Position numbers and translations under genes: made by a program
In this document: positions 1 to 64,000 of the stretch, in pieces
Layout of the letters: the number at the start of each line of letters is the position of its first letter
Position numbering within the stretch: position 1 is the first letter of the stretch
Notes under the pieces: model-generated
What the model was told of the DNA's origin: nothing
Seen by the model: the letters and a program-made list of their open reading frames with translations, nothing else
Databases searched by the model: none
NCBI RefSeq assembly: GCF_003851545.1
Contig: NZ_BHVX01000002.1
Location: 62,001 to 126,000, forward strand
Direction: 5' to 3'
DNA: 64,000 nt
Source of the DNA: Ralstonia sp. SET104
GTDB taxonomy: Bacteria > Pseudomonadota > Gammaproteobacteria > Burkholderiales > Burkholderiaceae

Positions 1-69
1 CGATTCTCCGTTCCGGCAAAATTCCGGCAAAGGGTACAGTTTCGGCATTGCGCCCCCTCGCTAGGGACG

Positions 70-103
70 AAAAAAAAGCACCGGCGATTGCTCGCAAGTG
101 CTT
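70..103 (-). terminator. Original tRNA-Lys terminator, stranded outside the island
   Basis: Read on the minus strand, a 6-bp outer stem (98-103 with 76-81) and a 4-bp inner stem (92-95 with 84-87) lead into a run of eight T (77 to 70). This is a classic intrinsic terminator. It lies just beyond the 49-bp copy of the tRNA-Lys 3' end. Before the island inserted it would have sat directly downstream of the tRNA gene now found at 8211-8286. The assignment to that tRNA is inferred from position and orientation. Confidence 0.7.
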
Positions 104-126
104 GATTTTCTTACCCTCAGGGAGGG

Positions 127-175
127 TGGTGGGGCGTGAGTGACTCGAACACTCGACCTACGGATTAAGAGTCCG
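127..175 (-). repeat. attL: duplicated 3' end of tRNA-Lys
   Basis: These 49 bases are identical to 8211-8259, the 3' end of the intact tRNA-Lys(CTT) gene: CCA tail, 3' acceptor strand, T arm, variable loop and anticodon arm. Identity stops at 175, inside the anticodon region, and the rest of a tRNA is missing, so this is not a functional tRNA. Integrases that target tRNA genes leave such a duplication at the distal end of the element. It marks the left boundary of the island. Confidence 0.93.
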
Positions 176-305
176 ACAGTCGCGGCATTTCGCAACATTC
201 CCCACCGTTGATTTTCAATGCACATTCCCTTGTAAATCAGTGGCTTAGCCATTGAAAAGGCCTCGCTCTCGTTGACTAAAATTCCGCTAAATTCAGGTAG
301 ACTGG

Positions 306-324
306 CTACATGGCGGCTACATGG
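306..324 (+). repeat. Left arm-type repeat of the island
   Basis: The 19-mer CTACATGGCGGCTACATGG occurs here and again, exactly and in the same orientation, at 8136-8154, just inside the other end. It is itself two near-copies of GCTACATGG spaced 11 bp apart, about one helical turn. This arrangement matches arm-type sites bound by the N-terminal domain of tyrosine integrases. It also lies in the integrase leader, so the integrase could repress its own gene. The function is inferred from placement. Confidence 0.6.
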
Positions 325-353
325 AGCCGCCGCTTTAGAAAAGGAGTGGCGCC

Positions 354-1667
354 GTGGCCAGACCGAAGAAGGACCAAACCCCCGACCTGAGCCAGCGGGT
401 CGCCCTCACCGTGGGGCACATCGAGCGCCTGAAGTGCCCGGACGGCAAGGACCAGGCGTTTTTGCGCGACAGCGAGGCGCCCTCGCTGCGCGTGCGCGTC
501 ACGATGGCGGGCGCGAAGTCGTTCGTGTTCGAGGCCAAGCTGCGCGGCCAGACCATCCGCACCACCATTGGGGCCGTGCAGTCGTGGAGCATCGAAGCGG
601 CCCGCGCGGAAGCGCGCCGGCTGTCCGTCACCGTCGACTGCGGCATCGACCCTCGGGAGGAGTTGCGCGAAGCCATCGAGGCGGAGCGCCGCCAGCGCGA
701 CGCGCGCAAGCGTGCCGAGCATTTCACCCTGCACCGTCTGCTGACCGACTATGCCGACTACCTTGAGCAGCAGGGCAAGCCGTCACACCGCGACGCGCGC
801 AGCATCTTCAAGAACCACGTTTTCACGCCTTGGCCGAAAGCCAGCAAGATGGCCGCCTGCATCGTCACTCACCACGAGGTGGCTATGTTCATGCGCAAGG
901 CCATGGAGAAGGGCCACAGCCGCACGGCCAACAAGCTGCGCAGCTTCATGATGGCCGCGTTCCAGGTCGCCATCACGGCCTCGTCCAACCCGAAGACTCC
1001 GCTGTGCTTCCACGGCTATGGTGTGACGAGCAATCCCGCAGCGGCCACGGTCCCAGACGAAGCGGCCAACCAACCCGACAAGAACCCGCTTAGCCTGCAG
1101 GAGTTGCGCAGCTACTGGCAGGCCATCAAACCCCTGGAGGGCATGCGGGGCGCGGTGTTGCGCCTGCACCTGCTGACCGGCGGTCAGCGCATTGAGCAGT
1201 TGCTGAGACTGAAGACCGCGAAGGTGACGGACACCGAAATCACCCTATACGACGGCAAGGGGCGTCCCGGCAAACCGCCGCGCCCGCACAGCGTGCCCCT
1301 GATTCCGCTGGCCGCTGAGGCCCTGCGTGAGCTGCAGTCGAGCGGTGAGTATGCGCTGAGCACGACCGGAGGCACTACGCACATTGCCTCCCTCACGTTA
1401 TCGGGTTGGGCCAAGGAGGCGGCGCCGGCCGCCATCGCCGGTTTCCAGGCCAAGCGCATCCGCTCCGGGGTGGAAACCGCCTTGGCTGCCGCCCGCATTT
1501 CGAAGGACGTGCGCGGCCGCCTGCAGTCCCATGGCATCACCGGCGTGCAGGACCGGCACTACGACGGCCATGAGTACATGGACGAGAAGCGGCACGCCCT
1601 GGAGGTGCTATTTGCCCTGCTGGACAGTCCGGCGCAGTCGAATGTCGCCCCCTTGCTGGCTGCATGA
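354..1667 (+). CDS. int: Tyrosine recombinase (phage-type integrase) of the island
   Basis: A 437-residue integrase that would catalyse insertion and excision at tRNA-Lys. The start is a GTG preceded by AAAGGAG. The N-terminal ~100 residues resemble the DUF4102-type arm-binding domain of P4-like integrases, the middle is the SAM-like core-binding domain, and the C-terminal half is catalytic. Visible active-site elements are Arg279 in TGGQR, a KRIR box in place of the usual HxxR, His393, and Tyr403 in HYDGHEYMDEKR, which aligns with the P4-family nucleophile. It reads inward from attL, the usual place for an element integrase. The catalytic box is divergent but the protein is full length and looks intact. 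Confidence 0.93.
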   Translation: MARPKKDQTPDLSQRVALTVGHIERLKCPDGKDQAFLRDSEAPSLRVRVTMAGAKSFVFEAKLRGQTIRTTIGAVQSWSIEAARAEARRLSVTVDCGIDPREELREAIEAERRQRDARKRAEHFTLHRLLTDYADYLEQQGKPSHRDARSIFKNHVFTPWPKASKMAACIVTHHEVAMFMRKAMEKGHSRTANKLRSFMMAAFQVAITASSNPKTPLCFHGYGVTSNPAAATVPDEAANQPDKNPLSLQELRSYWQAIKPLEGMRGAVLRLHLLTGGQRIEQLLRLKTAKVTDTEITLYDGKGRPGKPPRPHSVPLIPLAAEALRELQSSGEYALSTTGGTTHIASLTLSGWAKEAAPAAIAGFQAKRIRSGVETALAAARISKDVRGRLQSHGITGVQDRHYDGHEYMDEKRHALEVLFALLDSPAQSNVAPLLAA

Positions 1668-1729
1668 CCCTGTCCGGCATGCCCAGCGTCAGGCCGAGTC
1701 GGCTTGGCGCGCGGTGGTCTGCTACAATC

Positions 1730-1756
1730 TTGTAACCCGTAAAGTTACGCTATACA
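1730..1756 (+). promoter_or_regulatory. Probable promoter/operator of the higBA pair
   Basis: An inverted repeat GTAAC-N7-GTTAC (1732-1748) lies directly before the toxin start. It falls between TTGTAA (1730-1735) and TATACA (1751-1756), plausible -35 and -10 elements with a slightly short 15-bp spacer. HigA-type antitoxins normally bind such palindromes and repress their own operon. The site was found by eye and the binding is inferred. Confidence 0.4.
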
Positions 1757-1759
1757 ATC

Positions 1760-2038
1760 ATGATAAAGAGCTTTGCCCACAAGGGTTTGGAGAAATTCTT
1801 TACCACGGGCAGCAAGGCGGGCATCCGGGCGAACCACGCCGACAAGCTGCGGCGGCAATTGGCACGGTTGGACGTTGCGGCAAAGCCGCAGGACATGAAT
1901 GTCCCTGGCTGGAAGCTGCACCCGCTCAGCGGGGAGTTGGCGGAGCATTGGGCCGTGTGGGTCAGCGGCAACTGGCGCCTGACCTTCCGCTTTGACGGCG
2001 AGGATGCCGAGATTGTGAATTACCAGGATTACCACTGA
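1760..2038 (+). CDS. higB: HigB/RelE-family toxin
   Basis: A 92-residue protein with the HigB/RelE-fold pattern. It has an N-terminal helix pair (IKSFAHKGLEKFF), a basic middle, a PGWKLHPL strand, and the C-terminal WRLTFRF...AEIVNYQDYH block typical of the 'killer protein' HigB group. Family members are ribosome-dependent mRNA endonucleases that block translation when the antitoxin is lost. The toxin gene comes first, as in higBA loci, and the antitoxin follows after 10 bp. In a mobile island such a pair is expected to stabilise inheritance. Its activity here is inferred from family membership. Confidence 0.88.
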   Translation: MIKSFAHKGLEKFFTTGSKAGIRANHADKLRRQLARLDVAAKPQDMNVPGWKLHPLSGELAEHWAVWVSGNWRLTFRFDGEDAEIVNYQDYH

Positions 2039-2048
2039 GAGAACGACC

Positions 2049-2360
2049 ATGACGCGAATGCATAACCCCCCGCACCCTGGCGCCACGTTGCGCGAGGATG
2101 TGCTGCCTGCGCTTGGACTGTCAGTCACGGAAGCGGCCCGCCAACTTGGCGTGACTCGCGTTGCCCTCTCGCGTGTGCTGAACGAGCACGCCGCCATCTC
2201 GCCCGAAATGGCGCTGCGCATCGAGGCGTGGCTCGGAGTCGAGCGCGGCGGGTCGGCGGATGTCTGGCTAGCTGAGCAGGCCTCGTATGACTTGTGGCTT
2301 GCCCGCCAGAGTGGGGTATCTCACGTGGAGCGCGCCCCCGAGGAAGTCGAGGCCGTCTGA
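2049..2360 (+). CDS. higA: HigA-family antitoxin, HTH regulator
   Basis: A 103-residue XRE/HTH protein that would neutralise the upstream toxin and repress the operon. The N-terminal block MHNPPHPGATLREDVLPALG and the helix-turn-helix TEAARQLGVTRVALSRVLN (about residues 27-46), followed by ISPEMALRIEAWLG, are the hallmark of HigA/VapI antitoxins. Translation could start at 2049 or at the second Met at 2058, which matches the family's usual N terminus. The ~20-residue C-terminal tail is longer and less conserved. The gene lies 10 bp after higB. Confidence 0.88.
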   Translation: MTRMHNPPHPGATLREDVLPALGLSVTEAARQLGVTRVALSRVLNEHAAISPEMALRIEAWLGVERGGSADVWLAEQASYDLWLARQSGVSHVERAPEEVEAV

Positions 2361-2463
2361 CCGTAACCGTTCTGCCCTGCCTAGCTTTAGCGGGCGAAAA
2401 GCCGGAGACCTTCACCGGCCTGGCAGGGGCTCCCATGCGAAGGTTTGCACGTGAAGGGGTGCC

Positions 2464-2916
2464 ATGGCTGCACTGGACGAATTTGCGGCAAGGTTCGGGC
2501 GTCCGCAATCGGCTTGGACGAAGGCGCAGTGGAAACAAGCGGCAATCGAGCTTGCATCGAGGCTCGACCGCACTGACCGGACGCCCGCCAAGCGAGGCCG
2601 GCCGCGCCACGACGATGCCGCATTTGTCATGGGCAAAGATGGCAAGGTGACGGTCTCCCAAAAGTCGAACTATGCGGCGCTCGCATGGCAGGTAAAGCAG
2701 CGCATGGAACAGGCAGACGCAGACGGTCGACCGCTCGCAATGAAAGAGGCCGTGCGCGAGGAGTTGGTGGAGGCGATACGGCGGCACAATGCCGCCCCGC
2801 CAGACCAGCGAGGGGAACGAAACGGCGAGCTCCGGGAGTCTCGCGCGAATGCAATGCTTGAAACGGCCTACACCGAGGTCCGCAAGCTATTGAAGAAATG
2901 GCGCGAGGAATGCTGA
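2464..2916 (+). CDS. Hypothetical island protein, charged, 150 aa
   Basis: I do not recognise this protein. It is hydrophilic and helix-rich: an N-terminal WTKAQWKQAAIELASRL segment, a basic KRGRPRHDD patch near residues 42-50, a VTVSQKSNYAALAWQVKQRMEQ segment, and a C-terminal amphipathic helix ending in RKLLKKWREEC. No signal peptide or membrane segment is visible. GAAGGGG lies about 6 bp before the ATG, a good ribosome site. The AT-hook-like RGRPR patch hints at nucleic-acid contact, but that is speculation. It sits between the toxin-antitoxin pair and the replication module, co-directional with both. Confidence 0.6.
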   Translation: MAALDEFAARFGRPQSAWTKAQWKQAAIELASRLDRTDRTPAKRGRPRHDDAAFVMGKDGKVTVSQKSNYAALAWQVKQRMEQADADGRPLAMKEAVREELVEAIRRHNAAPPDQRGERNGELRESRANAMLETAYTEVRKLLKKWREEC

Positions 2917-3107
2917 CCGCTGAAGGACTGGCAAGGGTCGAAGCGGATATTTAATCGGCCCAATTTTTCCCCGCTGCAGAAGTACGAACCTATATCAACG
3001 CTGAGATTTAAAGCCGATTGGGGCGGAATCTTGGAGCGTTGAAACGAACTCAGCACGTTATCAGCGTACCAGGACCCGCCGCGCGCGGCCCGAAATTGGA
3101 CGTTGAT

Positions 3108-3329
3108 ATGAACAACCTGGTTCAACCCATCCCGCCCGGACTCGCTGCCATCGCACGCGGGCGTGACGCCCTGCCTACCAATGAAGCCGCCACTGTTCTG
3201 AACCGCAAGGACCAGACGATGCGCAAATGGGCCTGCCTTGAGAACGGCCCTATCCGCCCCGTTCGCATCCATGGTCGATTGGCCTGGCGCGTTGTCGACT
3301 TGGCGAAGCTGCTGAACGGGGGGCAATAA
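3108..3329 (+). CDS. Small DNA-binding protein, excisionase/AlpA-like
   Basis: A 73-residue protein starting at MNNLVQPIPPG. The centre, ALPTNEAATVLNRKDQTMRKWAC, fits a winged-helix/MerR-like recognition unit, and GRLAWRVVDLAKLLNGG is a closing wing and helix. Such small proteins serve as excisionases or as regulators of the replication module in phage-like elements. An in-frame start 90 bp upstream (3018) would add a poorly conserved leader, and I prefer 3108. The stop overlaps the next start (TAATG), suggesting translational coupling. It is not a close match to a named family that I can confirm. Confidence 0.62.
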   Translation: MNNLVQPIPPGLAAIARGRDALPTNEAATVLNRKDQTMRKWACLENGPIRPVRIHGRLAWRVVDLAKLLNGGQ

Positions 3330-3625
3330 TGAAAAAACGCCCGACCGACAAGAGCCAATCGAGCGCCAACGAACGCGGTGATTTTAACTCGACCGAGGCG
3401 CAGCGCGCCAGACTGCTGGCCGCTCTGCGGCGCGGTCCCGTGACAACCATCGAGGCGCGGCGCGACCTCGATATTCTGATGCCTGCTGCGCGGGTTTTCG
3501 AGCTTCGGCACCGCGAAGGCTACGACATCGCGTTGTACTGGGTGCAGGAGGCAACCCAGGCGGGCCGCATGCATCGTGTCGCGCGATACGCTTTGATGCC
3601 CACGCATGGTTCCTCGATGGCGTAA
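3329..3625 (+). CDS. Winged helix-turn-helix protein (HTH_39-like)
   Basis: A 98-residue protein whose core runs from TEAQRARLLAALRRGPVTTIEARRDL through the recognition helix region to RVFELRHREGYDIAL. It ends with a small beta hairpin (RVARYALM). This matches the helix-turn-helix family often found just before primase/helicase genes in phages and islands. The polar first 25 residues may be disordered. The start codon overlaps the stop of the upstream gene by one base, and the next gene begins 10 bp after this stop, so the run looks like one transcription unit. A regulatory or replication-accessory role is inferred. Confidence 0.7.
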   Translation: MKKRPTDKSQSSANERGDFNSTEAQRARLLAALRRGPVTTIEARRDLDILMPAARVFELRHREGYDIALYWVQEATQAGRMHRVARYALMPTHGSSMA

Positions 3626-3635
3626 GGGGGCCGAC

Positions 3636-4460
3636 ATGGTTGTTTGGACTGATTACGCGACTGGCGACCATCGCGTTACCTGCCCCGCCTGCGGACGTGG
3701 TGAACGCGACAAGACCTTGGGCTTGACCATCGAGGCGGGCGGTAAAGGTGTGGCGCATTGTTTCCGCTGCGCTTTCACCGCGAGCTACCACCCGGACCGT
3801 GGCGCACGTCAGCAAGCCGCCAAGCCACGCATCAAGGCCACAACGATGCAACGGCATGCGGTGCTGTCCGACTATGGCCGCGAGCTGTGGCGCGCCTGTA
3901 AGCCGCTGTCGGGCGTTGCCGTGGCCTATCTTGAAGGCCGCCGCTGCGTCATTCCGCCCGCTGACGGTGATTTGCGCTTTCATCCGGCGTTGAAGCACCC
4001 GACCGGCGACACTGGCCCCGCACTGGTGGGCCTCATCACGGATGCTGTGACGCGCGAGCCGCTGAGCCTACACCGTACCTGGGTTCAAGCCGATGGCCGC
4101 AAGGCTGACGTTGACCCGCCGCGCCTGTTGTTGGGTGGGCATCGCAAGCAAGGGGGTGTGATTCGTCTGTGGCCTGATGAAGCCGTGACGGTCGGCCTGG
4201 GCATCGCGGAGGGCATCGAAACGGCACTCAGTCTGGCATGGGCCTATGCGCCGGTGTGGGCCTGTATCGACGCCGGGAACATGGCGGGCTTTCCTGTGCT
4301 GTCCGGTATCGAGGCGCTGGCCATCGGCGCGGACAACGACGCGGCCGGACATGCGGCCGCCCAAGCGTGCGCCGCTAGGTGGGTCGCTGCTGACGTTGAG
4401 GTGTTCATCACGCGCCAAGCCCAAAACGACCTGAACGACGCAATCAAGGGGGCCGCATGA
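3636..4460 (+). CDS. Zinc-finger/Toprim primase-like replication protein
   Basis: A 274-residue protein. Residues 16-45 contain a Cys4 zinc finger (C16xxC19 ... C42xxC45) of the type found in DnaG and phage primases. The C-terminal half holds a Toprim fold: acidic IAEGIETALS followed by IDAGNM and GADNDAAG. The middle matches the DUF7146 region of phage/plasmid primases. The ATG at 3636 follows AAGGGGG, which is why I prefer it to an upstream in-frame ATG. Its last bases overlap the ATPase start (ATGA). With the ATPase and SSB it would form the element's own priming and unwinding machinery. Confidence 0.82.
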   Translation: MVVWTDYATGDHRVTCPACGRGERDKTLGLTIEAGGKGVAHCFRCAFTASYHPDRGARQQAAKPRIKATTMQRHAVLSDYGRELWRACKPLSGVAVAYLEGRRCVIPPADGDLRFHPALKHPTGDTGPALVGLITDAVTREPLSLHRTWVQADGRKADVDPPRLLLGGHRKQGGVIRLWPDEAVTVGLGIAEGIETALSLAWAYAPVWACIDAGNMAGFPVLSGIEALAIGADNDAAGHAAAQACAARWVAADVEVFITRQAQNDLNDAIKGAA

Positions 4461-5641
4461 ACGCCCCCGCTGAAATCATACGCGGCGTGCTCGCCAATGC
4501 TGAGCGCATCCGTAAGCCCGAGCCGGTGCGCGATGGTGTCATCCTTGTAAATGGCGCGGACCTGGAACCGCAACCGGTGCGTTGGCTGTGGCGTGACTGG
4601 CTGGCATTGGGCAAGCTGCACATCCTGGCCGGTGCCCCGGGGCAAGGCAAGACGACAATTGCCCTGGCCTTTGCCGCGACGGTGACGAGCGGCGGACGCT
4701 GGCCGGATGGCTCGCGCTGTGAGCCGGGTAACGTGCTGGTGTGGTCTGGCGAGGACGACCCCGCCGATACGCTGCTGCCGCGCTTGCTGGCTGCCGGTGG
4801 TGACCGAGGGTGCGTGTATTTTGTCGCTGGCTCCCGCGTGAATGGCGAGGTTGAGAGCTTCGACCCGGCGCGCGACATGGCAACGCTGCAAGCCGAGGCC
4901 GAGCGCATCGGCAATGTCCGCCTCCTCATCGTTGACCCGGTGGTGAGCGCCGTTACCGGCGACTCTCACAAGAACACCGAGACGCGCCGTGCGCTGCAAC
5001 CACTGGTCGACCTGGGCGCCAGCATGGGTGCCGCCGTGGTGGGCATTACGCACTTCAGCAAAGGTGGGCAAGGTTCTGACCCGACGCAACGTGTGGTTGG
5101 CTCCGTTGCCTTTACTGCCGTGGCTCGCGTGGTGCTGGTGGCCGCCAAAGTGAAAAGCGAGGACGGCGAAGACCGCCGCATCCTGGCCCGCAGCAAATCC
5201 AACATCGGCCCGGACGAAGGCGGGTTCGAATATCGCCTTGAACAGTCCGAACCGCTGCCGGATATTCTGGCGTCCTATGTCGCCTGGGGTGCCTCGGTGG
5301 CTGGGACCGCCCGCGAACTGTTGACCGACCCGGAGGAGCAGGACGACGGCGAAGTGAGTGCGAAGGATGCTGCAATCGAGTTCATTAAGGAGGTGCTGGG
5401 CGATGACGTGGTGCCGATGAAGGCTATCGAGGCCGAGGCGAAGGAAGCCGGCATTGCGTGGCGAACCGTGCGCCGCGCTGCCGACGCGCTGGGTGTGAAA
5501 AGCCGCAAAGGCGAGGGTGGGAAGTGGTATTGGAGCCTGCCCAAGGTGGCCAACATGGCCAACCTGTCCAACGTTGAAACCATGGACACCTTGGCCACCT
5601 TGACCGCGCCAGTCAATCAGGAGAGCAACGAATGCGCGTGA
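4457..5641 (+). CDS. RepA/DnaB-type AAA ATPase (replicative helicase-like)
   Basis: A 394-residue RecA-fold ATPase. Walker A is GAPGQGKT at residues 59-66 and Walker B is RLLIVDPVV, with ThrHisPheSer (THFSK) further on as in RepA/AAA_25 proteins. The first ~40 residues carry a short N-terminal domain. The last ~80 residues form a winged-helix region (AIEAEAKEAGIAWRTVRRAADALGVKSRKG) that could bind origin DNA. Relatives act as hexameric helicases or helicase loaders of plasmids and phages. The gene overlaps the Toprim gene by 4 bp, so the two are probably co-translated. Confidence 0.82.
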   Translation: MNAPAEIIRGVLANAERIRKPEPVRDGVILVNGADLEPQPVRWLWRDWLALGKLHILAGAPGQGKTTIALAFAATVTSGGRWPDGSRCEPGNVLVWSGEDDPADTLLPRLLAAGGDRGCVYFVAGSRVNGEVESFDPARDMATLQAEAERIGNVRLLIVDPVVSAVTGDSHKNTETRRALQPLVDLGASMGAAVVGITHFSKGGQGSDPTQRVVGSVAFTAVARVVLVAAKVKSEDGEDRRILARSKSNIGPDEGGFEYRLEQSEPLPDILASYVAWGASVAGTARELLTDPEEQDDGEVSAKDAAIEFIKEVLGDDVVPMKAIEAEAKEAGIAWRTVRRAADALGVKSRKGEGGKWYWSLPKVANMANLSNVETMDTLATLTAPVNQESNECA

Positions 5642-5757
5642 ATCGTCCAACCCCGTTGGACAAGTTGAAAGCACTCCTACAGGCCGTGTCAGAAGGTGCC
5701 TGGGTAGTGCTGTTGCGTGTGTGCGTATTCGTTCGCGGCGTGCTGCCGTGGGCATGA
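5632..5757 (+). CDS. 41-residue mini-protein overlapping the ATPase gene
   Basis: A short reading frame starting inside the last codons of the ATPase gene and ending 12 bp before the SSB gene. The product begins MRVNRPTPLDKLKALL, continues with a hydrophobic stretch (WVVLLRVCVFVRGVLPW) and stops. The overlap and the tight fit between two real genes suggest it is translated, perhaps by coupling. The hydrophobic tail could insert in a membrane or pack against a partner. Function unknown. It could also be a chance frame filling a 130-bp gap. Confidence 0.45.
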   Translation: MRVNRPTPLDKLKALLQAVSEGAWVVLLRVCVFVRGVLPWA

Positions 5758-5769
5758 GCGAGGTGAAAA

Positions 5770-6141
5770 ATGATTGATGGTCTGATTGGCGGCAAGCTGT
5801 ACGGCACCGCTGAGGAACGCACTGGAAAGAGCGGCAAGGCATTCGTCACGGCCAAGGTGCGGGCTGCTGGCGGCGACGGTGAAACGTTGTTCGTGAACGT
5901 CATCACGTTCAGCCGCACCGTTGGGGATGCACTGCTAGCGCTGGAGGACGGCGATTCCGTGGCGCTATCTGGGGTGCTGACCCCGAAGGTTTGGACGGAC
6001 AAGAACGGCGAGACGCGGCCAGCGCTGGACATGGTGGCCCATGCCGTTTTGACTGCCTATCACGTGAAGCGCAAGCGGCAGGCCGTCCAACATCAGGCCC
6101 CGCCGGCTGGCGGCGACGGGTTCGAGGATGAGGCTTTCTAA
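5770..6141 (+). CDS. ssb: Single-stranded DNA-binding protein (SSB-like)
   Basis: A 123-residue OB-fold protein. The pattern GLIGGKLYGTAEERTGKSGKAFVTAKVRA ... VNVITFSRTVGDALLALEDGDSVALSGVLTPKVW is the phage/plasmid SSB core. A glycine-rich linker leads to an acidic, aromatic-terminated tail (GFEDEAF), like the partner-binding tip (DDDIPF) of bacterial SSB. It would coat single strands made by the element's helicase. The upstream GAGGTGAAAA gives a ribosome site for the ATG at 5770. It is the last clear gene of the replication run. Confidence 0.85.
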   Translation: MIDGLIGGKLYGTAEERTGKSGKAFVTAKVRAAGGDGETLFVNVITFSRTVGDALLALEDGDSVALSGVLTPKVWTDKNGETRPALDMVAHAVLTAYHVKRKRQAVQHQAPPAGGDGFEDEAF

Positions 6142-6209
6142 AGTAGGCGCAAATAGGTGCAGGCGGATGAGTTAGTCGGGATTTCTGCCCTTCAAACAAA
6201 GAGTTGCCG

Positions 6210-6434
6210 ATGCCATCGAAGAATGCCGAAAGGCTGGCGCAGTACAAGGCCAAAATGCGCAAGGCTGGCTTCAAGCGTCTGTCTGCGTGGGTTTGCCCCG
6301 AGTTGGCGGCAATGCTCGCAGCGAAGCGGCAGCCTCACGAGTGTGGCGGTAGGACACTGGAACGCCTGCTGCTAGGAGAAGCCAGGAAGCGCCCGGACTA
6401 TTGGGCGCCGCAAACAGAAAATAAGTCCAAGTAA
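6210..6434 (+). CDS. Small basic protein, possible ribbon-helix-helix regulator
   Basis: A 74-residue, strongly basic protein that begins MPSKNAERLAQYKAKMRKAGFKRLSAW. Similar short proteins with K/R-rich N termini followed by a 'hRLSaWV.PELaa.L' block occur in plasmids and islands and look like ribbon-helix-helix DNA-binding proteins. I cannot confirm the family. A TTG two codons upstream (6204) is an alternative start. It follows SSB by about 70 bp and is the last rightward gene of the element. A copy-control, partition or repressor role would fit, as inference only. Confidence 0.55.
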   Translation: MPSKNAERLAQYKAKMRKAGFKRLSAWVCPELAAMLAAKRQPHECGGRTLERLLLGEARKRPDYWAPQTENKSK

Positions 6435-6798
6435 GTTGATAGGCAGCCGCCAATTCGAGACCAGTACGCGCCCGCGCACGAGGGCGGACATGGCGATTGC
6501 TAAAGTAGTGAAAGATAGTGAAGCGGACTCAGCTTGAATTGAAAACAATCAAAAAAATTCAAAGCGGGCGGCGCTGCTGAGAGCAACTGGAAACAACTAG
6601 GGATAACTTGCCTGCGAATACGGAAAGCAGCACAGAAACAGCCATGTCGTGGTGCTATCGCCCCCAGCGATGAACCTGCTAACAGGATGAAAGCAGGGCT
6701 GGGCGAGACGGCTGCCTGTTACGGTTTGTTGGCGACTTTCCCGCATGCATCGCGCGGGGACCCCATGCCCTTCTGCAAATCAGAAGAGAATGAAGAGC
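6435..6798. other. Non-coding stretch of the island, candidate origin region
   Basis: No convincing gene occupies these ~360 bases. Short open frames here have no ribosome site and no recognisable product. The first half is AT-richer than its surroundings and repeats short A/T words, for example around 6499-6570 (TAAAGTAGTGAAAGATAGTGAA and a run of AATT/CAAAAAAATTC motifs). A phrase at 6140-6167 has a related pattern. A region downstream of primase, helicase and SSB genes that lacks genes and is AT-rich is a natural place for a replication origin. That is inference, since I see no clear iteron array. Confidence 0.3.
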
Positions 6799-7077
6799 TT
6801 AGTCCTCATCAAACGCGTCGTCAGGGTAGGTTCGTACAACATTGTGGTGCGGTGCCGGCCTGCGCATGGGCGTGAAAAAGGCGCTTGTGTTACTTGGGCA
6901 GGCACCTGCCAGCAGTCGAGCACTAGAGATTACCTCCCACAACTGCGCCAGGCTATAGCGCTCATCCCACACAACTTCTTGGCCGTCTTGGAGCCGGTCA
7001 CCGTGGGCATTTAGGCGGGCAATGTTTCGAACAAATTGACGAAGCGCGTGCGCCTCTTCAGCAGAGTCATAATCCAT
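6799..7077 (-). CDS. Unknown 92-aa cytosolic protein, island cargo
   Basis: I do not recognise this protein. It starts MDYDSAEEAHALRQFVRNIARLNAHG and continues with a helical ERYSLAQLWEVISSARLLAG segment, then a polar tail ending in DDAFDED. GGGGGAGA lies 7 bp before the ATG, one of the best ribosome sites in the island, which is the main reason to call it real. It follows the membrane-protein gene by 72 bp on the same strand, so the two probably share a transcript and may work together. No catalytic motif is evident. The acidic C terminus might contact a partner. Confidence 0.55.
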   Translation of the reverse strand: MDYDSAEEAHALRQFVRNIARLNAHGDRLQDGQEVVWDERYSLAQLWEVISSARLLAGACPSNTSAFFTPMRRPAPHHNVVRTYPDDAFDED

Positions 7078-7149
7078 TGGTTCTCCCCCAGCATTGAGCC
7101 TAGCTGCTTGTTCTGGTTAGCCAACTTCGCCGGTCGCATCTGCTTATCG

Positions 7150-8025
7150 TTATTTCTGCATGGCGCTGGCGATGATAAGCGCGCCGATGATGAGGGCCGC
7201 GCTCACGGGCAGAGCAGAAATGCCGGCTATGAACGCCCAAATGATAACGCCTATGAGTGCTAGCCCGAAAAGCCATTTGGAAAGCTCGTGCGCAAGAGCG
7301 CCCGCGCCTACGAAGGCTCCAAGCGCTATCCATCCCGAGTTCCGAGCTTGGAACTCCACGGCAAAGTAATAGGCGCCATAGAGCAGTAATGCAGCGAGCG
7401 CGTACCTTACAGCCGGCTTTTCCAGGAAATCATCAAGCGATGAGCGCCCGGATTGCTCCCGCGTCTGTTCGGCGAGCATGTTGAAGTACGTTTTGGCTTT
7501 TTTCGCGGAGGGAGACAGCTCGTCACTGGCCCGGAGCCTGAACAACCCTATCCCAACAAGGAAAAATGGAAGCATAGGCCATGCGTACCACCAGTACTCG
7601 GTGAATTGCGCATGCTCGAGTTGGACCCACCATACCAGACCGGTTATGGCGATGCTCGTGACCCACCACGGAAGCGCCCGATAGAAACGCTCTCGCACCG
7701 TGTAGTTGACCCGCACAGTCGTGTATCGGCGGACGGCGTCGACACCATTCCGGTAAGCCAGCAAACCCCAAGCCAGCCCAATGGCGAAGGGCACGGCGCC
7801 GACCCAACCGTGGGCGATGTCGAGCACGCCGTCATTGAGCTGGAGCCCCCATAGAATGATGGCAAGCATAAGACCGATACCCGCGCGCCAAGCCAGCGCC
7901 TTGCGACGGGTGCGCTCCGGCGGCACCTCAAGCCAGGTAGCGGGCGTGCCATCTTCGCTGGTGAATACCGGTTTGCCTTCCTGCTCTTGCCCCGTTTCCA
8001 GGGTCAACGGTTTCTCGACTGGCAT
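7150..8025 (-). CDS. Polytopic membrane protein of unknown function, island cargo
   Basis: About 291 residues. A hydrophilic N terminus of ~45 residues precedes membrane segments near LMLAIILWGLQL, AVPFAIGLAWGLLAY, ITSIAITGLVWW-type and PMLPFFLVGIGLF stretches. A ~40-residue polar loop (SPSAKKAKTYFNMLAEQTREQ...) follows, then at least three more segments ending in a long hydrophobic C terminus. That gives roughly seven to eight passes. ATG at 8025 follows AGGTGG; a GTG at 8034 is possible. I know no family for it. It lies at the right end of the island, opposite in direction to the replication genes, the usual cargo position. It could be a phage-resistance, transport or stress protein. Confidence 0.75.
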   Translation of the reverse strand: MPVEKPLTLETGQEQEGKPVFTSEDGTPATWLEVPPERTRRKALAWRAGIGLMLAIILWGLQLNDGVLDIAHGWVGAVPFAIGLAWGLLAYRNGVDAVRRYTTVRVNYTVRERFYRALPWWVTSIAITGLVWWVQLEHAQFTEYWWYAWPMLPFFLVGIGLFRLRASDELSPSAKKAKTYFNMLAEQTREQSGRSSLDDFLEKPAVRYALAALLLYGAYYFAVEFQARNSGWIALGAFVGAGALAHELSKWLFGLALIGVIIWAFIAGISALPVSAALIIGALIIASAMQK

Positions 8026-8057
8026 CGCGCCCACCTAAAGCGTATCGATGCTGCGAG

Positions 8058-8088
8058 TTTATAAGAGCTGTCGCTTTGTAAACGACAA
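8058..8088 (-). promoter_or_regulatory. Possible promoter with inverted repeat for the cargo pair
   Basis: Read on the minus strand, TTGTCG (8088-8083) and TATAAA (8063-8058) form a plausible -35/-10 pair with a somewhat long 19-bp spacer. An inverted repeat TGTCG-N9-CGACA (8069-8087) covers the -35 and spacer, where a repressor would block transcription. The start codon of the membrane protein lies about 33 bp downstream. Evidence is by eye only. Confidence 0.35.
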
Positions 8089-8135
8089 TCGAGCTTACAC
8101 CCCGCCACTGTGGGGTGAGACAACCCGTTGAGCGC

Positions 8136-8154
8136 CTACATGGCGGCTACATGG
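8136..8154 (+). repeat. Right arm-type repeat of the island
   Basis: An exact second copy of the 19-mer at 306-324, in the same orientation, 57 bp inside the right attachment site. Together with the left copy it brackets the element. Integrase arm binding is the likely role, inferred from position. Confidence 0.6.
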
Positions 8155-8167
8155 CGGCCAGAAATTG

Positions 8168-8203
8168 AAAAAGGGTTTGCAGGAACTAGCCTGCAAACCC
8201 TTT
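8168..8203 (-). terminator. Element-borne terminator for tRNA-Lys
   Basis: A perfect 14-bp stem (8170-8183 with 8190-8203) and a 6-base loop lie 8 bp beyond the 3' end of tRNA-Lys. On the minus strand the stem ends in a run of five T. It belongs to the island, since it lies inside the att sites, and would end the tRNA transcript in place of the terminator now 8 kb away at 70-103. Confidence 0.75.
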
Positions 8204-8210
8204 CAGATAC

Positions 8211-8286
8211 TGGTGGGGCGTGAGTGACTCGAACACTCGACCTACGGATTAAGAGTCCGCTGCTCTACCAACTGAGCTAACGCCCC
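8211..8286 (-). tRNA. tRNA-Lys (anticodon CTT); 3' part is attR
   Basis: A complete 76-base cloverleaf on the minus strand: acceptor GGGGCGT paired with ACGCCCC, D arm with AGCTCAGTTGGTAGAGC, anticodon stem GCGGA/TCCGT with loop CTCTTAA (anticodon CTT), T loop TTCGAGT and an encoded CCA. Bases 8211-8259 are repeated at 127-175 and are the right attachment site. The tRNA is preserved intact at the integrase-distal end of the island. Confidence 0.96.
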
Positions 8287-8325
8287 GCGAAGAAGTGAGA
8301 CTATATCAACCTTTCTCAGATCGCG

Positions 8326-9252
8326 CTAGTCCTCTGCGAGATTTTTTTCGGAAATGCTCGCGTAATCGCGCAGCACATCAATGAATTGGGTCAGTCCGTG
8401 CGTCGGATGTTTGTCGCGATGGCGCACGATCAGCAGCGGCCGGGCGATGCGCGGCAGGCCGCTGTCAACCTCGACCAGCCGGCCGTCGCGCAACGCATCG
8501 GCCACGACGTGGCGCGATAGGCAACTGATGCCATAGCCCGCTGCCACTGTGCGCTGGATGGCCTCGGAGTGGCCGAGTTCGAGCGCCACATGCAGCGGCC
8601 CCACCACCGAAGCAATACGGCTGTCGATGAGTTCACGCGTGCCGGAGCCGGGCTCGCGCATCAGCCAGCCCGCTTCACGCAGCGCGGCGTGCGAGACAGG
8701 CCCCGTCCGTTGCGCGAGCGGATGCCCCGGCGCGGCCACGACCACCATCTCATCGTCGATCCACGTTTCAATCTCCAGCGCCTCGCCGCGGCAGGTGCCT
8801 TCGATGAGGCCGATGTCCACCTCGAAGCGCTGCACCGCGTCGACCACGTCCTGTGTATTGCCGATCAGCACGTCGAGCTGGCTATCGGGTGCGATCTCCT
8901 GTCGGAAACCCGCCAGCAGGGCAGGCAGCACGTAGTTGCCAATCGTGCTGCTGGCCGCGAGCTTCAACCGCACGCTGGGCTGGGCGGTTGCATGCTCAAG
9001 CGCATCGGCGTGATCGAGCAGCGCTTGCGCTTGCGGTAGCAGTTGCCGGCCCAGCGCATTCAGATGCAGACGCCGCGCATGGCGGTCAAACAACGGATGT
9101 CCGAGTGTGGATTCCAGCTCCGCCAGTGCCGCGCTGACAGCGGATTGCGACAGGCCCAGGGCTTCGCCGGCGGCAGTGGTCGTTTCGCTCTGGGCGATAG
9201 CCGCGAAGACAGCCCATTGCCGCAGCGTTACACGGGGCGCTTTGTTATCCAT
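8326..9252 (-). CDS. LysR-family regulator, YeiE-like
   Basis: A 308-residue LysR transcription factor. The N-terminal winged HTH (about residues 8-66, with TTAAGEALGLSQSAVSAALAELESTLG) is followed by a periplasmic-binding-protein-like effector domain. It is divergent from, and 89 bp away from, a YeiH-type transporter gene. The YeiE/YeiH pairing is common in proteobacteria. YeiE relatives respond to sulfite or related anions, so this one probably controls the neighbouring transporter from the shared intergenic promoter region. The closest CysB-type alternatives are longer. Ligand assignment is inferred from the neighbour. Confidence 0.85.
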   Translation of the reverse strand: MDNKAPRVTLRQWAVFAAIAQSETTTAAGEALGLSQSAVSAALAELESTLGHPLFDRHARRLHLNALGRQLLPQAQALLDHADALEHATAQPSVRLKLAASSTIGNYVLPALLAGFRQEIAPDSQLDVLIGNTQDVVDAVQRFEVDIGLIEGTCRGEALEIETWIDDEMVVVAAPGHPLAQRTGPVSHAALREAGWLMREPGSGTRELIDSRIASVVGPLHVALELGHSEAIQRTVAAGYGISCLSRHVVADALRDGRLVEVDSGLPRIARPLLIVRHRDKHPTHGLTQFIDVLRDYASISEKNLAED

Positions 9253-9341
9253 AAAAGTGGTTGAAATTACAAAAATTACCTGTTTTACATGTTATCACGA
9301 TGTGCATATCGTTATGCGCATAGCGAATAAGCAAGGCGAAT

Positions 9342-10448
9342 GTGATGATGGTTTCACAAAAACAGACGGTGCCCCAAGGCGTGGTGTCGGGGCTCGACGG
9401 ACGGACGTTTGCCAGCGTGGTGGTGCTGTTCGGCTGCGCGGGCGTGGCTGTGATGCTCGGCGCAATGCGGTGGGCCGGGCATCTCGGTTTGAGCGCGCTG
9501 ACGCTCGCCATCTTGTTGGGCATGGCGGTGGGGCATGTGCCAGGGCACCAGCGTTGGCTGACCCCCGGCGCGATCCAGTTTGCGCGTCACACACTGCTGC
9601 GGGCGGGCGTGGTCCTCTACGGTGCGCGGCTGACGCTGGCGCAGATCCACGATCTGGGTACCTCGGGCGTGATGATTCCGCTGGTGGTACTGGCTGCGAC
9701 GATGCTGGCTGGCACGTGGATCGGTACTCGCTGGTTTGGGCTCGCACGTTCTCAAGCCGTGTTGGTGGCTGCGGGCAGCGCCGTGTGCGGGGCAGCGGCC
9801 GTGCTGGCGGTTGCGCCAGCGGTCAAGGCGTCGCCGCGCGAAACGGCCGTGGCGATTGCCAGCGTGGTGCTGTTCGGCACGGTCGGCATCTTCCTGTATC
9901 CGTGGCTCTATGCGCTTATTACGCATGCCGGCATGGCCGTCACGCCCGAGCATTTCGGCGTCTACATCGGTTCGACGATGCATGAAGTGGCGCAGGTGAT
10001 TGCGGCCGCGCGCCCATTGGGTGACGACGCCACCAACGCGGCCGTCGTCAGCAAGATGGTGCGTGTGCTGGCATTGGCTCCGCTGCTCGTGGTGCTGGCC
10101 TGCACGACGCCGGCCGAGGGCCTGGCTGCCGCCGCTACAACTCGCAAGGATGCCCTGCGCAAAGCCGCTGGCCATGCCTGGAAAGCGATGCCCTGGTTTG
10201 CTGTGGGGCTGCTGATCGTGACGCTGTTGAACTCCGCCGGGGCGATTCCCGCTGCGTGGCACGCCCCCATCGACGCCGTCGACACCGCCATGCTGGCCTG
10301 TGCAATGTTCGCCATTGGCACCCAAACGCATGTGCCGATGTTGCTGAAGTCGGGCTTGCGTCCGCTACTGTGCGCCGCAGTGCTGTGGGGCGGGCTTGTG
10401 GGCGGTGGTGCACTCATCAACGTGAGCGTGCGCTGGCTGGTGGGCTGA
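9342..10448 (+). CDS. YeiH/UPF0324 family membrane protein, putative sulfate exporter
   Basis: A 368-residue inner-membrane protein with about ten hydrophobic segments. Family hallmarks visible are GHLGLSALTLAILLGMAVGH, FARHTLLRAGVVLYGARLTLAQI, GSAVCGAAAVLAVAPA and the GVYIGSTMHEVAQVIAAA motif. Members are annotated as putative sulfate/sulfite exporters, but direct transport data are few. Three Met codons lie at the start (9342, 9345, 9348). A divergent LysR gene next to it is the likely regulator. GC content and codon use match the core chromosome. Confidence 0.88.
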   Translation: MMMVSQKQTVPQGVVSGLDGRTFASVVVLFGCAGVAVMLGAMRWAGHLGLSALTLAILLGMAVGHVPGHQRWLTPGAIQFARHTLLRAGVVLYGARLTLAQIHDLGTSGVMIPLVVLAATMLAGTWIGTRWFGLARSQAVLVAAGSAVCGAAAVLAVAPAVKASPRETAVAIASVVLFGTVGIFLYPWLYALITHAGMAVTPEHFGVYIGSTMHEVAQVIAAARPLGDDATNAAVVSKMVRVLALAPLLVVLACTTPAEGLAAAATTRKDALRKAAGHAWKAMPWFAVGLLIVTLLNSAGAIPAAWHAPIDAVDTAMLACAMFAIGTQTHVPMLLKSGLRPLLCAAVLWGGLVGGGALINVSVRWLVG

Positions 10449-10497
10449 TCCGGCACCTGAAACATCGCGAGTAGAGACGGTTGATTCTCTTCTCTGG

Positions 10498-10534
10498 CGT
10501 GCAAGTCGCATCCGGTTGACGACTTGCGCGCTGC
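10498..10534 (+). terminator. Possible terminator after the YeiH-like gene
   Basis: A stem of 8 to 11 bp (GCAAGTCG at 10501-10508 with CGACTTGC at 10520-10527, extendable outward) lies 50 bp after the transporter stop. It is followed within ~10 bases by a short T-rich stretch. The T run is not immediate, so termination is likely but not certain. Confidence 0.4.
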
Positions 10535-10598
10535 GGCTTTTCATTTGTGGGAGGCCGCCTAGTATGAAGCTCCTGTGTCTTAGGCAAAGGGGTCGATC

Positions 10599-11333
10599 AT
10601 GCAACCGCATCCCGTCGTTTCAAGAGACGCGTGGCTCATCAAACGTCGTGAGCTGCTTGCACGCGAGAAGGAGGCCATTCACCTGCGCGACGTCATCAAC
10701 GCCCAGCGTCAGGCGCTGCCTTGGGTCAAGGTCGATGCGGAATACGTATTCGATTCGCACGAAGGCAAGAAGACGCTGGCTGAGCTATTCGATGGCCGTA
10801 GCCAGTTGATGGTCTATCACTTCATGCTCGGCCCCGAGTGGGAGGCGGGCTGCCCCGCGTGCTCGTTCCTGTCCGACCATGTCGGCGGAATGCTCGTGCA
10901 TCTGAACCACCATGACGTGACCTGGGTTGCAGTGTCCCGCGCGCCGATGGACAAGATCGCCGCCTACAAGAAACGCATGGGCTGGCAATTTCCCTGGGTA
11001 TCGTCGTTCGGCACAACGTTCAATCACGACTATCGCGTGAGCTTCTCGTCCGACGAACTCGCAAGCGGCTCGGTCGACTACAACTACACGGCCACGCCGC
11101 GCGAAGACGCCCATGACGAACTCCCCGGTATGAGCGCTTTCTACAAGGACGAGGCGGGCAACGTCTTCCACACGTATTCAACGTATGCGCGCGGTTTGGA
11201 AGACATGGTTGGCACGCTGCTGCTGCTCGATCGTGCGCCGCTGGGCCGCAATGAGACTGGCCCCATGTCATGGGTACGCCGTCACGACGAATACGAAGAC
11301 GCGCCCAAAACGCATGCGTGCTGCGCGTCGTAA
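10599..11333 (+). CDS. DUF899 family thioredoxin-fold protein
   Basis: A 244-residue cytosolic protein of the DUF899 (thioredoxin-like) family. Diagnostic segments are LIKRRELLAREKEAIHLRD, LPWVKVDAEYVFD, LMVYHFMLGPEWEAGCPACSFLSDHVGG with its CPAC pair, and YKKRMGWQFPWVSSFGTTFNHDY. The C terminus contains VFHTYSTYARGLEDM. The CPAC cysteines sit where thioredoxins have CGPC, so a redox role is plausible, but no substrate is established for the family. AAGGGG lies before the ATG. It ends in CC-A-S, with two further cysteines. Confidence 0.85.
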   Translation: MQPHPVVSRDAWLIKRRELLAREKEAIHLRDVINAQRQALPWVKVDAEYVFDSHEGKKTLAELFDGRSQLMVYHFMLGPEWEAGCPACSFLSDHVGGMLVHLNHHDVTWVAVSRAPMDKIAAYKKRMGWQFPWVSSFGTTFNHDYRVSFSSDELASGSVDYNYTATPREDAHDELPGMSAFYKDEAGNVFHTYSTYARGLEDMVGTLLLLDRAPLGRNETGPMSWVRRHDEYEDAPKTHACCAS

Positions 11334-11369
11334 AACGCTCAAGCAGAACGGGGAGGACGAAGAGGGGAT

Positions 11370-11460
11370 TGGTGCCCGAGGCCGGGATCGAACCGGCACG
11401 CGCCGATTAGGGCGCAGCGGATTTTAAGTCCGCGGTGTCTACCAATTTCACCACTCGGGC
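11370..11460 (-). tRNA. tRNA-Leu (anticodon TAA)
   Basis: A 91-base class II tRNA on the minus strand. It starts GCCCGAGTGGTGAAATTGG, has anticodon stem GCGGA/TCCGC with loop CTTAAAA (anticodon TAA), a long variable arm, T loop TTCGATC and an encoded CCA. The long extra arm and the GTGG...TGGTAGAC D region are typical of tRNA-Leu. Confidence 0.95.
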
Positions 11461-11505
11461 TTGGGCGCCGGTGCAAGACAATACACGAGACCGACGCCGC
11501 AAATG

Positions 11506-11536
11506 AAAACGCCCCGCACGAAGCGAGGCGTTTTTT
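11506..11536. terminator. Bidirectional terminator between the two tRNA genes
   Basis: A GC-rich stem (AACGCC/GGCGTT with an inner CGC/GCG and one mismatch) is flanked by AAAA on the left and TTTTTT on the right. On the minus strand it ends the tRNA-Asn transcript with a short T run; on the plus strand its T run is stronger. Confidence 0.6.
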
Positions 11537-11540
11537 ATTT

Positions 11541-11616
11541 TGGCTCCCCGACCTGGGCTCGAACCAGGGACCTACGGATTAACAGTCCGGCGCTCTACCG
11601 ACTGAGCTATCGGGGA
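11541..11616 (-). tRNA. tRNA-Asn (anticodon GTT)
   Basis: A 76-base cloverleaf on the minus strand: TCCCCGA acceptor, D arm TAGCTCAGTCGGTAGAGC, anticodon loop CTGTTAA, T loop TTCGAGC and encoded CCA. The anticodon GTT reads asparagine codons. Confidence 0.96.
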
Positions 11617-11726
11617 ATCGCTGCAACAGCGAAGAAATGAATTCTAGCTAGTTTCCGATCTGCTCGTCAATACCTTTTTTGCGATGCACCACAAAAAGTG
11701 TGTCGGGCATATTCGTTCGACCGCGT

Positions 11727-12056
11727 TCAGCCGCGGTCGAGGTATTGCTCTTTGTCCTTCACGTCCTTCCAGTCGTCGGCGTCGGGCAGGGGTTGCTTGG
11801 TTTTGGTGATGGACGGCCAGCCGGCTTGTGCAAGCTCGACATTGATGGCAATCCACTTCTGCTGGTCGGCGGGCACGTCTTCTTCGGCATAGATGGCGTT
11901 GACCGGGCACTCGGCCACGCAGACAGCGCAGTCGATGCACTCGTCCGGATCAATAGTCAGGAAGTTCGGGCCTTCACGGAAGCAGTCGACGGGGCAGACG
12001 TCCACGCAGTCGGTGTACTTGCAGCGGACACAGCTTTCGGTAACGACGTGAGTCAT
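11727..12056 (-). CDS. fdxA: 7Fe ferredoxin FdxA
   Basis: A 109-residue ferredoxin carrying one 3Fe-4S and one 4Fe-4S cluster. By alignment with Azotobacter FdI, Cys9, Cys17 and Cys50 would bind the 3Fe-4S cluster. Cys21, Cys40, Cys43 and Cys46 (CIDCAVC) would bind the 4Fe-4S cluster. The ~45-residue C-terminal extension ([20 protein letters not shown]) is typical of FdxA. It is a soluble low-potential electron carrier. It stands alone, downstream of recJ's neighbourhood with a 178-bp gap, so it probably has its own promoter. Confidence 0.95.
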
Positions 12057-12234
12057 TTCGCTTGGAAGTTGATGCTAGGAATTCGTGGGGCGCGCGGTCA
12101 TGAGCACGGGCGTGCTTCCATGCCGGCAAGCGCGTATTGTAGCGCACCGGCTGTGCCCGACGGCAGCGTCATCCGCACGCCGTCAGACAGTTTTGGCATG
12201 TGTTTATGCGCTTGCGCAAGGTTTGATCACCTTG

Positions 12235-13929
12235 CTATTGCGCATGTTCGATCACCATCTGCACGCGCGTGATGCCGTTGAAGGTGTTGTTGTCGAGCCG
12301 GTAAGCGACGAACGCCCGCGCGCCCAGCGGCTCCGCGTGGTTGAACCAGATCGCGTCGAAATGCTGCTTGCCGCGGCCGAGCTTGAGCTTCAGATGCTTT
12401 TCTTTCAGCACGGCTTGCGAAAGCACATCGAACTCGCCGCAGAAGCTGGGTGCCGGAAAGCCCTGACCCCAGACATGGGTTTCGAGCAGCTCGACAAACT
12501 GCGGCGTGAAGCATTCCGCATCGGCTTCGCCATCGGTTTCCAGTACGCGCGAGAGCAGAGCCTCGGTCAGCCATTCGCGACCGACGGCCTCGAAGGTGGT
12601 CACGAAATCGTTGAAGCCGTCTTCTCGCAGCGTGAGCCCTGCCGCCATCGCGTGGCCGCCGAATTTGACGATCAGCCCAGGGCTGCGCTTGTGCACCGCG
12701 TCCAGCGCATCGCGCAGGTGGAAACCGGGAATCGAGCGGCCCGAGCCCTTGATGACGCCGTCGTCTCCCGGCGCGAAGGTGAAGACGGGGCGATGGAACT
12801 TGTCTTTGATGCGCGAGGCAACAATGCCGATCACGCCCTGGTGCCACGTTTCGTTGTAGACGGCGATGGTGTGGCGACTCGCACCATCCAAGGCGTTCAT
12901 GCCGTCGAGGATGGTAAGCGCTTCCTGCTGCATGCCGGCCTCGATCTCGCGGCGTTCGCGGTTCATGCCGTCGAGTTCAGCGGCGATGGCCATGGCGCGG
13001 TCGTAGTCATCGGTGAGCAGACATTCGATGCCGAGCGACATGTCGGCCAGGCGCCCGGCGGCATTCAGGCGCGGGCCAAGGCCGAAGCCGAGGTCGAACG
13101 TCGATGCGCGCCGCGCTTCACGCCCGGCCACGCGGAAAAGGGCGGCAATGCCAGGACACATCCGCCCCGCACGCATGCGCTTGAGCCCCTGTGCAACCAG
13201 CAAGCGGTTGTTGGCGTCGAGTTTGACCACGTCAGCCACCGTGCCCAGCGCTACCAGATCGAGCAGCGCATCGAGGCGAGGCTGATCCCGCGGCGTGAAC
13301 GCGCCGCGATTGCGGAGTTCTGCCCGCAGCGCCAGCAGCACGTAAAACATCACGCCCACGCCCGCCAGGTTCTTGCTCGGAAAGCTGCAGCCCGGCTGGT
13401 TCGGGTTGACGATCACACGCGCTTCGGGCAATTGCGCGCCCGGCATGTGATGGTCCGTCACGACAACATCGATGCCCAGCGCGTTGGCCGCCGCCACGCC
13501 CGCCACATCGGCAATACCGTTGTCGACGGTGACGAGCACGTCTGGTTTCTCGCGCGCGGCCAGCGCCACGATTTCGGGCGACAGGCCGTAGCCATACTCA
13601 AACCGGTTCGGGACGATGTAACTCACCTGCGCACCGAGCATGCGCAAGCCGCGCACGCCCACGGCGCAGGCGGTGGCGCCGTCGCAGTCGTAGTCGGCAA
13701 TGATCAGCAGGCGTTTGCCGGCGGCGATGGCGTCGGCCAGATAGCGCGCTGCGTCGTCAATGCCCTTGAGGTGCGCGGGCGGCAGCAGGTCGGTCAGCTC
13801 GGTCGACAGTTCGTCTGGCCGGGCTACACCGCGCGCGGCCAGAATGCGCGCCAGGACTGGGTGGATGCCGTGGCCGGCCAGCGTGGTGGCGGCCTCGGAG
13901 GAATGGGGGCGGACGGCGATGCGGGTCAT
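12235..13929 (-). CDS. recJ: Single-stranded-DNA-specific exonuclease RecJ
   Basis: A 564-residue 5'-3' exonuclease acting in recombination and in mismatch and excision repair. DHH-family motifs are clear: IADYDCDGATAC (motif I), VTVDNGIA (motif II) and VVVTDHHMPG (motif III). They are followed by the DHHA1 region (FTFAPGDDGVIKGSGRSIPGFHLRDAL, FGGHAMAAGLT) and the RecJ OB domain near the C terminus. Length is normal for the family. It lies 2 bp downstream of the RpfE-like gene in the same direction, so the two are probably one operon. The same pairing is known in Xanthomonas. Confidence 0.96.
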   Translation of the reverse strand: MTRIAVRPHSSEAATTLAGHGIHPVLARILAARGVARPDELSTELTDLLPPAHLKGIDDAARYLADAIAAGKRLLIIADYDCDGATACAVGVRGLRMLGAQVSYIVPNRFEYGYGLSPEIVALAAREKPDVLVTVDNGIADVAGVAAANALGIDVVVTDHHMPGAQLPEARVIVNPNQPGCSFPSKNLAGVGVMFYVLLALRAELRNRGAFTPRDQPRLDALLDLVALGTVADVVKLDANNRLLVAQGLKRMRAGRMCPGIAALFRVAGREARRASTFDLGFGLGPRLNAAGRLADMSLGIECLLTDDYDRAMAIAAELDGMNRERREIEAGMQQEALTILDGMNALDGASRHTIAVYNETWHQGVIGIVASRIKDKFHRPVFTFAPGDDGVIKGSGRSIPGFHLRDALDAVHKRSPGLIVKFGGHAMAAGLTLREDGFNDFVTTFEAVGREWLTEALLSRVLETDGEADAECFTPQFVELLETHVWGQGFPAPSFCGEFDVLSQAVLKEKHLKLKLGRGKQHFDAIWFNHAEPLGARAFVAYRLDNNTFNGITRVQMVIEHAQ

Positions 13930-13931
13930 TC

Positions 13932-15011
13932 TCAGGCGGCCATGGAAAGCGGGAACAGCGCATCGCGCAGGGTGCGGGCACGGCGGAAACGCCGTAGCCA
14001 GCCGAACGGACCGTTGGCCAGTTCGCGGCGCGTGACGTGGTAGTGGGCGTAATGCGAATCGCCGGTGAGAATGAGCGAGACAGCGTCGATGCGGCCGTCG
14101 GCCAGCGCGTCGGCGGCGGGGGTGAACCAGTCACGGTCGTAAGCGCGCAGGGTTTCGATCCAGTCGTACCAGTCGGCGCAAAGGTAGGGCTTGCCGGCGG
14201 CGTCGAGCAGCGCGGCGGCACTGGTGCCGTCGGACGGCACGGCGGCCAGCGTTTGGGCGCACAGTTCGGTAGCGTTGCCGGCATGGCAGAGGCCGGCAAA
14301 GAAGGCATCAGTGCCGATCATGCGTTCGGCAATCGGGCGAGCATCGACCAGCGCGCCTTGGCCGAACAGCCAGACCGAGTTGACCGGCAGCAGGCCACGC
14401 GCCTCACGCGCCTGGTTGACGGGGTGGTCGTACCACGTCATCTGAATCTCGTTCTGGAACTTGCGCCAGGCGCGTTCCTGCTCGCCCTTGTGCATCCAGA
14501 TGTCGATGTTGTGGCCGGTGGCGCGCTGCGGGGCAGCCGCAATCAGATCACCGAACGGCGCATCGGCGACGTACCAGCGGGCGGCGTGCGTTGCGTCGAG
14601 CGTGATGCCCATCTCCGCCACCAATGGGGCGATGGCGGCGCGCAGGGCGTCGGCATCGGCGGCTTCCAGGCGGAGTTGGGCCGGGTCGAGCATTACCAGA
14701 TGGTCCCGGGCGGCGTGAATGTGTACCGGCTGCAGGCAGGCCCAGGTGCGCGTGTCGGCGCTGCCGCCGTCCGCCAGGCGCATGTACGGGGCGGACGGCA
14801 GGGGCGAAATCGGCAACCCGGCATGCGCCGCCAGCCAGCGCTCGTGCGGCAGGGTGGGCAGGTAGGCATCGTCGTGGCGCTCGTGTTCTGCCTCGCGTGC
14901 GCGGGCAAGCAACCTTTCCAGGCCTGGCAAGGTCAATTGACGGAAGGCATCGTCTGCGACCTCGGCCGCGGGCGCGCAAAACGGGACAATCAGGGTGAGT
15001 TCGGGAATCAT
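13932..15011 (-). CDS. RpfE-like protein (often annotated phosphoglycerate mutase-like)
   Basis: A 359-residue protein starting MIPELTLIVPFC. It matches a proteobacterial family labelled either RpfE-like regulatory protein or cofactor-independent phosphoglycerate mutase-like. Recognisable features are the PVHIHAARDHLVMLDP region, HNIDIWMHKGEQERAWRKFQNEIQM, the LPVNSVWLFGQG segment and the C-terminal DSHYAHYHVTRRELANGPFGWLRRF. GGAG precedes the ATG by only 2 bases. A longer in-frame extension runs into the divergent lol gene and is unlikely. Its tight linkage to recJ (2 bp) is conserved. Biochemical role unknown. Confidence 0.72.
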   Translation of the reverse strand: MIPELTLIVPFCAPAAEVADDAFRQLTLPGLERLLARAREAEHERHDDAYLPTLPHERWLAAHAGLPISPLPSAPYMRLADGGSADTRTWACLQPVHIHAARDHLVMLDPAQLRLEAADADALRAAIAPLVAEMGITLDATHAARWYVADAPFGDLIAAAPQRATGHNIDIWMHKGEQERAWRKFQNEIQMTWYDHPVNQAREARGLLPVNSVWLFGQGALVDARPIAERMIGTDAFFAGLCHAGNATELCAQTLAAVPSDGTSAAALLDAAGKPYLCADWYDWIETLRAYDRDWFTPAADALADGRIDAVSLILTGDSHYAHYHVTRRELANGPFGWLRRFRRARTLRDALFPLSMAA

Positions 15012-15083
15012 GGCTCCGAGATTGTAAACTTCCGGCTGCCCGGCGAGTGCGTCGGGAAAATCACACCACACGGGGATGCCCCT

Positions 15084-16334
15084 TTGAAATTTCCATACGA
15101 ATGGCAGATCGGCTGGCGGTATACGCGCGCGAGCAAGCGCGCCAGTCGCAACAGCTTCATCTCTTTCATCTCGCTCATTTCCATGCTCGGCATTGCGCTG
15201 GGGGTGGCGGCGCTGATCATCGTGCTCTCGGTCATGAACGGCTTCCAGAAGGAGGTGCGCGACCGCATGCTGTCGGTGTTGGCGCATATCGAGGTGATGG
15301 CGCCGAACAGCTTGCCCGATTGGCAGCGTACCGCCAATGAGGCGATGCAGAACAAGGAAGTCATCGGTGCCGCGCCGTACGTGGGCGCGCAGGCCATGAT
15401 CACGCGTGACGAGGCGGTGCGCGGTGTGCTGCTGCGCGGTGTGTCGCCGGCTGACGAACCGAAGGTGTCAGATATCGCCAAAGACTTCAAGTCGGGCACG
15501 ATTGACGATCTGAAACCCGGTGAATTTGGCATTGCCCTGGGCAGCCAACTGGCCAACGGCCTGGGCGTGCATCAAGGCGACAAGGTTACGCTGGTGGCGC
15601 CGCAGGGCACCATCACCCCGGCCGGCGTGTTGCCGCGCCTTAAACAGTTCACGGTGACGGGCGTGTTTGAATCGGGCCACTACGAGTTCGACAGCTCGCT
15701 GGCGCTGGTCAATGTGGAAGACGCCGAGCGCCTGTTCCGCCTGGACGGCCCAACCGGCGTACGCCTCAAACTGGTCGACATGGACCGCGCGCCGCAGGTG
15801 GCGGAGGCACTGTCACGCACGCTGACGGGCGAGCTGTACATCCGGGACTGGTCGCGCCAGAACCGCAACTGGTTCGCCGCCGTGAAGACCGAGAAGAAGA
15901 TGATGTTCATCATCCTCACGCTCATCATTGCCGTAGCGGCGTTCAACCTGGTGTCCACGCTGGTGATGACGGTGACGGACAAGCAGGCCGACATCGCCAT
16001 TCTGCGCACCATGGGCGCGCAGCCGGCCTCGATCATGAAGATCTTCATCGTGCAGGGCGTGGCGATCGGCTTTATTGGTACGCTGCTGGGCGTGGGTTTC
16101 GGCACGCTCATCGCTTACAACATCGACGTGATCGTGCCTTTCATCGAGCGTCTCTTCCACGTGCAATTCCTGCCACGTGACATCTACTTCATCAGTGAAC
16201 TGCCCTCGGACCCCCGCGTGAACGACATTGCGACCATCGGCATCATTTCCTTCATCCTCGCGTCGGTGGCGACGCTGTATCCGAGCTGGCATGCCTCGCG
16301 CGTGAATCCGGCGGAGGCCCTGCGCTATGAGTGA
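15084..16334 (+). CDS. lolC: Lipoprotein-releasing transporter permease LolC/LolE (LolF type)
   Basis: The 416-residue inner-membrane permease of the Lol system, which extracts outer-membrane lipoproteins for transfer to LolA. The first membrane segment follows [15 protein letters not shown], then comes a large periplasmic MacB-PCD domain. Three further membrane segments ([39 protein letters not shown] and near [20 protein letters not shown]) form the FtsX domain. The start is a TTG (product [15 protein letters not shown]) with GGGGA 7 bp upstream; no ATG fits. Only one permease gene is present, so it probably works as a homodimer (LolF) rather than LolC-LolE. Confidence 0.92.
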
Positions 16335-17055
16335 GGCCGTCATGACTTCCATGGAAACGCCGGGCGCAGCGCCCCAGGGTGTGGTGGTGCAGGCAGAGGG
16401 GCTGTCCAAGTCGTTCCGCCAGGGCGGCTTGAACGTCGATGTGCTCAAGGGCGTGGATATCCGTATCGGCGTGGGCGAGAAAGTCGCGATCGTGGGTGCT
16501 TCGGGCTCGGGCAAGAGCACGCTGCTGCATGTGCTGGGCGGGCTGGATGCGCCTACATCGGGTCGCGTGTCTCTGCTCGGCAAGCCTTTCACCGCCATGA
16601 AAGAGCGCGAGCGCAACACGCTGCGCAATCAGGCGCTGGGCTTCGTCTACCAGTTCCATCACTTGCTGCCCGAGTTCACCGCACTGGACAACGTGGCGAT
16701 GCCGTTGCGCATTCGTGGCGTGGAAGAGGCGCAGGCGCGCCACACCGCGCAGGCGATGCTCGAGCGTGTGGGTCTGGGCCCGCGCACGGCGCACCGCCCG
16801 GGCGAGCTGTCCGGCGGCGAGCGTCAGCGCGTGGCAATTGCGCGCGCATTGGTTGGGTCCCCGGCTTGCGTGCTGGCCGACGAACCGACCGGCAATCTTG
16901 ATGACCATACCGCCGGTGAAGTGTTCGGCCTGATGCTTGAACTCACGCGCACGCTGGGCACCAGCTTTGTCATCGTTACGCACGATATCGAACTGGCCGG
17001 CCGGTGCGATCGCATCTTCCGCCTGCGAGACGGCCATCTGCAACAGGAACGCTGA
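16327..17055 (+). CDS. lolD: Lipoprotein-releasing ABC ATPase LolD
   Basis: A 242-residue ATPase that powers the LolF permease. Walker [10 protein letters not shown], the Q-loop region [18 protein letters not shown] (a LolD/MacB signature), ABC signature [15 protein letters not shown], Walker [12 protein letters not shown] and the switch His in VTHD are all intact. The start codon lies inside the last codons of the permease gene (8-bp overlap), so translation is coupled. A second Met (residue 5) is an alternative start. Confidence 0.95.
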
Positions 17056-17138
17056 TCGGGGCGGCATGATCGGAAAAGGCGGATTCCAGAACGCCGCTCT
17101 TTCCGGTACGTTGCCGTTTTGCCAACGCAGAGCCGACC

Positions 17139-17951
17139 ATGTGGATCGACACCCATTGCCATCTCGACGCCAGCGACTTTGATACCGACCGTGACGCTGT
17201 CGTAGCCCAGGCGCATGCGGCGGGTGTCGACCACATTGTCGTGCCTGCCGTGGCGCGCTGGAATTTCGACACGGTGCGCGCACTGGCTTCTCAGCATGCT
17301 GGCTGCAGTTATGCGCTGGGCATTCATCCGATCTATGCCGCACAAGCCAGTGACGATGATCTGGTTGAATTGCGGCGCCAGGTGGCGGCATCAATGGATG
17401 ACCCGCGCTTTGTGGCCGTTGGTGAGATCGGGCTCGATTTCTTCATTCCCAACCACGATGTTGAGCGGCAGAACGCCGTTTTTCGCGCGCAACTGCGTAT
17501 CGCGCGGGAATTCGATTTGCCCGTCCTGATGCACGTGCGCAAGTCGCAGGACCAGGTGCGTAGTGCTGCCGCCAAGGCGGGGGTCCGTGGCATTGCGCAT
17601 GCGTTCAATGGCAGCCCGGAGCAGGCGCATCGCTTTGTTGATGCCGGCTTCAAGCTGGGGTTTGGTGGCGTTTTCACCTTCTCGCGCGCCAATCGCGTGC
17701 GCCGGCTGGCCGCCGAGATGCCGATCGAGTCGATCGTGCTGGAAACCGACGCGCCCGACCTCGCGCCCGCATGGCTGGCCGCCGACCAGTTTGGCGAGCA
17801 GGCCGGTGTGCGCAATGTGCCGGCAGAAGTGGCGCGCGTTGCCGGTGCGATGGCGCGACTGCGCGGCATCACCATCGAGGCGCTGGCCGACCAGGCGCGC
17901 CGCAATAGCATCGAGGCCATTCCTCGCTTGGCAGCCCTGTTGCAAGCCTGA
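17139..17951 (+). CDS. TatD-family metal-dependent hydrolase
   Basis: A 270-residue TIM-barrel hydrolase of the TatD/YcfH/YjjV group (3'-5' DNA/RNA exonuclease-type). The N-terminal DTHCHLDASDF holds the metal-binding HxH. VGEIGLDFF, a His in LMHVRKSQD, GIAHAFNGSPEQA and the late ETDAPDLAP with its catalytic Asp are all present. Target is probably nucleic-acid ends or D-aminoacyl compounds. It lies in the same direction as lolD and comEC, with 83 bp and 9 bp gaps. Confidence 0.9.
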   Translation: MWIDTHCHLDASDFDTDRDAVVAQAHAAGVDHIVVPAVARWNFDTVRALASQHAGCSYALGIHPIYAAQASDDDLVELRRQVAASMDDPRFVAVGEIGLDFFIPNHDVERQNAVFRAQLRIAREFDLPVLMHVRKSQDQVRSAAAKAGVRGIAHAFNGSPEQAHRFVDAGFKLGFGGVFTFSRANRVRRLAAEMPIESIVLETDAPDLAPAWLAADQFGEQAGVRNVPAEVARVAGAMARLRGITIEALADQARRNSIEAIPRLAALLQA

Positions 17952-17960
17952 GGCTGGCGC

Positions 17961-20483
17961 ATGCGTTTGGGGTTGATTGGCTTTGTTGCGGGCTGCATGG
18001 CATTGCAGATGCAGGCGACGCTGGTGCCGGTGTGGCAGCCGCTGGGGGCTCTGTCGCTCTGCCTGCTACTGGCGGTGGGTGCGCGGCGCAGGCTAACGCT
18101 GTTTCCGCTATTACTTGCCGCCAGCGCCATGACGGCGGGCTTTGGCTGGAGCGATTGGCGCGCGCAACAGCGCATGTCTGTAGCGCTCGCCCCCGCGTGG
18201 GAAGGCAAGGACATCCTCGCGACCGGCGTGGTGGCCGAGCTGCCGCAAATCGGCGATGACGCCACGCGCTTTCTCTTCCAGATCGAATCCAGCGACGCCG
18301 GCGATGCAGTGCCGCCACGCGTGCGCCTGTCGTGGTACGGCACGCGCGGTTGGGGTAGGTCAGGCGAGAAAAATGCCGCGCGCGGCCGGCGTGCCGGCAT
18401 CCCTGATCTGCAGCCCGGCCAGCGCTGGAAACTCACGCTGCGTATGAAGCGCCCGCACAGCCTGACCAACCCCGGCGGTTTCGATGGCGAGTACGCGATG
18501 CTGGCCGACAACATCCGCGCCACTGGCTACGTGCGCACGGGCAAGCGCGCTCAGAACATCGCATTGGACGAGGCGGGCAGCGGCTTTGGCATTGGCGTGG
18601 AACGGTGGCGAGCCAGCGTGCGAGGCCGCATCCTCGCGGCGTTGCCCGATGCGCGCTATGCGCCTGTCATCGCTGCGCTTGTGGTGGGTGATCAGAGCGG
18701 CATCGCCCGCGACGACTGGGAGCTGTTCCGCCGCACCGGCATCAGCCACCTCGTCAGCATTTCGGGGCTGCACATCACGATGATCGCGGGGCTTTTTGCT
18801 GCGCTCTGGATGGCGTTATGGCGCCGCTCGTTCGGGCTCGCGCGCTGGCTGCGCACGCCGTTGCCGCTGCGCATGCCGACCCCGCGCGCGGGCGCCATCG
18901 CGGCGATGCTGGCAGCCTTCGGCTATTGCCTGCTGGCCGGGATGGGCGTACCGGCGCAGCGCACGCTGCTGATGCTGTCTACCGTGGTCATCGCCCGGCT
19001 GACCGACCGCAATGTGCCGGCCAGCCTGTCGCTGTGCTGGGCGGCCGCTGTGGTGGCGGTGGTCGACCCGTGGGCGGTCATGTCAGCGGGGTTCTGGCTG
19101 TCGTTCGGCGCGGTGGCAGTCATCTTCATCGCGGCGCAGATGGTGCTTGACGGCCGCCGCAACGGCGAAGCAAACGGTTTGTTTGCGCGCGCCCAGCGCG
19201 GGTTGGCGGGCGGCACGCGTATTCAATTGGCCGTCACGTTCGGCTTGTTGCCGCTGACTTTGCTGTTGTTTCAACAGACGTCGGTGGTGTCCGCAGCGGC
19301 CAACGGGCTGGCGATTCCCGCAGTAAGTTTCGTGACGACGCCGCTGGCGCTGATTGGCGCGGCACTCCCTGATCCGCTTGCGCAGCCGGTGCTGGCGTTG
19401 GCCGAAGCGAGCTTCAGTTGGCTGGTTGTTTGGCTCGAATGGCTGGCGAGGCCGACCTGGTCGGTGTGGGTTGCGCCGGTCGCGCCTGCGTGGGCGTTGC
19501 TGCTGTCGATGGCCGGCGTGGCGCTGTTGTTGTTGCCCGGTGGCCTGCGCGCGTGGGCATGGCGGGCGCAAGGGGCCTTGCTCCTTTTGCCGATGGTGCT
19601 GGCGCGCCTGCCTGTGCCACTGCCTGGCGAATTCCGCCTTGTAGCGTTTGATATCGGCCAGGGCGCCGCAGCGCTGGTCGAGACGGCCAACCATCGTCTT
19701 CTGTTCGATACCGGCCCCCGCTACGGCGGCCACGCCGATGCCGCCGCCCGCGTCATCACCCCCTACCTGAGCGGGCATGGCATGGACTCGCTCGACACCC
19801 TCGTCATCAGTCATGAAGACAGTGACCACGCAGGCGGCACCAAAACCGTGATCGAGGCAGTGCCGGTGCGCACTATGTTGGCGTCTTTGCCGCAGGGACA
19901 TGCGCTGCGCAGCGTGGCCGGTGCCCACGATATTCGCTTCGCCGATTGCTTGGCTGGGCAGACGTGGACGTGGGATGGCGTGGTCTTCGAAGTGCTGCAT
20001 CCGGTGCACATGCCCGCCGACGGTGCGCGCATGACCAGCAACGCACGCAGTTGCGTGCTGCGCATCGGCAATGGCCGGCACGCCGCGCTGCTCACCGGCG
20101 ACATTGATGCTGCCCAGGAAACCGCGCTGCTCGCCCGCGAGACCCCTGAACGGCTGATGGCAGATATCTTGCTTGTGCCGCACCACGGCAGCAAGACGAG
20201 CTCCAGCGGTGCGTTCTTGGACGCGGTTTCTCCGCAGGTGGCGGTTTTCCAGGTCGGCTACCGCAACCGGTACGGCCATCCGCATCCCCAGGTATGGCAG
20301 CGCTATGTGGCGCGCGATATCGACGGTTTGCGTACGGACAAGACTGGTGCCGTCGTCATCCAGACCGACGGCGATGCGCTGGACGTTCAGACTGCGCGCA
20401 CCATGCGGCGGCGGTACTGGTCTTCCGCGCAGGAGGTGGAACCCCTGGCAACGGCCGCCGGCGCTCTCGACGCCCAGCCGTAA
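17961..20483 (+). CDS. comEC: ComEC/Rec2 DNA-uptake channel
   Basis: An 840-residue inner-membrane protein that carries single-stranded DNA into the cytoplasm during natural transformation. An N-terminal pair of membrane segments and an OB-like periplasmic domain (DUF4131) come first. The Competence domain follows, with GISHLVSISGLHITMIAGL and GYCLLAGMGVPAQRTLLML. The C-terminal metallo-beta-lactamase domain has FDIGQGAAALVET, ISHEDSDHAGG and LLVPHHGSKTSSS. All three parts are intact, consistent with a naturally competent species. It begins 9 bp after the TatD gene. Confidence 0.95.
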   Translation: MRLGLIGFVAGCMALQMQATLVPVWQPLGALSLCLLLAVGARRRLTLFPLLLAASAMTAGFGWSDWRAQQRMSVALAPAWEGKDILATGVVAELPQIGDDATRFLFQIESSDAGDAVPPRVRLSWYGTRGWGRSGEKNAARGRRAGIPDLQPGQRWKLTLRMKRPHSLTNPGGFDGEYAMLADNIRATGYVRTGKRAQNIALDEAGSGFGIGVERWRASVRGRILAALPDARYAPVIAALVVGDQSGIARDDWELFRRTGISHLVSISGLHITMIAGLFAALWMALWRRSFGLARWLRTPLPLRMPTPRAGAIAAMLAAFGYCLLAGMGVPAQRTLLMLSTVVIARLTDRNVPASLSLCWAAAVVAVVDPWAVMSAGFWLSFGAVAVIFIAAQMVLDGRRNGEANGLFARAQRGLAGGTRIQLAVTFGLLPLTLLLFQQTSVVSAAANGLAIPAVSFVTTPLALIGAALPDPLAQPVLALAEASFSWLVVWLEWLARPTWSVWVAPVAPAWALLLSMAGVALLLLPGGLRAWAWRAQGALLLLPMVLARLPVPLPGEFRLVAFDIGQGAAALVETANHRLLFDTGPRYGGHADAAARVITPYLSGHGMDSLDTLVISHEDSDHAGGTKTVIEAVPVRTMLASLPQGHALRSVAGAHDIRFADCLAGQTWTWDGVVFEVLHPVHMPADGARMTSNARSCVLRIGNGRHAALLTGDIDAAQETALLARETPERLMADILLVPHHGSKTSSSGAFLDAVSPQVAVFQVGYRNRYGHPHPQVWQRYVARDIDGLRTDKTGAVVIQTDGDALDVQTARTMRRRYWSSAQEVEPLATAAGALDAQP

Positions 20484-20588
20484 AACTTGCTGGCTCAACG
20501 GGTTGGCCCCATTGTGGGGGTCAAAACCGCTGTGCTATAAAAACCACGTGCCGCGTACATCGCGCGGCGCCGTCAGGGGGAGAAAAGC

Positions 20589-22073
20589 ATGGCAGTCCGG
20601 TTCTACGATGAAATGCTTAACTGGCATGACGGCGGCCGCAGCCCCCATGCCGCCGAGCCGGCCCCGGCAGCGCTTGTCCAGCAGGGCGAGGTGCGCGGCC
20701 ACTACGGACGTTTCGCCGAATGGCTGGGCGCGCAGTCCGCCACCACGCTGCAGAACAAGCGTGCCGAGGCTGACCTCATCTTCCGCCGCGTCGGCATCAC
20801 CTTCGCTGTCTATGGCGACAAAGATGAATCGAACAGCGGCACCGAGCGCACGATCCCGTTCGACATCATCCCGCGCATCTTCCCGGCCAACGAATGGGCC
20901 AAACTCGAGCGCGGACTGCGCCAGCGCGTGGACGCGCTCAACCGCTTCCTGCATGACATTTATCACGAGCAGAACATCCTGCGCGCAGGCGTGATCCCGC
21001 CTGACCAGATCTATAACAACGCGCAATACCGCCCCGATATGCTTGGCGTGAACGTGCCACGCGACATCTACGCGCACGTGGCCGGTATCGACATCGTGCG
21101 TGCAGGCGAGGGCGAGTTCTACGTGCTCGAAGACAACCTGCGCGTGCCGTCGGGTGTGTCGTACATGCTGGAAAACCGCAAGATGATGATGCGGCTGTTT
21201 CCCGAGCTGTTCGCGCGCAATCGTGTTGCGCCCGTCGCGCATTACCCGGACATGCTGCTCGACATGCTGCGCAGCGTATCGCCGCAAAACATTGCCGACC
21301 CGACCGTGGTGGTGCTCACACCGGGCATGTACAACTCGGCGTATTTCGAGCATGCGTTCCTGGCCCAGCAGATGGGCGTGGAGTTGGTGGAAGGTCACGA
21401 CCTTTTCGTGCAGGACGATCATCTCTACATGCGCACTACGCAGGGCCCGCAGCGAATCGACGTGATCTACCGCCGTGTTGATGACGACTTCCTCGACCCG
21501 CTGGTGTTTCGCCCGGATTCCTCGCTGGGTGCGGCGGGGCTGCTGTCGGTCTATCGCGCGGGTAACGTCACCATCTGCAATGCCATCGGCACCGGCGTGG
21601 CGGATGACAAGTCGATCTATCCGTACGTGCCGGAGATGATCCGCTTCTATCTGGACGAAGAGCCGATCCTCAACAACGTGCCGACGTACATGTGCCGCCG
21701 GCCCGATGACCTGCAATACGTGCTCGACCACATGGGCGAATTGGTGGTGAAGGAGACGCACGGTGCCGGTGGCTACGGCATGCTGGTCGGCCCGGCCGCC
21801 ACGCAGGAAGAGATTGCTGCCTTCCGCGAGGTCGTTAAGGCACGCCCCGATCAGTACATAGCCCAACCGACGCTGGCGCTGTCCACCTGCCCGACGTACG
21901 TGGAAGCCGGCATCGCGCCTCGCCACATCGATCTGCGCCCGTTTGTGCTGTCAGGCAAGGACGTGCGCATGGTGCCGGGTGGTCTGACGCGCGTGGCGCT
22001 GAGGGCGGGCTCGCTGGTGGTCAACTCGTCGCAGGGCGGCGGGACGAAGGATACGTGGGTGCTGGAGCGCTGA
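20589..22073 (+). CDS. Circularly permuted ATP-grasp protein
   Basis: A 494-residue protein of the permuted ATP-grasp type 2 family (DUF404/DUF407, COG2308). Characteristic segments are VYGDKDESNSGTERTIPFDIIPRI, FLHDIYHEQNIL, FYVLEDNLRVPSGVSYMLENR, YNSAYFEHAFLAQQMGVELVEG and VVKETHGAGGYGMLVGP, the last being the glycine-rich ATP loop. Family members are predicted peptide-bond-forming ligases. GGGGGAG stands 9 bp before the ATG. It opens a run with alpha-E, transglutaminase and Anbu genes, a conserved association thought to make and break a peptide tag or small peptide. No substrate is known. Confidence 0.92.
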   Translation: MAVRFYDEMLNWHDGGRSPHAAEPAPAALVQQGEVRGHYGRFAEWLGAQSATTLQNKRAEADLIFRRVGITFAVYGDKDESNSGTERTIPFDIIPRIFPANEWAKLERGLRQRVDALNRFLHDIYHEQNILRAGVIPPDQIYNNAQYRPDMLGVNVPRDIYAHVAGIDIVRAGEGEFYVLEDNLRVPSGVSYMLENRKMMMRLFPELFARNRVAPVAHYPDMLLDMLRSVSPQNIADPTVVVLTPGMYNSAYFEHAFLAQQMGVELVEGHDLFVQDDHLYMRTTQGPQRIDVIYRRVDDDFLDPLVFRPDSSLGAAGLLSVYRAGNVTICNAIGTGVADDKSIYPYVPEMIRFYLDEEPILNNVPTYMCRRPDDLQYVLDHMGELVVKETHGAGGYGMLVGPAATQEEIAAFREVVKARPDQYIAQPTLALSTCPTYVEAGIAPRHIDLRPFVLSGKDVRMVPGGLTRVALRAGSLVVNSSQGGGTKDTWVLER

Positions 22074-22132
22074 TTGGAGTCTGACGGGCTCGCAATTGCA
22101 ATCGACATAAACGAATACCCATAGGAAACGCC

Positions 22133-23083
22133 ATGCTCAGCCGCACCGCAGATCACCTCTTCTGGATGGCGCGCTACACCGAACGCGCCGAGAACACCGC
22201 CCGCATGCTCGACGTGAACTACCAGACTTCGCTGCTGCCGCAATCGGCGGAAGTGGCGGAGCAGGGCTGGTGGGCGATGCTCGATATCTCTGAACTTACG
22301 CAGGTGTTTGACGAGCGCTACGGCCTGCTCTCGCGCGATGACGTGATCGATTTCATGGTCCGTGACATGACCAATCCGTCGTCGATCATGAGCTGCCTGC
22401 GCGGCGCGCGCGAGAACGCCCGCGCCGTGCGCGGCTCCATCACGACCGAGGTGTGGGAGACCATCAACACCACCTGGTTGGATGTGCAGCGGCTGATCGC
22501 CGAGGGCATGCTGCGCGATGATCCGTCGCAATTCTTCGAGTGGGTGAAGTTCCGCTCGCACCTGTCGCGCGGCGTGCAGGTCGGCACCATGCTGACGGAC
22601 GACGCGTTCCACTTCATGCGCCTGGGCACCTTCCTGGAGCGTGCTGATAACACCGCACGGTTGCTCGACGTGAAGTTCCAGTCCACCCCCACGCGCGACG
22701 AAGCCGCCGCCGAGCAGGGCGACTTCTATCATTGGGCTGCCACGCTGCGCTCTGTTTCGGGCTTCGAGGTCTACCGCAAGATCTATCGCAACATCATCAC
22801 GCCGACGCGCGTGGCGGAGCTGCTGATTTTGCGCAGCGACATGCCGCGCTCCCTGTTGGCCAGCATGGACGAAGTGGTCGACATTCTCTCTACCGTGCGT
22901 AACAGCCAGTCGGCGGAGACGGAGCGTCGCGCTGGTAAACTGCACGCCGACCTGCGGTACGCCCGCATCGACGATATTTTTGCGGTTGGCCTGCATGCAT
23001 GGCTGACCAACTTCCTGGAGCGGATTGGCGACCTGGGCAACGGCATCAGCCAGGATTTCCTGGTGCCGCTTGAGGCGGCTTGA
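22133..23083 (+). CDS. Alpha-E domain protein (DUF403)
   Basis: A 316-residue, all-helical protein of the alpha-E family (COG2307). It starts with the diagnostic MLSRTADHLFWMARYTERAENTARML. Further conserved pieces are DDVIDFMVRD, CLRGARENARAVRGSIT, FHFMRLGTFLERADNTARLLD and RLAGKLHADLRY-like C-terminal helices. The two ERAxNTAR motifs repeat, suggesting an internal duplication. It nearly always occurs next to the permuted ATP-grasp protein and may be its partner or a peptidase subunit. AGGAAA lies before the ATG. Confidence 0.92.
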   Translation: MLSRTADHLFWMARYTERAENTARMLDVNYQTSLLPQSAEVAEQGWWAMLDISELTQVFDERYGLLSRDDVIDFMVRDMTNPSSIMSCLRGARENARAVRGSITTEVWETINTTWLDVQRLIAEGMLRDDPSQFFEWVKFRSHLSRGVQVGTMLTDDAFHFMRLGTFLERADNTARLLDVKFQSTPTRDEAAAEQGDFYHWAATLRSVSGFEVYRKIYRNIITPTRVAELLILRSDMPRSLLASMDEVVDILSTVRNSQSAETERRAGKLHADLRYARIDDIFAVGLHAWLTNFLERIGDLGNGISQDFLVPLEAA

Positions 23084-23152
23084 CGTGCGGACATTCGTGC
23101 AGGGCATCGTGCACACAACGGGGCGCCGCTTTCGGGTGGCGCACGTGTCATC

Positions 23153-23998
23153 GTGAAATACCAAATTCGACATACGACGGTCTACCGTTATGCCGAGCCG
23201 CTGCGCCACAGCGTGCATGAGCTACGGTTGACGCCTCGCAGCGGCGCGCTGCAACAGGTGGATAGCTGGCAGATCCATGCGCCCGGCAACCTTACGCGCG
23301 CCACCGACGGCTTTGGCAACGTCGTCCATCACTTCACGCTCGGCAATCGCACGGAAGACGTCATCATCGACGCGCGCGGCGTTGTCGAGGCATTTCCCGC
23401 CGGCACGCCCGGCAGCCAACGTTTTACAGATGCGCCGGGGGAAGGGCGCTATCGTGTTTCGCCGTTGTACTTTCTGAGCGACACTCCGCTGACTTCCGCG
23501 CCGCCCGAGATGGTCACCTTTGCGCATGAGCACGCGCTGGCGCGCGGCGATGCAGAATCCGCAGTGCGTCTGGCGCAAGCGATCGCCAAGCGCGTGCGCT
23601 ACAAGCCCAACACCACCCACGTCGGCACGACCGCAGCCGAGGCGTTTGGCCTGGGCACAGGGGTATGCCAAGACCAGGCGCAGGTGATGGTCGCGTGCTG
23701 CCGGGCACTGGGTGTGCCGGCGCGTTACGTCAGCGGCTACTTCTATGCAGTGGGCGAAGAAGACCTCGCCAGCCACGCCTGGGCTGACGTTTGCCTCGAT
23801 GCCGAATCGCACACGTGGTGCAGCATCGACGTGACCCATCAATGTTTTACCGATGCGCGCCACATCCGGCTGGCGGTCGGACGCGACTACCAGTCCGCCG
23901 CGCCCGTTCGCGGTGTGCGGCAGGGCGGGGGTGCCGAGACGCTGGATGTCAGCATTTCCATCGAGCCACTGCCCGCCGAGGCTGCCGAGGTGAATTGA
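23153..23998 (+). CDS. Transglutaminase-like cysteine protease
   Basis: A 281-residue protein with an N-terminal beta domain (MKYQIRHTTVYRYAEPLRHSVHELRLTPR, bacterial transglutaminase-like N) and a papain-like transglutaminase core. The catalytic triad is visible: Cys172 in GTGVCQDQAQV, His208 in ASHAWADVC and Asp226 in CSIDVTH. Relatives in this gene context are predicted peptidases or amide-forming enzymes. The start is a GTG; no in-frame ATG fits the family's N terminus. No signal peptide is present, so it should act in the cytoplasm with its neighbours. Confidence 0.9.
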   Translation: MKYQIRHTTVYRYAEPLRHSVHELRLTPRSGALQQVDSWQIHAPGNLTRATDGFGNVVHHFTLGNRTEDVIIDARGVVEAFPAGTPGSQRFTDAPGEGRYRVSPLYFLSDTPLTSAPPEMVTFAHEHALARGDAESAVRLAQAIAKRVRYKPNTTHVGTTAAEAFGLGTGVCQDQAQVMVACCRALGVPARYVSGYFYAVGEEDLASHAWADVCLDAESHTWCSIDVTHQCFTDARHIRLAVGRDYQSAAPVRGVRQGGGAETLDVSISIEPLPAEAAEVN

Positions 23999-24081
23999 GT
24001 ATCGCTTCCAAGCGCGCGGATGGGTTCCGATCGGCGCGCTAGAATGCTTTCAACCCACCGTTGCCGCTTTTCGTTTCGCCC

Positions 24082-24984
24082 ATGACTTATTGCGTCGCCA
24101 TGCGCCTGGACGCAGGCCTTGTTTTCCTGTCCGACTCCCGCACCAACGCGGGCGTCGACGCCATTTCCACGTTCCGCAAAATGACCGTCTTCGAGCGCGA
24201 AGGCGATCGTGTCATGGTGCTGCTGACGGCAGGCAATCTCGCCATCAGCCAGGCCGTGCGCCAAGTGCTGGCCGAGGCGCGCGACAAGCCGCGCTCGCTG
24301 TGGACGGCACGGGACATGTTCGAGGCCGCCACGATCGTTGGCGAGGCCGTGCGCGACGTCTATGACCGCGACGCCGCCGCACTGGCCAAAGCCAAGATCG
24401 ATTTCAACGTCAGCATTATCTTTGGTGGGCAGATCGGCGAGGAGCGCCCGCGCCTGTTCAATGTCTACGCGGCGGGCAATTTCATTGAAGCCACGCCCGA
24501 GAACTGTTATTTCCAGATCGGCGAGGCCAAGTACGGCAAGCCGATCATCGATCGCGTGGTCAGCCCGGCGCTGCCGCTGGACGAAGCTGCCAAATGCGCA
24601 CTGATCTCGATGGATTCGACGCTGAAGTCGAATATTTCGGTGGGCTTGCCGCTTGATCTGCTGGTCTACGAGGCTGACTCGTTGCGCGTGACGCGCTTTG
24701 TCGCCATCGACGAAGAGAACCCGTATTTCGCGATGATTCGCGGCACGTGGGGCAAGCGCCTGCGCCAGGTGTTTGCCGAGATCGACGATCCGGATTGGGA
24801 GGCCAGTACGTCGCCGTTGCATCCGCTGCGCCGCGAAGGGCACCCTTCCATCGAGGTCGAGCCCGTACGCATTGCACCGCCCGCCGCGGACGCGCCTGCT
24901 ATGCCGCAACGCGCACCGGGCCCCGCGTTGGAGCAGGTGTCCACGATCCAGCGCGTGGCAGGCGGATCGCAGAAGTCGCACTGA
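24082..24984 (+). CDS. Anbu, proteasome-like peptidase
   Basis: A 300-residue Ntn-hydrolase of the Anbu (ancestral beta subunit) family. After Met removal the chain begins T1-Y-C-V, with catalytic Thr1 at the new N terminus, Asp17 in LSDSRTNAG and Lys32 near the position of proteasomal Lys33. I chose the ATG at 24082 because it exposes this Thr; an in-frame frame 21 bp longer would bury it. The proteasome fold runs to about residue 240, followed by a Pro/Ala-rich tail. Anbu forms open helical oligomers in other species, and its substrate is unknown. Confidence 0.9.
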   Translation: MTYCVAMRLDAGLVFLSDSRTNAGVDAISTFRKMTVFEREGDRVMVLLTAGNLAISQAVRQVLAEARDKPRSLWTARDMFEAATIVGEAVRDVYDRDAAALAKAKIDFNVSIIFGGQIGEERPRLFNVYAAGNFIEATPENCYFQIGEAKYGKPIIDRVVSPALPLDEAAKCALISMDSTLKSNISVGLPLDLLVYEADSLRVTRFVAIDEENPYFAMIRGTWGKRLRQVFAEIDDPDWEASTSPLHPLRREGHPSIEVEPVRIAPPAADAPAMPQRAPGPALEQVSTIQRVAGGSQKSH

Positions 24985-25004
24985 ACCCGATACAGGACCT
25001 CGCG

Positions 25005-25826
25005 ATGCGCGACGTGATGCTCTTTTCGCATGCCAATGGCTTTCCGGTCGGCACGTATCGCAAGATGCTGGGCGTGCTCGGTGATGAATTCGACATCCGC
25101 GCGGTGGAGCGTTTTGGGCACGATCCGCGCTTTCCGGTCACACGTTCCTGGCCGGGGCTGGTGAAAGAACTGCTGGCGGAAATCGACGCGCAGCCCGAGC
25201 CGGTCTGGCTGGCCGGTCATTCGCTGGGCGGCTTTTTGAGCCTGATGGCTGCGCTGCGGCGGCCCGAGCGCGTGCGCGGCGTCGTGATGCTCGATTCACC
25301 GATCATTGCCGGATGGCGCGCCAAGCTGCTGCGCGTGGCGCAGTGGCTGGATATTGACGAAAGCCAATCGCCGGCAGCTGCCACCAAGAACCGGCGCCAT
25401 CTGTGGCCCGATCTCGACTCCGTCTGGAATCACTTCAAGGCCAAGCGCAAGTTCGATCGGTGGGACGAAGACGTGCTTCGTGACTATGTGGAGCATGGTA
25501 CCGAGCCCACCGGCCGTGACCGCGAGCGCACACTGCGTTTCTCACGCGAAATCGAATACCAGATCTACCGAACGCTGCCGACCAATATGGGGCGCAAAGT
25601 TGCAGGCGGCACGCCGTTTCCGGTCAGCTTTGTGGCCGGCACGCGTTCGCGTGAAATCCGCCAGGTCGGGCTGGGTGCCACCCGGCGCATCGTCGGCAGC
25701 AAGCTGCGCTGGATCGAGGGCAGCCACTTGTATCCAATGGAAAAGCCACTGGAAACCGCCCAGCTGATCCGTGAGTTGATCAACGAAATGCGCGCGAATG
25801 CAGGCGCCATGCGGCACGCGGCATAA
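25005..25826 (+). CDS. Alpha/beta hydrolase
   Basis: A 273-residue alpha/beta-hydrolase. The nucleophile elbow is AGHSLGG with Ser73; FSHANGFPVGTY near the N terminus supplies the oxyanion region (HANG in place of HGxP), and the C-terminal GSHLYPMEKP holds the likely catalytic His. An acidic residue after strand 6 completes the triad by family logic. It begins 20 bp after Anbu with AGGA before the ATG, so it probably shares that transcript. Substrate unknown; ester or amide cleavage is the family activity. Confidence 0.82.
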   Translation: MRDVMLFSHANGFPVGTYRKMLGVLGDEFDIRAVERFGHDPRFPVTRSWPGLVKELLAEIDAQPEPVWLAGHSLGGFLSLMAALRRPERVRGVVMLDSPIIAGWRAKLLRVAQWLDIDESQSPAAATKNRRHLWPDLDSVWNHFKAKRKFDRWDEDVLRDYVEHGTEPTGRDRERTLRFSREIEYQIYRTLPTNMGRKVAGGTPFPVSFVAGTRSREIRQVGLGATRRIVGSKLRWIEGSHLYPMEKPLETAQLIRELINEMRANAGAMRHAA

Positions 25827-25886
25827 ACAACCCTGTTCTGGGGCAAATTCCACCGTTCTGTCACGGATCGAACAAGGCACCTTTGC

Positions 25887-25892
25887 TATAAT
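25887..25892 (+). promoter_or_regulatory. -10 element upstream of pyrG
   Basis: A consensus TATAAT (in GCTATAATCC) lies 26 bp before the pyrG start and 60 bp after the preceding gene. No clear -35 consensus is visible at the right spacing. It probably starts the pyrG-kdsA transcript. Confidence 0.5.
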
Positions 25893-25914
25893 CCGGCTTT
25901 CCCCGGCAAGCTAG

Positions 25915-27582
<1,668 letters not shown>

Positions 27583-27603
27583 GGGCCGGCGCACGGGAAC
27601 ATC

Positions 27604-28458
27604 ATGAAACTCTGCGATTTCGAAGTCGGCCTCGACAAACCGTTCTTCCTGATTGCCGGCACCTGCGTGATCGAGTCTGAGCAGATGGCGATCGATACCG
27701 CCGGCACGCTCAAGGAGATCACGGGTGCCCTGGGCATTCCGTTCATCTACAAGTCGTCGTTCGACAAGGCGAACCGCTCGTCGGACGCGTCGTTCCGCGG
27801 TCTGGGCATGGAAGAGGGGCTGCGCATCCTGGCAGAAGTCCGTCGCCAGGTGGGCGTGCCGGTGCTGACCGATATTCACGAGATCGACGAGATCAAGCCG
27901 GTGGCCAGCGTTGTGGATGTGCTCCAGACGCCGGCCTTCCTGTGCCGTCAGACCGATTTCATCCGCGCCTGCGCGCAGAGCGGCAAGCCTGTCAACATCA
28001 AGAAGGGCCAGTTCCTCGCGCCGCACGACATGAAGAACGTCATCGACAAGGCGCGCCACGCTGCCCGCGATGCCGGTCTGCCGGAAGACAATTTCATGGC
28101 CTGCGAACGCGGTGCCTCGTTCGGCTACAACAACCTCGTGTCGGATATGCGCTCGCTGGCGATCATGCGCGAGACGGGTGCGCCAGTGGTGTTTGACGCC
28201 ACGCACTCGGTGCAGTTGCCGGGCGGTCAGGGCACCAGCTCGGGCGGTCAGCGCGAGTTCGTGCCGGTGCTGGCCCGCGCAGCCATTGCCGCGGGTGTGT
28301 CGGGCGTGTTCATGGAAACGCACCCCGATCCCGCATGTGCAAAATCAGACGGTCCGAATGCCGTGCCGCTGCGTCGCATGAAAGACTTGCTGTCAGTACT
28401 GAAAGAACTGGATGCGCTCACCAAGCGCAGCGGTTTCCTGGAGAATCAGTTCGACTGA
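27604..28458 (+). CDS. kdsA: 3-deoxy-D-manno-octulosonate 8-phosphate synthase
   Basis: A 284-residue enzyme condensing phosphoenolpyruvate and arabinose 5-phosphate to KDO8P for lipopolysaccharide core. Diagnostic motifs are [61 protein letters not shown] and [13 protein letters not shown], with C-terminal [17 protein letters not shown]. The N-terminal Cys in the AGTCVIE segment fits either metal-dependent or independent types. Operon position is after pyrG. Confidence 0.97.
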
Positions 28459-28532
28459 TTGACTGATCCCACCCAGACCGGCGGCAGCGTATGCTGCCGT
28501 CGTCGTTTGTTGCTGCATCCGGAGAGAGACAC

Positions 28533-30154
<1,622 letters not shown>

Positions 30155-30182
30155 TCCCCCGCAGTTTCGCTCTGCGTGACCG

Positions 30183-30207
30183 TGCGACCGCCGCTCTGGC
30201 GGTCGCA
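30183..30207. terminator. Strong hairpin between eno and ftsB
   Basis: A perfect 10-bp stem (30183-30192 with 30198-30207) around a 5-base loop. No T run follows, so this may be a partial terminator, a 3'-end stabiliser for eno mRNA, or an attenuator reducing read-through into ftsB. Confidence 0.4.
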
Positions 30208-30245
30208 TGGCATTTGGAGCCCGAGTACCGCCAACGCTTGTCTCT

Positions 30246-30581
30246 ATGCGCCTGATTACGCTGTTCCTGTTGCTGCTGTTGCTTGCCATTCAGTACCCGC
30301 TTTGGCTGGGCAAGGGCGGCTGGCTGCGCGTGTGGGACATGCAGAAGCAGGTGACGGCGCAGAATCAGCGCAACGCTGAACTGAAGCAGCGCAACACCAA
30401 GCTCGAAGGCGAAGTGAAGGATCTGAAGGAAGGCACGGGCGCCATTGAAGAGCGCGCACGCTATGAGCTGGGGATGGTCAAGGATGACGAAGGCTTCGTG
30501 CAATTTGTCGCGCCGGCACCGAAGATCAGCGACACCCCACCGCCACCGCCGCCTCCTGCAGGCCAACAAGGCCATCACTGA
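30246..30581 (+). CDS. ftsB: Cell division protein FtsB
   Basis: A 111-residue bitopic protein of the FtsQLB divisome complex. A single N-terminal membrane helix ([20 protein letters not shown]) is followed by a periplasmic coiled coil ([35 protein letters not shown]) and the conserved [22 protein letters not shown] segment. A proline-rich tail ends the protein. The eno-ftsB neighbourhood is conserved in proteobacteria. The ATG at 30246 puts the membrane helix directly at the N terminus. Confidence 0.93.
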
Positions 30582-30639
30582 GCCTGCTGGGCGCTTGCAT
30601 CCTGAATGAGGCGCTCGTCTTCAAGGCAATTTCTCGGGC

Positions 30640-31053
30640 CTACCAGTAGTACGGATAGCCCCAGACGGGTGCGCCGTAGCCCACGCCCCAGCCGTCATGG
30701 CGGCGCCATCCGCTGCCGTAGTACACCGAATAGCCTCCGTAATACGGATACGGTACGTAGTACGGTGTAGCCGTGTAGGCACGCGCTTCAGCATCGCGTT
30801 CGATGGCTTGATCGGATTCGCGCAGCGCCTTGGCATTCAGCGCATCGAGCTTCTTGCGTTCGTCCGCCGACAATGGCGTCGGTGCCGCAGCTTGTGTGTC
30901 GTCCGTCAGGCGCGCGGTGTAGGGCGTACCACCCGGACCACGCGGGACCGCAACGCAGGCCGACGCCAGCAGCGCTGCCACCATAGGCAACGCCAGCGCG
31001 CCGGGTCGTGGCAGATTCAACAATCGCAAGAACCGGATAGTAGGCTCAGACAT
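30640..31053 (-). CDS. Hypothetical lipoprotein with Tyr-rich C terminus
   Basis: A 137-residue protein. The hydrophobic signal ALPMVAALLASAC ends in a lipobox with the Cys at about residue 33, so it should be lipidated and sorted through the Lol system. The middle (LSADERKKLDALNAKALRESDQAIERDAEARAY) is a charged helix. The last ~45 residues are rich in Tyr, Gly, Pro and Trp, resembling surface-exposed or wall-interacting tails. I cannot name the family. It is convergent with ftsB and starts ~100 bp downstream of hslO on the same strand. Confidence 0.65.
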   Translation of the reverse strand: MSEPTIRFLRLLNLPRPGALALPMVAALLASACVAVPRGPGGTPYTARLTDDTQAAAPTPLSADERKKLDALNAKALRESDQAIERDAEARAYTATPYYVPYPYYGGYSVYYGSGWRRHDGWGVGYGAPVWGYPYYW

Positions 31054-31157
31054 GGTGCGCTCCGCAACGCGCGGCAGATGACGAAACAACCGGTTCAGCG
31101 TGTGGGCGGTACCGGTAAGTGCCGCGAGCCACGCTTCTTTATACGATGTCGCTGTGC

Positions 31158-32171
31158 TCAATGACGCTGCTCGGGCGCGCCCTGGATGCCTTGTGCGACG
31201 GTCTCTTGCGCGAAAAGCTGTGCACAATCCACAGCGTCGAAGCTGTAGTGCTGACCGCAGAATTCGCAGTCGATTTCCACTTTGCCGCGCTCTTCCAGAA
31301 TGCTGTCGACCTCGGGTTGGCCGAGCGTGCGCAGCATGGCACCCACGCGCAGACGCGAACACGAGCAGCGGAAACGCGGGCTTTGCGGCTCGAACATGCG
31401 GATGCCGGCTGCTTCCATTTCTTCCCAGTACAGGCGTTTGATGAGCGTGTCGATGGGCTGCTCAAGCAGTTCTTCGCGGCGCAGCGTCTTGCCGAGTTGG
31501 CAAACGCGTTCCCATGTGTCGAGGTCCTGCTCCTGCACGTCCTTGTGCAGCGGCTGGCCGGTCTCGCCCACCTGCGCGGGTGTATGGCCCGTGCGGCCCT
31601 CCATGGCACCGCCATACGAAGGCAGGCGCTGCAGCAGCATGCCCGAGGCGACTCTGTTGTCGGCGGCCAGCCACAGGCGCGTGTCGAGCTGTTCAGAGCT
31701 TTGCATGTAGTGCTCAAGCACCTCGGTAATGCTGGCGAGCGGCCCGTTTTCGTCTGACAGTGGCACGATGCCTTGATACGGCTGCTGGCCCGGCTTCTTG
31801 TCTTGCGGATCGAGCGTGATGGCAAAACGGCCGTTGCCGTGTACGTTCACCATGGCAGCCAGCGTGGCGTCATCGCCAATCACGGCGCCTTCGGCGATCT
31901 TGGCGGTGGCGCGCATGGAGAGGTCGGAGTTGCACTCGACGACCAGCATGTGCACCGGGCCGTCGCCATGCAGTTGCATCACCAGCGCGCCGTTGAACTT
32001 GAGGTTGGCCGACAGCAGCGCGGCGGCGGCCATCATCTCGCCCAGCAGCGTGCTGACCGGGGCAGGGTAGCGGCGGCGGTTCAGCACCTCTTGCCACGTT
32101 CCTTGCAGGCGCACCAGTTCACCGCGCACGGGCGCGGCGTCGAATACAAATTTCTTCAGCTCGTCAGTCAT
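31158..32171 (-). CDS. hslO: Redox-regulated chaperone Hsp33
   Basis: A 337-residue holdase that becomes active on oxidative unfolding. The N-terminal substrate-binding core is recognisable from LMGEMMAAAALLSANLKFNGALVMQLHGDGPVHMLVVECNSDLSMRATA. The C-terminal zinc switch has the CxC pair (FRCSCSRLRV) and CxxC pair (CEFCGQHY). It overlaps the gamma-carbonic-anhydrase gene by 4 bp (ATGA), so the two are translationally coupled, with hslO second. Confidence 0.95.
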   Translation of the reverse strand: MTDELKKFVFDAAPVRGELVRLQGTWQEVLNRRRYPAPVSTLLGEMMAAAALLSANLKFNGALVMQLHGDGPVHMLVVECNSDLSMRATAKIAEGAVIGDDATLAAMVNVHGNGRFAITLDPQDKKPGQQPYQGIVPLSDENGPLASITEVLEHYMQSSEQLDTRLWLAADNRVASGMLLQRLPSYGGAMEGRTGHTPAQVGETGQPLHKDVQEQDLDTWERVCQLGKTLRREELLEQPIDTLIKRLYWEEMEAAGIRMFEPQSPRFRCSCSRLRVGAMLRTLGQPEVDSILEERGKVEIDCEFCGQHYSFDAVDCAQLFAQETVAQGIQGAPEQRH

Positions 32172-32695
32172 CCATCAATCCGTTTCAGTTGCTGCTTGTA
32201 CATCGCCTGGCGCACTGCATATGTTTCAGTGTTCAGGTGCATCTTGGCGATGTCGTCTTCCGTCAGTTTGCGCACGGCCTTGGCGGGCGCACCCAGGATG
32301 AGCGTGCCGTCTTCGAAGACCTTGCCCTCGGTGACGATCGCACCCGCACCCACCAGGCAGTTCTTACCGATCACCGCGCGGTTGAGCACCACTGCCTGGA
32401 TGCCGATCAGCGAGCCTTCACCGATCGTGCAGCCGTGCAGCATGGCCTGGTGGCCGATCGTCACGCGGTTGCCGATATTCAGCGGGCAGCCCGGATCGGT
32501 GTGCAGCACCGAGCCTTCCTGCACGTTGCTGGCCTCGCCCACGGTAATCGGCTCATTGTCGCCGCGGATGACGGCGCCCGGCCACACGCTCGCGCGCGCT
32601 TTCAGCTCCACACGACCGATGACGGTCGCTTCCGGGGCCACATAGGCGTTTTCGTCAATGGTCGGGGCAACGTCGCCGAGTTGGTAGAGGGCCAT
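32168..32695 (-). CDS. Gamma-carbonic anhydrase-like hexapeptide protein
   Basis: A 175-residue left-handed beta-helix protein of the YrdA/gamma-carbonic anhydrase family. Hexapeptide repeats run from about residue 12 to 130 (VAPEATVIGRVEL, SVWPGAVIRGD, NVQEGSVLHTD, VTIGHQAMLHGCTIG). The three metal-binding His residues appear in VLH, IGH and MLH. A C-terminal helix (MHLNTETYAVRQAMYKQQLKRI) follows. Many such proteins bind Zn or Fe, but catalytic activity varies and is not shown for this group. It is the promoter-proximal gene with hslO. Confidence 0.9.
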   Translation of the reverse strand: MALYQLGDVAPTIDENAYVAPEATVIGRVELKARASVWPGAVIRGDNEPITVGEASNVQEGSVLHTDPGCPLNIGNRVTIGHQAMLHGCTIGEGSLIGIQAVVLNRAVIGKNCLVGAGAIVTEGKVFEDGTLILGAPAKAVRKLTEDDIAKMHLNTETYAVRQAMYKQQLKRIDG

Positions 32696-32822
32696 GCGAT
32701 CGGTCTCCAGAATTTGCCTCAGTGGGCCAGTAAGTGAGGAAAAAGCGCGCGTCTTCAAGCTTGCCGAGCACGGCAGGCCGATGCGTCGAATTAAAATGGC
32801 GGAAAGTCCAAATTGTACGCTG

Positions 32823-33665
32823 ATGACCGCTTCACAGCCTTGCCCCCAACCGCCCACCGACACGCTGCGCCAGGCCGCCCTGGCGGCGCTGTGTCTTACG
32901 GATCCTGCCAGCAAGGTGGGCGCCACGCTGCGACTGGGCGAACGTGCTCACAGCGCCGACGATGCGAGCTGGGGCGCTGAAGACGTTATCGCCACACCGG
33001 CAAGCGGCGTCCCCGGTCGGCCAGACGTGCCGGTGCTCGTGCCACCTGCCGCCGTTCCGCGCCGCCGTGCGATCGATACGCCGCGTGGACGCGCTGCGCT
33101 GCTGCATGCGCTCGCGCACATCGAATTCAACGCCATCAACCTCGCACTGGACGCCGTGTGGCGCTTTGCCGGCATGCCGGTCGCGTTCTACCAGGATTGG
33201 ACGCGCGTGGCGGCGGAGGAGGCGACGCACTTTTCAATGCTTTGCGCTCATCTGGCCACGCTGGATTGCCGCTACGGCGATCACCCCGCCCACGATGGCC
33301 TCTGGCAGATGACGGAGAAGACCGCCCCCGATCCGCTCGCGCGCATGGCATTGGTGCCGCGCACGCTGGAAGCACGCGGGCTTGACGCCTCGCCGCCGAT
33401 CCGCGCCAAGTTGGCGCAGGCGGGCGATATGGCGGCCGCCGGCATCCTCGACATCATTCTGCGCGACGAGATCGGTCACGTGGCAGTCGGAAACCGCTGG
33501 TACCGCTGGCTGTGCGAGCGCGCCGGGCTGGACCCCGTGCCGACGTATCGCGCGCTGGCCGAACAATACGGAGCACCGCGGCTGCGTGGGCCGTTCAACC
33601 TTGAAGCTCGCCGTCAGGCCGGCTTTGACGACGACGAAATCGCCGCGCTGGAAGCCACGTTCTAA
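32823..33665 (+). CDS. Ferritin-like DUF455 protein
   Basis: A 280-residue protein of COG2833/DUF455, a ferritin-like di-iron family distantly related to tRNA hydroxylase MiaE. Putative iron ligands lie in helices: HIEFNAINLALDAVWRF, AAEEATHFSMLCAHL and DIILRDEIGHVAVGNRWY, which give the E...ExxH...E...ExxH pattern. The Pro-rich first 90 residues are poorly conserved. Substrate is unknown; oxygen-dependent modification of an RNA or small molecule is an inference. Divergent from the gamma-carbonic-anhydrase gene. Confidence 0.85.
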   Translation: MTASQPCPQPPTDTLRQAALAALCLTDPASKVGATLRLGERAHSADDASWGAEDVIATPASGVPGRPDVPVLVPPAAVPRRRAIDTPRGRAALLHALAHIEFNAINLALDAVWRFAGMPVAFYQDWTRVAAEEATHFSMLCAHLATLDCRYGDHPAHDGLWQMTEKTAPDPLARMALVPRTLEARGLDASPPIRAKLAQAGDMAAAGILDIILRDEIGHVAVGNRWYRWLCERAGLDPVPTYRALAEQYGAPRLRGPFNLEARRQAGFDDDEIAALEATF

Positions 33666-33691
33666 GCGCCACGATATTGGCCGTCCGCCGC

Positions 33692-33720
33692 TATAATCCC
33701 CAGAAAAAGAACGATCGTTC
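33692..33720 (+). promoter_or_regulatory. Promoter with palindromic operator-like site
   Basis: TATAAT (33692-33697) is followed 11 bp later by a perfect 12-bp palindrome GAACGATCGTTC (33709-33720), around the expected transcription start of the hydrolase gene. Such placement fits a repressor operator; the sequence resembles TetR-family sites. No regulator gene lies next to it, so the regulator would be encoded elsewhere. Confidence 0.4.
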
Positions 33721-33744
33721 GATTTCTATTCGGTGACGAAAACC

Positions 33745-34662
33745 ATGGACTACACCACACGGCCTGCGGCGCGCCAAGTCTCCCGCTCGACTTACTTGCC
33801 TGTGCGCGGCTTGCGCTATCACATCCGCGAATGGGGCGAGCCCGGTGCGCCCATCCTGTTCCTGTTTCATGGGTGGATGGATGTGTCGGCGTCATTTCAG
33901 TTTCTGGTGGATGCGCTGCGTGAGCGTTGGCACATCGTGGCGCCGGATTGGCGTGGCTATGGCCAGACCGCCCGGCCCACCGATGCCCCCGGTGTTGAGA
34001 GCTATTGGTTTGCCGATTACGTGGCCGACCTCGAAGCCATCATCGATCACTACCAGCCTGAAGGGCAGGTGGCGCTCGTCGGCCACAGCCTGGGCGCCAA
34101 CGTGGTTTGCCTGTACGCGGGCATCCGGCCCGAGCGCGTGCGGCGTGTGGTCGATCTGGAAGGTTTCGGCATGTCGGCATCAAAGGCGTCGCAGGCCCCG
34201 CGCCGCTACGCGCGCTGGCTCGATGAGCTGAAGGACAAACCGCGCCTGAACACCTATGCCACCGTTGAAGACGTCGCCGCGCGCCTGCAGAAGACCAACC
34301 CACGCTTGCCTGCTGACAAGGCGGCATTCCTGGCGCAGCATTGGTCGAGCCAGAACGCCGAGGGCCGGTGGGAGATTCTGGGCGACCCTGCACACAAAAT
34401 CATCAATCCGCAGTTGTATCGGCTGGATGAGGTGATGGAGATCTGGCGCCGCGTGACTGCGCCCGTGTTGCACGTCGAGGCGGTCGATTCGCCCACGTTG
34501 AAGGCCATTGCCGGCGATGTGCCGTTGCCCGAGTTCAAGACGCGCTTTGCGGCGTTTCCTGATTTTCGGGAGGTATTGATCGCGGATGCAGCGCACATGC
34601 TGCATCACGATCAGCCCGAGCAGGTGGCCGCGCTGATCGAGGAATTCTGCTTGCAGCGTTGA
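33745..34662 (+). CDS. Alpha/beta hydrolase, epoxide-hydrolase-like
   Basis: A 305-residue alpha/beta hydrolase. LFHGWMDVSASFQFLVD is the oxyanion-hole region (HGWxD), VGHSLGANV holds the nucleophile Ser115, and the C-terminal AAHMLHHDQPEQVAAL carries the catalytic His. The cap domain lies in the middle. The Ser nucleophile argues for an esterase/lipase rather than an Asp-type epoxide hydrolase. ATG at 33745 is chosen over a GTG at 33733 because GGTGA is well spaced from it. Confidence 0.85.
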   Translation: MDYTTRPAARQVSRSTYLPVRGLRYHIREWGEPGAPILFLFHGWMDVSASFQFLVDALRERWHIVAPDWRGYGQTARPTDAPGVESYWFADYVADLEAIIDHYQPEGQVALVGHSLGANVVCLYAGIRPERVRRVVDLEGFGMSASKASQAPRRYARWLDELKDKPRLNTYATVEDVAARLQKTNPRLPADKAAFLAQHWSSQNAEGRWEILGDPAHKIINPQLYRLDEVMEIWRRVTAPVLHVEAVDSPTLKAIAGDVPLPEFKTRFAAFPDFREVLIADAAHMLHHDQPEQVAALIEEFCLQR

Positions 34663-34750
34663 GCCCCGGGGCTCAGTCGAGAAACCGTTGCACGACGACG
34701 GGCAGCGGCGGGATGCAGGTTTCCGGGGACGGTGCACGCATGCGGACGAC

Positions 34751-35830
34751 TTAGTCCGCCGTCACATGCAGCTTCGTTTGCAGCCCGGCGTCGTTGCTCG
34801 AATGCGTATGCACGAGCGTCTTGTCCGGATTGGCGTAGCGGTAAGCGCGGCGCAGCGCCATCGCCACCTCATGGAAGCCCGACAGGATCAGCTTCTGCTT
34901 GTTCGGATACAGCGCGATATCGCCCGCCGCAAAAACACCCGGTCTTGAGGTTTCGTAAGCCGTGGTCTCCACCGTGATGCGGCCCGCGCGCATGTCCACG
35001 CCCCAGTTGGTGATCGGTCCCGGTTCGGAGACCAGGCCGTACAGCGCGATCAGTTCATCGCAGGGCACAACGGTTTCGCCTTCGCGCCCGCGGATGGCCG
35101 CGCCGGTGAGTGTGCCGTCGGGTGTGCTGTCCAGGCGGGAGAGCATGCCGAGCACGAAATCCATTTCACCGGCAGCAACGGCGGCGCGCATTTCGACGAC
35201 GCTTGCCTCGGCCGCGCGAAAACCTTCTCGCCGATGCACCAATGTCACGCGCGCGGCCAATTTGCGCAACGCCAGCGCCCAGTCGAGTGCCGAATCTCCG
35301 CCGCCGGCAATGACAACGCGCTTGCCCGCGAAGCGGGCGGTGTCGCGCACGGCGTAGTGCAGATGGCGGTCTTCCAGCGCGGCCGCTTCGGGCAGGGCCA
35401 CGCGTTGCGGCGTAAACGCGCCGTTGCCTGCGGTGATAAGTACGGCCGCACAGTCGAACACATCGCCAGCACTTGTGGTGACGCGAAAGCGCCGGCCATG
35501 CTCGCCCTCCAGTGTCTCCACGGTTTCAGCGCGGCGGCCACACAGGATCGGATAGTTGAACGGCGCGCATTGCGCCATCAGCCGGTCGACGAGTTCTTGC
35601 GCCGTGCACGACACCAGGGCTGGGATGTCGTAAATCGGTTTTTCGGGATACAGCTCAGTGCATTGACCACCCGGGCGGTCCAGTGCATCCACCAGCACGC
35701 ACGACATCCCGAGCACGCCCGCCTGAAACGCTGCGAACAGGCCAACCGGCCCGGCGCCCACGATCAGCACGTCGATGCGTTGCTCCACGGGTTGGGCGGA
35801 ATCGGTGGGGAGGGTGGCGGCGGAAGTCAT
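34751..35830 (-). CDS. Ferredoxin--NADP+ reductase, thioredoxin-reductase type
   Basis: A 359-residue flavoprotein. LIVGAGPVGLFAAFQAGVLG binds FAD, PGGQCTELYPEKPIYDIP is the family signature, VIAGGGDSALDWALAL binds NADPH, and GVFAAGDIALYPNKQKLILSGFHE closes the FAD site. It lacks the CxxC disulfide of true thioredoxin reductases, as expected for type 2 FNRs (YumC-like). Electron exchange with a ferredoxin such as FdxA is plausible but not shown. A 54-residue in-frame upstream extension is not supported. Confidence 0.9.
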   Translation of the reverse strand: MTSAATLPTDSAQPVEQRIDVLIVGAGPVGLFAAFQAGVLGMSCVLVDALDRPGGQCTELYPEKPIYDIPALVSCTAQELVDRLMAQCAPFNYPILCGRRAETVETLEGEHGRRFRVTTSAGDVFDCAAVLITAGNGAFTPQRVALPEAAALEDRHLHYAVRDTARFAGKRVVIAGGGDSALDWALALRKLAARVTLVHRREGFRAAEASVVEMRAAVAAGEMDFVLGMLSRLDSTPDGTLTGAAIRGREGETVVPCDELIALYGLVSEPGPITNWGVDMRAGRITVETTAYETSRPGVFAAGDIALYPNKQKLILSGFHEVAMALRRAYRYANPDKTLVHTHSSNDAGLQTKLHVTAD

Positions 35831-35981
35831 GACAAAGCGCAGAGAACGAAACAATGTGGCCACTATAGCCTGCAGCAAGCGGCTCGCCGCAAACACCGCC
35901 ACGGGCAGTCGGGTCTTCCGAATGCCGTTCCGTGGTGGGGTGAAGGCCCCAGGTGGCGCGCTGCAGCAGTAAAATGACCAA

Positions 35982-36842
35982 ATGCCGAACATCTCCGCTG
36001 CCTCTGCCCGAAACGCCGATCTGCACTGTCATTCCACGGTGTCGGACGGCATGCTCACGCCGCGCGAAGTGGCTGCACGCGCTGCCGCCCACGGTGTGAC
36101 GCTTTGGGCGCTGACCGATCATGATGAAGTGAGCGGTCAGGCCGCAGCGCGCGAAGCAGCGGCGGCGTTGGGCATGGATTACCTGTCGGGCGTGGAGATT
36201 TCCGTCACATGGGCGGGGCGTACGCTGCACATCGTCGGCCTGGGCATCGATCCGGACAACGCCGATCTGGTGCAGGGCCTGGAACGCACGCGCTCCGGCC
36301 GCTGCGCGCGCGCCGAAGACATCAGCGCCGCGCTTGCCAAGCTCGGCATCGAAGGTGCCTACGAAGGCGCGCTGAGCTACGCTGGCAACCCCGACATGGT
36401 CTCGCGCACGCATTTCGCACGTTTTCTCGTTGAGCACGGCCATTGCCGCGATATTCACGAGGTGTTCGAGCGCTACCTCGGCGACGGCAAGCCGGGCTAC
36501 GTGCCGCACCGCTGGGCGCGCCTGGCCGATGCGGTTGGCTGGATCAAAGGCGCGGGCGGCGTCGCGGTGATGGCACATCCAGGCCGCTACACGCTGTCGC
36601 TGGTCGAGCACAGCGCGTTGTTTGATGAATTCAAGGCGCTGGGAGGCGAGGGCGTAGAGGTCATTACCGGCAGCCATACGCCCGACCAATACGCGCTGTA
36701 CGCCAACGTGGCGCGCCGCTATGGCTTGCTGGCTTCGCGCGGTTCCGACTTTCACGGCCCCGGTGAGGGCCGGGTCGAACTCGGCGCGCTGCCGCCGCTG
36801 CCCGACAATCTGACGCCGGTATGGAGCCGGTGGATGTCGTAG
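35982..36842 (+). CDS. PHP-domain phosphatase/RNase (RnmA/YciV-type)
   Basis: A 286-residue PHP protein of the RNase AM / nucleoside 3',5'-bisphosphatase family. Metal-binding motifs are DLHCHSTVSDGMLTPREV (HxH), LTDHDEVSG, GVEISVTW, MAHPGRYTLS and the late SDFHGPGE. Relatives remove 5' nucleotides from RNA and act on pAp-type nucleotides. The next gene (YciO-like) starts 29 bp after, a conserved pairing (yciV-yciO) also found in E. coli. Confidence 0.9.
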   Translation: MPNISAASARNADLHCHSTVSDGMLTPREVAARAAAHGVTLWALTDHDEVSGQAAAREAAAALGMDYLSGVEISVTWAGRTLHIVGLGIDPDNADLVQGLERTRSGRCARAEDISAALAKLGIEGAYEGALSYAGNPDMVSRTHFARFLVEHGHCRDIHEVFERYLGDGKPGYVPHRWARLADAVGWIKGAGGVAVMAHPGRYTLSLVEHSALFDEFKALGGEGVEVITGSHTPDQYALYANVARRYGLLASRGSDFHGPGEGRVELGALPPLPDNLTPVWSRWMS

Positions 36843-36871
36843 GTCTTCGCCCTCGTCCCCGTCCGCGCCGC

Positions 36872-37495
36872 ATGTCCCAATTCTTCCAAATCCACCCAAC
36901 TACGCCCCAAGGGCGCTTGATTCGCCAAGCGGCTGAAATCATCCGTGCCGGCGGCCTGGTCGCGCTGCCCACCGATTCCTGCTACGCGCTGGCCTGTCAT
37001 CTGGACGACAAATCGGCCGTCGAGCGCCTGCGCCGTGTGCGCAGTATCGACGAAAAGCACCACCTCACGCTGATGTGCCGGGATCTTTCCGAACTGGCTA
37101 CGTTCGCGCGCGTCGACAACAAGCAATACCGAGTGCTGAAGGCGGCCACGCCCGGCCCGTTCGTGTTCCTGCTGGAAGCGACCAAGGAAGTGCCGCGTCG
37201 GCTCTCGCACCCGTCGCGTAAAACCATCGGCCTGCGCGTGCCCGAACACCCGATTCCTCTGGCGCTCATGGCCGAACTGGGTGAGCCGCTGCTATCGGCC
37301 ACGCTGCAACTGCCCGGCGATGATGCGCCGCTTAATGAGGCCGAAACCATTCGGGACCGGCTCGAAAAGCAGCTCGAACTTGTCATCGACGGCGGCCCCG
37401 CACCGGCTGAACCCACCACCGTCGTCGACTTGACCGGCGGCGAGCCTGAACTCGTGCGTCAGGGTCGGGGCGATCCCGCCCGCGTCGGCTTGTAA
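36872..37495 (+). CDS. YciO/Sua5/YrdC-family protein, threonylcarbamoyl-AMP synthase-like
   Basis: A 207-residue YrdC-fold protein, closest to YciO. Motifs are GGLVALPTDSCYALACHLDDKSAVERLRRVRS, KHHLTLMCRDLSELATFARVDNKQYRVLK and TPGPFVFLLEATKEVPRR. The fold makes threonylcarbamoyl-adenylate for tRNA t6A, but YciO proteins are distinct from the essential TsaC and may have a related role. The pairing with the PHP gene argues for YciO rather than TsaC. Confidence 0.85.
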   Translation: MSQFFQIHPTTPQGRLIRQAAEIIRAGGLVALPTDSCYALACHLDDKSAVERLRRVRSIDEKHHLTLMCRDLSELATFARVDNKQYRVLKAATPGPFVFLLEATKEVPRRLSHPSRKTIGLRVPEHPIPLALMAELGEPLLSATLQLPGDDAPLNEAETIRDRLEKQLELVIDGGPAPAEPTTVVDLTGGEPELVRQGRGDPARVGL

Positions 37496-37561
37496 GCGCG
37501 CACTCGACGCGTGTTTCGGCGGCGCCGTGCCGCCACGCGCGCTTGCTACAATAGCCCGCCT

Positions 37562-38227
37562 ATGGACCCCACCCTGATCCAGAACATCGCGATTTACGCG
37601 ATTCCCGTCCTGTTTGCCATCACGCTGCATGAGGCCGCGCATGGCTATGTCGCCAAGCATTTCGGCGACGATACCGCCTATGTCATGGGCCGCATCAGCA
37701 TCAACCCGCTGCGGCACATCGATCCGATCGGCACGATTGCGATGCCGCTGCTGTTGTATTTCGCGACCAAGGGCGCCTTCGTGTTCGGCTACGCCAAGCC
37801 GGTGCCGGTGCGTTTTGGCCGCCTGCGCGATCCGCGCTGGCACGGCATGTGGGTGGCGCTGGCGGGGCCGGCCACTAACTTTGTCCAGGCGATCCTCTGG
37901 GGAGCGCTGGCTGTGCTGTTCGCCGTGGGCGGCGTGAATGAGCCGTTCCTGATCGGCATTGCGCGCGCTGGCATTCTCGTCAATATGGTGATGGCGGCGT
38001 TCAACATGTTTCCGTTGCCGCCACTCGATGGTGGGCGCGTGCTGACAGCGTTGCTGCCACCGCGCGCGGCGCTGGCGTTTGCGCGCATCGAGCCATTCGG
38101 TTTCTTTATCGTGATGGCGCTGATTATTTACGACGTCATCACCAATTTCTGGATGCGCCCGATCATGGCGCTGCTGTTTCAATTGCTGCAGTGGATTCTG
38201 AGCCCGCTGCAGATGCTGTTTTCCTGA
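37562..38227 (+). CDS. Site-2 protease family (M50) membrane peptidase
   Basis: A 221-residue inner-membrane metalloprotease. ITLHEAAHGYVA holds the zinc HExxH (His23-Glu24-His27) and NMFPLPPLDGGRVL supplies the conserved Asp of the NPxxDG-like motif. Five to six membrane segments are evident. It is the minimal S2P type lacking a PDZ domain; substrates are unknown. A TACAAT box at 37547-37552 ends only 9 bp before the ATG, so the transcript may have almost no leader. Confidence 0.88.
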   Translation: MDPTLIQNIAIYAIPVLFAITLHEAAHGYVAKHFGDDTAYVMGRISINPLRHIDPIGTIAMPLLLYFATKGAFVFGYAKPVPVRFGRLRDPRWHGMWVALAGPATNFVQAILWGALAVLFAVGGVNEPFLIGIARAGILVNMVMAAFNMFPLPPLDGGRVLTALLPPRAALAFARIEPFGFFIVMALIIYDVITNFWMRPIMALLFQLLQWILSPLQMLFS

Positions 38228-38248
38228 GTCTTCAACTCCATTTCCCAC

Positions 38249-39451
38249 ATGTTTCCTGACCGCGTTCTCTCCGGCATGCGTCCGACCGGTGCTCTGCACC
38301 TGGGGCATTACCACGGCGTTCTGAAAAACTGGGTCCGGCTGCAAGCCGAATACCCATGCTTCTTCTTCGTTGCCGATTGGCACGCGCTGACCACGCACTA
38401 CGAGTCGCCCGAGGTGATTGAGGCGTCCGTGTGGGAAATGCTGATCGACTGGCTGGCCGCTGGTGTCGATCCGACGCAGTCCACGCTGTTCATCCAGAGC
38501 CGCGTGCCCGAGCATGCCGAGCTGTTCCTGCTGCTCTCGATGGGCACGCCGCTGGGCTGGCTCGAACGCGTGCCGACCTATAAGGATCAGATCGAGAAGC
38601 TCAAGGAAAAAGATCTCTCCACCTATGGCTTCCTCGGCTATCCGCTGCTGCAGGCTGCTGACATCCTGATCTACCGCGCTGGCTTCGTGCCGGTGGGTGA
38701 AGACCAGGTGCCGCACGTCGAGATGACGCGCGAAGTCGCCCGCCGCTTCAACTATCTGTACGGCCGCGAACCTGGCTTTGAAGAAAAGGCGCTGGAAGCG
38801 GCCAAGAAGCTCGGCGGCAAGCGCGCCAAGCTGTATCTGGAGCTGCGCACGGCCTACCAGGAGCGCGGTGAAGACGAAGCGCTGGAGCAGGCTCACGCGC
38901 TGCTGGCCGAGTCGCAAAGCCTCTCGATGGGTGACCGGGAGCGCCTGTTCGGCTACCTGGAAGGCGCTCGCAAGATCATCCTGCCTGAGCCGCAGGTGCT
39001 GCTGACTGAAGCGTCGCGCATGCCCGGTCTCGATGGCCAGAAGATGTCCAAGTCTTATGGCAACACCATCCGCATGCGCGAGGACAAGGAAACCGTCGAG
39101 AAAAAGGTCCGCACCATGCCGACTGACCCGGCTCGCGTGCGCCGCACCGATCCGGGCGACCCCGACAAGTGCCCGGTCTGGCAACTGCATCTGGTCTACT
39201 CCGATTCGGACACGAAAGAGTGGGTGCAGAAGGGCTGCCGCAGCGCCGGCATCGGCTGCCTGGAGTGCAAGCAGCCAGTGATCGAAGGCATTTTGCGCGA
39301 GCAGCAGCCGATGCTCGAACGCGCCCAGAAGTACATGGACGACCCGTCTCTGCTGCGCGCCATCATCGCCGATGGTTGCGACAACGCACGCAAGGTCACG
39401 CAAGAGACCATGCGTGAGGTGCGCGAGGCGATGGGCCTGTCCTATAGCTGA
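38249..39451 (+). CDS. trpS: Tryptophanyl-tRNA synthetase
   Basis: A 400-residue class I synthetase charging tRNA-Trp. The HIGH-like box is TGALHLGHYHG and the KMSKS loop is QKMSKSYGNTI. MRPTG at the N terminus, VGEDQVPHVEMTREVARRFN and LGWLERVPTYKDQ are typical. It is longer than the ~335-residue E. coli enzyme because of an insertion around residues 175-250 (AAKKLGGKRAKLYLELRTAYQERG), a feature of the beta/delta-proteobacterial form. Confidence 0.96.
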   Translation: MFPDRVLSGMRPTGALHLGHYHGVLKNWVRLQAEYPCFFFVADWHALTTHYESPEVIEASVWEMLIDWLAAGVDPTQSTLFIQSRVPEHAELFLLLSMGTPLGWLERVPTYKDQIEKLKEKDLSTYGFLGYPLLQAADILIYRAGFVPVGEDQVPHVEMTREVARRFNYLYGREPGFEEKALEAAKKLGGKRAKLYLELRTAYQERGEDEALEQAHALLAESQSLSMGDRERLFGYLEGARKIILPEPQVLLTEASRMPGLDGQKMSKSYGNTIRMREDKETVEKKVRTMPTDPARVRRTDPGDPDKCPVWQLHLVYSDSDTKEWVQKGCRSAGIGCLECKQPVIEGILREQQPMLERAQKYMDDPSLLRAIIADGCDNARKVTQETMREVREAMGLSYS

Positions 39452-39461
39452 TGGGCTGTTG

Positions 39462-40028
39462 ATGTCTGCTGTTGCACGTGATCCGCATACGCTGACAGCT
39501 CCTTCGCCTTGGGTGACGCGTTGGGCGGCTGAGCTGCCGGCCGGCGCCTCGGTGCTGGATGTCGCCTGCGGCAGCGGCCGTCACGCACGCTGGCTTGCCA
39601 CGCGTGGTCTGCGTGTGACTGGCGTCGACCGCGATGCGGCAGCGCTTGCAGGCCTTTCGGGGGCCGTCAAAACCATCCTCGCCGACATTGAGGCGGGCCC
39701 TTGGCCGTTGCCTGCCGGAGCCACGTTCGATGCCGTTGTCGTCACGAATTACCTGCACCGGCCACTTTGGCCACAGTTGCTGGCAGCCGTTGCGCCGGGT
39801 GGCCGGCTGATCTACGAAACCTTCGCCGTTGGAAACGAAACCGTCGGGAAGCCGTCCAATCCGGCATTCCTGCTGGCGCCGGGCGAGCTGCTCGATGCTG
39901 TGCGAGGTCAGTTGCGCGTGATCGGCTACGAAGACGGTTTTCTCGCATCGCCCCGGGATGCTTATGTGCAGCGGGTTTGCGCGGTTCGCGAACCTGCCGG
40001 CGAGGTTGCCCTGCGCTACGCACTTTGA
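39462..40028 (+). CDS. Class I SAM-dependent methyltransferase
   Basis: A 188-residue Rossmann-fold methyltransferase of the small TehB-like type. The SAM-binding motif I is VLDVACGSGRHARWLATRG followed by VTGVDRDAAAL, motif II is FDAVVVTNYLHR, and motif III is APGGRLIYETFAVGNE. The ATG at 39462 follows trpS by 10 bp, so the two are probably co-transcribed. Substrate unknown. Confidence 0.87.
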   Translation: MSAVARDPHTLTAPSPWVTRWAAELPAGASVLDVACGSGRHARWLATRGLRVTGVDRDAAALAGLSGAVKTILADIEAGPWPLPAGATFDAVVVTNYLHRPLWPQLLAAVAPGGRLIYETFAVGNETVGKPSNPAFLLAPGELLDAVRGQLRVIGYEDGFLASPRDAYVQRVCAVREPAGEVALRYAL

Positions 40029-40146
40029 AGTTGCTGAGTGTCGTGTCGTACCCGTCTCTTGGTGGGTCTCAGATGTGGCGAATCCGTTCTGACGATCCGG
40101 TACAATCCGACTGTTTACGTTCACGCTTTTGTCTGCTTTCGAAACC

Positions 40147-41031
<885 letters not shown>

Positions 41032-41092
41032 TTGTTTCAAGGCGCTTCTCAGGCCCTTAAGCCATCGTTCTCATCTGAAGGATCGCAAGTCA

Positions 41093-42301
41093 ATGAAACT
41101 GCACCAAACCCGTCGCGGGGCTGTGGCGACGTCCGCTCAACTGTTGCTGGCCGCGCTGTCGGTTGCCCTGATTTCCGGTTGCGATACCGTCAATGAGGCG
41201 ATGCAGCCCGACCGCATCGATTACAAATCGCAGGCCAAGAAGGGCCCGACGCTTGAGGTCCCGCCCGATCTGACCGGCATTCAGGCTGACCGCCGCTACG
41301 CTGCGCCGGACACGGGCACGACCACGCTGTCGGCCTATACCTCGACGGCACCCAAGGTTACGGCGCCCGGCTCGGGCACTGAGAACGTGCTGCCCGCCGT
41401 ATCCGACATGCGCATCGAGCGCGACGGCAATCAGCGCTGGCTTGTCGTGAAGACCACGCCGGACGCCCTGTGGCCGCAACTGCGTACGTTCTGGCAGGAA
41501 CTCGGCTTCCTGCTGGTGATCGACTCGCCCGAGACCGGCATCATGGAAACCGACTGGGCTGAGAACCGCGCGAAAATTCCGCAGGACATCATCCGCCGCA
41601 CGGTGGGCAAGGTGTTCGACGGCCTGTATTCGACCTCTGAGCGCGACAAGTTCCGCACCCGCATCGAGAAGGGGCCGAACGGTTCGGTCGAGGTCTACAT
41701 CTCGCACCGCGGCGCGCAGGAACAGCTGGTGGGTTCATCCAAGGACCAGACCGTATGGACGCCACGTCCGGCCGATCCGGAGCTCGAAGCCGAATTCCTC
41801 TCGCGCCTGATGCAGCGTCTGGGCGCCAGCAAGGAAGCCGCACAGCAGAAGCTGGCACAAACGCAGACTGCGCACCCGGTGCAAGCGGGCACGAAGGAGA
41901 CCGAGGGCGTGCAGACTGTGCGCGCCGCCGGCCCGTCGCTGCTGACGCAATCGAATGGTCAGCCAGCCCTGCAGGTGCCGGAACCCTTCGATCGCGCCTG
42001 GCGCACCGTGGGTCTGGCGCTGGACCGCGTGAACTTCACTGTGGATGACCGCGACCGCACGCAAGGCGTGTACTTCGTCCGCTACGCTGATACCCGTGCA
42101 GAAGCCAACGCACCGGGCTTCTTCTCACGCCTGTTCTCTGGCACCAAGATTGAAGACCTCAAGCGCGCCAAGCGCTATCGCGTGGTGGTCAAGGATGCCG
42201 GCACGTCGTCGACGGTTCTGGTACAGAACGATGACGGCTCCGCGCAGACCGGCGACATCGGCAAGCGCATTCTGTCGCTGCTCGACGAGCAATTGCGGTA
42301 A
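41093..42301 (+). CDS. bamC: Outer-membrane assembly lipoprotein BamC
   Basis: A 402-residue lipoprotein of the BAM complex that inserts outer-membrane beta-barrels. The signal peptide SAQLLLAALSVALISGC ends in a lipobox Cys near residue 31. An unstructured segment with LEVPPDLTGIQADRRY contacts BamD in homologues. Two helix-grip domains follow, around residues 105-250 and 285-400, with WLVVKTTPDALWPQLRTFWQELGF and FDRAWRTVGLALDRVNFTVDD. The gene lies directly downstream of dapA, as in E. coli. Confidence 0.93.
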   Translation: MKLHQTRRGAVATSAQLLLAALSVALISGCDTVNEAMQPDRIDYKSQAKKGPTLEVPPDLTGIQADRRYAAPDTGTTTLSAYTSTAPKVTAPGSGTENVLPAVSDMRIERDGNQRWLVVKTTPDALWPQLRTFWQELGFLLVIDSPETGIMETDWAENRAKIPQDIIRRTVGKVFDGLYSTSERDKFRTRIEKGPNGSVEVYISHRGAQEQLVGSSKDQTVWTPRPADPELEAEFLSRLMQRLGASKEAAQQKLAQTQTAHPVQAGTKETEGVQTVRAAGPSLLTQSNGQPALQVPEPFDRAWRTVGLALDRVNFTVDDRDRTQGVYFVRYADTRAEANAPGFFSRLFSGTKIEDLKRAKRYRVVVKDAGTSSTVLVQNDDGSAQTGDIGKRILSLLDEQLR

Positions 42302-42335
42302 TCAGCATAATGCAGTACGGCTGCCTGGGTGGGCG

Positions 42336-43121
42336 ATGACACTGAGATTCGCCAGCCTTGGCAGCGGCAGTGAAGGAAATGCGCTGCTCGTCGAATCCGC
42401 GAGCGGAACGACGTGCACTCGCATCCTGCTGGATTGCGGGTTCGGTATCCGCGAAACCGTCCGGCGGCTCGAACGCCTGGGCTGCACGCCGGAATCTCTC
42501 AACGCCATCCTCGTCACGCACGAGCATAGCGATCACGTTGGCAGCGCCTATGCGGTTGCCGCCAAATTCAATCTCCCCGTCTGGACAAGCCACGGCACGT
42601 ATCGTGCCACCGAGAACCTGCGCGGCGCTGACCGCGCGGCCGTGCGCTTCTGCCGCGCTGACGATATGTTCAGCATTGACGACCTGCAGGTCTTGCCGTA
42701 CACCGTGCCGCATGACGCGCGCGAACCGTTGCAGTTCGTCTTCCACGATGGTGCACGGCGTCTGGGTGTGCTGACCGACGCCGGTATGTCGACGGAATAC
42801 CTTTGTACGCACCTGAAGGGCATGCACGCGCTCGTGCTTGAGTGCAACCACGACCGCGAGATGCTGGCCAACTCGGCCTATCCATGGTCATTAAAATGCC
42901 GTATCGGCGGGGATTTTGGCCATCTGGCCAATGACATTGCCGCGGCGATTCTCACGCGCGTGCACCATGACGCGTTGCATACGGTGGTGGCCGCGCATCT
43001 GTCAAAGCAGAACAACACTCCGTTGCTAGCGGCTCAGGCGATTGCTGTGCCACTGGGGGCAAGCGTTGAAGACGTCCCGATTGCGGATCAGGAAGAGGGC
43101 CTGCTCTGGCGCACCGTTTGA
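42336..43121 (+). CDS. Metallo-beta-lactamase-fold hydrolase, WalJ/YycJ-like
   Basis: A 261-residue protein starting MTLRFASLGSGSEGNALLVES, the hallmark of the YycJ/WalJ group. The metal-binding loop is VTHEHSDHVGS (HxHxDH), with further ligands in PHDAREPLQF, LTDAGMS and a late HLSKQNN. Relatives are DNA 5' exonucleases (WalJ/RecJ-like repair) or RNA processing enzymes. GGGTGGGCG precedes the ATG. It follows bamC by 34 bp in the same direction. Confidence 0.88.
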   Translation: MTLRFASLGSGSEGNALLVESASGTTCTRILLDCGFGIRETVRRLERLGCTPESLNAILVTHEHSDHVGSAYAVAAKFNLPVWTSHGTYRATENLRGADRAAVRFCRADDMFSIDDLQVLPYTVPHDAREPLQFVFHDGARRLGVLTDAGMSTEYLCTHLKGMHALVLECNHDREMLANSAYPWSLKCRIGGDFGHLANDIAAAILTRVHHDALHTVVAAHLSKQNNTPLLAAQAIAVPLGASVEDVPIADQEEGLLWRTV

Positions 43122-43225
43122 GCGCAGGCGGCTCGGCAAGGACTGCTTGTAAGATTCAGAAACAACTTTGAGTGGCAGTCGGGTGGTGCAATTGCTGTGC
43201 TGGTTGTCGCCTAAATCATGCGCAT

Positions 43226-43256
43226 AAAAAAAGCCGACCCGAAGGTCGGCTTTTTT
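43226..43256. terminator. Bidirectional intrinsic terminator
   Basis: A perfect stem GCCGACC/GGTCGGC (43233-43239 with 43244-43250) around CGAA, flanked by a run of seven A on the left and six T on the right. It can end both the bamC-side transcript and the convergent lipoprotein gene. Confidence 0.92.
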
Positions 43257-43274
43257 GTCTCGCGAGAAGCGCGA

Positions 43275-43511
43275 TTATTGCTTGGCAGCCGGGGCCGAAG
43301 CTTCAGCAGCCGGAGCCGAAGCAGCAGCGTCCGAAGCAGCCGGAGCGGCCGGAGCAGCAGCAGCGTCCGAGGCAGCCGGAGCGGCCGGAGCAGCAGCGGC
43401 CGGAGCCGAGGCTTCCGGAGCAGCGGCCGGAGCAGCTGCTTCTTCCTTCTTACCGCAAGCAGCCAGAGCCACAGCAGCCATCAGCGAGGCGATCAGGAGA
43501 GACTTTTTCAT
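43275..43511 (-). CDS. Small Ala/Pro-rich lipoprotein
   Basis: A 78-residue protein. MKKSLLIASLMAAVALAACGKKEE is a lipoprotein signal with lipobox Cys19. The mature part is a low-complexity chain of Ala, Pro, Ser and Asp with an imperfect 12-residue repeat (ending in APAASDAAA) encoded by a 36-bp tandem DNA repeat at about 43327-43400. It is probably an extended spacer on the outer membrane, like small abundant lipoproteins of related Ralstonia. The start follows a good AAGGATCG region. No enzymatic motif is present. Confidence 0.8.
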   Translation of the reverse strand: MKKSLLIASLMAAVALAACGKKEEAAAPAAAPEASAPAAAAPAAPAASDAAAAPAAPAASDAAASAPAAEASAPAAKQ

Positions 43512-43563
43512 TTTTTCGATCCTTAAACTGAATATGGAAAGCGGACAACAGAAAGGGCGATGA

Positions 43564-43581
43564 ATAATTACCGGTAATTAT
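43564..43581. promoter_or_regulatory. 18-bp perfect palindrome in the lipoprotein leader
   Basis: ATAATTACCGGTAATTAT is self-complementary over all 18 bases and AT-rich against a GC-rich background. It lies 53 bp before the lipoprotein start (minus strand). A minus-strand TATAAT at 43657-43662 (read in reverse) lies further upstream, which would place the palindrome in the 5' leader. It may be a dimeric regulator site or a leader hairpin. Confidence 0.4.
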
Positions 43582-43750
43582 CGCTCAGGTACTACACCTT
43601 CTTCTATGCTGGCAGCCAAGCTGCACGAGGGCTGCTCGGCCTGCAAGCTAGCGTCGGATTATAGCGACCTTTACTTACCCTGTGTAGCTCAGTCTGGCCT
43701 GGCGCACGTACGATCCAAGCACTTTTGTAACGATCTGTTTCAACGCGGAA

Positions 43751-44980
43751 TCATTGCCGCGCAGGCCCGGCCAACCTCAGCCAGCCTTCTTCGTACCATG
43801 CGTGTAACGTATCCATGAGATCAGGCAAGCTGGCCGCAGCATCGACCGATGCAGCGCTCGCGTGGCGCGCGTCCGCCAACGCGCAAAGCCACGCAAGCAG
43901 TGTTCCCGAGGGCTCAAACGTATCGCCGTTGATCCAGAAGCGTTGCGCGTCATACAGCGCCTGCGTGCGCGCATCGAGCACGATACCTTCCTTGCGTGCC
44001 CGGGCGGTGAAGCGGGCAAGCGGCAGACGAGGTTGCGTGACGAAATCGACGTGATCCTTGGGTTCGGACAGGTACGCACCAAGGAATTCACCCACGAGTT
44101 CGGGCGTCCAGCGCAGTGCATTGAGCTTCTGGGCGAGCGCCTTGACCATGGCGGCCGGCAATTCGCCCGGTCGGTCGGTCGGCTTCTGATCGGGATCGGC
44201 GTAGCGGCCTTCGAAGTTGGGGTCGTCTTCCAGTGTTTGCGAGAGGAAGCCTAGAAAATGGCCCGCCAACTCGCGGTATGAGGGCGATCGGAAACCGATC
44301 GAATATGTCATGCAATCGCCCTCAGCCACACCATCGTGCGCGTAGTGCGGAGGCAGATAGAGCATGTCGCCGGGCTGGAGCACGAACTCCTCTTCGGGCT
44401 GGAAATTGGCAAGGATCTTGAGCGGCAGGTCGGGCACGAGCGTGAGATCGTCCTGAGCGGAAATCCGCCAACGGCGCTTGCCATGCGCCTGTAGCAGGAA
44501 CACATCGTACGAATCGAAATGAGGGCCGACACCGCCGCCGTCGGTGGCGAAGCTGATCATCACATCATCGAGCCGCGCGTCGGGAATGAATCGGAAGCGC
44601 TGCATGAGCGCTTCGACGGCCGGCTCGACGAGGTTCGCACCCTGCACAAGCACCGACCAGTTGCGCGTCTTGCGCGAGGGCAGCGGGCGCTCGTCGAATG
44701 GGCCGTGGTTGAACGACCAGCGTCCGCGCGATTGCGCGATCAGCCGCGACTCAACGTCGGGGCGCTCGGCCAGCGACAGCACACGTTCGGGCGACAGCGG
44801 AAAGTGCAGCGCACGCATCTCTTCGGGCGAGAGTGCCTGACGGATCAGCAGGGGCTTCTTCTGCCAGTGCGTGCGCATGAAATCGCGCGGCGAAAGACCG
44901 CCAAGCAGCTGTGCCGGATGCCCCGCCGGAAGAGCGGGTTGGACGCCGCCATCGGCAGCGTATAATGGGGCTTCGTTCAT
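43751..44980 (-). CDS. Cupin ribosomal-protein hydroxylase (ROXA/YcfD-type)
   Basis: A 409-residue JmjC/cupin oxygenase. The iron-binding motif is GPHFDSYD (His154, Asp156) with a distal His215 in PPHYAHDG. LGGLSPRDFMRTHWQKKPLLIRQAL at the N terminus and ANFQPEEEFVLQPGDMLYLPPHYAHDG are the ROXA pattern. The family hydroxylates an arginine of ribosomal protein L16 using 2-oxoglutarate. The C-terminal winged-helix and dimer region is present. Its start lies only 11 bp from that of the divergent slyD-like gene. Confidence 0.9.
   Translation of the reverse strand: MNEAPLYAADGGVQPALPAGHPAQLLGGLSPRDFMRTHWQKKPLLIRQALSPEEMRALHFPLSPERVLSLAERPDVESRLIAQSRGRWSFNHGPFDERPLPSRKTRNWSVLVQGANLVEPAVEALMQRFRFIPDARLDDVMISFATDGGGVGPHFDSYDVFLLQAHGKRRWRISAQDDLTLVPDLPLKILANFQPEEEFVLQPGDMLYLPPHYAHDGVAEGDCMTYSIGFRSPSYRELAGHFLGFLSQTLEDDPNFEGRYADPDQKPTDRPGELPAAMVKALAQKLNALRWTPELVGEFLGAYLSEPKDHVDFVTQPRLPLARFTARARKEGIVLDARTQALYDAQRFWINGDTFEPSGTLLAWLCALADARHASAASVDAAASLPDLMDTLHAWYEEGWLRLAGPARQ
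44961..44966 (+). promoter_or_regulatory. -10 element of the slyD-like gene, inside the divergent gene
   Basis: A consensus TATAAT lies 25 bp before the TTG start of the slyD-like gene, within the first codons of the divergent oxygenase gene. The promoter of one gene is thus encoded in the other's N terminus. Confidence 0.55.
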
Positions 44981-44991
44981 GGAGTGCGCAA

Positions 44992-45519
44992 TTGAAAATC
45001 GCGAAGAATACGGTGGTGTCGGTGGCTTACAAACTGTCCGACGCGCAGGGCAACGTCATCGAGGAGTCCGATGAGCCGATGGTGTATTTGCACGGCGGCT
45101 ATGATGGCACGTTCCCCAAGATCGAGGAAGCGCTGGACGGCCAGGAGCAAGGCTTCGAGACCAACCTGCAACTCGAGCCGGACGATGCTTTCGGTGATTA
45201 TGATCAAGAGTTGATCAAGATCGAGCCGCGTGATCGCTTTCCGGAGCCGCTGGAAGTCGGCATGCAATTCGAGGGCGTGCCCGAAGACGGTGACGAGGAA
45301 GACGCCATTGTCTACACCGTCACCGACGTGGCCGAAGACAAGGTCGTGCTGGACGGCAATCACCCGCTGGCCGGCATGGCGCTGCGCTTCGAACTCAGGG
45401 TGACCGAAGTGCGTGAAGCCACGGCTGAAGAAATCGAGCACGGCCACGTGCACGGCGAAAACGGCCTCGAAGTGGTGGACGAGGACGAAGACGACGACAA
45501 GCCACACACGCTGCACTGA
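44992..45519 (+). CDS. slyD: FKBP-type peptidyl-prolyl isomerase, SlyD-like
   Basis: A 175-residue prolyl isomerase/chaperone. The FKBP domain (VVSVAYKLSDAQGNVIEESDEPMVYLHGGYDGTFPKIEEALDGQ) is split by an IF chaperone domain (QLEPDDAFGDYDQELIKIEPRDRFP) as in SlyD. The C terminus is strongly acidic with a few His (HGHVHGENG, DEDEDDDKPHTLH), weaker in metal ligands than E. coli SlyD. The start is TTG with GGAG 7 bp upstream; the nearest in-frame ATG would extend into the oxygenase gene and has no support. Confidence 0.88.
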   Translation: MKIAKNTVVSVAYKLSDAQGNVIEESDEPMVYLHGGYDGTFPKIEEALDGQEQGFETNLQLEPDDAFGDYDQELIKIEPRDRFPEPLEVGMQFEGVPEDGDEEDAIVYTVTDVAEDKVVLDGNHPLAGMALRFELRVTEVREATAEEIEHGHVHGENGLEVVDEDEDDDKPHTLH

Positions 45520-45596
45520 TCGGCAAGTCCATCCGGATATAGAGAACGGGAGCTTCGGTTATTCCCCCCAAGCGGGAATACATAGTTAGCTGAAGA

Positions 45597-46205
45597 GTGC
45601 TAGTTTTTTACTCAGACGCCCCTCATGCAGGGGTGTTTTTTTGTCCGCGTTTTTTGGAAGCCATACCCTACCCCGATTGGGAGCAATTTAAGTGGACTTG
45701 TGAGCTAGTGTGGGAGCACTTTACGGATAGACGCCGGCGAAGTGGCGTGAGTTCCGGGGCTCAGCTGGCGTTCTTACTGTGGAAGGTTTTGGGTGCCAAA
45801 TCGTTCAAAGAAGTTGTCGGAGTTTTTCACAAAGACGGCTCACATATCGAGGACGCAATTGATTCGGCGTTGGACTTCCAGCGTCAGTGGTCTGAATTTA
45901 AGGCCCCGAACCTGCTCTCCGCACTGAATCGTATCCAACAGCACATCTTTCAACGATTCAACCTCGTGCCAGGGAATTACGACGCCTACATCGCGCATAT
46001 CGAAAATTTGGGCCGGAGCCCCGTTGTGAATGCTCTAGACGAGTATGGGATTCCCGTCCAGGTTGGAGAGGTCCTATGGAGGGCAATTGGCGGACCTACG
46101 TCGTTGGACGTAGCCTTAGAGGAGTTGCGCCATCTAAACACATCGTCAATGGCGCTGTCGTCGTTCGAGCGCGAGCTTATATCGGCGTTACAAACGACCT
46201 TGTAG
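45597..46205 (+). pseudogene. Unknown gene fragment, probably 5'-truncated
   Basis: An open frame of about 202 codons with no internal ATG for its first ~185 codons. GTG at 45597 or 45633 or TTG at 45654 are the only possible starts; the first two overlap a terminator hairpin. The product is a soluble alpha-helical protein with Trp/Phe-rich segments (PDWEQFKWTCELVWEHFTDRR, DFQRQWSEFKAPN) and a C terminus LEELRHLNTSSMALSSFERELISALQ. I do not recognise it. GC content is visibly lower than the flanking genes, and an IS remnant lies right after. It looks like the 3' part of an acquired gene. Confidence 0.4.
45619..45645 (+). terminator. Intrinsic terminator after slyD
   Basis: GCCCCT-CATGC-AGGGGT stem-loop followed by a run of seven T. 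It lies 100 bp after the slyD-like stop and also inside the open start of the downstream gene fragment, which argues that the fragment's natural start is missing. Confidence 0.65.
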
Positions 46206-46607
46206 TTGGCTTGACCTGCTCCCGGTTTAGTACGAATCGCACGTAGAGTCCGAGGTTAAAAACGCTTTCTGCTCATGCCCCTGCGCAAACTGCGCGGGGG
46301 GCAGATAGCCGAGCGAGCGGTGAGGCCGCTCGGTGTTGTACTCGATACGCCATTCCTCAATCAGCTGCCTGCAGTGCATGAGAGAGCCAACGCCCCGCAC
46401 TACGGACCTAGTAGCCGATTGGCAAGCGCCATCGGGAAGGGATACGAGAAGGCACCGACGTGGCGTCTGCGCTCAACCAAACTATGTTGAGCGATGTATT
46501 TCTACATACTTGCACATAGGCGTGGAAACGGTTGTCACCGACTATTTCGCGAGCACTACCTCACAAACTATGCACCCGCAGGGTATGAGAGCCTCGGCTC
46601 CCGTTTT
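46206..46607. other. Intergenic scar with IS3 remnant
   Basis: About 400 bases without an intact gene. The left part holds the IS3-type transposase tail (46227-46384) and a likely IS end (TGACCTGCTCCC near 46212). The right part, 46385-46607, has no recognisable product; it may be debris of the same insertion event. Confidence 0.6.
46212..46384 (-). mobile_element. 3' remnant of an IS3-family insertion sequence
   Basis: On the minus strand the frame ending at 46227 encodes HCRQLIEEWRIEYNTERPH followed by RSLGYLPPAQFAQGHEQKAF. This is the C-terminal end of the IS3-family OrfB transposase (N-x-ERPHxSLGY-x-P motif). TGACCTGCTCCC at 46212-46223 resembles the terminal inverted repeat of IS3-group elements. 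The rest of the transposase, including the DDE core, and the other end are missing. Confidence 0.75.
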
Positions 46608-47684
46608 TCATTGCGCCGGTGCAGGCGTGATTTCCGGGGCCGGAGCGGGGGTGTTGTCGATGCGGCGGCTGCGGATATGGAAGAGCGGCTTGCGGCCCGG
46701 CGTGACGGACACTTCCAGCCAGCGATCGAGCACCGGCGAGCCATAGGTGCGTGCGCGCATGACGTGCGGATCGGGCTGGCCGTCTTCGTCCTTGAGCGGT
46801 CGGTCGAGCACGAAGGTCTGGCTCGCACCATGGACGAGCAGCACCGCACCGTCGTAGCCCTGCGTAAGCGCGCGCAGTTGCCGCTTGAGTGCCAGATAAC
46901 CGTCATGTGTGCGGCGCCGAAGCAGACCGTCGAGCAGGTTAGGAGCACGGCGGCGTTCCCAACCGTCTTCAAAGAGCGGGTCGGCCTGCATCATGATCAC
47001 GACGCCAGCCATTTTGCGCTGGCGGGCAACGGCAAAGGCACGGGCGAGCCATTGGCGATTGGCTTCGAGGCGGTCTTCGTATTCGCCGTTGCGGCCGCCG
47101 GCGATCTTGTAGTTGTTGTTGTCGCCAGGCACGTTGAGGGTGACGAACAGCACGTCGTTCATCGTCCAGCGCGTGTTTTCGCGGTAGCTGCGAAATTTGG
47201 CCTGATCGGATTGGCGCATGACTGTCATGGTGCGCTGGCCGAGCGTGTTGTCGTCGGGGTAGAACAGTTCGCGCAGGCGCAATAGGCGCTCCACGGGGTC
47301 GAAGTTGCCGGCGGTGGGGCGCTGGCAGTCGCTCCAGTCGTGGTCCCCCGGGATGTAGATGACGGGCGTGATCAGGCTGTCGAGCAGGTCGTGGCGCGTT
47401 TCGAGCAGCGTGTCGGAGCACGATTCGTCGCGGCCTTTGAGGTTGCCCAAGTGGACGACGAAGGCCGGGTGTTCGGCGTCGATAGCGTCGAGCAATGCGC
47501 GTGCGGGGGCCACATCTTCGGCGCGCTCGGGCACGTTGCCTATCACGGCAAACGTGAAGGCTGCCGGTGCGTCCGGGGCAGGTTTCGCGGCCTTGGGCGC
47601 GGCCGGTACGGCCATCGGCAGCAGCATTGCCCACATCATGGCGATGCATTGGAGCGTGCGGGAAGCCGAGCCGTGCCGGGCCAT
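46608..47684 (-). CDS. Exported metallophosphoesterase
   Basis: A 358-residue calcineurin-like phosphoesterase. A signal-like N terminus (IAMMWAMLLPMAVPAAP) suggests export. Motifs are FAVIGNVP in place of the usual D-x-H box, VHLGNLKGRDE, IYIPGDHDWSDC (GDHD in place of GNHD) and a C-terminal LVHGASQTF. The altered first metal motif (no DxH) may reduce or change catalysis. It is 5 bp downstream of mutS on the same strand, so probably co-transcribed. Confidence 0.75.
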   Translation of the reverse strand: MARHGSASRTLQCIAMMWAMLLPMAVPAAPKAAKPAPDAPAAFTFAVIGNVPERAEDVAPARALLDAIDAEHPAFVVHLGNLKGRDESCSDTLLETRHDLLDSLITPVIYIPGDHDWSDCQRPTAGNFDPVERLLRLRELFYPDDNTLGQRTMTVMRQSDQAKFRSYRENTRWTMNDVLFVTLNVPGDNNNYKIAGGRNGEYEDRLEANRQWLARAFAVARQRKMAGVVIMMQADPLFEDGWERRRAPNLLDGLLRRRTHDGYLALKRQLRALTQGYDGAVLLVHGASQTFVLDRPLKDEDGQPDPHVMRARTYGSPVLDRWLEVSVTPGRKPLFHIRSRRIDNTPAPAPEITPAPAQ

Positions 47685-47689
47685 CGGGA

Positions 47690-50347
47690 TCAGGCGGTCG
47701 GGCTCGCGAGCGCCTTGAGCCGGTACAGCGCGTCGAGCGCTTCACGCGGCGTCATGTCGTCGGGATCGATGCCAGCGAGGGCGTCGGTCAGCGCGGCGCC
47801 AGGAGCCTCAATGTCGTCCTCGTCGTCGGCCTCCTCGTCGTCGAGGGGGGTATTCGCTGCGAGCGCGAAGAGGTCGAGCTGCGGTGTGGCGCCGGTGTCG
47901 GCAGAATGCTGCTCCAACCAGGCCAGTCGCTTGCGCGCTGCACGAATGACCGGTTGCGGCACACCTGCCAGTTGCGCCACCTGTAAGCCGTAACTCTGAC
48001 TGGCCGGGCCTTCCTGCACGGCATGCAGGAAGACGATGCCTTCGCCGTGTTCAACGGCCGAGAGATGCACGTTCGCGGCTTGTGCGAACTCCTGCGGCAG
48101 TTGCGTCAGTTCAAAGTAGTGCGTGGCGAACAGTGTGTGACTGCGGTTGTGCGAGAGCAGATGGCGCGCGATTGCCCACGCAAGCGCCAGACCATCGAAC
48201 GTGCTCGTGCCCCGCCCGATCTCGTCCATCAGCACCAGGCTGTTGGGCGTGGCGCGGTGCAGGATGGCGGCGGCTTCCGTCATTTCAACCATGAAGGTCG
48301 AACGTCCGCCGGCCAGATCGTCGGCTGCGCCGATGCGTGTGAAGATTCGGTCGATCGGGCCGATGGTCGCAGCTTCCGCCGGCACAAACGCGCCCACGTA
48401 TGCAAGCAGCACGACCAATGCGGTTTGGCGCATGAAGGTCGATTTACCGCCCATGTTCGGGCCGGTGATCAGCAGGAGCTTGCGCGCGTCCTGCAGGACG
48501 CAGTCGTTGGCGACGAACTGCTCGACTTGCTGCTCAACTACAGGATGGCGCGCGCGCGTCAGTTCAATACCGGGCGCATCCGTCAGCATCGGGCGCGACC
48601 ACGACAGCGCATGCGCGCGCTCGGCCAGTGTGGCAAGCACATCGGCCTGTGCCAGCGCGGCGGCGATGCGCTTGAACTCGGCCAGATGCGGCAGCAGCTT
48701 CTGCAGCAATTCTTCGTAAAGGAGTTTTTCGCGCGACAAGGCGCGATCCTGTGCGGAGAGTGCCTTGTCTTCAAATGCCTTCAGTTCGGGCGTGATGTAG
48801 CGTTCGGCGTTCTTGAGCGTTTGGCGGCGGCGGTAGTCATCGGGCACCTTGGCCACCTGGCCATTGGTGACTTCGATGTAGAAGCCGTGCACACGGTTGT
48901 ACTCGACACGCAGATTGGCGATGCCGGTGCGTTCGCGCTCGCGGGCTTCCAGGTCGACGAGAAACTGACCGCAGTTCTCCGAGATGTCTCGCAGCGCATC
49001 GAGATCCGCATCGTAGCCGCGGGCGATCACGCCGCCGTCGCGCACCATCGCCGCCGGTTCAGTCATCACGGCGCGCTGGAGCAGGTCGTGAGCGTCTTCC
49101 GGCAGCGTGAGCGCAGCGTAAAGCTCGGCCAACAGCGGAGCGGCATCGCTCTGCGGCAACTCTTCGCGAATCTCGGGCAAGCGCGCAAGCGTGTCGCGCA
49201 GCGAGGAAAGATCGCGCGGGCGTGCACTTAGCAGCGCAAGCCGCCCGGTAATGCGCTCCGCATCTGACAGCGTGCGCAGCGTTGCACGTAGCGTTTGCCA
49301 ATCGCTGCCGAGCAGTACTTCAATGGCTTGTTGCCGTGCTTGCGGCACTGCGCGATCGCGCAGCGGGTGATGCAGCCAGTGACGCAGCAGGCGGCTGCCC
49401 ATGCTGGTGGCGCAGGTGTCGAGCAGCGAGAACAGCGTCGGCGATTCCTGCCCGCGCAGCGTCTCGGTCAGTTCCAGGTTGCGGCGTGTGGCGGTGTCCA
49501 GGCCGATGAACTCGCTTTCATGCTCGACGGTCAGGCCGATCACGTGACGCAGTGATTGGCCTTGCGTGGCCGAGGCATAGTTCAGCAGCGCGCCGGCAGC
49601 CGCCAGCGCGGCCGTCAACGTTTCCGCGCCGAAGGCGACGAGGCTCGCCACGCCCAGTTGTTCGCGCAGGCGGCGCGTGCCGGCTTCCACGTCGAAGTGC
49701 CAATCGGGCAGGCGTGTGCGTGCAACGTCGACTTGGATGGCGTTGAGCGTTGCATCGTCGGCCAGCACTTCGGCTGGGCGGATGCGTTCGAGTTCGCGGT
49801 CGAGCTGGTCTGGGCTGCATTCCATGAGGCGCAGTTCGCCGCCGACAAGGTTGAGCCACGCCAGGCCGATCAACGGCGCCGCGCCGCGCTTGGCCGGCAG
49901 ATGCGCAATGGCCAGCAGATGATTGTTGACCTTGTCGGAGAGCAGCGCGGCGTCCGTTAACGTGCCGGGTGTGACGACGCGTACCACCTTGCGCTCAACC
50001 GGCCCTTTTGTGGTCGCCGGGTCTCCAATCTGCTCGCAGATGGCGACCGATTCGCCCAACTTGACCAATTTGGCGAGGTATTGCTCGGCCGCGTGGAACG
50101 GGATGCCCGCCATGCGGATCGGATGCCCATTGGAGCTGCCCCGCGCGGTGAGCGTGATATCCAGCAGGCGCGAGGCTTTCTCGGCGTCTTCAAAGAAGAG
50201 CTCGTAGAAGTCGCCCATGCGGTAGAAGACAAGCGTGTCCGGATGCCCCGATTTAAGACGCAGATACTGCTGCATCATCGGGGTGTGCTTGTCGAACGGG
50301 CCGTATTTCGGATCGATCTCCAGAACCGGAGCGGAGTGTTCAGCCAT
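47690..50347 (-). CDS. mutS: DNA mismatch-recognition protein MutS
   Basis: An 885-residue mismatch-repair ATPase. The N-terminal mismatch-reading motif is [15 protein letters not shown] (Phe-x-Glu). Walker A is [13 protein letters not shown] near residue 630, followed by the dimer signature [21 protein letters not shown] Walker B and the [12 protein letters not shown] region. The C-terminal tetramer domain is present. Full length. It opens a two-gene operon with the metallophosphoesterase. Confidence 0.97.
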
Positions 50348-50443
50348 GCGGTGTCATGCGTGGCGCGCAGCCCGATTGAATCCGATTGGGCCGTGCGCGG
50401 AAGGTGTTGAATCGCGCAATTGTTGCACACCTGCGATGCAGCT

Positions 50444-51340
50444 TCACCGCACATCGTCAGCGAGTCGGGCTTCGAGAAAATCCAAAAAGCATGCAATGCG
50501 CGAAGCCAACTGCGTATTGCGGTAGTACACCGCGTGAATGGGCTGCAGCACCTCCACTGTGGCATCCGGCAGCACCTGCACGAGATCCCCTTTGAGCCGG
50601 TCTTCGGCGGTCATGAAATCGGCCAGGCAGACGATGCCGGCGCCGTGCAAGGCGAGCTGGCGCAGGGTTTCACCGCTGGACGCCTTGAGCGTGGGTTCGA
50701 TACGCAAGCGGTCGCCGTGCGGGCCGCGCAGGGGCCAGTGGTTCAGCGATTCCGGCTGCATGAAGCCGAGCAGGGCGTGCTTCTGCACGTCATCCACGCT
50801 GCGCGGCTGGCCGTGCGCTTTCAGATACGCGGGGCTCGCCAGCACGCGCAGGCGCCGGGTGCCGAGCAGCCGCGCACGCAAAGTGGAATCGCGCAGCGTA
50901 CCAATGCGGATGGCCACGTCGGTGTCTTCTTCCAGCAGGTCGATCACCAAATCGTTGGTGTTCAGTTCCAGGTCGATCTGCGGATATTGCGCGCGGAAGT
51001 CCGGCACCAGCGGTGCGACCACATGCAGCATGAACGGCATGGCTGCATTGACGCGCAGGCGGCCAGCCGGCTGCTGGCGGCGCAGGGCGATCTGCTCCTC
51101 GGCCTCGTCCACGGCGGCGAGGATGCTGCGGGCCTGGGCCAGAAACGTCGCGCCCTCGTCAGTCAGGGACAGCCGGCGCGTGGTGCGCGAGAGCAGGGTG
51201 GTGTCCAGTTTCTCTTCCAGGCGGCGCAGCGCGCGGCTCACGCCCGACACTGTCTGGCCGAGCTGCTCGGCGGCGGCCGTCACGGAACCCGTATCGACCA
51301 CGGTGCGGAAGGCGAGCAGTTCTTCGAGCGTCGTTTTCAT
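50444..51340 (-). CDS. LysR-family transcriptional regulator
   Basis: A 298-residue LysR protein of the CrgA/DsdC-like subgroup. The HTH lies within MKTTLEELLAFRTVVDTGSVTAAAEQLGQTVSGVSRALRRLEEKL and a periplasmic-binding fold follows. RTTRRLSLTDEGATFLAQARSIL is the family linker. It is divergent from a chemoreceptor gene 237 bp away; regulation of that gene or of itself is possible. Its effector is unknown. Confidence 0.88.
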   Translation of the reverse strand: MKTTLEELLAFRTVVDTGSVTAAAEQLGQTVSGVSRALRRLEEKLDTTLLSRTTRRLSLTDEGATFLAQARSILAAVDEAEEQIALRRQQPAGRLRVNAAMPFMLHVVAPLVPDFRAQYPQIDLELNTNDLVIDLLEEDTDVAIRIGTLRDSTLRARLLGTRRLRVLASPAYLKAHGQPRSVDDVQKHALLGFMQPESLNHWPLRGPHGDRLRIEPTLKASSGETLRQLALHGAGIVCLADFMTAEDRLKGDLVQVLPDATVEVLQPIHAVYYRNTQLASRIACFLDFLEARLADDVR

Positions 51341-51577
51341 CGTTGATTATCAATTTCAGATCAAAAGAATTCTGCCAAACGCGGCGTTTTTTGCAAATAT
51401 CGGGCGATGCAAGCGGCACCTGGCGCCGGTTCAGGCGCGCAGCCGCCACGTTTTGCGGGGTTACGCCTACTCAAGATTGGTGAGCCACCTGCCGATAGAC
51501 CTATCGAACCCCTAAAACTCTATGGAAACGCGTTTGCGCAAACGGCGCTCCGCGGCTCCGCATTCGGAGACTCTGGA

Positions 51578-53446
51578 ATGAGCAAGCTCAGCTTTCGCCA
51601 AAAGCTTTGGTTGCCGTTGGTCATCAGCCTTGTCGCGCTGACCTTGATCTCGGTATTCAACGCGTATCAGGCGCGCGAGATCCGCGTGGAAGAGCGCAAG
51701 AACAATCTGGTTAGCGTGACCACCATGGCCATGAACCTCGTCAAGCAGTACGACGATTTGACCAAGAGCGGCACGCTGACCAAGGATGCCGCGCAGAAAC
51801 AGGCGCTCGACCGCTTCAAGGCGCTGCGCTATGACAAGGACGGCTACTTCACCATCACCAGTTCCAACAACGTGGTGGTGATGCACCCGATCAAGCCCGA
51901 GTTCATCGGCAAGGATCAATCCGGCTTCAAGGATGCGCAGGGCAATGCCGTCTACATGGGCCTGACCAACGCCGCCAAAGATCCGAAAGGCGGATTCACC
52001 AGCTATGTGTGGCCGAAAGTCGGCGGATCGGAGCCGGTGCCCAAGACGGCCTTCGCAATGCGTTATGAGCCGTGGGACTGGGTGTTCTCGACTGGCGTCT
52101 ACATGGACGACATCAACGCTGCGTTCATGACGTCGCTGTACCAGACCGGCGGCCTGCTGGTGCTGGTCGGGGGCCTGCTGTTGTTGCTGGGCAGCGTCGC
52201 CAACCGCGGCCTGCAGCGCACGCTGGGCGGCGACCCCGCCTACGCAGCCGAGGTGGCCAACCGCATTGCCGGCGGCGACCTGACGGTCGAGATCGCCACC
52301 CGCGCCGATGACAACCACAGCTTGCTCTACGCCATGAGCCGCATGCGCGGCGCGCTGGTGCAGACCATCGGCCGCATCAAGGGCGCCTCGGAAACGATCG
52401 GCACTGCCACGCGCGAGATCGCCAGCGGCAACCTTGATCTGTCGTCGCGCACGGAACAGCAGGCCAGCTCGCTGGAAGAAACTGCCTCGGCCATGGAAGA
52501 GCTGATGTCGACCGTGCAGCAGAATACTGACAACGCCCAACAGGCCAATCAACTGGCCGCGTCCGCCTCGGATGTGGCCGTGCGCGGTGGCGATGTGGTG
52601 ACGCGCGTGGTGGAGACCATGGGTTCGATCAACGCGTCGTCGCGCAAGATCGTCGACATCATCGGTGTCATTGACGGCATCGCTTTCCAGACCAACATCC
52701 TCGCGCTCAACGCCGCGGTGGAAGCTGCCCGTGCCGGTGAACAGGGCCGCGGTTTTGCGGTCGTTGCTGGCGAAGTGCGCAGCCTTGCACAGCGCAGCGC
52801 GGCCGCCGCCAAGGAGATCAAGGCGCTGATCGACGATTCCGTAGTCAATGTGGACGCAGGCAGCGCGCTGGTGGAAGAGGCGGGCACGACCATGCGCGAG
52901 GTTGTTGCGAGCGTGAAGCGTGTGACCGATATCGTCGGCGAGATTGCGTCCGCGAGCCAGGAACAGCGCTCGGGCATTGAAGAGGTCAGTCACGCCGTCA
53001 CGCAGCTCGACGACGCCACGCAGCAAAACGCCGCGCTGGTGGAACAAGCCGCTGCAGCCGCGCAATCGCTGGAAGAGCAGGCGGTGAGCCTGACGCAAGT
53101 GGTCGCGCAATTCCGCCTGGACGCGCATGCGCTGCACGCTCCTGCCATGGTGACCAAGGTCGAGCCGGCGGTTGCACCGCTCAAGCCTGTTGCAGCCGCA
53201 GCTCCGGCGGCGGCCAGGAACGAAGCGCCACGCCGCGAGCCTGCGAAGCCGAGCGCCGAAGCCGCCCACCCCAAGCTCACGTCACGCAAGGCGCCCGTGC
53301 TGCGCAAGGGCGCTGCCAAGCCGGCCGCGAAACAACCCGCCCAGCAACCCGCCCAGCAGCCTGCACCGGTTGCCGTGCCCGCCAGTCTTGCCAAAGCAAA
53401 ACCGCTGGTCGCGGCCGGCGACGATTCCGATTGGGAAACGTTCTGA
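51578..53446 (+). CDS. Methyl-accepting chemotaxis protein, Cache type
   Basis: A 622-residue chemoreceptor. Membrane helix 1 ([21 protein letters not shown]) and helix 2 ([18 protein letters not shown]) bracket a single Cache sensor with [29 protein letters not shown] and the signalling hairpin follow, with tip [37 protein letters not shown]. Methylation segments are Glu/Gln-rich ([16 protein letters not shown]). The Ala/Pro-rich tail ends in DWETF, matching the CheR/CheB docking pentapeptide NWETF. ATG at 51578 follows TCGGAG. Confidence 0.93.
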
Positions 53447-53507
53447 TATTCAACGTATTGCCTCCGGTGCAACGTTACTCAGCGCTGGCCGGATTCCGGA
53501 GACAAAG

Positions 53508-55325
53508 ATGGACCGCATTTTGAAGAACACCAGTGTGCGTGCTGGCCTGCTGGCGATTCTGATCACCTTTGCGCTGATGATCGTGGTCGGGGCGGCGGTG
53601 GGCGTTCTGGCCCTGCGCACCACCAACTCCGCGACCGAGCGCGTGCATGACATTTCAGACCGCAGCATGCTGCTGAACGACGCGTACAAAGACATGCAGC
53701 GCGCGCGCACCGGCATGTCGCGCTTGTACAGCGTCCTGCGCGAGAACATGGACGATGCGGCCAAGTCGGCAGCGCTCGCCAGTTCGGAAAAGGGTTTGAA
53801 GAAATCGATCGCGCAGGTGGAAGCGTTCAAGAATGCGCCGCCCATCGAAGGTATCGACCAGGCGCAGCACCAAGCGATCGTTCAAGCCGCGCAGACGCAT
53901 ATCGAGGCCGTGCAGCGAGCCCTGGCCGCCTTGCGCGCCGGCGACGCCGCAGCCTACGCTCCAATTAACTACAAGGACGTGACCGATACCGGTGCGGCCT
54001 GGTCGGTACAGATCGAGAACTTCCAGCAGCTCGTCAAGACACTGGCCAAAGACCAAGCCGATGGCGGCCGCGCACGCTACGAAACGATCCTGAAGTTTGT
54101 GGCGCTGGGTATTGCCATGGCGCTTGCATTGATCGTGGCGGTCTTCTATGGGCTCAAGGCGTTTGTGATCACGCCGCTCAACGAAGCCGTGACCGTGCTG
54201 AGCCGCGTGGCCGAAGGCGATCTGGCCATCCACGTGAAGACGGGCGGCCGCAATGAACTCGGCCGCCTGCTGGCCGCCGTGGGCCGCATGCGCGAGAGCC
54301 TGGTGAACACCGTGCGCCAGGTGCGCAACAGCTCGGACTCCGTTAACACCGGCGCGCACGAAATCGCCAGTGGCAACCTGGATTTGTCCACGCGCACGGA
54401 GCAGCAGTCGGCATCGCTGGAGAAGACGGCCGCGAGCATGGAGCAGATGACCTCCACCGTGACGAACAACTCCGACAATGCGCGCCAAGCCAGTGCGCTG
54501 GCGTCCAACGCCGCTGATCTGGCTTCGCGCGGTGGCGACGTGGTTCGCGGCGTGGTGGCCACCATGGACGACATCAGCGCGGGCTCGCGCAAGATGGCCG
54601 ACATCATCGGCGTGATTGATGGCATTGCGTTCCAGACCAACATTCTCGCGCTCAACGCCGCCGTGGAAGCCGCCCGCGCCGGCGAGCAGGGCCGCGGCTT
54701 TGCCGTGGTGGCTGGCGAAGTGCGTGCGCTGGCCCAGCGCAGTGCCGCAGCGGCCAAGGAAATCAAGACGCTGATCGACGACTCGGTGTCGCGTGTGCAA
54801 GCGGGTCACACGCAGGTCGCGCAGGCTGGCCAGACCATCACCGAGACGGTGGAGGCCGTGCGCCGCGTGGCCAATATTGTTGAGGATATCGCCTCCGCAT
54901 CCGCCGAGCAGACGCAGGGCATCCTGCAGATCGGCCAGGCCGTGACGGAAATGGAGCAGGTCACGCAGCAGAACGCCGCGCTGGTCGAGCAGGCCGCGGC
55001 TGCCGCGCAGTCGCTGGAAGAGCAGGCGCAGAACCTGGCGCAGGTGGTATCGCAGTTCCGGCTGGACGGGGCGGAGACCGCCGCCATGGCCCCACTGAAA
55101 CCTGAGAAGGTTGCCAAGCCTGTGACCAAGGCTGCCGCTAGGCCGCTCACCCCGGCCAAGCCTGCGCGCGCAGCCATCCGCAAGCGTGAGCCGAAGCTGG
55201 CGGCTCAGCCGGTAGCTGCTGCGCCGGCTGCACCCGCCGCCGCTGTTCCTGTTGCCGCTTCCGCCAGAAAGCAGACGCTGGCCGTGGCCGGTGGCGGTTC
55301 CGATGCGGATTGGGAAACGTTCTGA
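53508..55325 (+). CDS. Methyl-accepting chemotaxis protein, four-helix-bundle type
   Basis: A 605-residue chemoreceptor of the Tar/Tsr-like 4HB class. Membrane helices are LLAILITFALMIVVGAAVGVLAL and FVALGIAMALALIVAVFYGL, with a helical sensor between them starting HDISDRSMLLNDAYKDMQRARTG. The HAMP and signalling tip (same EIKTLIDDSV... and [13 protein letters not shown] motif) are conserved. It also ends in a Pro/Ala-rich linker and DWETF. It lies 61 bp after the first chemoreceptor with GGAGA before the ATG. The two share signalling domains but not sensors. Confidence 0.93.
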   Translation: MDRILKNTSVRAGLLAILITFALMIVVGAAVGVLALRTTNSATERVHDISDRSMLLNDAYKDMQRARTGMSRLYSVLRENMDDAAKSAALASSEKGLKKSIAQVEAFKNAPPIEGIDQAQHQAIVQAAQTHIEAVQRALAALRAGDAAAYAPINYKDVTDTGAAWSVQIENFQQLVKTLAKDQADGGRARYETILKFVALGIAMALALIVAVFYGLKAFVITPLNEAVTVLSRVAEGDLAIHVKTGGRNELGRLLAAVGRMRESLVNTVRQVRNSSDSVNTGAHEIASGNLDLSTRTEQQSASLEKTAASMEQMTSTVTNNSDNARQASALASNAADLASRGGDVVRGVVATMDDISAGSRKMADIIGVIDGIAFQTNILALNAAVEAARAGEQGRGFAVVAGEVRALAQRSAAAAKEIKTLIDDSVSRVQAGHTQVAQAGQTITETVEAVRRVANIVEDIASASAEQTQGILQIGQAVTEMEQVTQQNAALVEQAAAAAQSLEEQAQNLAQVVSQFRLDGAETAAMAPLKPEKVAKPVTKAAARPLTPAKPARAAIRKREPKLAAQPVAAAPAAPAAAVPVAASARKQTLAVAGGGSDADWETF

Positions 55326-55337
55326 GCGGTTGAGAAC

Positions 55338-56057
55338 TTAGGCATTGAGCGCTGGGCCATCGATCCGCTTGGTCCAGCTCTCTACCTCGCCGCGCGCGAG
55401 GCGGCCTTCCACCAGCTTGCGCCATGACGGCGTGAGCGGCAGCGCCAGCATGTCGGTCAGCGCAGCACGGTCGAGCATGTTGCGGTAGAGCACCTCCAGC
55501 ACACGCGCCAGCGGCCATTGTGGCCATGGCCGCTCAAGCCATTCGAGCGTATCGCCCGCGCGAAGCGTGCCGCCTTCCAAGACCCGGTAGTACCAGCCCG
55601 TGCGGCCCGTGTGTTGCACGCGGCGTGCCATGTCGCGCACGGGGTTGTCGCCCGTACTGAAGCGATCGTTGAGTTTCCAGCACGGCTGGCGCAATTGCGA
55701 CACCTCCAGCACGACGCCGCCTGCACGCAGGCGGTCGCCCACGCAGACGTCCGCTTCGGTGACGCCCGCCGTGCTCAGGTTCTCGCCAAACGCGCCGGGC
55801 TGAGCAAGCAACGGCTGCGCGCCGATGTCTGCTTGCCAAGCCGCGTAGTGATCGAACGGGTAGTGGTGGACCGCCTTGTCGCGGCCACCGTGCACACGAA
55901 GGTCGCCTTGCTCATCACCGACGATGCCGTTGATGCCCACCTCCACCGCATCGTTCACGGGGCGCTTGTCGATAGCACTGCGTGAGCCAGGACGCGTGTA
56001 GTCGACTGCGCGGCCGGTAAGGACGGTATCGATACGGACAGGGCCAGGCAGCGTCAT
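55338..56057 (-). CDS. MOSC-domain protein, YiiM-like
   Basis: A 239-residue molybdenum-cofactor-binding MOSC protein. DEQGDLRVHGGRDKAVHHYPFDHYAAW is the MOSC signature, PGAFGENLSTAGVTEADVCVGDR completes the beta-barrel, and QLRQPCWKLNDRF contains the cofactor-ligand Cys. The C terminus matches YiiM's 3-alpha domain (LPLTPSWRKLVEGRL). YiiM-type proteins reduce N-hydroxylated compounds such as 6-hydroxylaminopurine. Its ATG overlaps the stop of the amidotransferase gene (ATGA), so the pair is coupled. Confidence 0.9.
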   Translation of the reverse strand: MTLPGPVRIDTVLTGRAVDYTRPGSRSAIDKRPVNDAVEVGINGIVGDEQGDLRVHGGRDKAVHHYPFDHYAAWQADIGAQPLLAQPGAFGENLSTAGVTEADVCVGDRLRAGGVVLEVSQLRQPCWKLNDRFSTGDNPVRDMARRVQHTGRTGWYYRVLEGGTLRAGDTLEWLERPWPQWPLARVLEVLYRNMLDRAALTDMLALPLTPSWRKLVEGRLARGEVESWTKRIDGPALNA

Positions 56058-56758
56058 GCGGCCTCCGCGCGATTCAGCCATGCAGTGAAGACCTCGCGCG
56101 CGCGTTGTGACAGGCGCTCCGCAACCGCTGGTGCTTGCGCACGCAACGCACGTGGGTCGATGCCCGCCGCGCCGAGTTCCGCCGCATGCCCGATCAGCCA
56201 CGCTTCCAGCTCATCCAGATTCGCCTCCAGATGGAATTGCAGCCCCAGTGCGTGATCGCCGATGGCGAAAGCCTGCTCCGCGCAGACCGCCGTGAATGCC
56301 AGCCGTTGCGCACCGGGCGGCAGGTCATATCGATCGCCATGCCAGTGCAGCACCGGCGTGCCATCGGCCAGCGGCGCGAGTGGGGAGCCGGCACCTTCTG
56401 CTGTGAGCGTAATGGGCGCGAAGCCGATCTCCTTCATGCCCATCGGCCTGACCGCAGCGCCCAGTGCCCGCGCCATCAGTTGCGCGCCCAGGCAGATGCC
56501 GATGAGTGGCTTGCGCGCTGCCAACCGCTGCGCAATGGCTTCGGCCTCGTCGCGTACAAACGGATAGATCGCATCGTCATGCGCGCCGATGGGCCCGCCC
56601 AGCACGATCAACAGATCGGCGGCGAGCATGTCGCGCCCCGGCACGAGTTGCACACCGGCGTCCACCGTGCGTACGGAGTATCCGCGTGCTTCCAGCAGCG
56701 GCTGCAGTATGCCGAGATGCTCGAACGGGACGTGGCGCAATGCGAGAGCGGTTTTCAT
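56054..56758 (-). CDS. Class I glutamine amidotransferase-like protein
   Basis: A 234-residue GATase-1 protein resembling GuaA-associated and YfeJ-like stand-alone amidotransferases. LIVLGGPIGAHDD, the nucleophile elbow GICLGAQLMARALGA with Cys, and LGLQFHLEANLDE with the His of the triad are present. It has no synthetase domain. Substrate unknown; gamma-glutamyl hydrolysis is a possibility. Overlaps the MOSC gene. Confidence 0.83.
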   Translation of the reverse strand: MKTALALRHVPFEHLGILQPLLEARGYSVRTVDAGVQLVPGRDMLAADLLIVLGGPIGAHDDAIYPFVRDEAEAIAQRLAARKPLIGICLGAQLMARALGAAVRPMGMKEIGFAPITLTAEGAGSPLAPLADGTPVLHWHGDRYDLPPGAQRLAFTAVCAEQAFAIGDHALGLQFHLEANLDELEAWLIGHAAELGAAGIDPRALRAQAPAVAERLSQRAREVFTAWLNRAEAA

Positions 56759-57174
56759 GGCGGGTACGGAAGGTTCGGGTGATGCCCATTGTGAAGGACG
56801 GCTCAGGAGGGCAAAACCCGCGCGTCTGGTGAGGGCTTGTGGTGCCGTGCGCTGGATTTTGAACGCGATGTACCGGGCAAAAGGCGCATTCATCGAGCGC
56901 AGGGGTTGGAGCGCCGAGAAAAAGAAGGTCCACTTGCCGAGCTGGGAATCCTGGGCGTCTCTGGCGTTCCATCTGCCTGTGGTTGTTAAAACGGCGATGT
57001 GGCCTTGGGACTGCGCGTGCTGGCTAAGTGTTATTTACATCAGCTTTTAAAAGAATGCATCACGCACCCCCCCGAAAAACCGGATTCGAGGGGATGCTGC
57101 ATCTGCGCCACGTCACTAAGATGACGCCTCACAGAGTGCCGCCTTGGCACCAACAAGAAGATTCGGGAGGGGTT

Positions 57175-57573
57175 GTGCGAAAGCCGATGTTGCATTGGGT
57201 CGTCGCGGCAGGTATTGCGTTGGCCGGCTTGGGCGCGTGCGCGCCAATGGTGTCAACCACACCGGCCACGTTGGCCACGGACGACGCGACTGGGCCGTCG
57301 CGCATTCAGCTCAAATCGTCAACGGAGATCCGTCTGGAGACCGGCTACACGCGCACGCTCACAGCCAACTCCAGTTGGCAGCGCGTTGGCAGGCTGTCGC
57401 AAGGCACTGTCTATCGCCCGGTCGGCACGATTTTCACGATCGAGGGCCGTCAGGTTCACGAAGCGTATCTCGTTATCGCCAAGCAACGTCTGGTCGGGTT
57501 TTACCTGCCCGGCGAGCAGGCGTATTCCCCGCTTTCCACAGCCGTTTCAATCACAACAGGAGAATCACAATGA
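57175..57573 (+). CDS. Small hypothetical lipoprotein
   Basis: A 132-residue protein with GTG start (GGGAGGGG 2 bases upstream). VVAAGIALAGLGAC is a lipoprotein signal with lipobox near residue 22. The remainder is beta-rich (RIQLKSSTEIRLETGYTRTLTANSSWQRVGRLSQGTVYRPVGTIFTIEGRQVHEAYLVI). I cannot assign a family. Its stop overlaps the ATG of the next lipoprotein gene (ATGA), so the two are translationally coupled and may be partners in the cell envelope. Confidence 0.7.
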   Translation: MRKPMLHWVVAAGIALAGLGACAPMVSTTPATLATDDATGPSRIQLKSSTEIRLETGYTRTLTANSSWQRVGRLSQGTVYRPVGTIFTIEGRQVHEAYLVIAKQRLVGFYLPGEQAYSPLSTAVSITTGESQ

Positions 57574-58028
57574 AGGGAGTTTTGCGCGCACTGGTTTCCG
57601 CCATCGGTATCACTGTTCTGATGGCGGGTTGCGCGTCGGGGGTGAAGTATTCCGAGATGGCTTCGACGATTCCGACCATCAAGCAGGATCAAGGCCGCGT
57701 GTACTTCTTCCGCTCGTCGTCAATGATGGGTGCCGCGTTGCAGCCCGACGTCAAGCTCAATAACGAGGTGGTTGGCCAGTCCAAGCCGGGCGGCTTCTTC
57801 TATGTCGATCGTCCGGCCGGCAAGTACGTTGTGTCGACAGCGACGGAGACGGAGAAGACGCTGAGCTTCGCACTGGACGCCGGCGAGACCAAGTACGTGC
57901 GCACGTCGGTATCGTTTGGTCTGCTGGTCGGCCGCATCGTGCCGGAGCTGGAAACGCCGGAGAAGGCGCAAGCCGAGCTGCCGTCGTTGAGCTTTGCGCC
58001 TAACCAGCCGCCGGTTGCCAAGAAGTAA
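57570..58028 (+). CDS. DUF2846-type lipoprotein
   Basis: A 152-residue lipoprotein. Signal MKGVLRALVSAIGITVLMAGC ends at lipobox Cys21. The mature part matches DUF2846: DQGRVYFFRSSSMMGAALQPDVKLNNEVVGQSKPGGFFYVDRPAGKYVVSTATETEK and YVRTSVSFGLLVGRI. The function of the family is unknown; related proteins are found in envelope stress or host-contact settings. AGGAGAA precedes the ATG. A strong terminator follows at 58047-58076. Confidence 0.82.
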   Translation: MKGVLRALVSAIGITVLMAGCASGVKYSEMASTIPTIKQDQGRVYFFRSSSMMGAALQPDVKLNNEVVGQSKPGGFFYVDRPAGKYVVSTATETEKTLSFALDAGETKYVRTSVSFGLLVGRIVPELETPEKAQAELPSLSFAPNQPPVAKK

Positions 58029-58046
58029 GTTGTATCGCCGAAAAAG

Positions 58047-58076
58047 AAGCCCGCACGATGCGGGCTTTTTTGTTTT
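58047..58076. terminator. Intrinsic terminator after the lipoprotein pair
   Basis: An 8-bp stem (AGCCCGCA/TGCGGGCT) around CGA, followed on the plus strand by a T-rich run and preceded by an A-rich stretch on the other side. It can serve both convergent transcripts (lipoproteins and suhB). Confidence 0.88.
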
Positions 58077-58091
58077 GGCTTGGCGTATCAA

Positions 58092-58904
58092 TCAAGCCTC
58101 AGCCTTCGACCGCGAGAACGGTGAGGTGATCTTGATCATCTGCACGAAGGCCTTCGGGTTGCCGGCCAGGATTTCGCCTTGGTCGAGGTAGCCCGATTCG
58201 CCAGTGTAGTTGCCGACCAGGCCGCCCGATTCGGTCACCAGCAGCGAGCCGGCGGCCATGTCCCATTTGCTCAGGCCTTGCTCGAAGAAGCCGTCGAGGC
58301 GGCCGCAGGCCACGTAGGCGAGGTCCAGCGCGGCTGCGCCCGGACGACGCAGGCCAGTGCAGCTTTCCGTCATGGTGGCGAACAGGCGGGTGTAGTCGTA
58401 CAGGCCTTCAAGGTCGCGGTATGGGAAGCCGGTGCCGATCAGGCAGTCGGCCAGCTTGTCGCGGCGCGTAACGCGGATGCGGCGGTTGTTCAGGAACGCG
58501 CCGGCGCCCTTGGAGGCAGTGAAGAGTTCGTCGCGCGTCGGGTCGTACACCACGGCCTGGGTAACGACGCCGCGCTGCATCAGCGCAATCGACACGCCAT
58601 ATTGCGGGAAGCCGTGGATGAAGTTGGTGGTGCCGTCCAGCGGATCGATGACCCAGACGTTTTCGCTGGCGGTTTCGCCATCGGCCCAGGATTGGCCGGA
58701 CTCTTCCGCTAAAATCGCGTGATCGGGGTAGGCAGTCTTGATGACTTCGATGATCGCTGCTTCAGCCGCGCGATCGACTTCGGTAACGAAATCGTTGTGT
58801 TGTTTGCGCTCGGTGCGCAGGCCATCGACGTCGAAGGACGCGCGGTTGATGACAGTGCCGGCCTTGCGAGCAGCCCGGACGGCGATATTGAGCATCGGAT
58901 GCAT
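58092..58904 (-). CDS. suhB: Inositol monophosphatase SuhB
   Basis: A 270-residue Mg-dependent phosphatase that also acts in rRNA transcription antitermination in E. coli. [42 protein letters not shown] and [18 protein letters not shown] supply the metal and substrate residues. ATG at 58904 follows GGAG by 7 bp. Divergent from trmJ. Confidence 0.95.
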
Positions 58905-59073
58905 GAGGGATCTCCGCGCCTGGCGTGCCGATTTTTCGGAAGCGGCCGCAGGCGAACAACACAACAAATTGTAGAAGAACGAGCGGCGGGCCAATCACAT
59001 GATCCTGCCCGCCGTCAAAAGAGTGACCGTATTGTATATGAACCCCGCCCCCGGCGCCCCGCGAATTGCGCCA

Positions 59074-59931
59074 ATGAGCACATCGAACACTACCCCCGTC
59101 GACCCTGAAACGCTGCGCCAGCGTGCCGCGCGTTGCCGCTTCGTGCTGGTGGAGACCAGCCACCCTGGCAATGTCGGCTCCACGGCACGCGCCCTCAAGA
59201 CGATGGGGTTTGGCGAGCCCGGCAGCTTCATACTCGTGCGCCCGCGCGAGGGCTCTGGTCAGTCTCACCAGTCCCACGCCGATGCCGTTGCCATGGCAAG
59301 CGGCGCAGACGACGTGCTGGCTGGCGCCCGCGTGGTTGACCACATTGGCGAGGCGCTGGCTGGCGCCTCGCTCACCATTGCGCTGACGGCCCGCCCGCGC
59401 GAATTCGGCCCACGCCGTATCGGCCCGCGCGCCGCAGCCGAAGAGGTGGCTGCATTGCTGGCCGCACCGGACGCCACCGTCGCCTTCGTCTTCGGTAATG
59501 AGCGCTTTGGCTTGCCCAACGAGGTGGTGGACCGCTGCCACGTCGTCACGCACATTCCGGCCAACCCGGCGTATGCATCGCTGAACTTGTCGCAGGCGGT
59601 GCAGTTGATTGCGTATGAAGTGCGCATGGCGCTGCTGGCCGACACCGGCACCGGTGACACCCGCATGGAAGGTGTCGGCTTTGTCGGCGAACCGGCTACA
59701 GCGGAGCAGATCGACGGGATGTTTGAGCACCTCGAGCAGGGCCTTGTCGAGATCGGTTTTCTCGACCCCGCACAGCCGAAGAAGCTGATGCCGCGCCTGC
59801 GGCGGCTGTTTGCCCGCACGCAGTTGGAGAGCGAGGAGGTCAACATCCTGCGCGGGATCGCCAAGCGCATGCTTGGCCGTCGTGCCGAAGCGGTTGCCCC
59901 GCCCACCGGCGCAGCCGACGACTGTCGCTGA
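59074..59931 (+). CDS. trmJ: tRNA 2'-O-methyltransferase TrmJ
   Basis: A 285-residue SPOUT methyltransferase that modifies position 32 of tRNAs. VLVETSHPGNVGSTARALKTMGFGEPGSFILVRPRE and the knot region FVFGNERFGLPNEVVDRCHVVTHIP plus YASLNLSQAVQLIAYEV are diagnostic. A longer in-frame start at 59038 falls on the promoter-like TATTGTATATG, so I prefer 59074. The C-terminal domain is intact. Divergent from suhB, a commonly conserved arrangement. Confidence 0.92.
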   Translation: MSTSNTTPVDPETLRQRAARCRFVLVETSHPGNVGSTARALKTMGFGEPGSFILVRPREGSGQSHQSHADAVAMASGADDVLAGARVVDHIGEALAGASLTIALTARPREFGPRRIGPRAAAEEVAALLAAPDATVAFVFGNERFGLPNEVVDRCHVVTHIPANPAYASLNLSQAVQLIAYEVRMALLADTGTGDTRMEGVGFVGEPATAEQIDGMFEHLEQGLVEIGFLDPAQPKKLMPRLRRLFARTQLESEEVNILRGIAKRMLGRRAEAVAPPTGAADDCR

Positions 59932-60080
59932 CCTTCTTGAAAGCCGCCCGTTGTTGATAAAACGGGGCGGCATCCCCTGCATGTCGGGCTAAAACCCTTG
60001 CCGTGGTGCGGTAAGGGAATGCCTTACACTGCCCTCAGCGCTTTGCGCATATAGATACAACGATCCACACACGACCCAAG

Positions 60081-60827
60081 ATGTTCACACGCATTCGCGA
60101 AGATATCGGCGCCATCATGGAGCGAGACCCGGCCGCACGCAGCCGCTGGGAAGTGCTGACCTGCTATCCGGGTCTGCACGCCGTCATCGTCCATCGGGTC
60201 GCGCATGCGTGTTGGCACGGTGGCTTCAAGTTGCTCGGGCGGTGGTTCTCGCACCTCGGGCGCTTCCTGACCGGCATCGAGATTCACCCCGGCGCGACCA
60301 TCGGCCGGCGCGTGTTTATCGATCACGGCATGGGCGTCGTGATTGGCGAGACGGCGGACATCGGCGACGACTGCACGATCTACCAGGGCGTGACGCTGGG
60401 CGGAACCTCGCTCTACAAGGGCGCCAAGCGACACCCGACGCTCGGCAAGGGCGTGGTGGTCAGCGCGGGCGCCAAGGTGCTCGGCGGATTCGTCATCGGG
60501 GATGGCGCGCGCGTTGGCTCCAACGCGGTGGTGCTCAAGCCGGTGCCGCCGGGCGCAACGGCGGTTGGCATTCCGGCGCGCATCATTGAGCGCGATGTGG
60601 CGGCCGAGGCTAAGTCTGCGCTCAAGCAGGAGTTTTCAGCCTACGGCATCACGCCGGATGCGGATGACCCGGTGTCACTCGCGCTCAAGCGGTTGATTGA
60701 CCACAGCGAGCTTCAGCAGGAGCGTATCGACTCGATTCTCTCTGCGCTCGATCGCCTGGGCGCGCATCTGGAGAACTCGCCGAACGACCCGTTCGACGCG
60801 AGCGAGCTGAAACGGATGCTCAAGTAA
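60081..60827 (+). CDS. cysE: Serine O-acetyltransferase
   Basis: A 248-residue enzyme that acetylates serine for cysteine synthesis. The N-terminal helical domain includes [32 protein letters not shown]. The left-handed beta-helix has [44 protein letters not shown] and [22 protein letters not shown]. Feedback inhibition by cysteine is usual. A C-terminal helix and acidic tail follow. It is convergent with lpxH. Confidence 0.95.
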
Positions 60828-60843
60828 GGAAGGGCAGTACGGC

Positions 60844-61662
60844 TTATGCGGCCGCTTGCTCGACCGTCAGCGCACCGTTTTCCAGCTTGAGGAAGGCGCC
60901 GCGCGGCTGTGCGTGATCGAAATCCCAGTCCGAGAGCACCCAGCGCTCGCCGCTCGGCTCGTGGTGCCGTTGCGGGCGGTGCGTGTGGCCGTGGATCAGC
61001 GTGGGTGAGCCTGCTGCCTTGAACAGTGCATCAACGGCGTCGGGGGCCACGTCGCCCATCACCGCGGCGGCGCGTGGTTCACCCACAACGTTGGCTGATA
61101 TGGCGCGGCCGGCTTCGCTTTCCGCGCGCATCTTCTGCGCAATCTTCAGCCGCCAGTGCAGCGGCATCGCCAGGAAAATCCGCTGCACCCAGCGTTTGCG
61201 CGTCCAGTGGCGAAAGCGCATGTACGCCGTGTCGCGCGTGCAAAGGGCGTCGCCATGGGCAAGCACGATGCGCTGGCCATCATCGGCTTCGAGCACGGCG
61301 GGGTCGGGCAGCAGCGTGGCATGCGCGGCAGCCAGAAAACGCTTGCCGAGCAGGAAGTCACGATTGCCGTGCATGAACAGTACACGCGTGCCGGCCGGCG
61401 CAAGTTCGGCGAGCAGGTTGGCGATGTGCTGATGGAACGGATCAGCCAGCTCTTCGTCGCCGACCCAGTATTCGAAGAAGTCACCCAGGATGACAAGCGT
61501 GCGTGCCTCGCGGGCGCGTGTGCGCAGGAAGCGCTCGAGCGCGGCGGCGGTGGCCGGCATGCTGGCCGTCAGGTGCAAATCCGAAATAAAAAACACCGGC
61601 CCCGAAACCCGGACCGGTGTCTTCAGCGCGGATGCCTGTAAGGCGTGCGCTGTGTCGATCAT
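60844..61662 (-). CDS. lpxH: UDP-2,3-diacylglucosamine pyrophosphatase LpxH
   Basis: A 272-residue membrane-associated metallophosphoesterase making lipid X for lipid [40 protein letters not shown] and [10 protein letters not shown] give the full calcineurin metal set. It overlaps ppiB (ATGA, 61659-61662), so translation is coupled. Confidence 0.95.
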
Positions 61663-62165
61663 TCGATCACTTCAGCGCTTTCGATGACCACGTCTTCCAT
61701 CGGCACATCCTGGTGGAAGCCACGGTTGCCCGTGCGCACCGAATGGATCTTGTCGACCACATCCATGCCTTCCGTCACTTTGCCGAACACGGCGTAGCCC
61801 CAGCCTTGCGGCGTTGGCGAGCTGTGGTTCAGGAAGTCATTGTCGACCGTGTTGATAAAGAACTGCGCGGTGGCCGAGTGCGGATCATTGGTGCGTGCCA
61901 TGGCAATGCTGCCACGCTCGTTCTTCAGGCCGTTGTTGGCTTCGTTGTCGATCGGCGCCTTGGTGGGCTTCTGGCTCATTTTCTCGCCCGGCTCGAAGCC
62001 ACCGCCCTGGATCATGAAGCCCTTGATGACGCGGTGGAACACCGTGCCGTTGTAGTGGCCGTCCTTCACATAGGCGACAAAGTTGGCAACCGACTTGGGT
62101 GCTTTTTCAGCGTCCAGCGCCAGGGTGATGTCGCCGTGGTTGGTGTGCAGCTTGACTTGGGTCAT
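61659..62165 (-). CDS. ppiB: Cytoplasmic cyclophilin PpiB
   Basis: A 168-residue prolyl isomerase. [54 protein letters not shown] is the cyclophilin core with the catalytic Arg, and [37 protein letters not shown] complete it. No signal peptide, so cytoplasmic. It lies between ppiA and lpxH in one cluster. Confidence 0.95.
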
Positions 62166-62216
62166 GGTGAGTTCCTTGGGGGATGCGAAATACGTTGTTC
62201 GGGCGTTGCGGGGACG

Positions 62217-62798
62217 TTACTTGGAGACGACGGTGGCCGATTCAATCAGGATCGGCTTCACGGGCACGTTCTGGTGCGGGAACTTGGTGGTGGTTTCCAC
62301 CGCCTTGATCTTGTCGATGGTGTCGGTGCCATCGACCACCTTGCCGAAGACGGTATAGCCGTAGCCGTCCTGACCAGGGTAGTTCAGCATGTTGTTATCG
62401 ACCACGTTCACATAAAACTGCGCGGTGGCGGAGTTCGGATCCATCGTGCGGGCCATGGCGATCGTGTACTTGTCGTTCTTCAGGCCGTTCTTCGATTCGA
62501 TCTCAACCGGCGGGCGCGTGTCCTTCTGCTTCATGTCGGGCGTGAAGCCGCCGCCCTGGATCATGAAGCCATCCATCACACGGTGGAAGATCGTGCCCTT
62601 GTAGAAGCCGTCCTTCACGTATTGCAGGAAGTTGGCGACCGTCTTGGGTGCCTTGTCCGGATACACCTCGACGGTGAAGTTACCCATCGACGTCTTGAAT
62701 TGGACGCGCTGTGCGGAAGCGGTGGCTGCCGTGGCTGCGGTGGCGGTTACGGCCAGTGCACACACGAGCCCGGCAAAGAGAGAGCGGATACGGAGCAT
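62217..62798 (-). CDS. ppiA: Periplasmic cyclophilin PpiA
   Basis: A 193-residue prolyl isomerase with a Sec signal (SLFAGLVCALAVTATAATAATASA) directing it to the periplasm. The cyclophilin core ([58 protein letters not shown]) is clear. It is a paralogue of the neighbouring ppiB, about half identical by eye, so a local duplication with retargeting is likely. Confidence 0.93.
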   Translation of the reverse strand: MLRIRSLFAGLVCALAVTATAATAATASAQRVQFKTSMGNFTVEVYPDKAPKTVANFLQYVKDGFYKGTIFHRVMDGFMIQGGGFTPDMKQKDTRPPVEIESKNGLKNDKYTIAMARTMDPNSATAQFYVNVVDNNMLNYPGQDGYGYTVFGKVVDGTDTIDKIKAVETTTKFPHQNVPVKPILIESATVVSK

Positions 62799-62849
62799 GG
62801 TCAGGAAGAGAGCGCTTGGGGTGGGAAAAGCAGGATCGGCCGCGTCTTC

Positions 62850-63500
62850 TTATTGACGCTTCGCCGGCTTGGCACTCACGCCGCTGGCTGCGGGCAGCGT
62901 GGTCGTGACGGGTTTGGACGCAGGATGTACGCCCGGCAGGTCGGGCAGGGCATCCAGGCGTGCGCGCGCGGCGGCGTTCTTCGGGTTCAGCTTGATCGCG
63001 TTCTGGTACGACTGTGCAGCCAGGCGAACGTAGACATCGCCAAGATTGGATTGCGCCAGCGCGTTTTCCGGCGCCACGCGGTTCGCCATGATCAGGCTGT
63101 CACGGGCACGGAGCAGTTCACCGCGCTCGGCGTACAACGCCGCCAGGTTGATGTACGGCTCGGGCAGTTCCGGGAAATCCTGCGTCATCTGGCTGAAGGC
63201 GACGATGGCATCGTCGGCGCGGCCCAGGCCGGCAAGTGCTACGCCGCGCTGGAAGCGGGCCTGCGCGTTGCGTGGCTGCGAGGCGACGTCTTTGTCCAGT
63301 TCGGCCAGTGCCTGCGCGTATTGCTTCTTGGTCAATTCGTCGTCGATGCGCTTCTGGCGCGCGACCTGCGGGGCTTGCTGCGTGCTGGGCATCAAGTCGG
63401 CCGGCAAGGCGAAGCCGGCGGTCTGGGCAAGGGCCGGTGCCGCTGACACGGCGAGCAGGCAAGCCAGGGTTGCAGCGGTCTGACGCAGCGGTCTGTTCAT
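62850..63500 (-). CDS. Tetratricopeptide-repeat protein, exported
   Basis: A 216-residue protein with a signal peptide (LACLLAVSAAPALA). The mature part has about three TPR-like repeats, with YAQALAELDKDVASQPRNAQARFQRGVALAGLGRADDAIVAFSQM and PEPYINLAALYAERGELLRARDSLIMANRVAPENALAQSNLG. The Pro-rich C terminus may be flexible. Probably a periplasmic scaffold. It heads the cluster with ppiA, ppiB and lpxH, divergent from cysS. Confidence 0.85.
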   Translation of the reverse strand: MNRPLRQTAATLACLLAVSAAPALAQTAGFALPADLMPSTQQAPQVARQKRIDDELTKKQYAQALAELDKDVASQPRNAQARFQRGVALAGLGRADDAIVAFSQMTQDFPELPEPYINLAALYAERGELLRARDSLIMANRVAPENALAQSNLGDVYVRLAAQSYQNAIKLNPKNAAARARLDALPDLPGVHPASKPVTTTLPAASGVSAKPAKRQ

Positions 63501-63753
63501 GAGAATCGGTTCCGTTATACTCCGCCGCATTCTAACAAACCGTCTTTGCGCGTAGCGGCGGCCGTGCGTGCCGGGAAGGGTTCTTGACGGGGAGCATGCC
63601 AGGCGCGCCGGCAGGCCGCCCTGTCAGCGCAGTTCCGGTAAGATATGCCGCTAGTTTTGCAGGCGCCGCGCCGGCGCCGATTGCCTCCAATTTAGTCCGC
63701 CCGCAAGGTTGTATCTCGCATGCGCGGCGCGCTGAGTCTCCCGACACCGCTTC

Positions 63754-64000
63754 ATGGAATCACTCAAGATCTACAACACGCTCGCGCGTGAGAAACAGAC
63801 GTTCGTCCCCATCGAGCCCGGTCATGTGCGCATGTACGTGTGCGGGATGACGGTGTACGACTACTGTCACGTCGGGCATGCGCGGGTCATGGTGGTCTTT
63901 GACATGGTGCAGCGCTGGCTGCGCGCGGCTGGTTACAACGTGACCTACGTGCGCAACATCACCGACATTGATGACAAGATCATCAGGCGTGCGGTTGAAA
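63754..64000 (+). CDS. cysS: Cysteinyl-tRNA synthetase, N-terminal part (cut by window end)
   Basis: The first 82 codons of a class I synthetase: [54 protein letters not shown], with the zinc Cys in YVCGMTVYD and the HIGH-like HVGHAR, then [10 protein letters not shown]. The gene runs off the window at 64000, so no statement on its C-terminal half is possible. Confidence 0.96.

What the first reader, a model, noticed from the sequence alone, without database searches (positions are those of the whole stretch)
127..8259. Complete 8.1-kb replicating island in tRNA-Lys
The sequence shows an intact tRNA-Lys, a 49-bp perfect duplicate of its 3' end 8.1 kb away, an integrase next to the far copy, and between them a compact set of genes for zinc-finger/Toprim priming, ATPase and SSB but no capsid or transfer genes. 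From family knowledge this resembles P4-like satellites or other minimal integrative replicons. It may hitchhike on a helper phage or conjugative element.
Basis: partly seen in the sequence, partly recalled or inferred. Interest (0 to 1): 0.7.

Follow-up and report, generated by a model that had tools for sequence, protein, structure and literature searches.

The report
Satellite-like replicating island in tRNA-Lys
An 8.1-kb piece of mobile DNA sits in a lysine-tRNA gene of a bacterium and carries genes for inserting and copying itself but none recognised for a virus shell or for transfer; some relatives carry virus-shell genes, so it most likely travels inside the particles of a helper phage.

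Summary
A perfect 49-bp repeat (127-175, 8211-8259) brackets an 8,084-bp unit; the right copy is the 3' part of an intact tRNA-Lys(CTT). In 2 of 15 other genomes of the genus the left flank runs straight into tRNA-Lys, i.e. the empty site. The integrase frame is open and 19-bp repeats lie inside both ends. Core genes: AlpA-like HTH, HTH_39, Toprim primase-like, AAA_25 helicase, SSB.

The helicase marks a family: 32 of 398 family genomes; of 54 loci studied, 39 have an integrase upstream and 7 are bounded by long repeats at tRNAs. In 6 of 54 the module is followed by profile-confirmed phage head or packaging genes (capsid in 5, TerS in 3, one of them with protease, portal and TerL); 5 others carry DUF5681, a candidate TerS.

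Best reading: a capsid-less, phage-satellite-type integrative replicon moved by a helper phage. Excision, replication, packaging and helper are untested; the closest replication module (L098) showed no head gene in the ORFs scanned. Tested features of P4, cf-PICI and PICMI are not met, so 'P4-like' holds only for working style. New variant of a known kind.

The parts
127..175 (.). Left att copy: 3' 49-bp fragment of tRNA-Lys beside the integrase
   Evidence: 49/49 identical to 8211-8259
306..324 (+). Arm-type repeat (19 bp), left end; function inferred
   Evidence: Exact copy at 8136-8154; longest match in 1000 shuffles 13 bp; also family D7
354..1667 (+). Tyrosine integrase, 437 aa, divergent branch
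   Evidence: PF13356 8.5e-11, phrog_1 1.7e-22; no match to PF00589; catalytic R, K, R, H, Y kept, box-II His replaced
1760..2038 (+). HigB toxin
   Evidence: PF05015 5.3e-21
2049..2360 (+). HigA antitoxin
   Evidence: TIGR02607 1.3e-27
2374..2443 (+). int-alpA structured RNA (RF02996)
   Evidence: 65.0 bits, gathering score 35.8
2464..2916 (+). orf150, unknown
   Evidence: No Pfam, PHROGs, NCBIfam or PADLOC match; own plus 2 weak partial matches in 398 genomes
3108..3329 (+). HTH_17 protein, AlpA-like (probable excisionase/regulator)
   Evidence: PF12728 5.4e-4, 20.6 bits against cut-off 27; phrog_66 excisionase 0.009
3329..3625 (+). HTH_39 winged-helix protein
   Evidence: PF14090 1.2e-21
3636..4460 (+). 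Primase-like protein, DUF7146 + Toprim_3
   Evidence: PF23639 4.3e-20, PF13362 7.5e-15, phrog_510 DNA primase 1.2e-38
4457..5641 (+). AAA_25 helicase-type ATPase, marker of the family
   Evidence: PF13481 1.1e-39; start overlaps primase stop by 4 bp
5770..6141 (+). Single-strand DNA-binding protein
   Evidence: PF00436 2.5e-7
6210..6434 (+). orf74, small protein
   Evidence: NCBIfam UrfF 0.0011, 19 bits against cut-off 100: weak
6435..6798 (.). Non-coding, lower-GC stretch; candidate origin or packaging site, inferred only
   Evidence: GC 0.54-0.56 in windows over it; no iterons reported
6799..7077 (-). orf92, unknown
   Evidence: No Pfam, PADLOC or PHROGs match
7150..8034 (-). orf294, probable membrane protein, cargo
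   Evidence: Two hydrophobic segments over threshold; no family match; 1 of 398 genomes, the own one
8136..8154 (+). Arm-type repeat (19 bp), right end; function inferred
8211..8286 (-). Intact tRNA-Lys(CTT); its 3' 49 bases (8211-8259) are the right att copy

Best explanation
A capsid-less phage-satellite-type integrative replicon. Shown by sequence: an 8,084-bp unit inserted by site-specific recombination in the 3' part of tRNA-Lys, an open integrase frame, matching repeats inside both ends, an AlpA-like gene, an int-alpA RNA, a compact replication operon (primase-like, helicase, SSB), and no recognised head or transfer gene. Inferred: on a signal from a helper phage, integrase and AlpA-like factor excise the unit as a circle; helicase, Toprim protein and SSB copy it; the helper's machinery packages the copies and delivers them to a new cell, where the integrase inserts them at tRNA-Lys. 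HigBA would stabilise the unit between rounds; orf294 and orf92 would be cargo.
For: Empty site in G012 and G001 with 49/49 att core. Repeats inside both ends. int-alpA RNA in the window and in 15 of 52 relatives scanned, against 4 copies in 16 whole genomes of the genus and 0 of 14 control genomes. Same helicase in 32 of 398 family genomes; integrase upstream in 39 of 54 loci and long tRNA repeats in 7 of 54. Phage genes after the helicase: capsid in L066, L069, L083, L097, L108; TerS in L069, L097, L110; protease and portal in L083, L097; TerL in L097. L069 shares integrase (60%) and helicase (74%) with the window. C4 antisense RNA in 5 of 52 and isrK in 3 of 52 relatives.
Against: The window has no packaging or capsid gene. 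The nearest replication module, L098 (helicase 78%), gave no head gene in the 8 of 17 chosen ORFs sent to Pfam (7 also to PHROGs). Most of the 54 loci show no confirmed head gene, though only part of their ORFs were scanned. The HTH_17 match is below cut-off and the integrase lacks the box-II histidine. No helper found: TerL families phrog_9 and phrog_2 absent from the genome, one PF03237 gene on a 17.8-kb contig with no shared stretch beyond chance-level matches. No DNA match in 50,697 phage records. The helicase family also occurs in ordinary phages (84 records, all under 60% identity).
Confidence: 0.6

Rival explanations
1. An integrative element moved by conjugation: it carries only an unrecognised oriT and borrows relaxase and pore from a conjugative helper.
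For: The same tRNA-Lys holds in G001 a 24.4-kb island with a conjugative coupling protein and TrfA, and 340 bp matching its tRNA-side end lie beside our island, so conjugative-type elements use this site. Split replication modules also fit plasmid-like elements; the helicase occurs in 14 plasmid records, all under 60% identity.
Against: No relaxase or secretion family in the window's 12 proteins; relatives with phage head or packaging genes; int-alpA and C4 RNAs. Relaxases and oriT were not searched for in relatives.
Confidence: 0.13
2. A free-standing integrative plasmid-like replicon without a dedicated helper, spread by chance transduction or DNA uptake.
For: Own primase, helicase, SSB and HigBA; a plasmid (L129) carries integrase-HigB-HigA-replication gene in the same order, with 67.6% DNA identity over the higBA region.
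Against: No replication initiator of a plasmid family recognised; AlpA-like gene and int-alpA RNA fit induced excision; relatives with packaging genes.
Confidence: 0.13
3. A stripped, no longer mobile remnant of a capsid-forming satellite or prophage.
For: L069, with a related integrase, has HNH, TerS and capsid where the window has orf74, non-coding DNA and minus-strand ORFs; L083 and L097 have fuller head sets.
Against: Att copies still 49/49, repeats 19/19, core frames open and tightly spaced; capsid-less satellites such as PICMI work (PMC10803314, passages).
Confidence: 0.12

Closest known systems
PICMI, phage-inducible chromosomal minimalist islands (PMC10803314; passages read)
   Same: Small island with integrase, AlpA and primase as core and no capsid-remodelling genes; AlpA models used there include PF12728
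   Different: PICMI sit at fis in Vibrionaceae and use a DUF3987/DUF5906 primase; here tRNA-Lys, Toprim plus AAA_25 helicase plus SSB
cf-PICI, capsid-forming satellites (PMC13230959; passages read)
   Same: Relatives L097 and L083 carry capsid, protease and portal after the same helicase; L097 also TerS and TerL
   Different: The window has none of these genes
P4-like satellites (PMC8628076; passages read)
   Same: Integrase, AlpA-type regulator, element-coded primase/helicase; C4 RNA (P4-type immunity RNA, recalled) in 5 of 52 relatives
   Different: No psu, sid or delta; split Toprim/AAA_25 in place of the alpha protein
tmRNA islands moved by jumbo phage in Pseudomonas (PMC12595487; abstract and start of introduction read)
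   Same: Integrase, direct repeats at an RNA gene, no recognised genes for autonomous transfer
   Different: They sit at tmRNA and carry phage-defence cargo; their replication genes were not compared here
Rfam RF02996 int-alpA RNA
   Same: RNA at 2374-2443 between integrase and AlpA-like gene
   Different: Here higBA lies between integrase and RNA, 706 bp after the integrase stop; in 9 of 12 measured relatives the gap is 77 bp or less

Membership tests
tRNA-targeted integrative element | Integrase, att repeat of the tRNA 3' end, empty site in relatives | tested here: met
tRNA-targeted integrative element | Excision and circular form | not testable with these tools
   needs DNA or reads of the strain
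Phage satellite (general) | Helper-dependent packaging | not testable with these tools
   only indirect: head or packaging genes in 6 of 54 loci
P4-like satellite | psu, sid, delta | tested here: not met
   No such family among Pfam and PHROGs matches of 12 proteins
cf-PICI | Own capsid, portal, protease, terminase genes | tested here: not met
   met in part by L083 and L097
PICMI | Integrase | tested here: met
PICMI | AlpA (PF05930 or PF12728) | tested here: inconclusive
   PF12728 20.6 bits, cut-off 27
PICMI | DUF3987/DUF5906 primase | tested here: not met
   Toprim_3/DUF7146 and AAA_25 instead
PICMI | Insertion beside fis | tested here: not met
   Insertion in tRNA-Lys
PICI | Stl-type regulator and PICI gene models (SatelliteFinder) | not tested
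   SatelliteFinder models not on hand
VEIME / tycheposon | Their defining gene sets | not tested
   Named in a review only (PMC11389934 section 18 part 1)
Integrative mobilizable element with relaxase | Relaxase gene | tested here: not met
   No relaxase family in the window's 12 proteins
Integrative mobilizable element with oriT only | oriT of a conjugative helper | not tested
   no oriT search was made

The most novel reading that the evidence does not exclude
The unit is the capsid-less form of an undescribed lineage of phage satellites of Burkholderiales and neighbouring Pseudomonadota, defined by a tRNA-site integrase, int-alpA RNA, AlpA-like factor and a Toprim/AAA_25 replication module. 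On that one module the lineage would run from capsid-less (window) through TerS-bearing (L110) and TerS-plus-capsid (L069) to nearly full capsid-forming islands (L097), so that gain or loss of a satellite's own capsid could be followed within one family.
Probability: 0.4. Interest if true: 0.65.

Novelty: new variant of a known kind. Interest (0 to 1): 0.45.

Why it matters
Small islands with replication genes but no transfer genes often stay unassigned. Here one replication module is found at tRNA sites of many genera both without and with phage head genes, so an island that looks featureless can be assigned by what its module keeps company with elsewhere. The int-alpA RNA (function unknown to me) marks part of the family and could be tested in it.

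Tried and rejected
Rejected: chance repeat (49/49 at a tRNA end); island fixed in the genus; ordinary prophage (8 kb, no head, tail or lysis family matched); P4, cf-PICI and PICMI membership (table). No known defence family for orf150, orf74, orf92, orf294 (no PADLOC match at 0.01). No packaging site shared with a resident phage: the one terminase-bearing contig found shares only chance-level short matches with the island (best E 0.12) and has no near match in phage records.

Led nowhere: integrase in IMG/VR and in solved structures; helicase in solved structures (one hit, E 0.076); orf150 in phages; iterons (none seen among the families listed); promoter and terminator scan (1 and 6 sites against 1.6 and 8.9 in shuffles). 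Integrase in plasmids: 2 records, 26-31% identity.

Literature: the ten searches listed no paper that describes this helicase family as satellites; listings were seen as titles and starts of abstracts, and the library lacks most subscription papers, so this is weak evidence of novelty.

Limits of counts: the 54 loci are the window, G008, 30 genome-contig loci, 2 IMG/VR loci and 20 of the 32 family genomes; many are cut by contig ends. L115 was not scanned for RNAs. Downstream ORFs were chosen by a rough codon score and only some went to profile searches, so head-gene counts are lower bounds and absence in a locus is not shown. DUF5681 as TerS rests on gene position in the 2 phage records opened of 22 that matched. 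The claim that an RNA or motif is P4-type immunity (C4), or was first described between integrase and alpA, is recalled.
Full report
What is there. A perfect 49-bp repeat, 127-175 and 8211-8259, starts 8,084 bp apart. The right copy is the 3' part of tRNA-Lys(CTT), 8211-8286 minus strand; a search of the own genome with window 60-400 found only these two places. The integrase (354-1667) lies beside the tRNA fragment, at the end away from the intact tRNA. A 19-bp exact repeat lies inside both ends (306-324 and 8136-8154); in 1000 shuffles of the left end the longest match was 13 bp. These are probably arm sites of the integrase, which has an arm-binding domain. GC is 0.619 in the island and 0.635 in the rest of the window, so composition says little.

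Empty site. The 340 bases left of the island run straight into the tRNA-Lys end in G001 (alignment of 389 bases, 96.4%) and G012 (388 bases, 94.8%); the att core is 49/49 in both. The tRNA-Lys locus is present in 16 of 16 genomes of the genus. A search with the whole interior gave a full match only in this genome and short matches (34 to 125 bases) in six others. G001 has another island at the same tRNA, so G012 is the cleaner empty site. In the other genomes the 2.5 kb left of our island did not match the loci compared; beside tRNA-Lys they carry other DNA.

Genes. Integrase, HigB, HigA, orf150, HTH_17 protein, HTH_39 protein, a DUF7146/Toprim_3 primase-like protein, an AAA_25 helicase whose start overlaps the primase stop by 4 bp, SSB, orf74, and on the minus strand orf92 and orf294. 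The HTH_17 match is below Pfam's cut-off (20.6 against 27 bits); PF12728 is one of two AlpA models used for PICMI (PMC10803314), and with its place in the operon this is why I call it AlpA-like. In relatives Toprim and AAA_25 can be one protein (L037 and L106; L106 and L111 also have PriCT_2 with AAA_25), so the window's pair looks like a primase-helicase in two pieces.

Integrase. Pfam's catalytic-domain model did not match it. In an alignment with 13 others the two arginines, lysine, histidine and tyrosine are kept; the box-II histidine is replaced, as in L069 and L131-L134. Matches at E 1e-40 or better occur in 8 of 398 family genomes, this one included. Activity is not shown.

The RNA. Rfam finds int-alpA RNA (RF02996) at 2374-2443, 65.0 bits. 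From recall, the motif was described between integrase and alpA genes; the searches for it found no paper of use. It is in 15 of 52 relatives scanned. Of 12 relatives measured, 9 have it within 77 bases of the integrase stop; in the window it starts 706 bases after, with higBA between, so higBA looks inserted there. A scan of 16 whole genomes of the genus found 4 copies, this one included, and 14 control genomes none. C4 antisense RNA is in 5 of 52 and isrK in 3 of 52 relatives.

The family. The helicase has relatives (E 1e-20 or better) in 32 of 398 family genomes, this one included, from 11 of 25 genera, at 30 loci of named genomes, mostly Beta- and Gammaproteobacteria with one alphaproteobacterial assembly, and at 2 places in IMG/VR. 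In the genus, G008 matches at 50% and G006 weakly, while G249 of another genus is 78% identical, which speaks for lateral spread. Of 54 loci (window included) 39 have an integrase upstream on the same strand within 9.5 kb and 37 have at least one tRNA in the stretch held. Seven are bounded by long repeats with the intact tRNA away from the integrase: window 8.2 kb, L069 8.9, L075 6.3, L081 7.7, L103 7.4, L111 9.8, L098 19.3 (tRNA included). L087 has a 24-bp repeat in the other orientation. All seven share a repeat of 10 bp or more between their inner ends, but 10 bp alone is within chance (92 of 1000 shuffles reach it).

Phage link. L069 (Hydrogenophaga) is a complete island with HNH endonuclease (2.2e-25), TerS (1.9e-13) and major capsid protein (1.8e-37); among its 10 chosen ORFs 7 were sent to profiles and none matched portal, TerL or tail. 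L097 (9.8-kb IMG/VR contig) has integrase, helicase, capsid (2.4e-73), protease, portal, TerS and TerL in that order and an HNH relative; it ends in TerL, so tail genes cannot be excluded. L083 has capsid, protease and portal; L108 and L066 capsid; L110 TerS (1.1e-34). DUF5681 genes follow the helicase in L075, L078, L081, L091 and L093; in the two phage records opened, a DUF5681 relative lies just before the large terminase gene. So 6 of 54 loci carry confirmed head or packaging genes and 5 more a candidate TerS. Against this: the window has none, and L098, nearest in its replication module, gave none in the ORFs scanned. In phage records the helicase finds 84, all under 60% identity, and the island's DNA finds none.

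Mechanism. Insertion is shown by the sequence. Excision by integrase and AlpA-like factor, replication by primase-helicase-SSB, and packaging by a helper phage are inferred. No helper was identified: two TerL families gave no match in the genome; PF03237 gave one gene on a 17.8-kb contig whose neighbours do not look like phage genes by eye and which shares nothing beyond chance with the island. A helper would come from outside or be of a kind not searched.

Known kinds. It works most like PICMI but sits at another site with another primase. It lacks the P4 genes and the cf-PICI genes, though some relatives look like cf-PICI. A review section (PMC11389934, section 18 part 1) names P4-like, PICI, cf-PICI, PLE, PICMI, VEIMEs and tycheposons; PICI, PLE, VEIME and tycheposon membership was not tested. 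I rate it a new variant of a known kind, interest 0.45: a clean specimen of what looks like an under-described family, with the transfer step untested.

Noticed in passing
L029/L030 (G001:C2:397225-421717); window 1-126: G001 has a 24.4-kb island at the same tRNA-Lys with a far att copy matching 46 of 49 bases, a phage-type integrase, TrfA, a conjugative coupling protein and DUF499. The 340 bp left of our island match its tRNA-side end, so our genome seems to keep a relic of such an element.
   Followed up: partly
L097:1-9828: IMG/VR contig with integrase, helicase, capsid, protease, portal, TerS and TerL in a row: looks like a capsid-forming satellite.
   Followed up: partly
L111 (cargo at original coordinates 6375-8073): Two genes near the tRNA end: an ATPase with weak matches to AriA/AbiLi-type models (1.1e-8) and a partner with a weak HEC-01B match (0.0017): possible defence cargo.
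   Followed up: no
L037 (G008): Another element of the helicase family in the same genus: fused Toprim-AAA_25 protein (50% identity), C4 RNA, a tRNA-Val in the stretch.
   Followed up: no
L142, L143, L144: Three more int-alpA RNAs in the genus (G008, G014, G003); their surroundings were not examined.
   Followed up: no
L119 (G012:C1:1466201-1466268): 68 bp, 88% identical to window 6327-6394 (orf74), beside what looks by eye like transposase fragments: perhaps a relic of a related unit.
   Followed up: partly
L146 (G000:C30:9847-11313): A terminase-like gene on a 17.8-kb contig with no phage neighbours recognised by eye.
   Followed up: partly
L129 (Caballeronia plasmid p4): An 8.2-kb plasmid with integrase, HigB, HigA and a replication gene in the same order; 67.6% DNA identity over 521 bases of higBA, so higBA may shuttle between small replicons.
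   Followed up: partly
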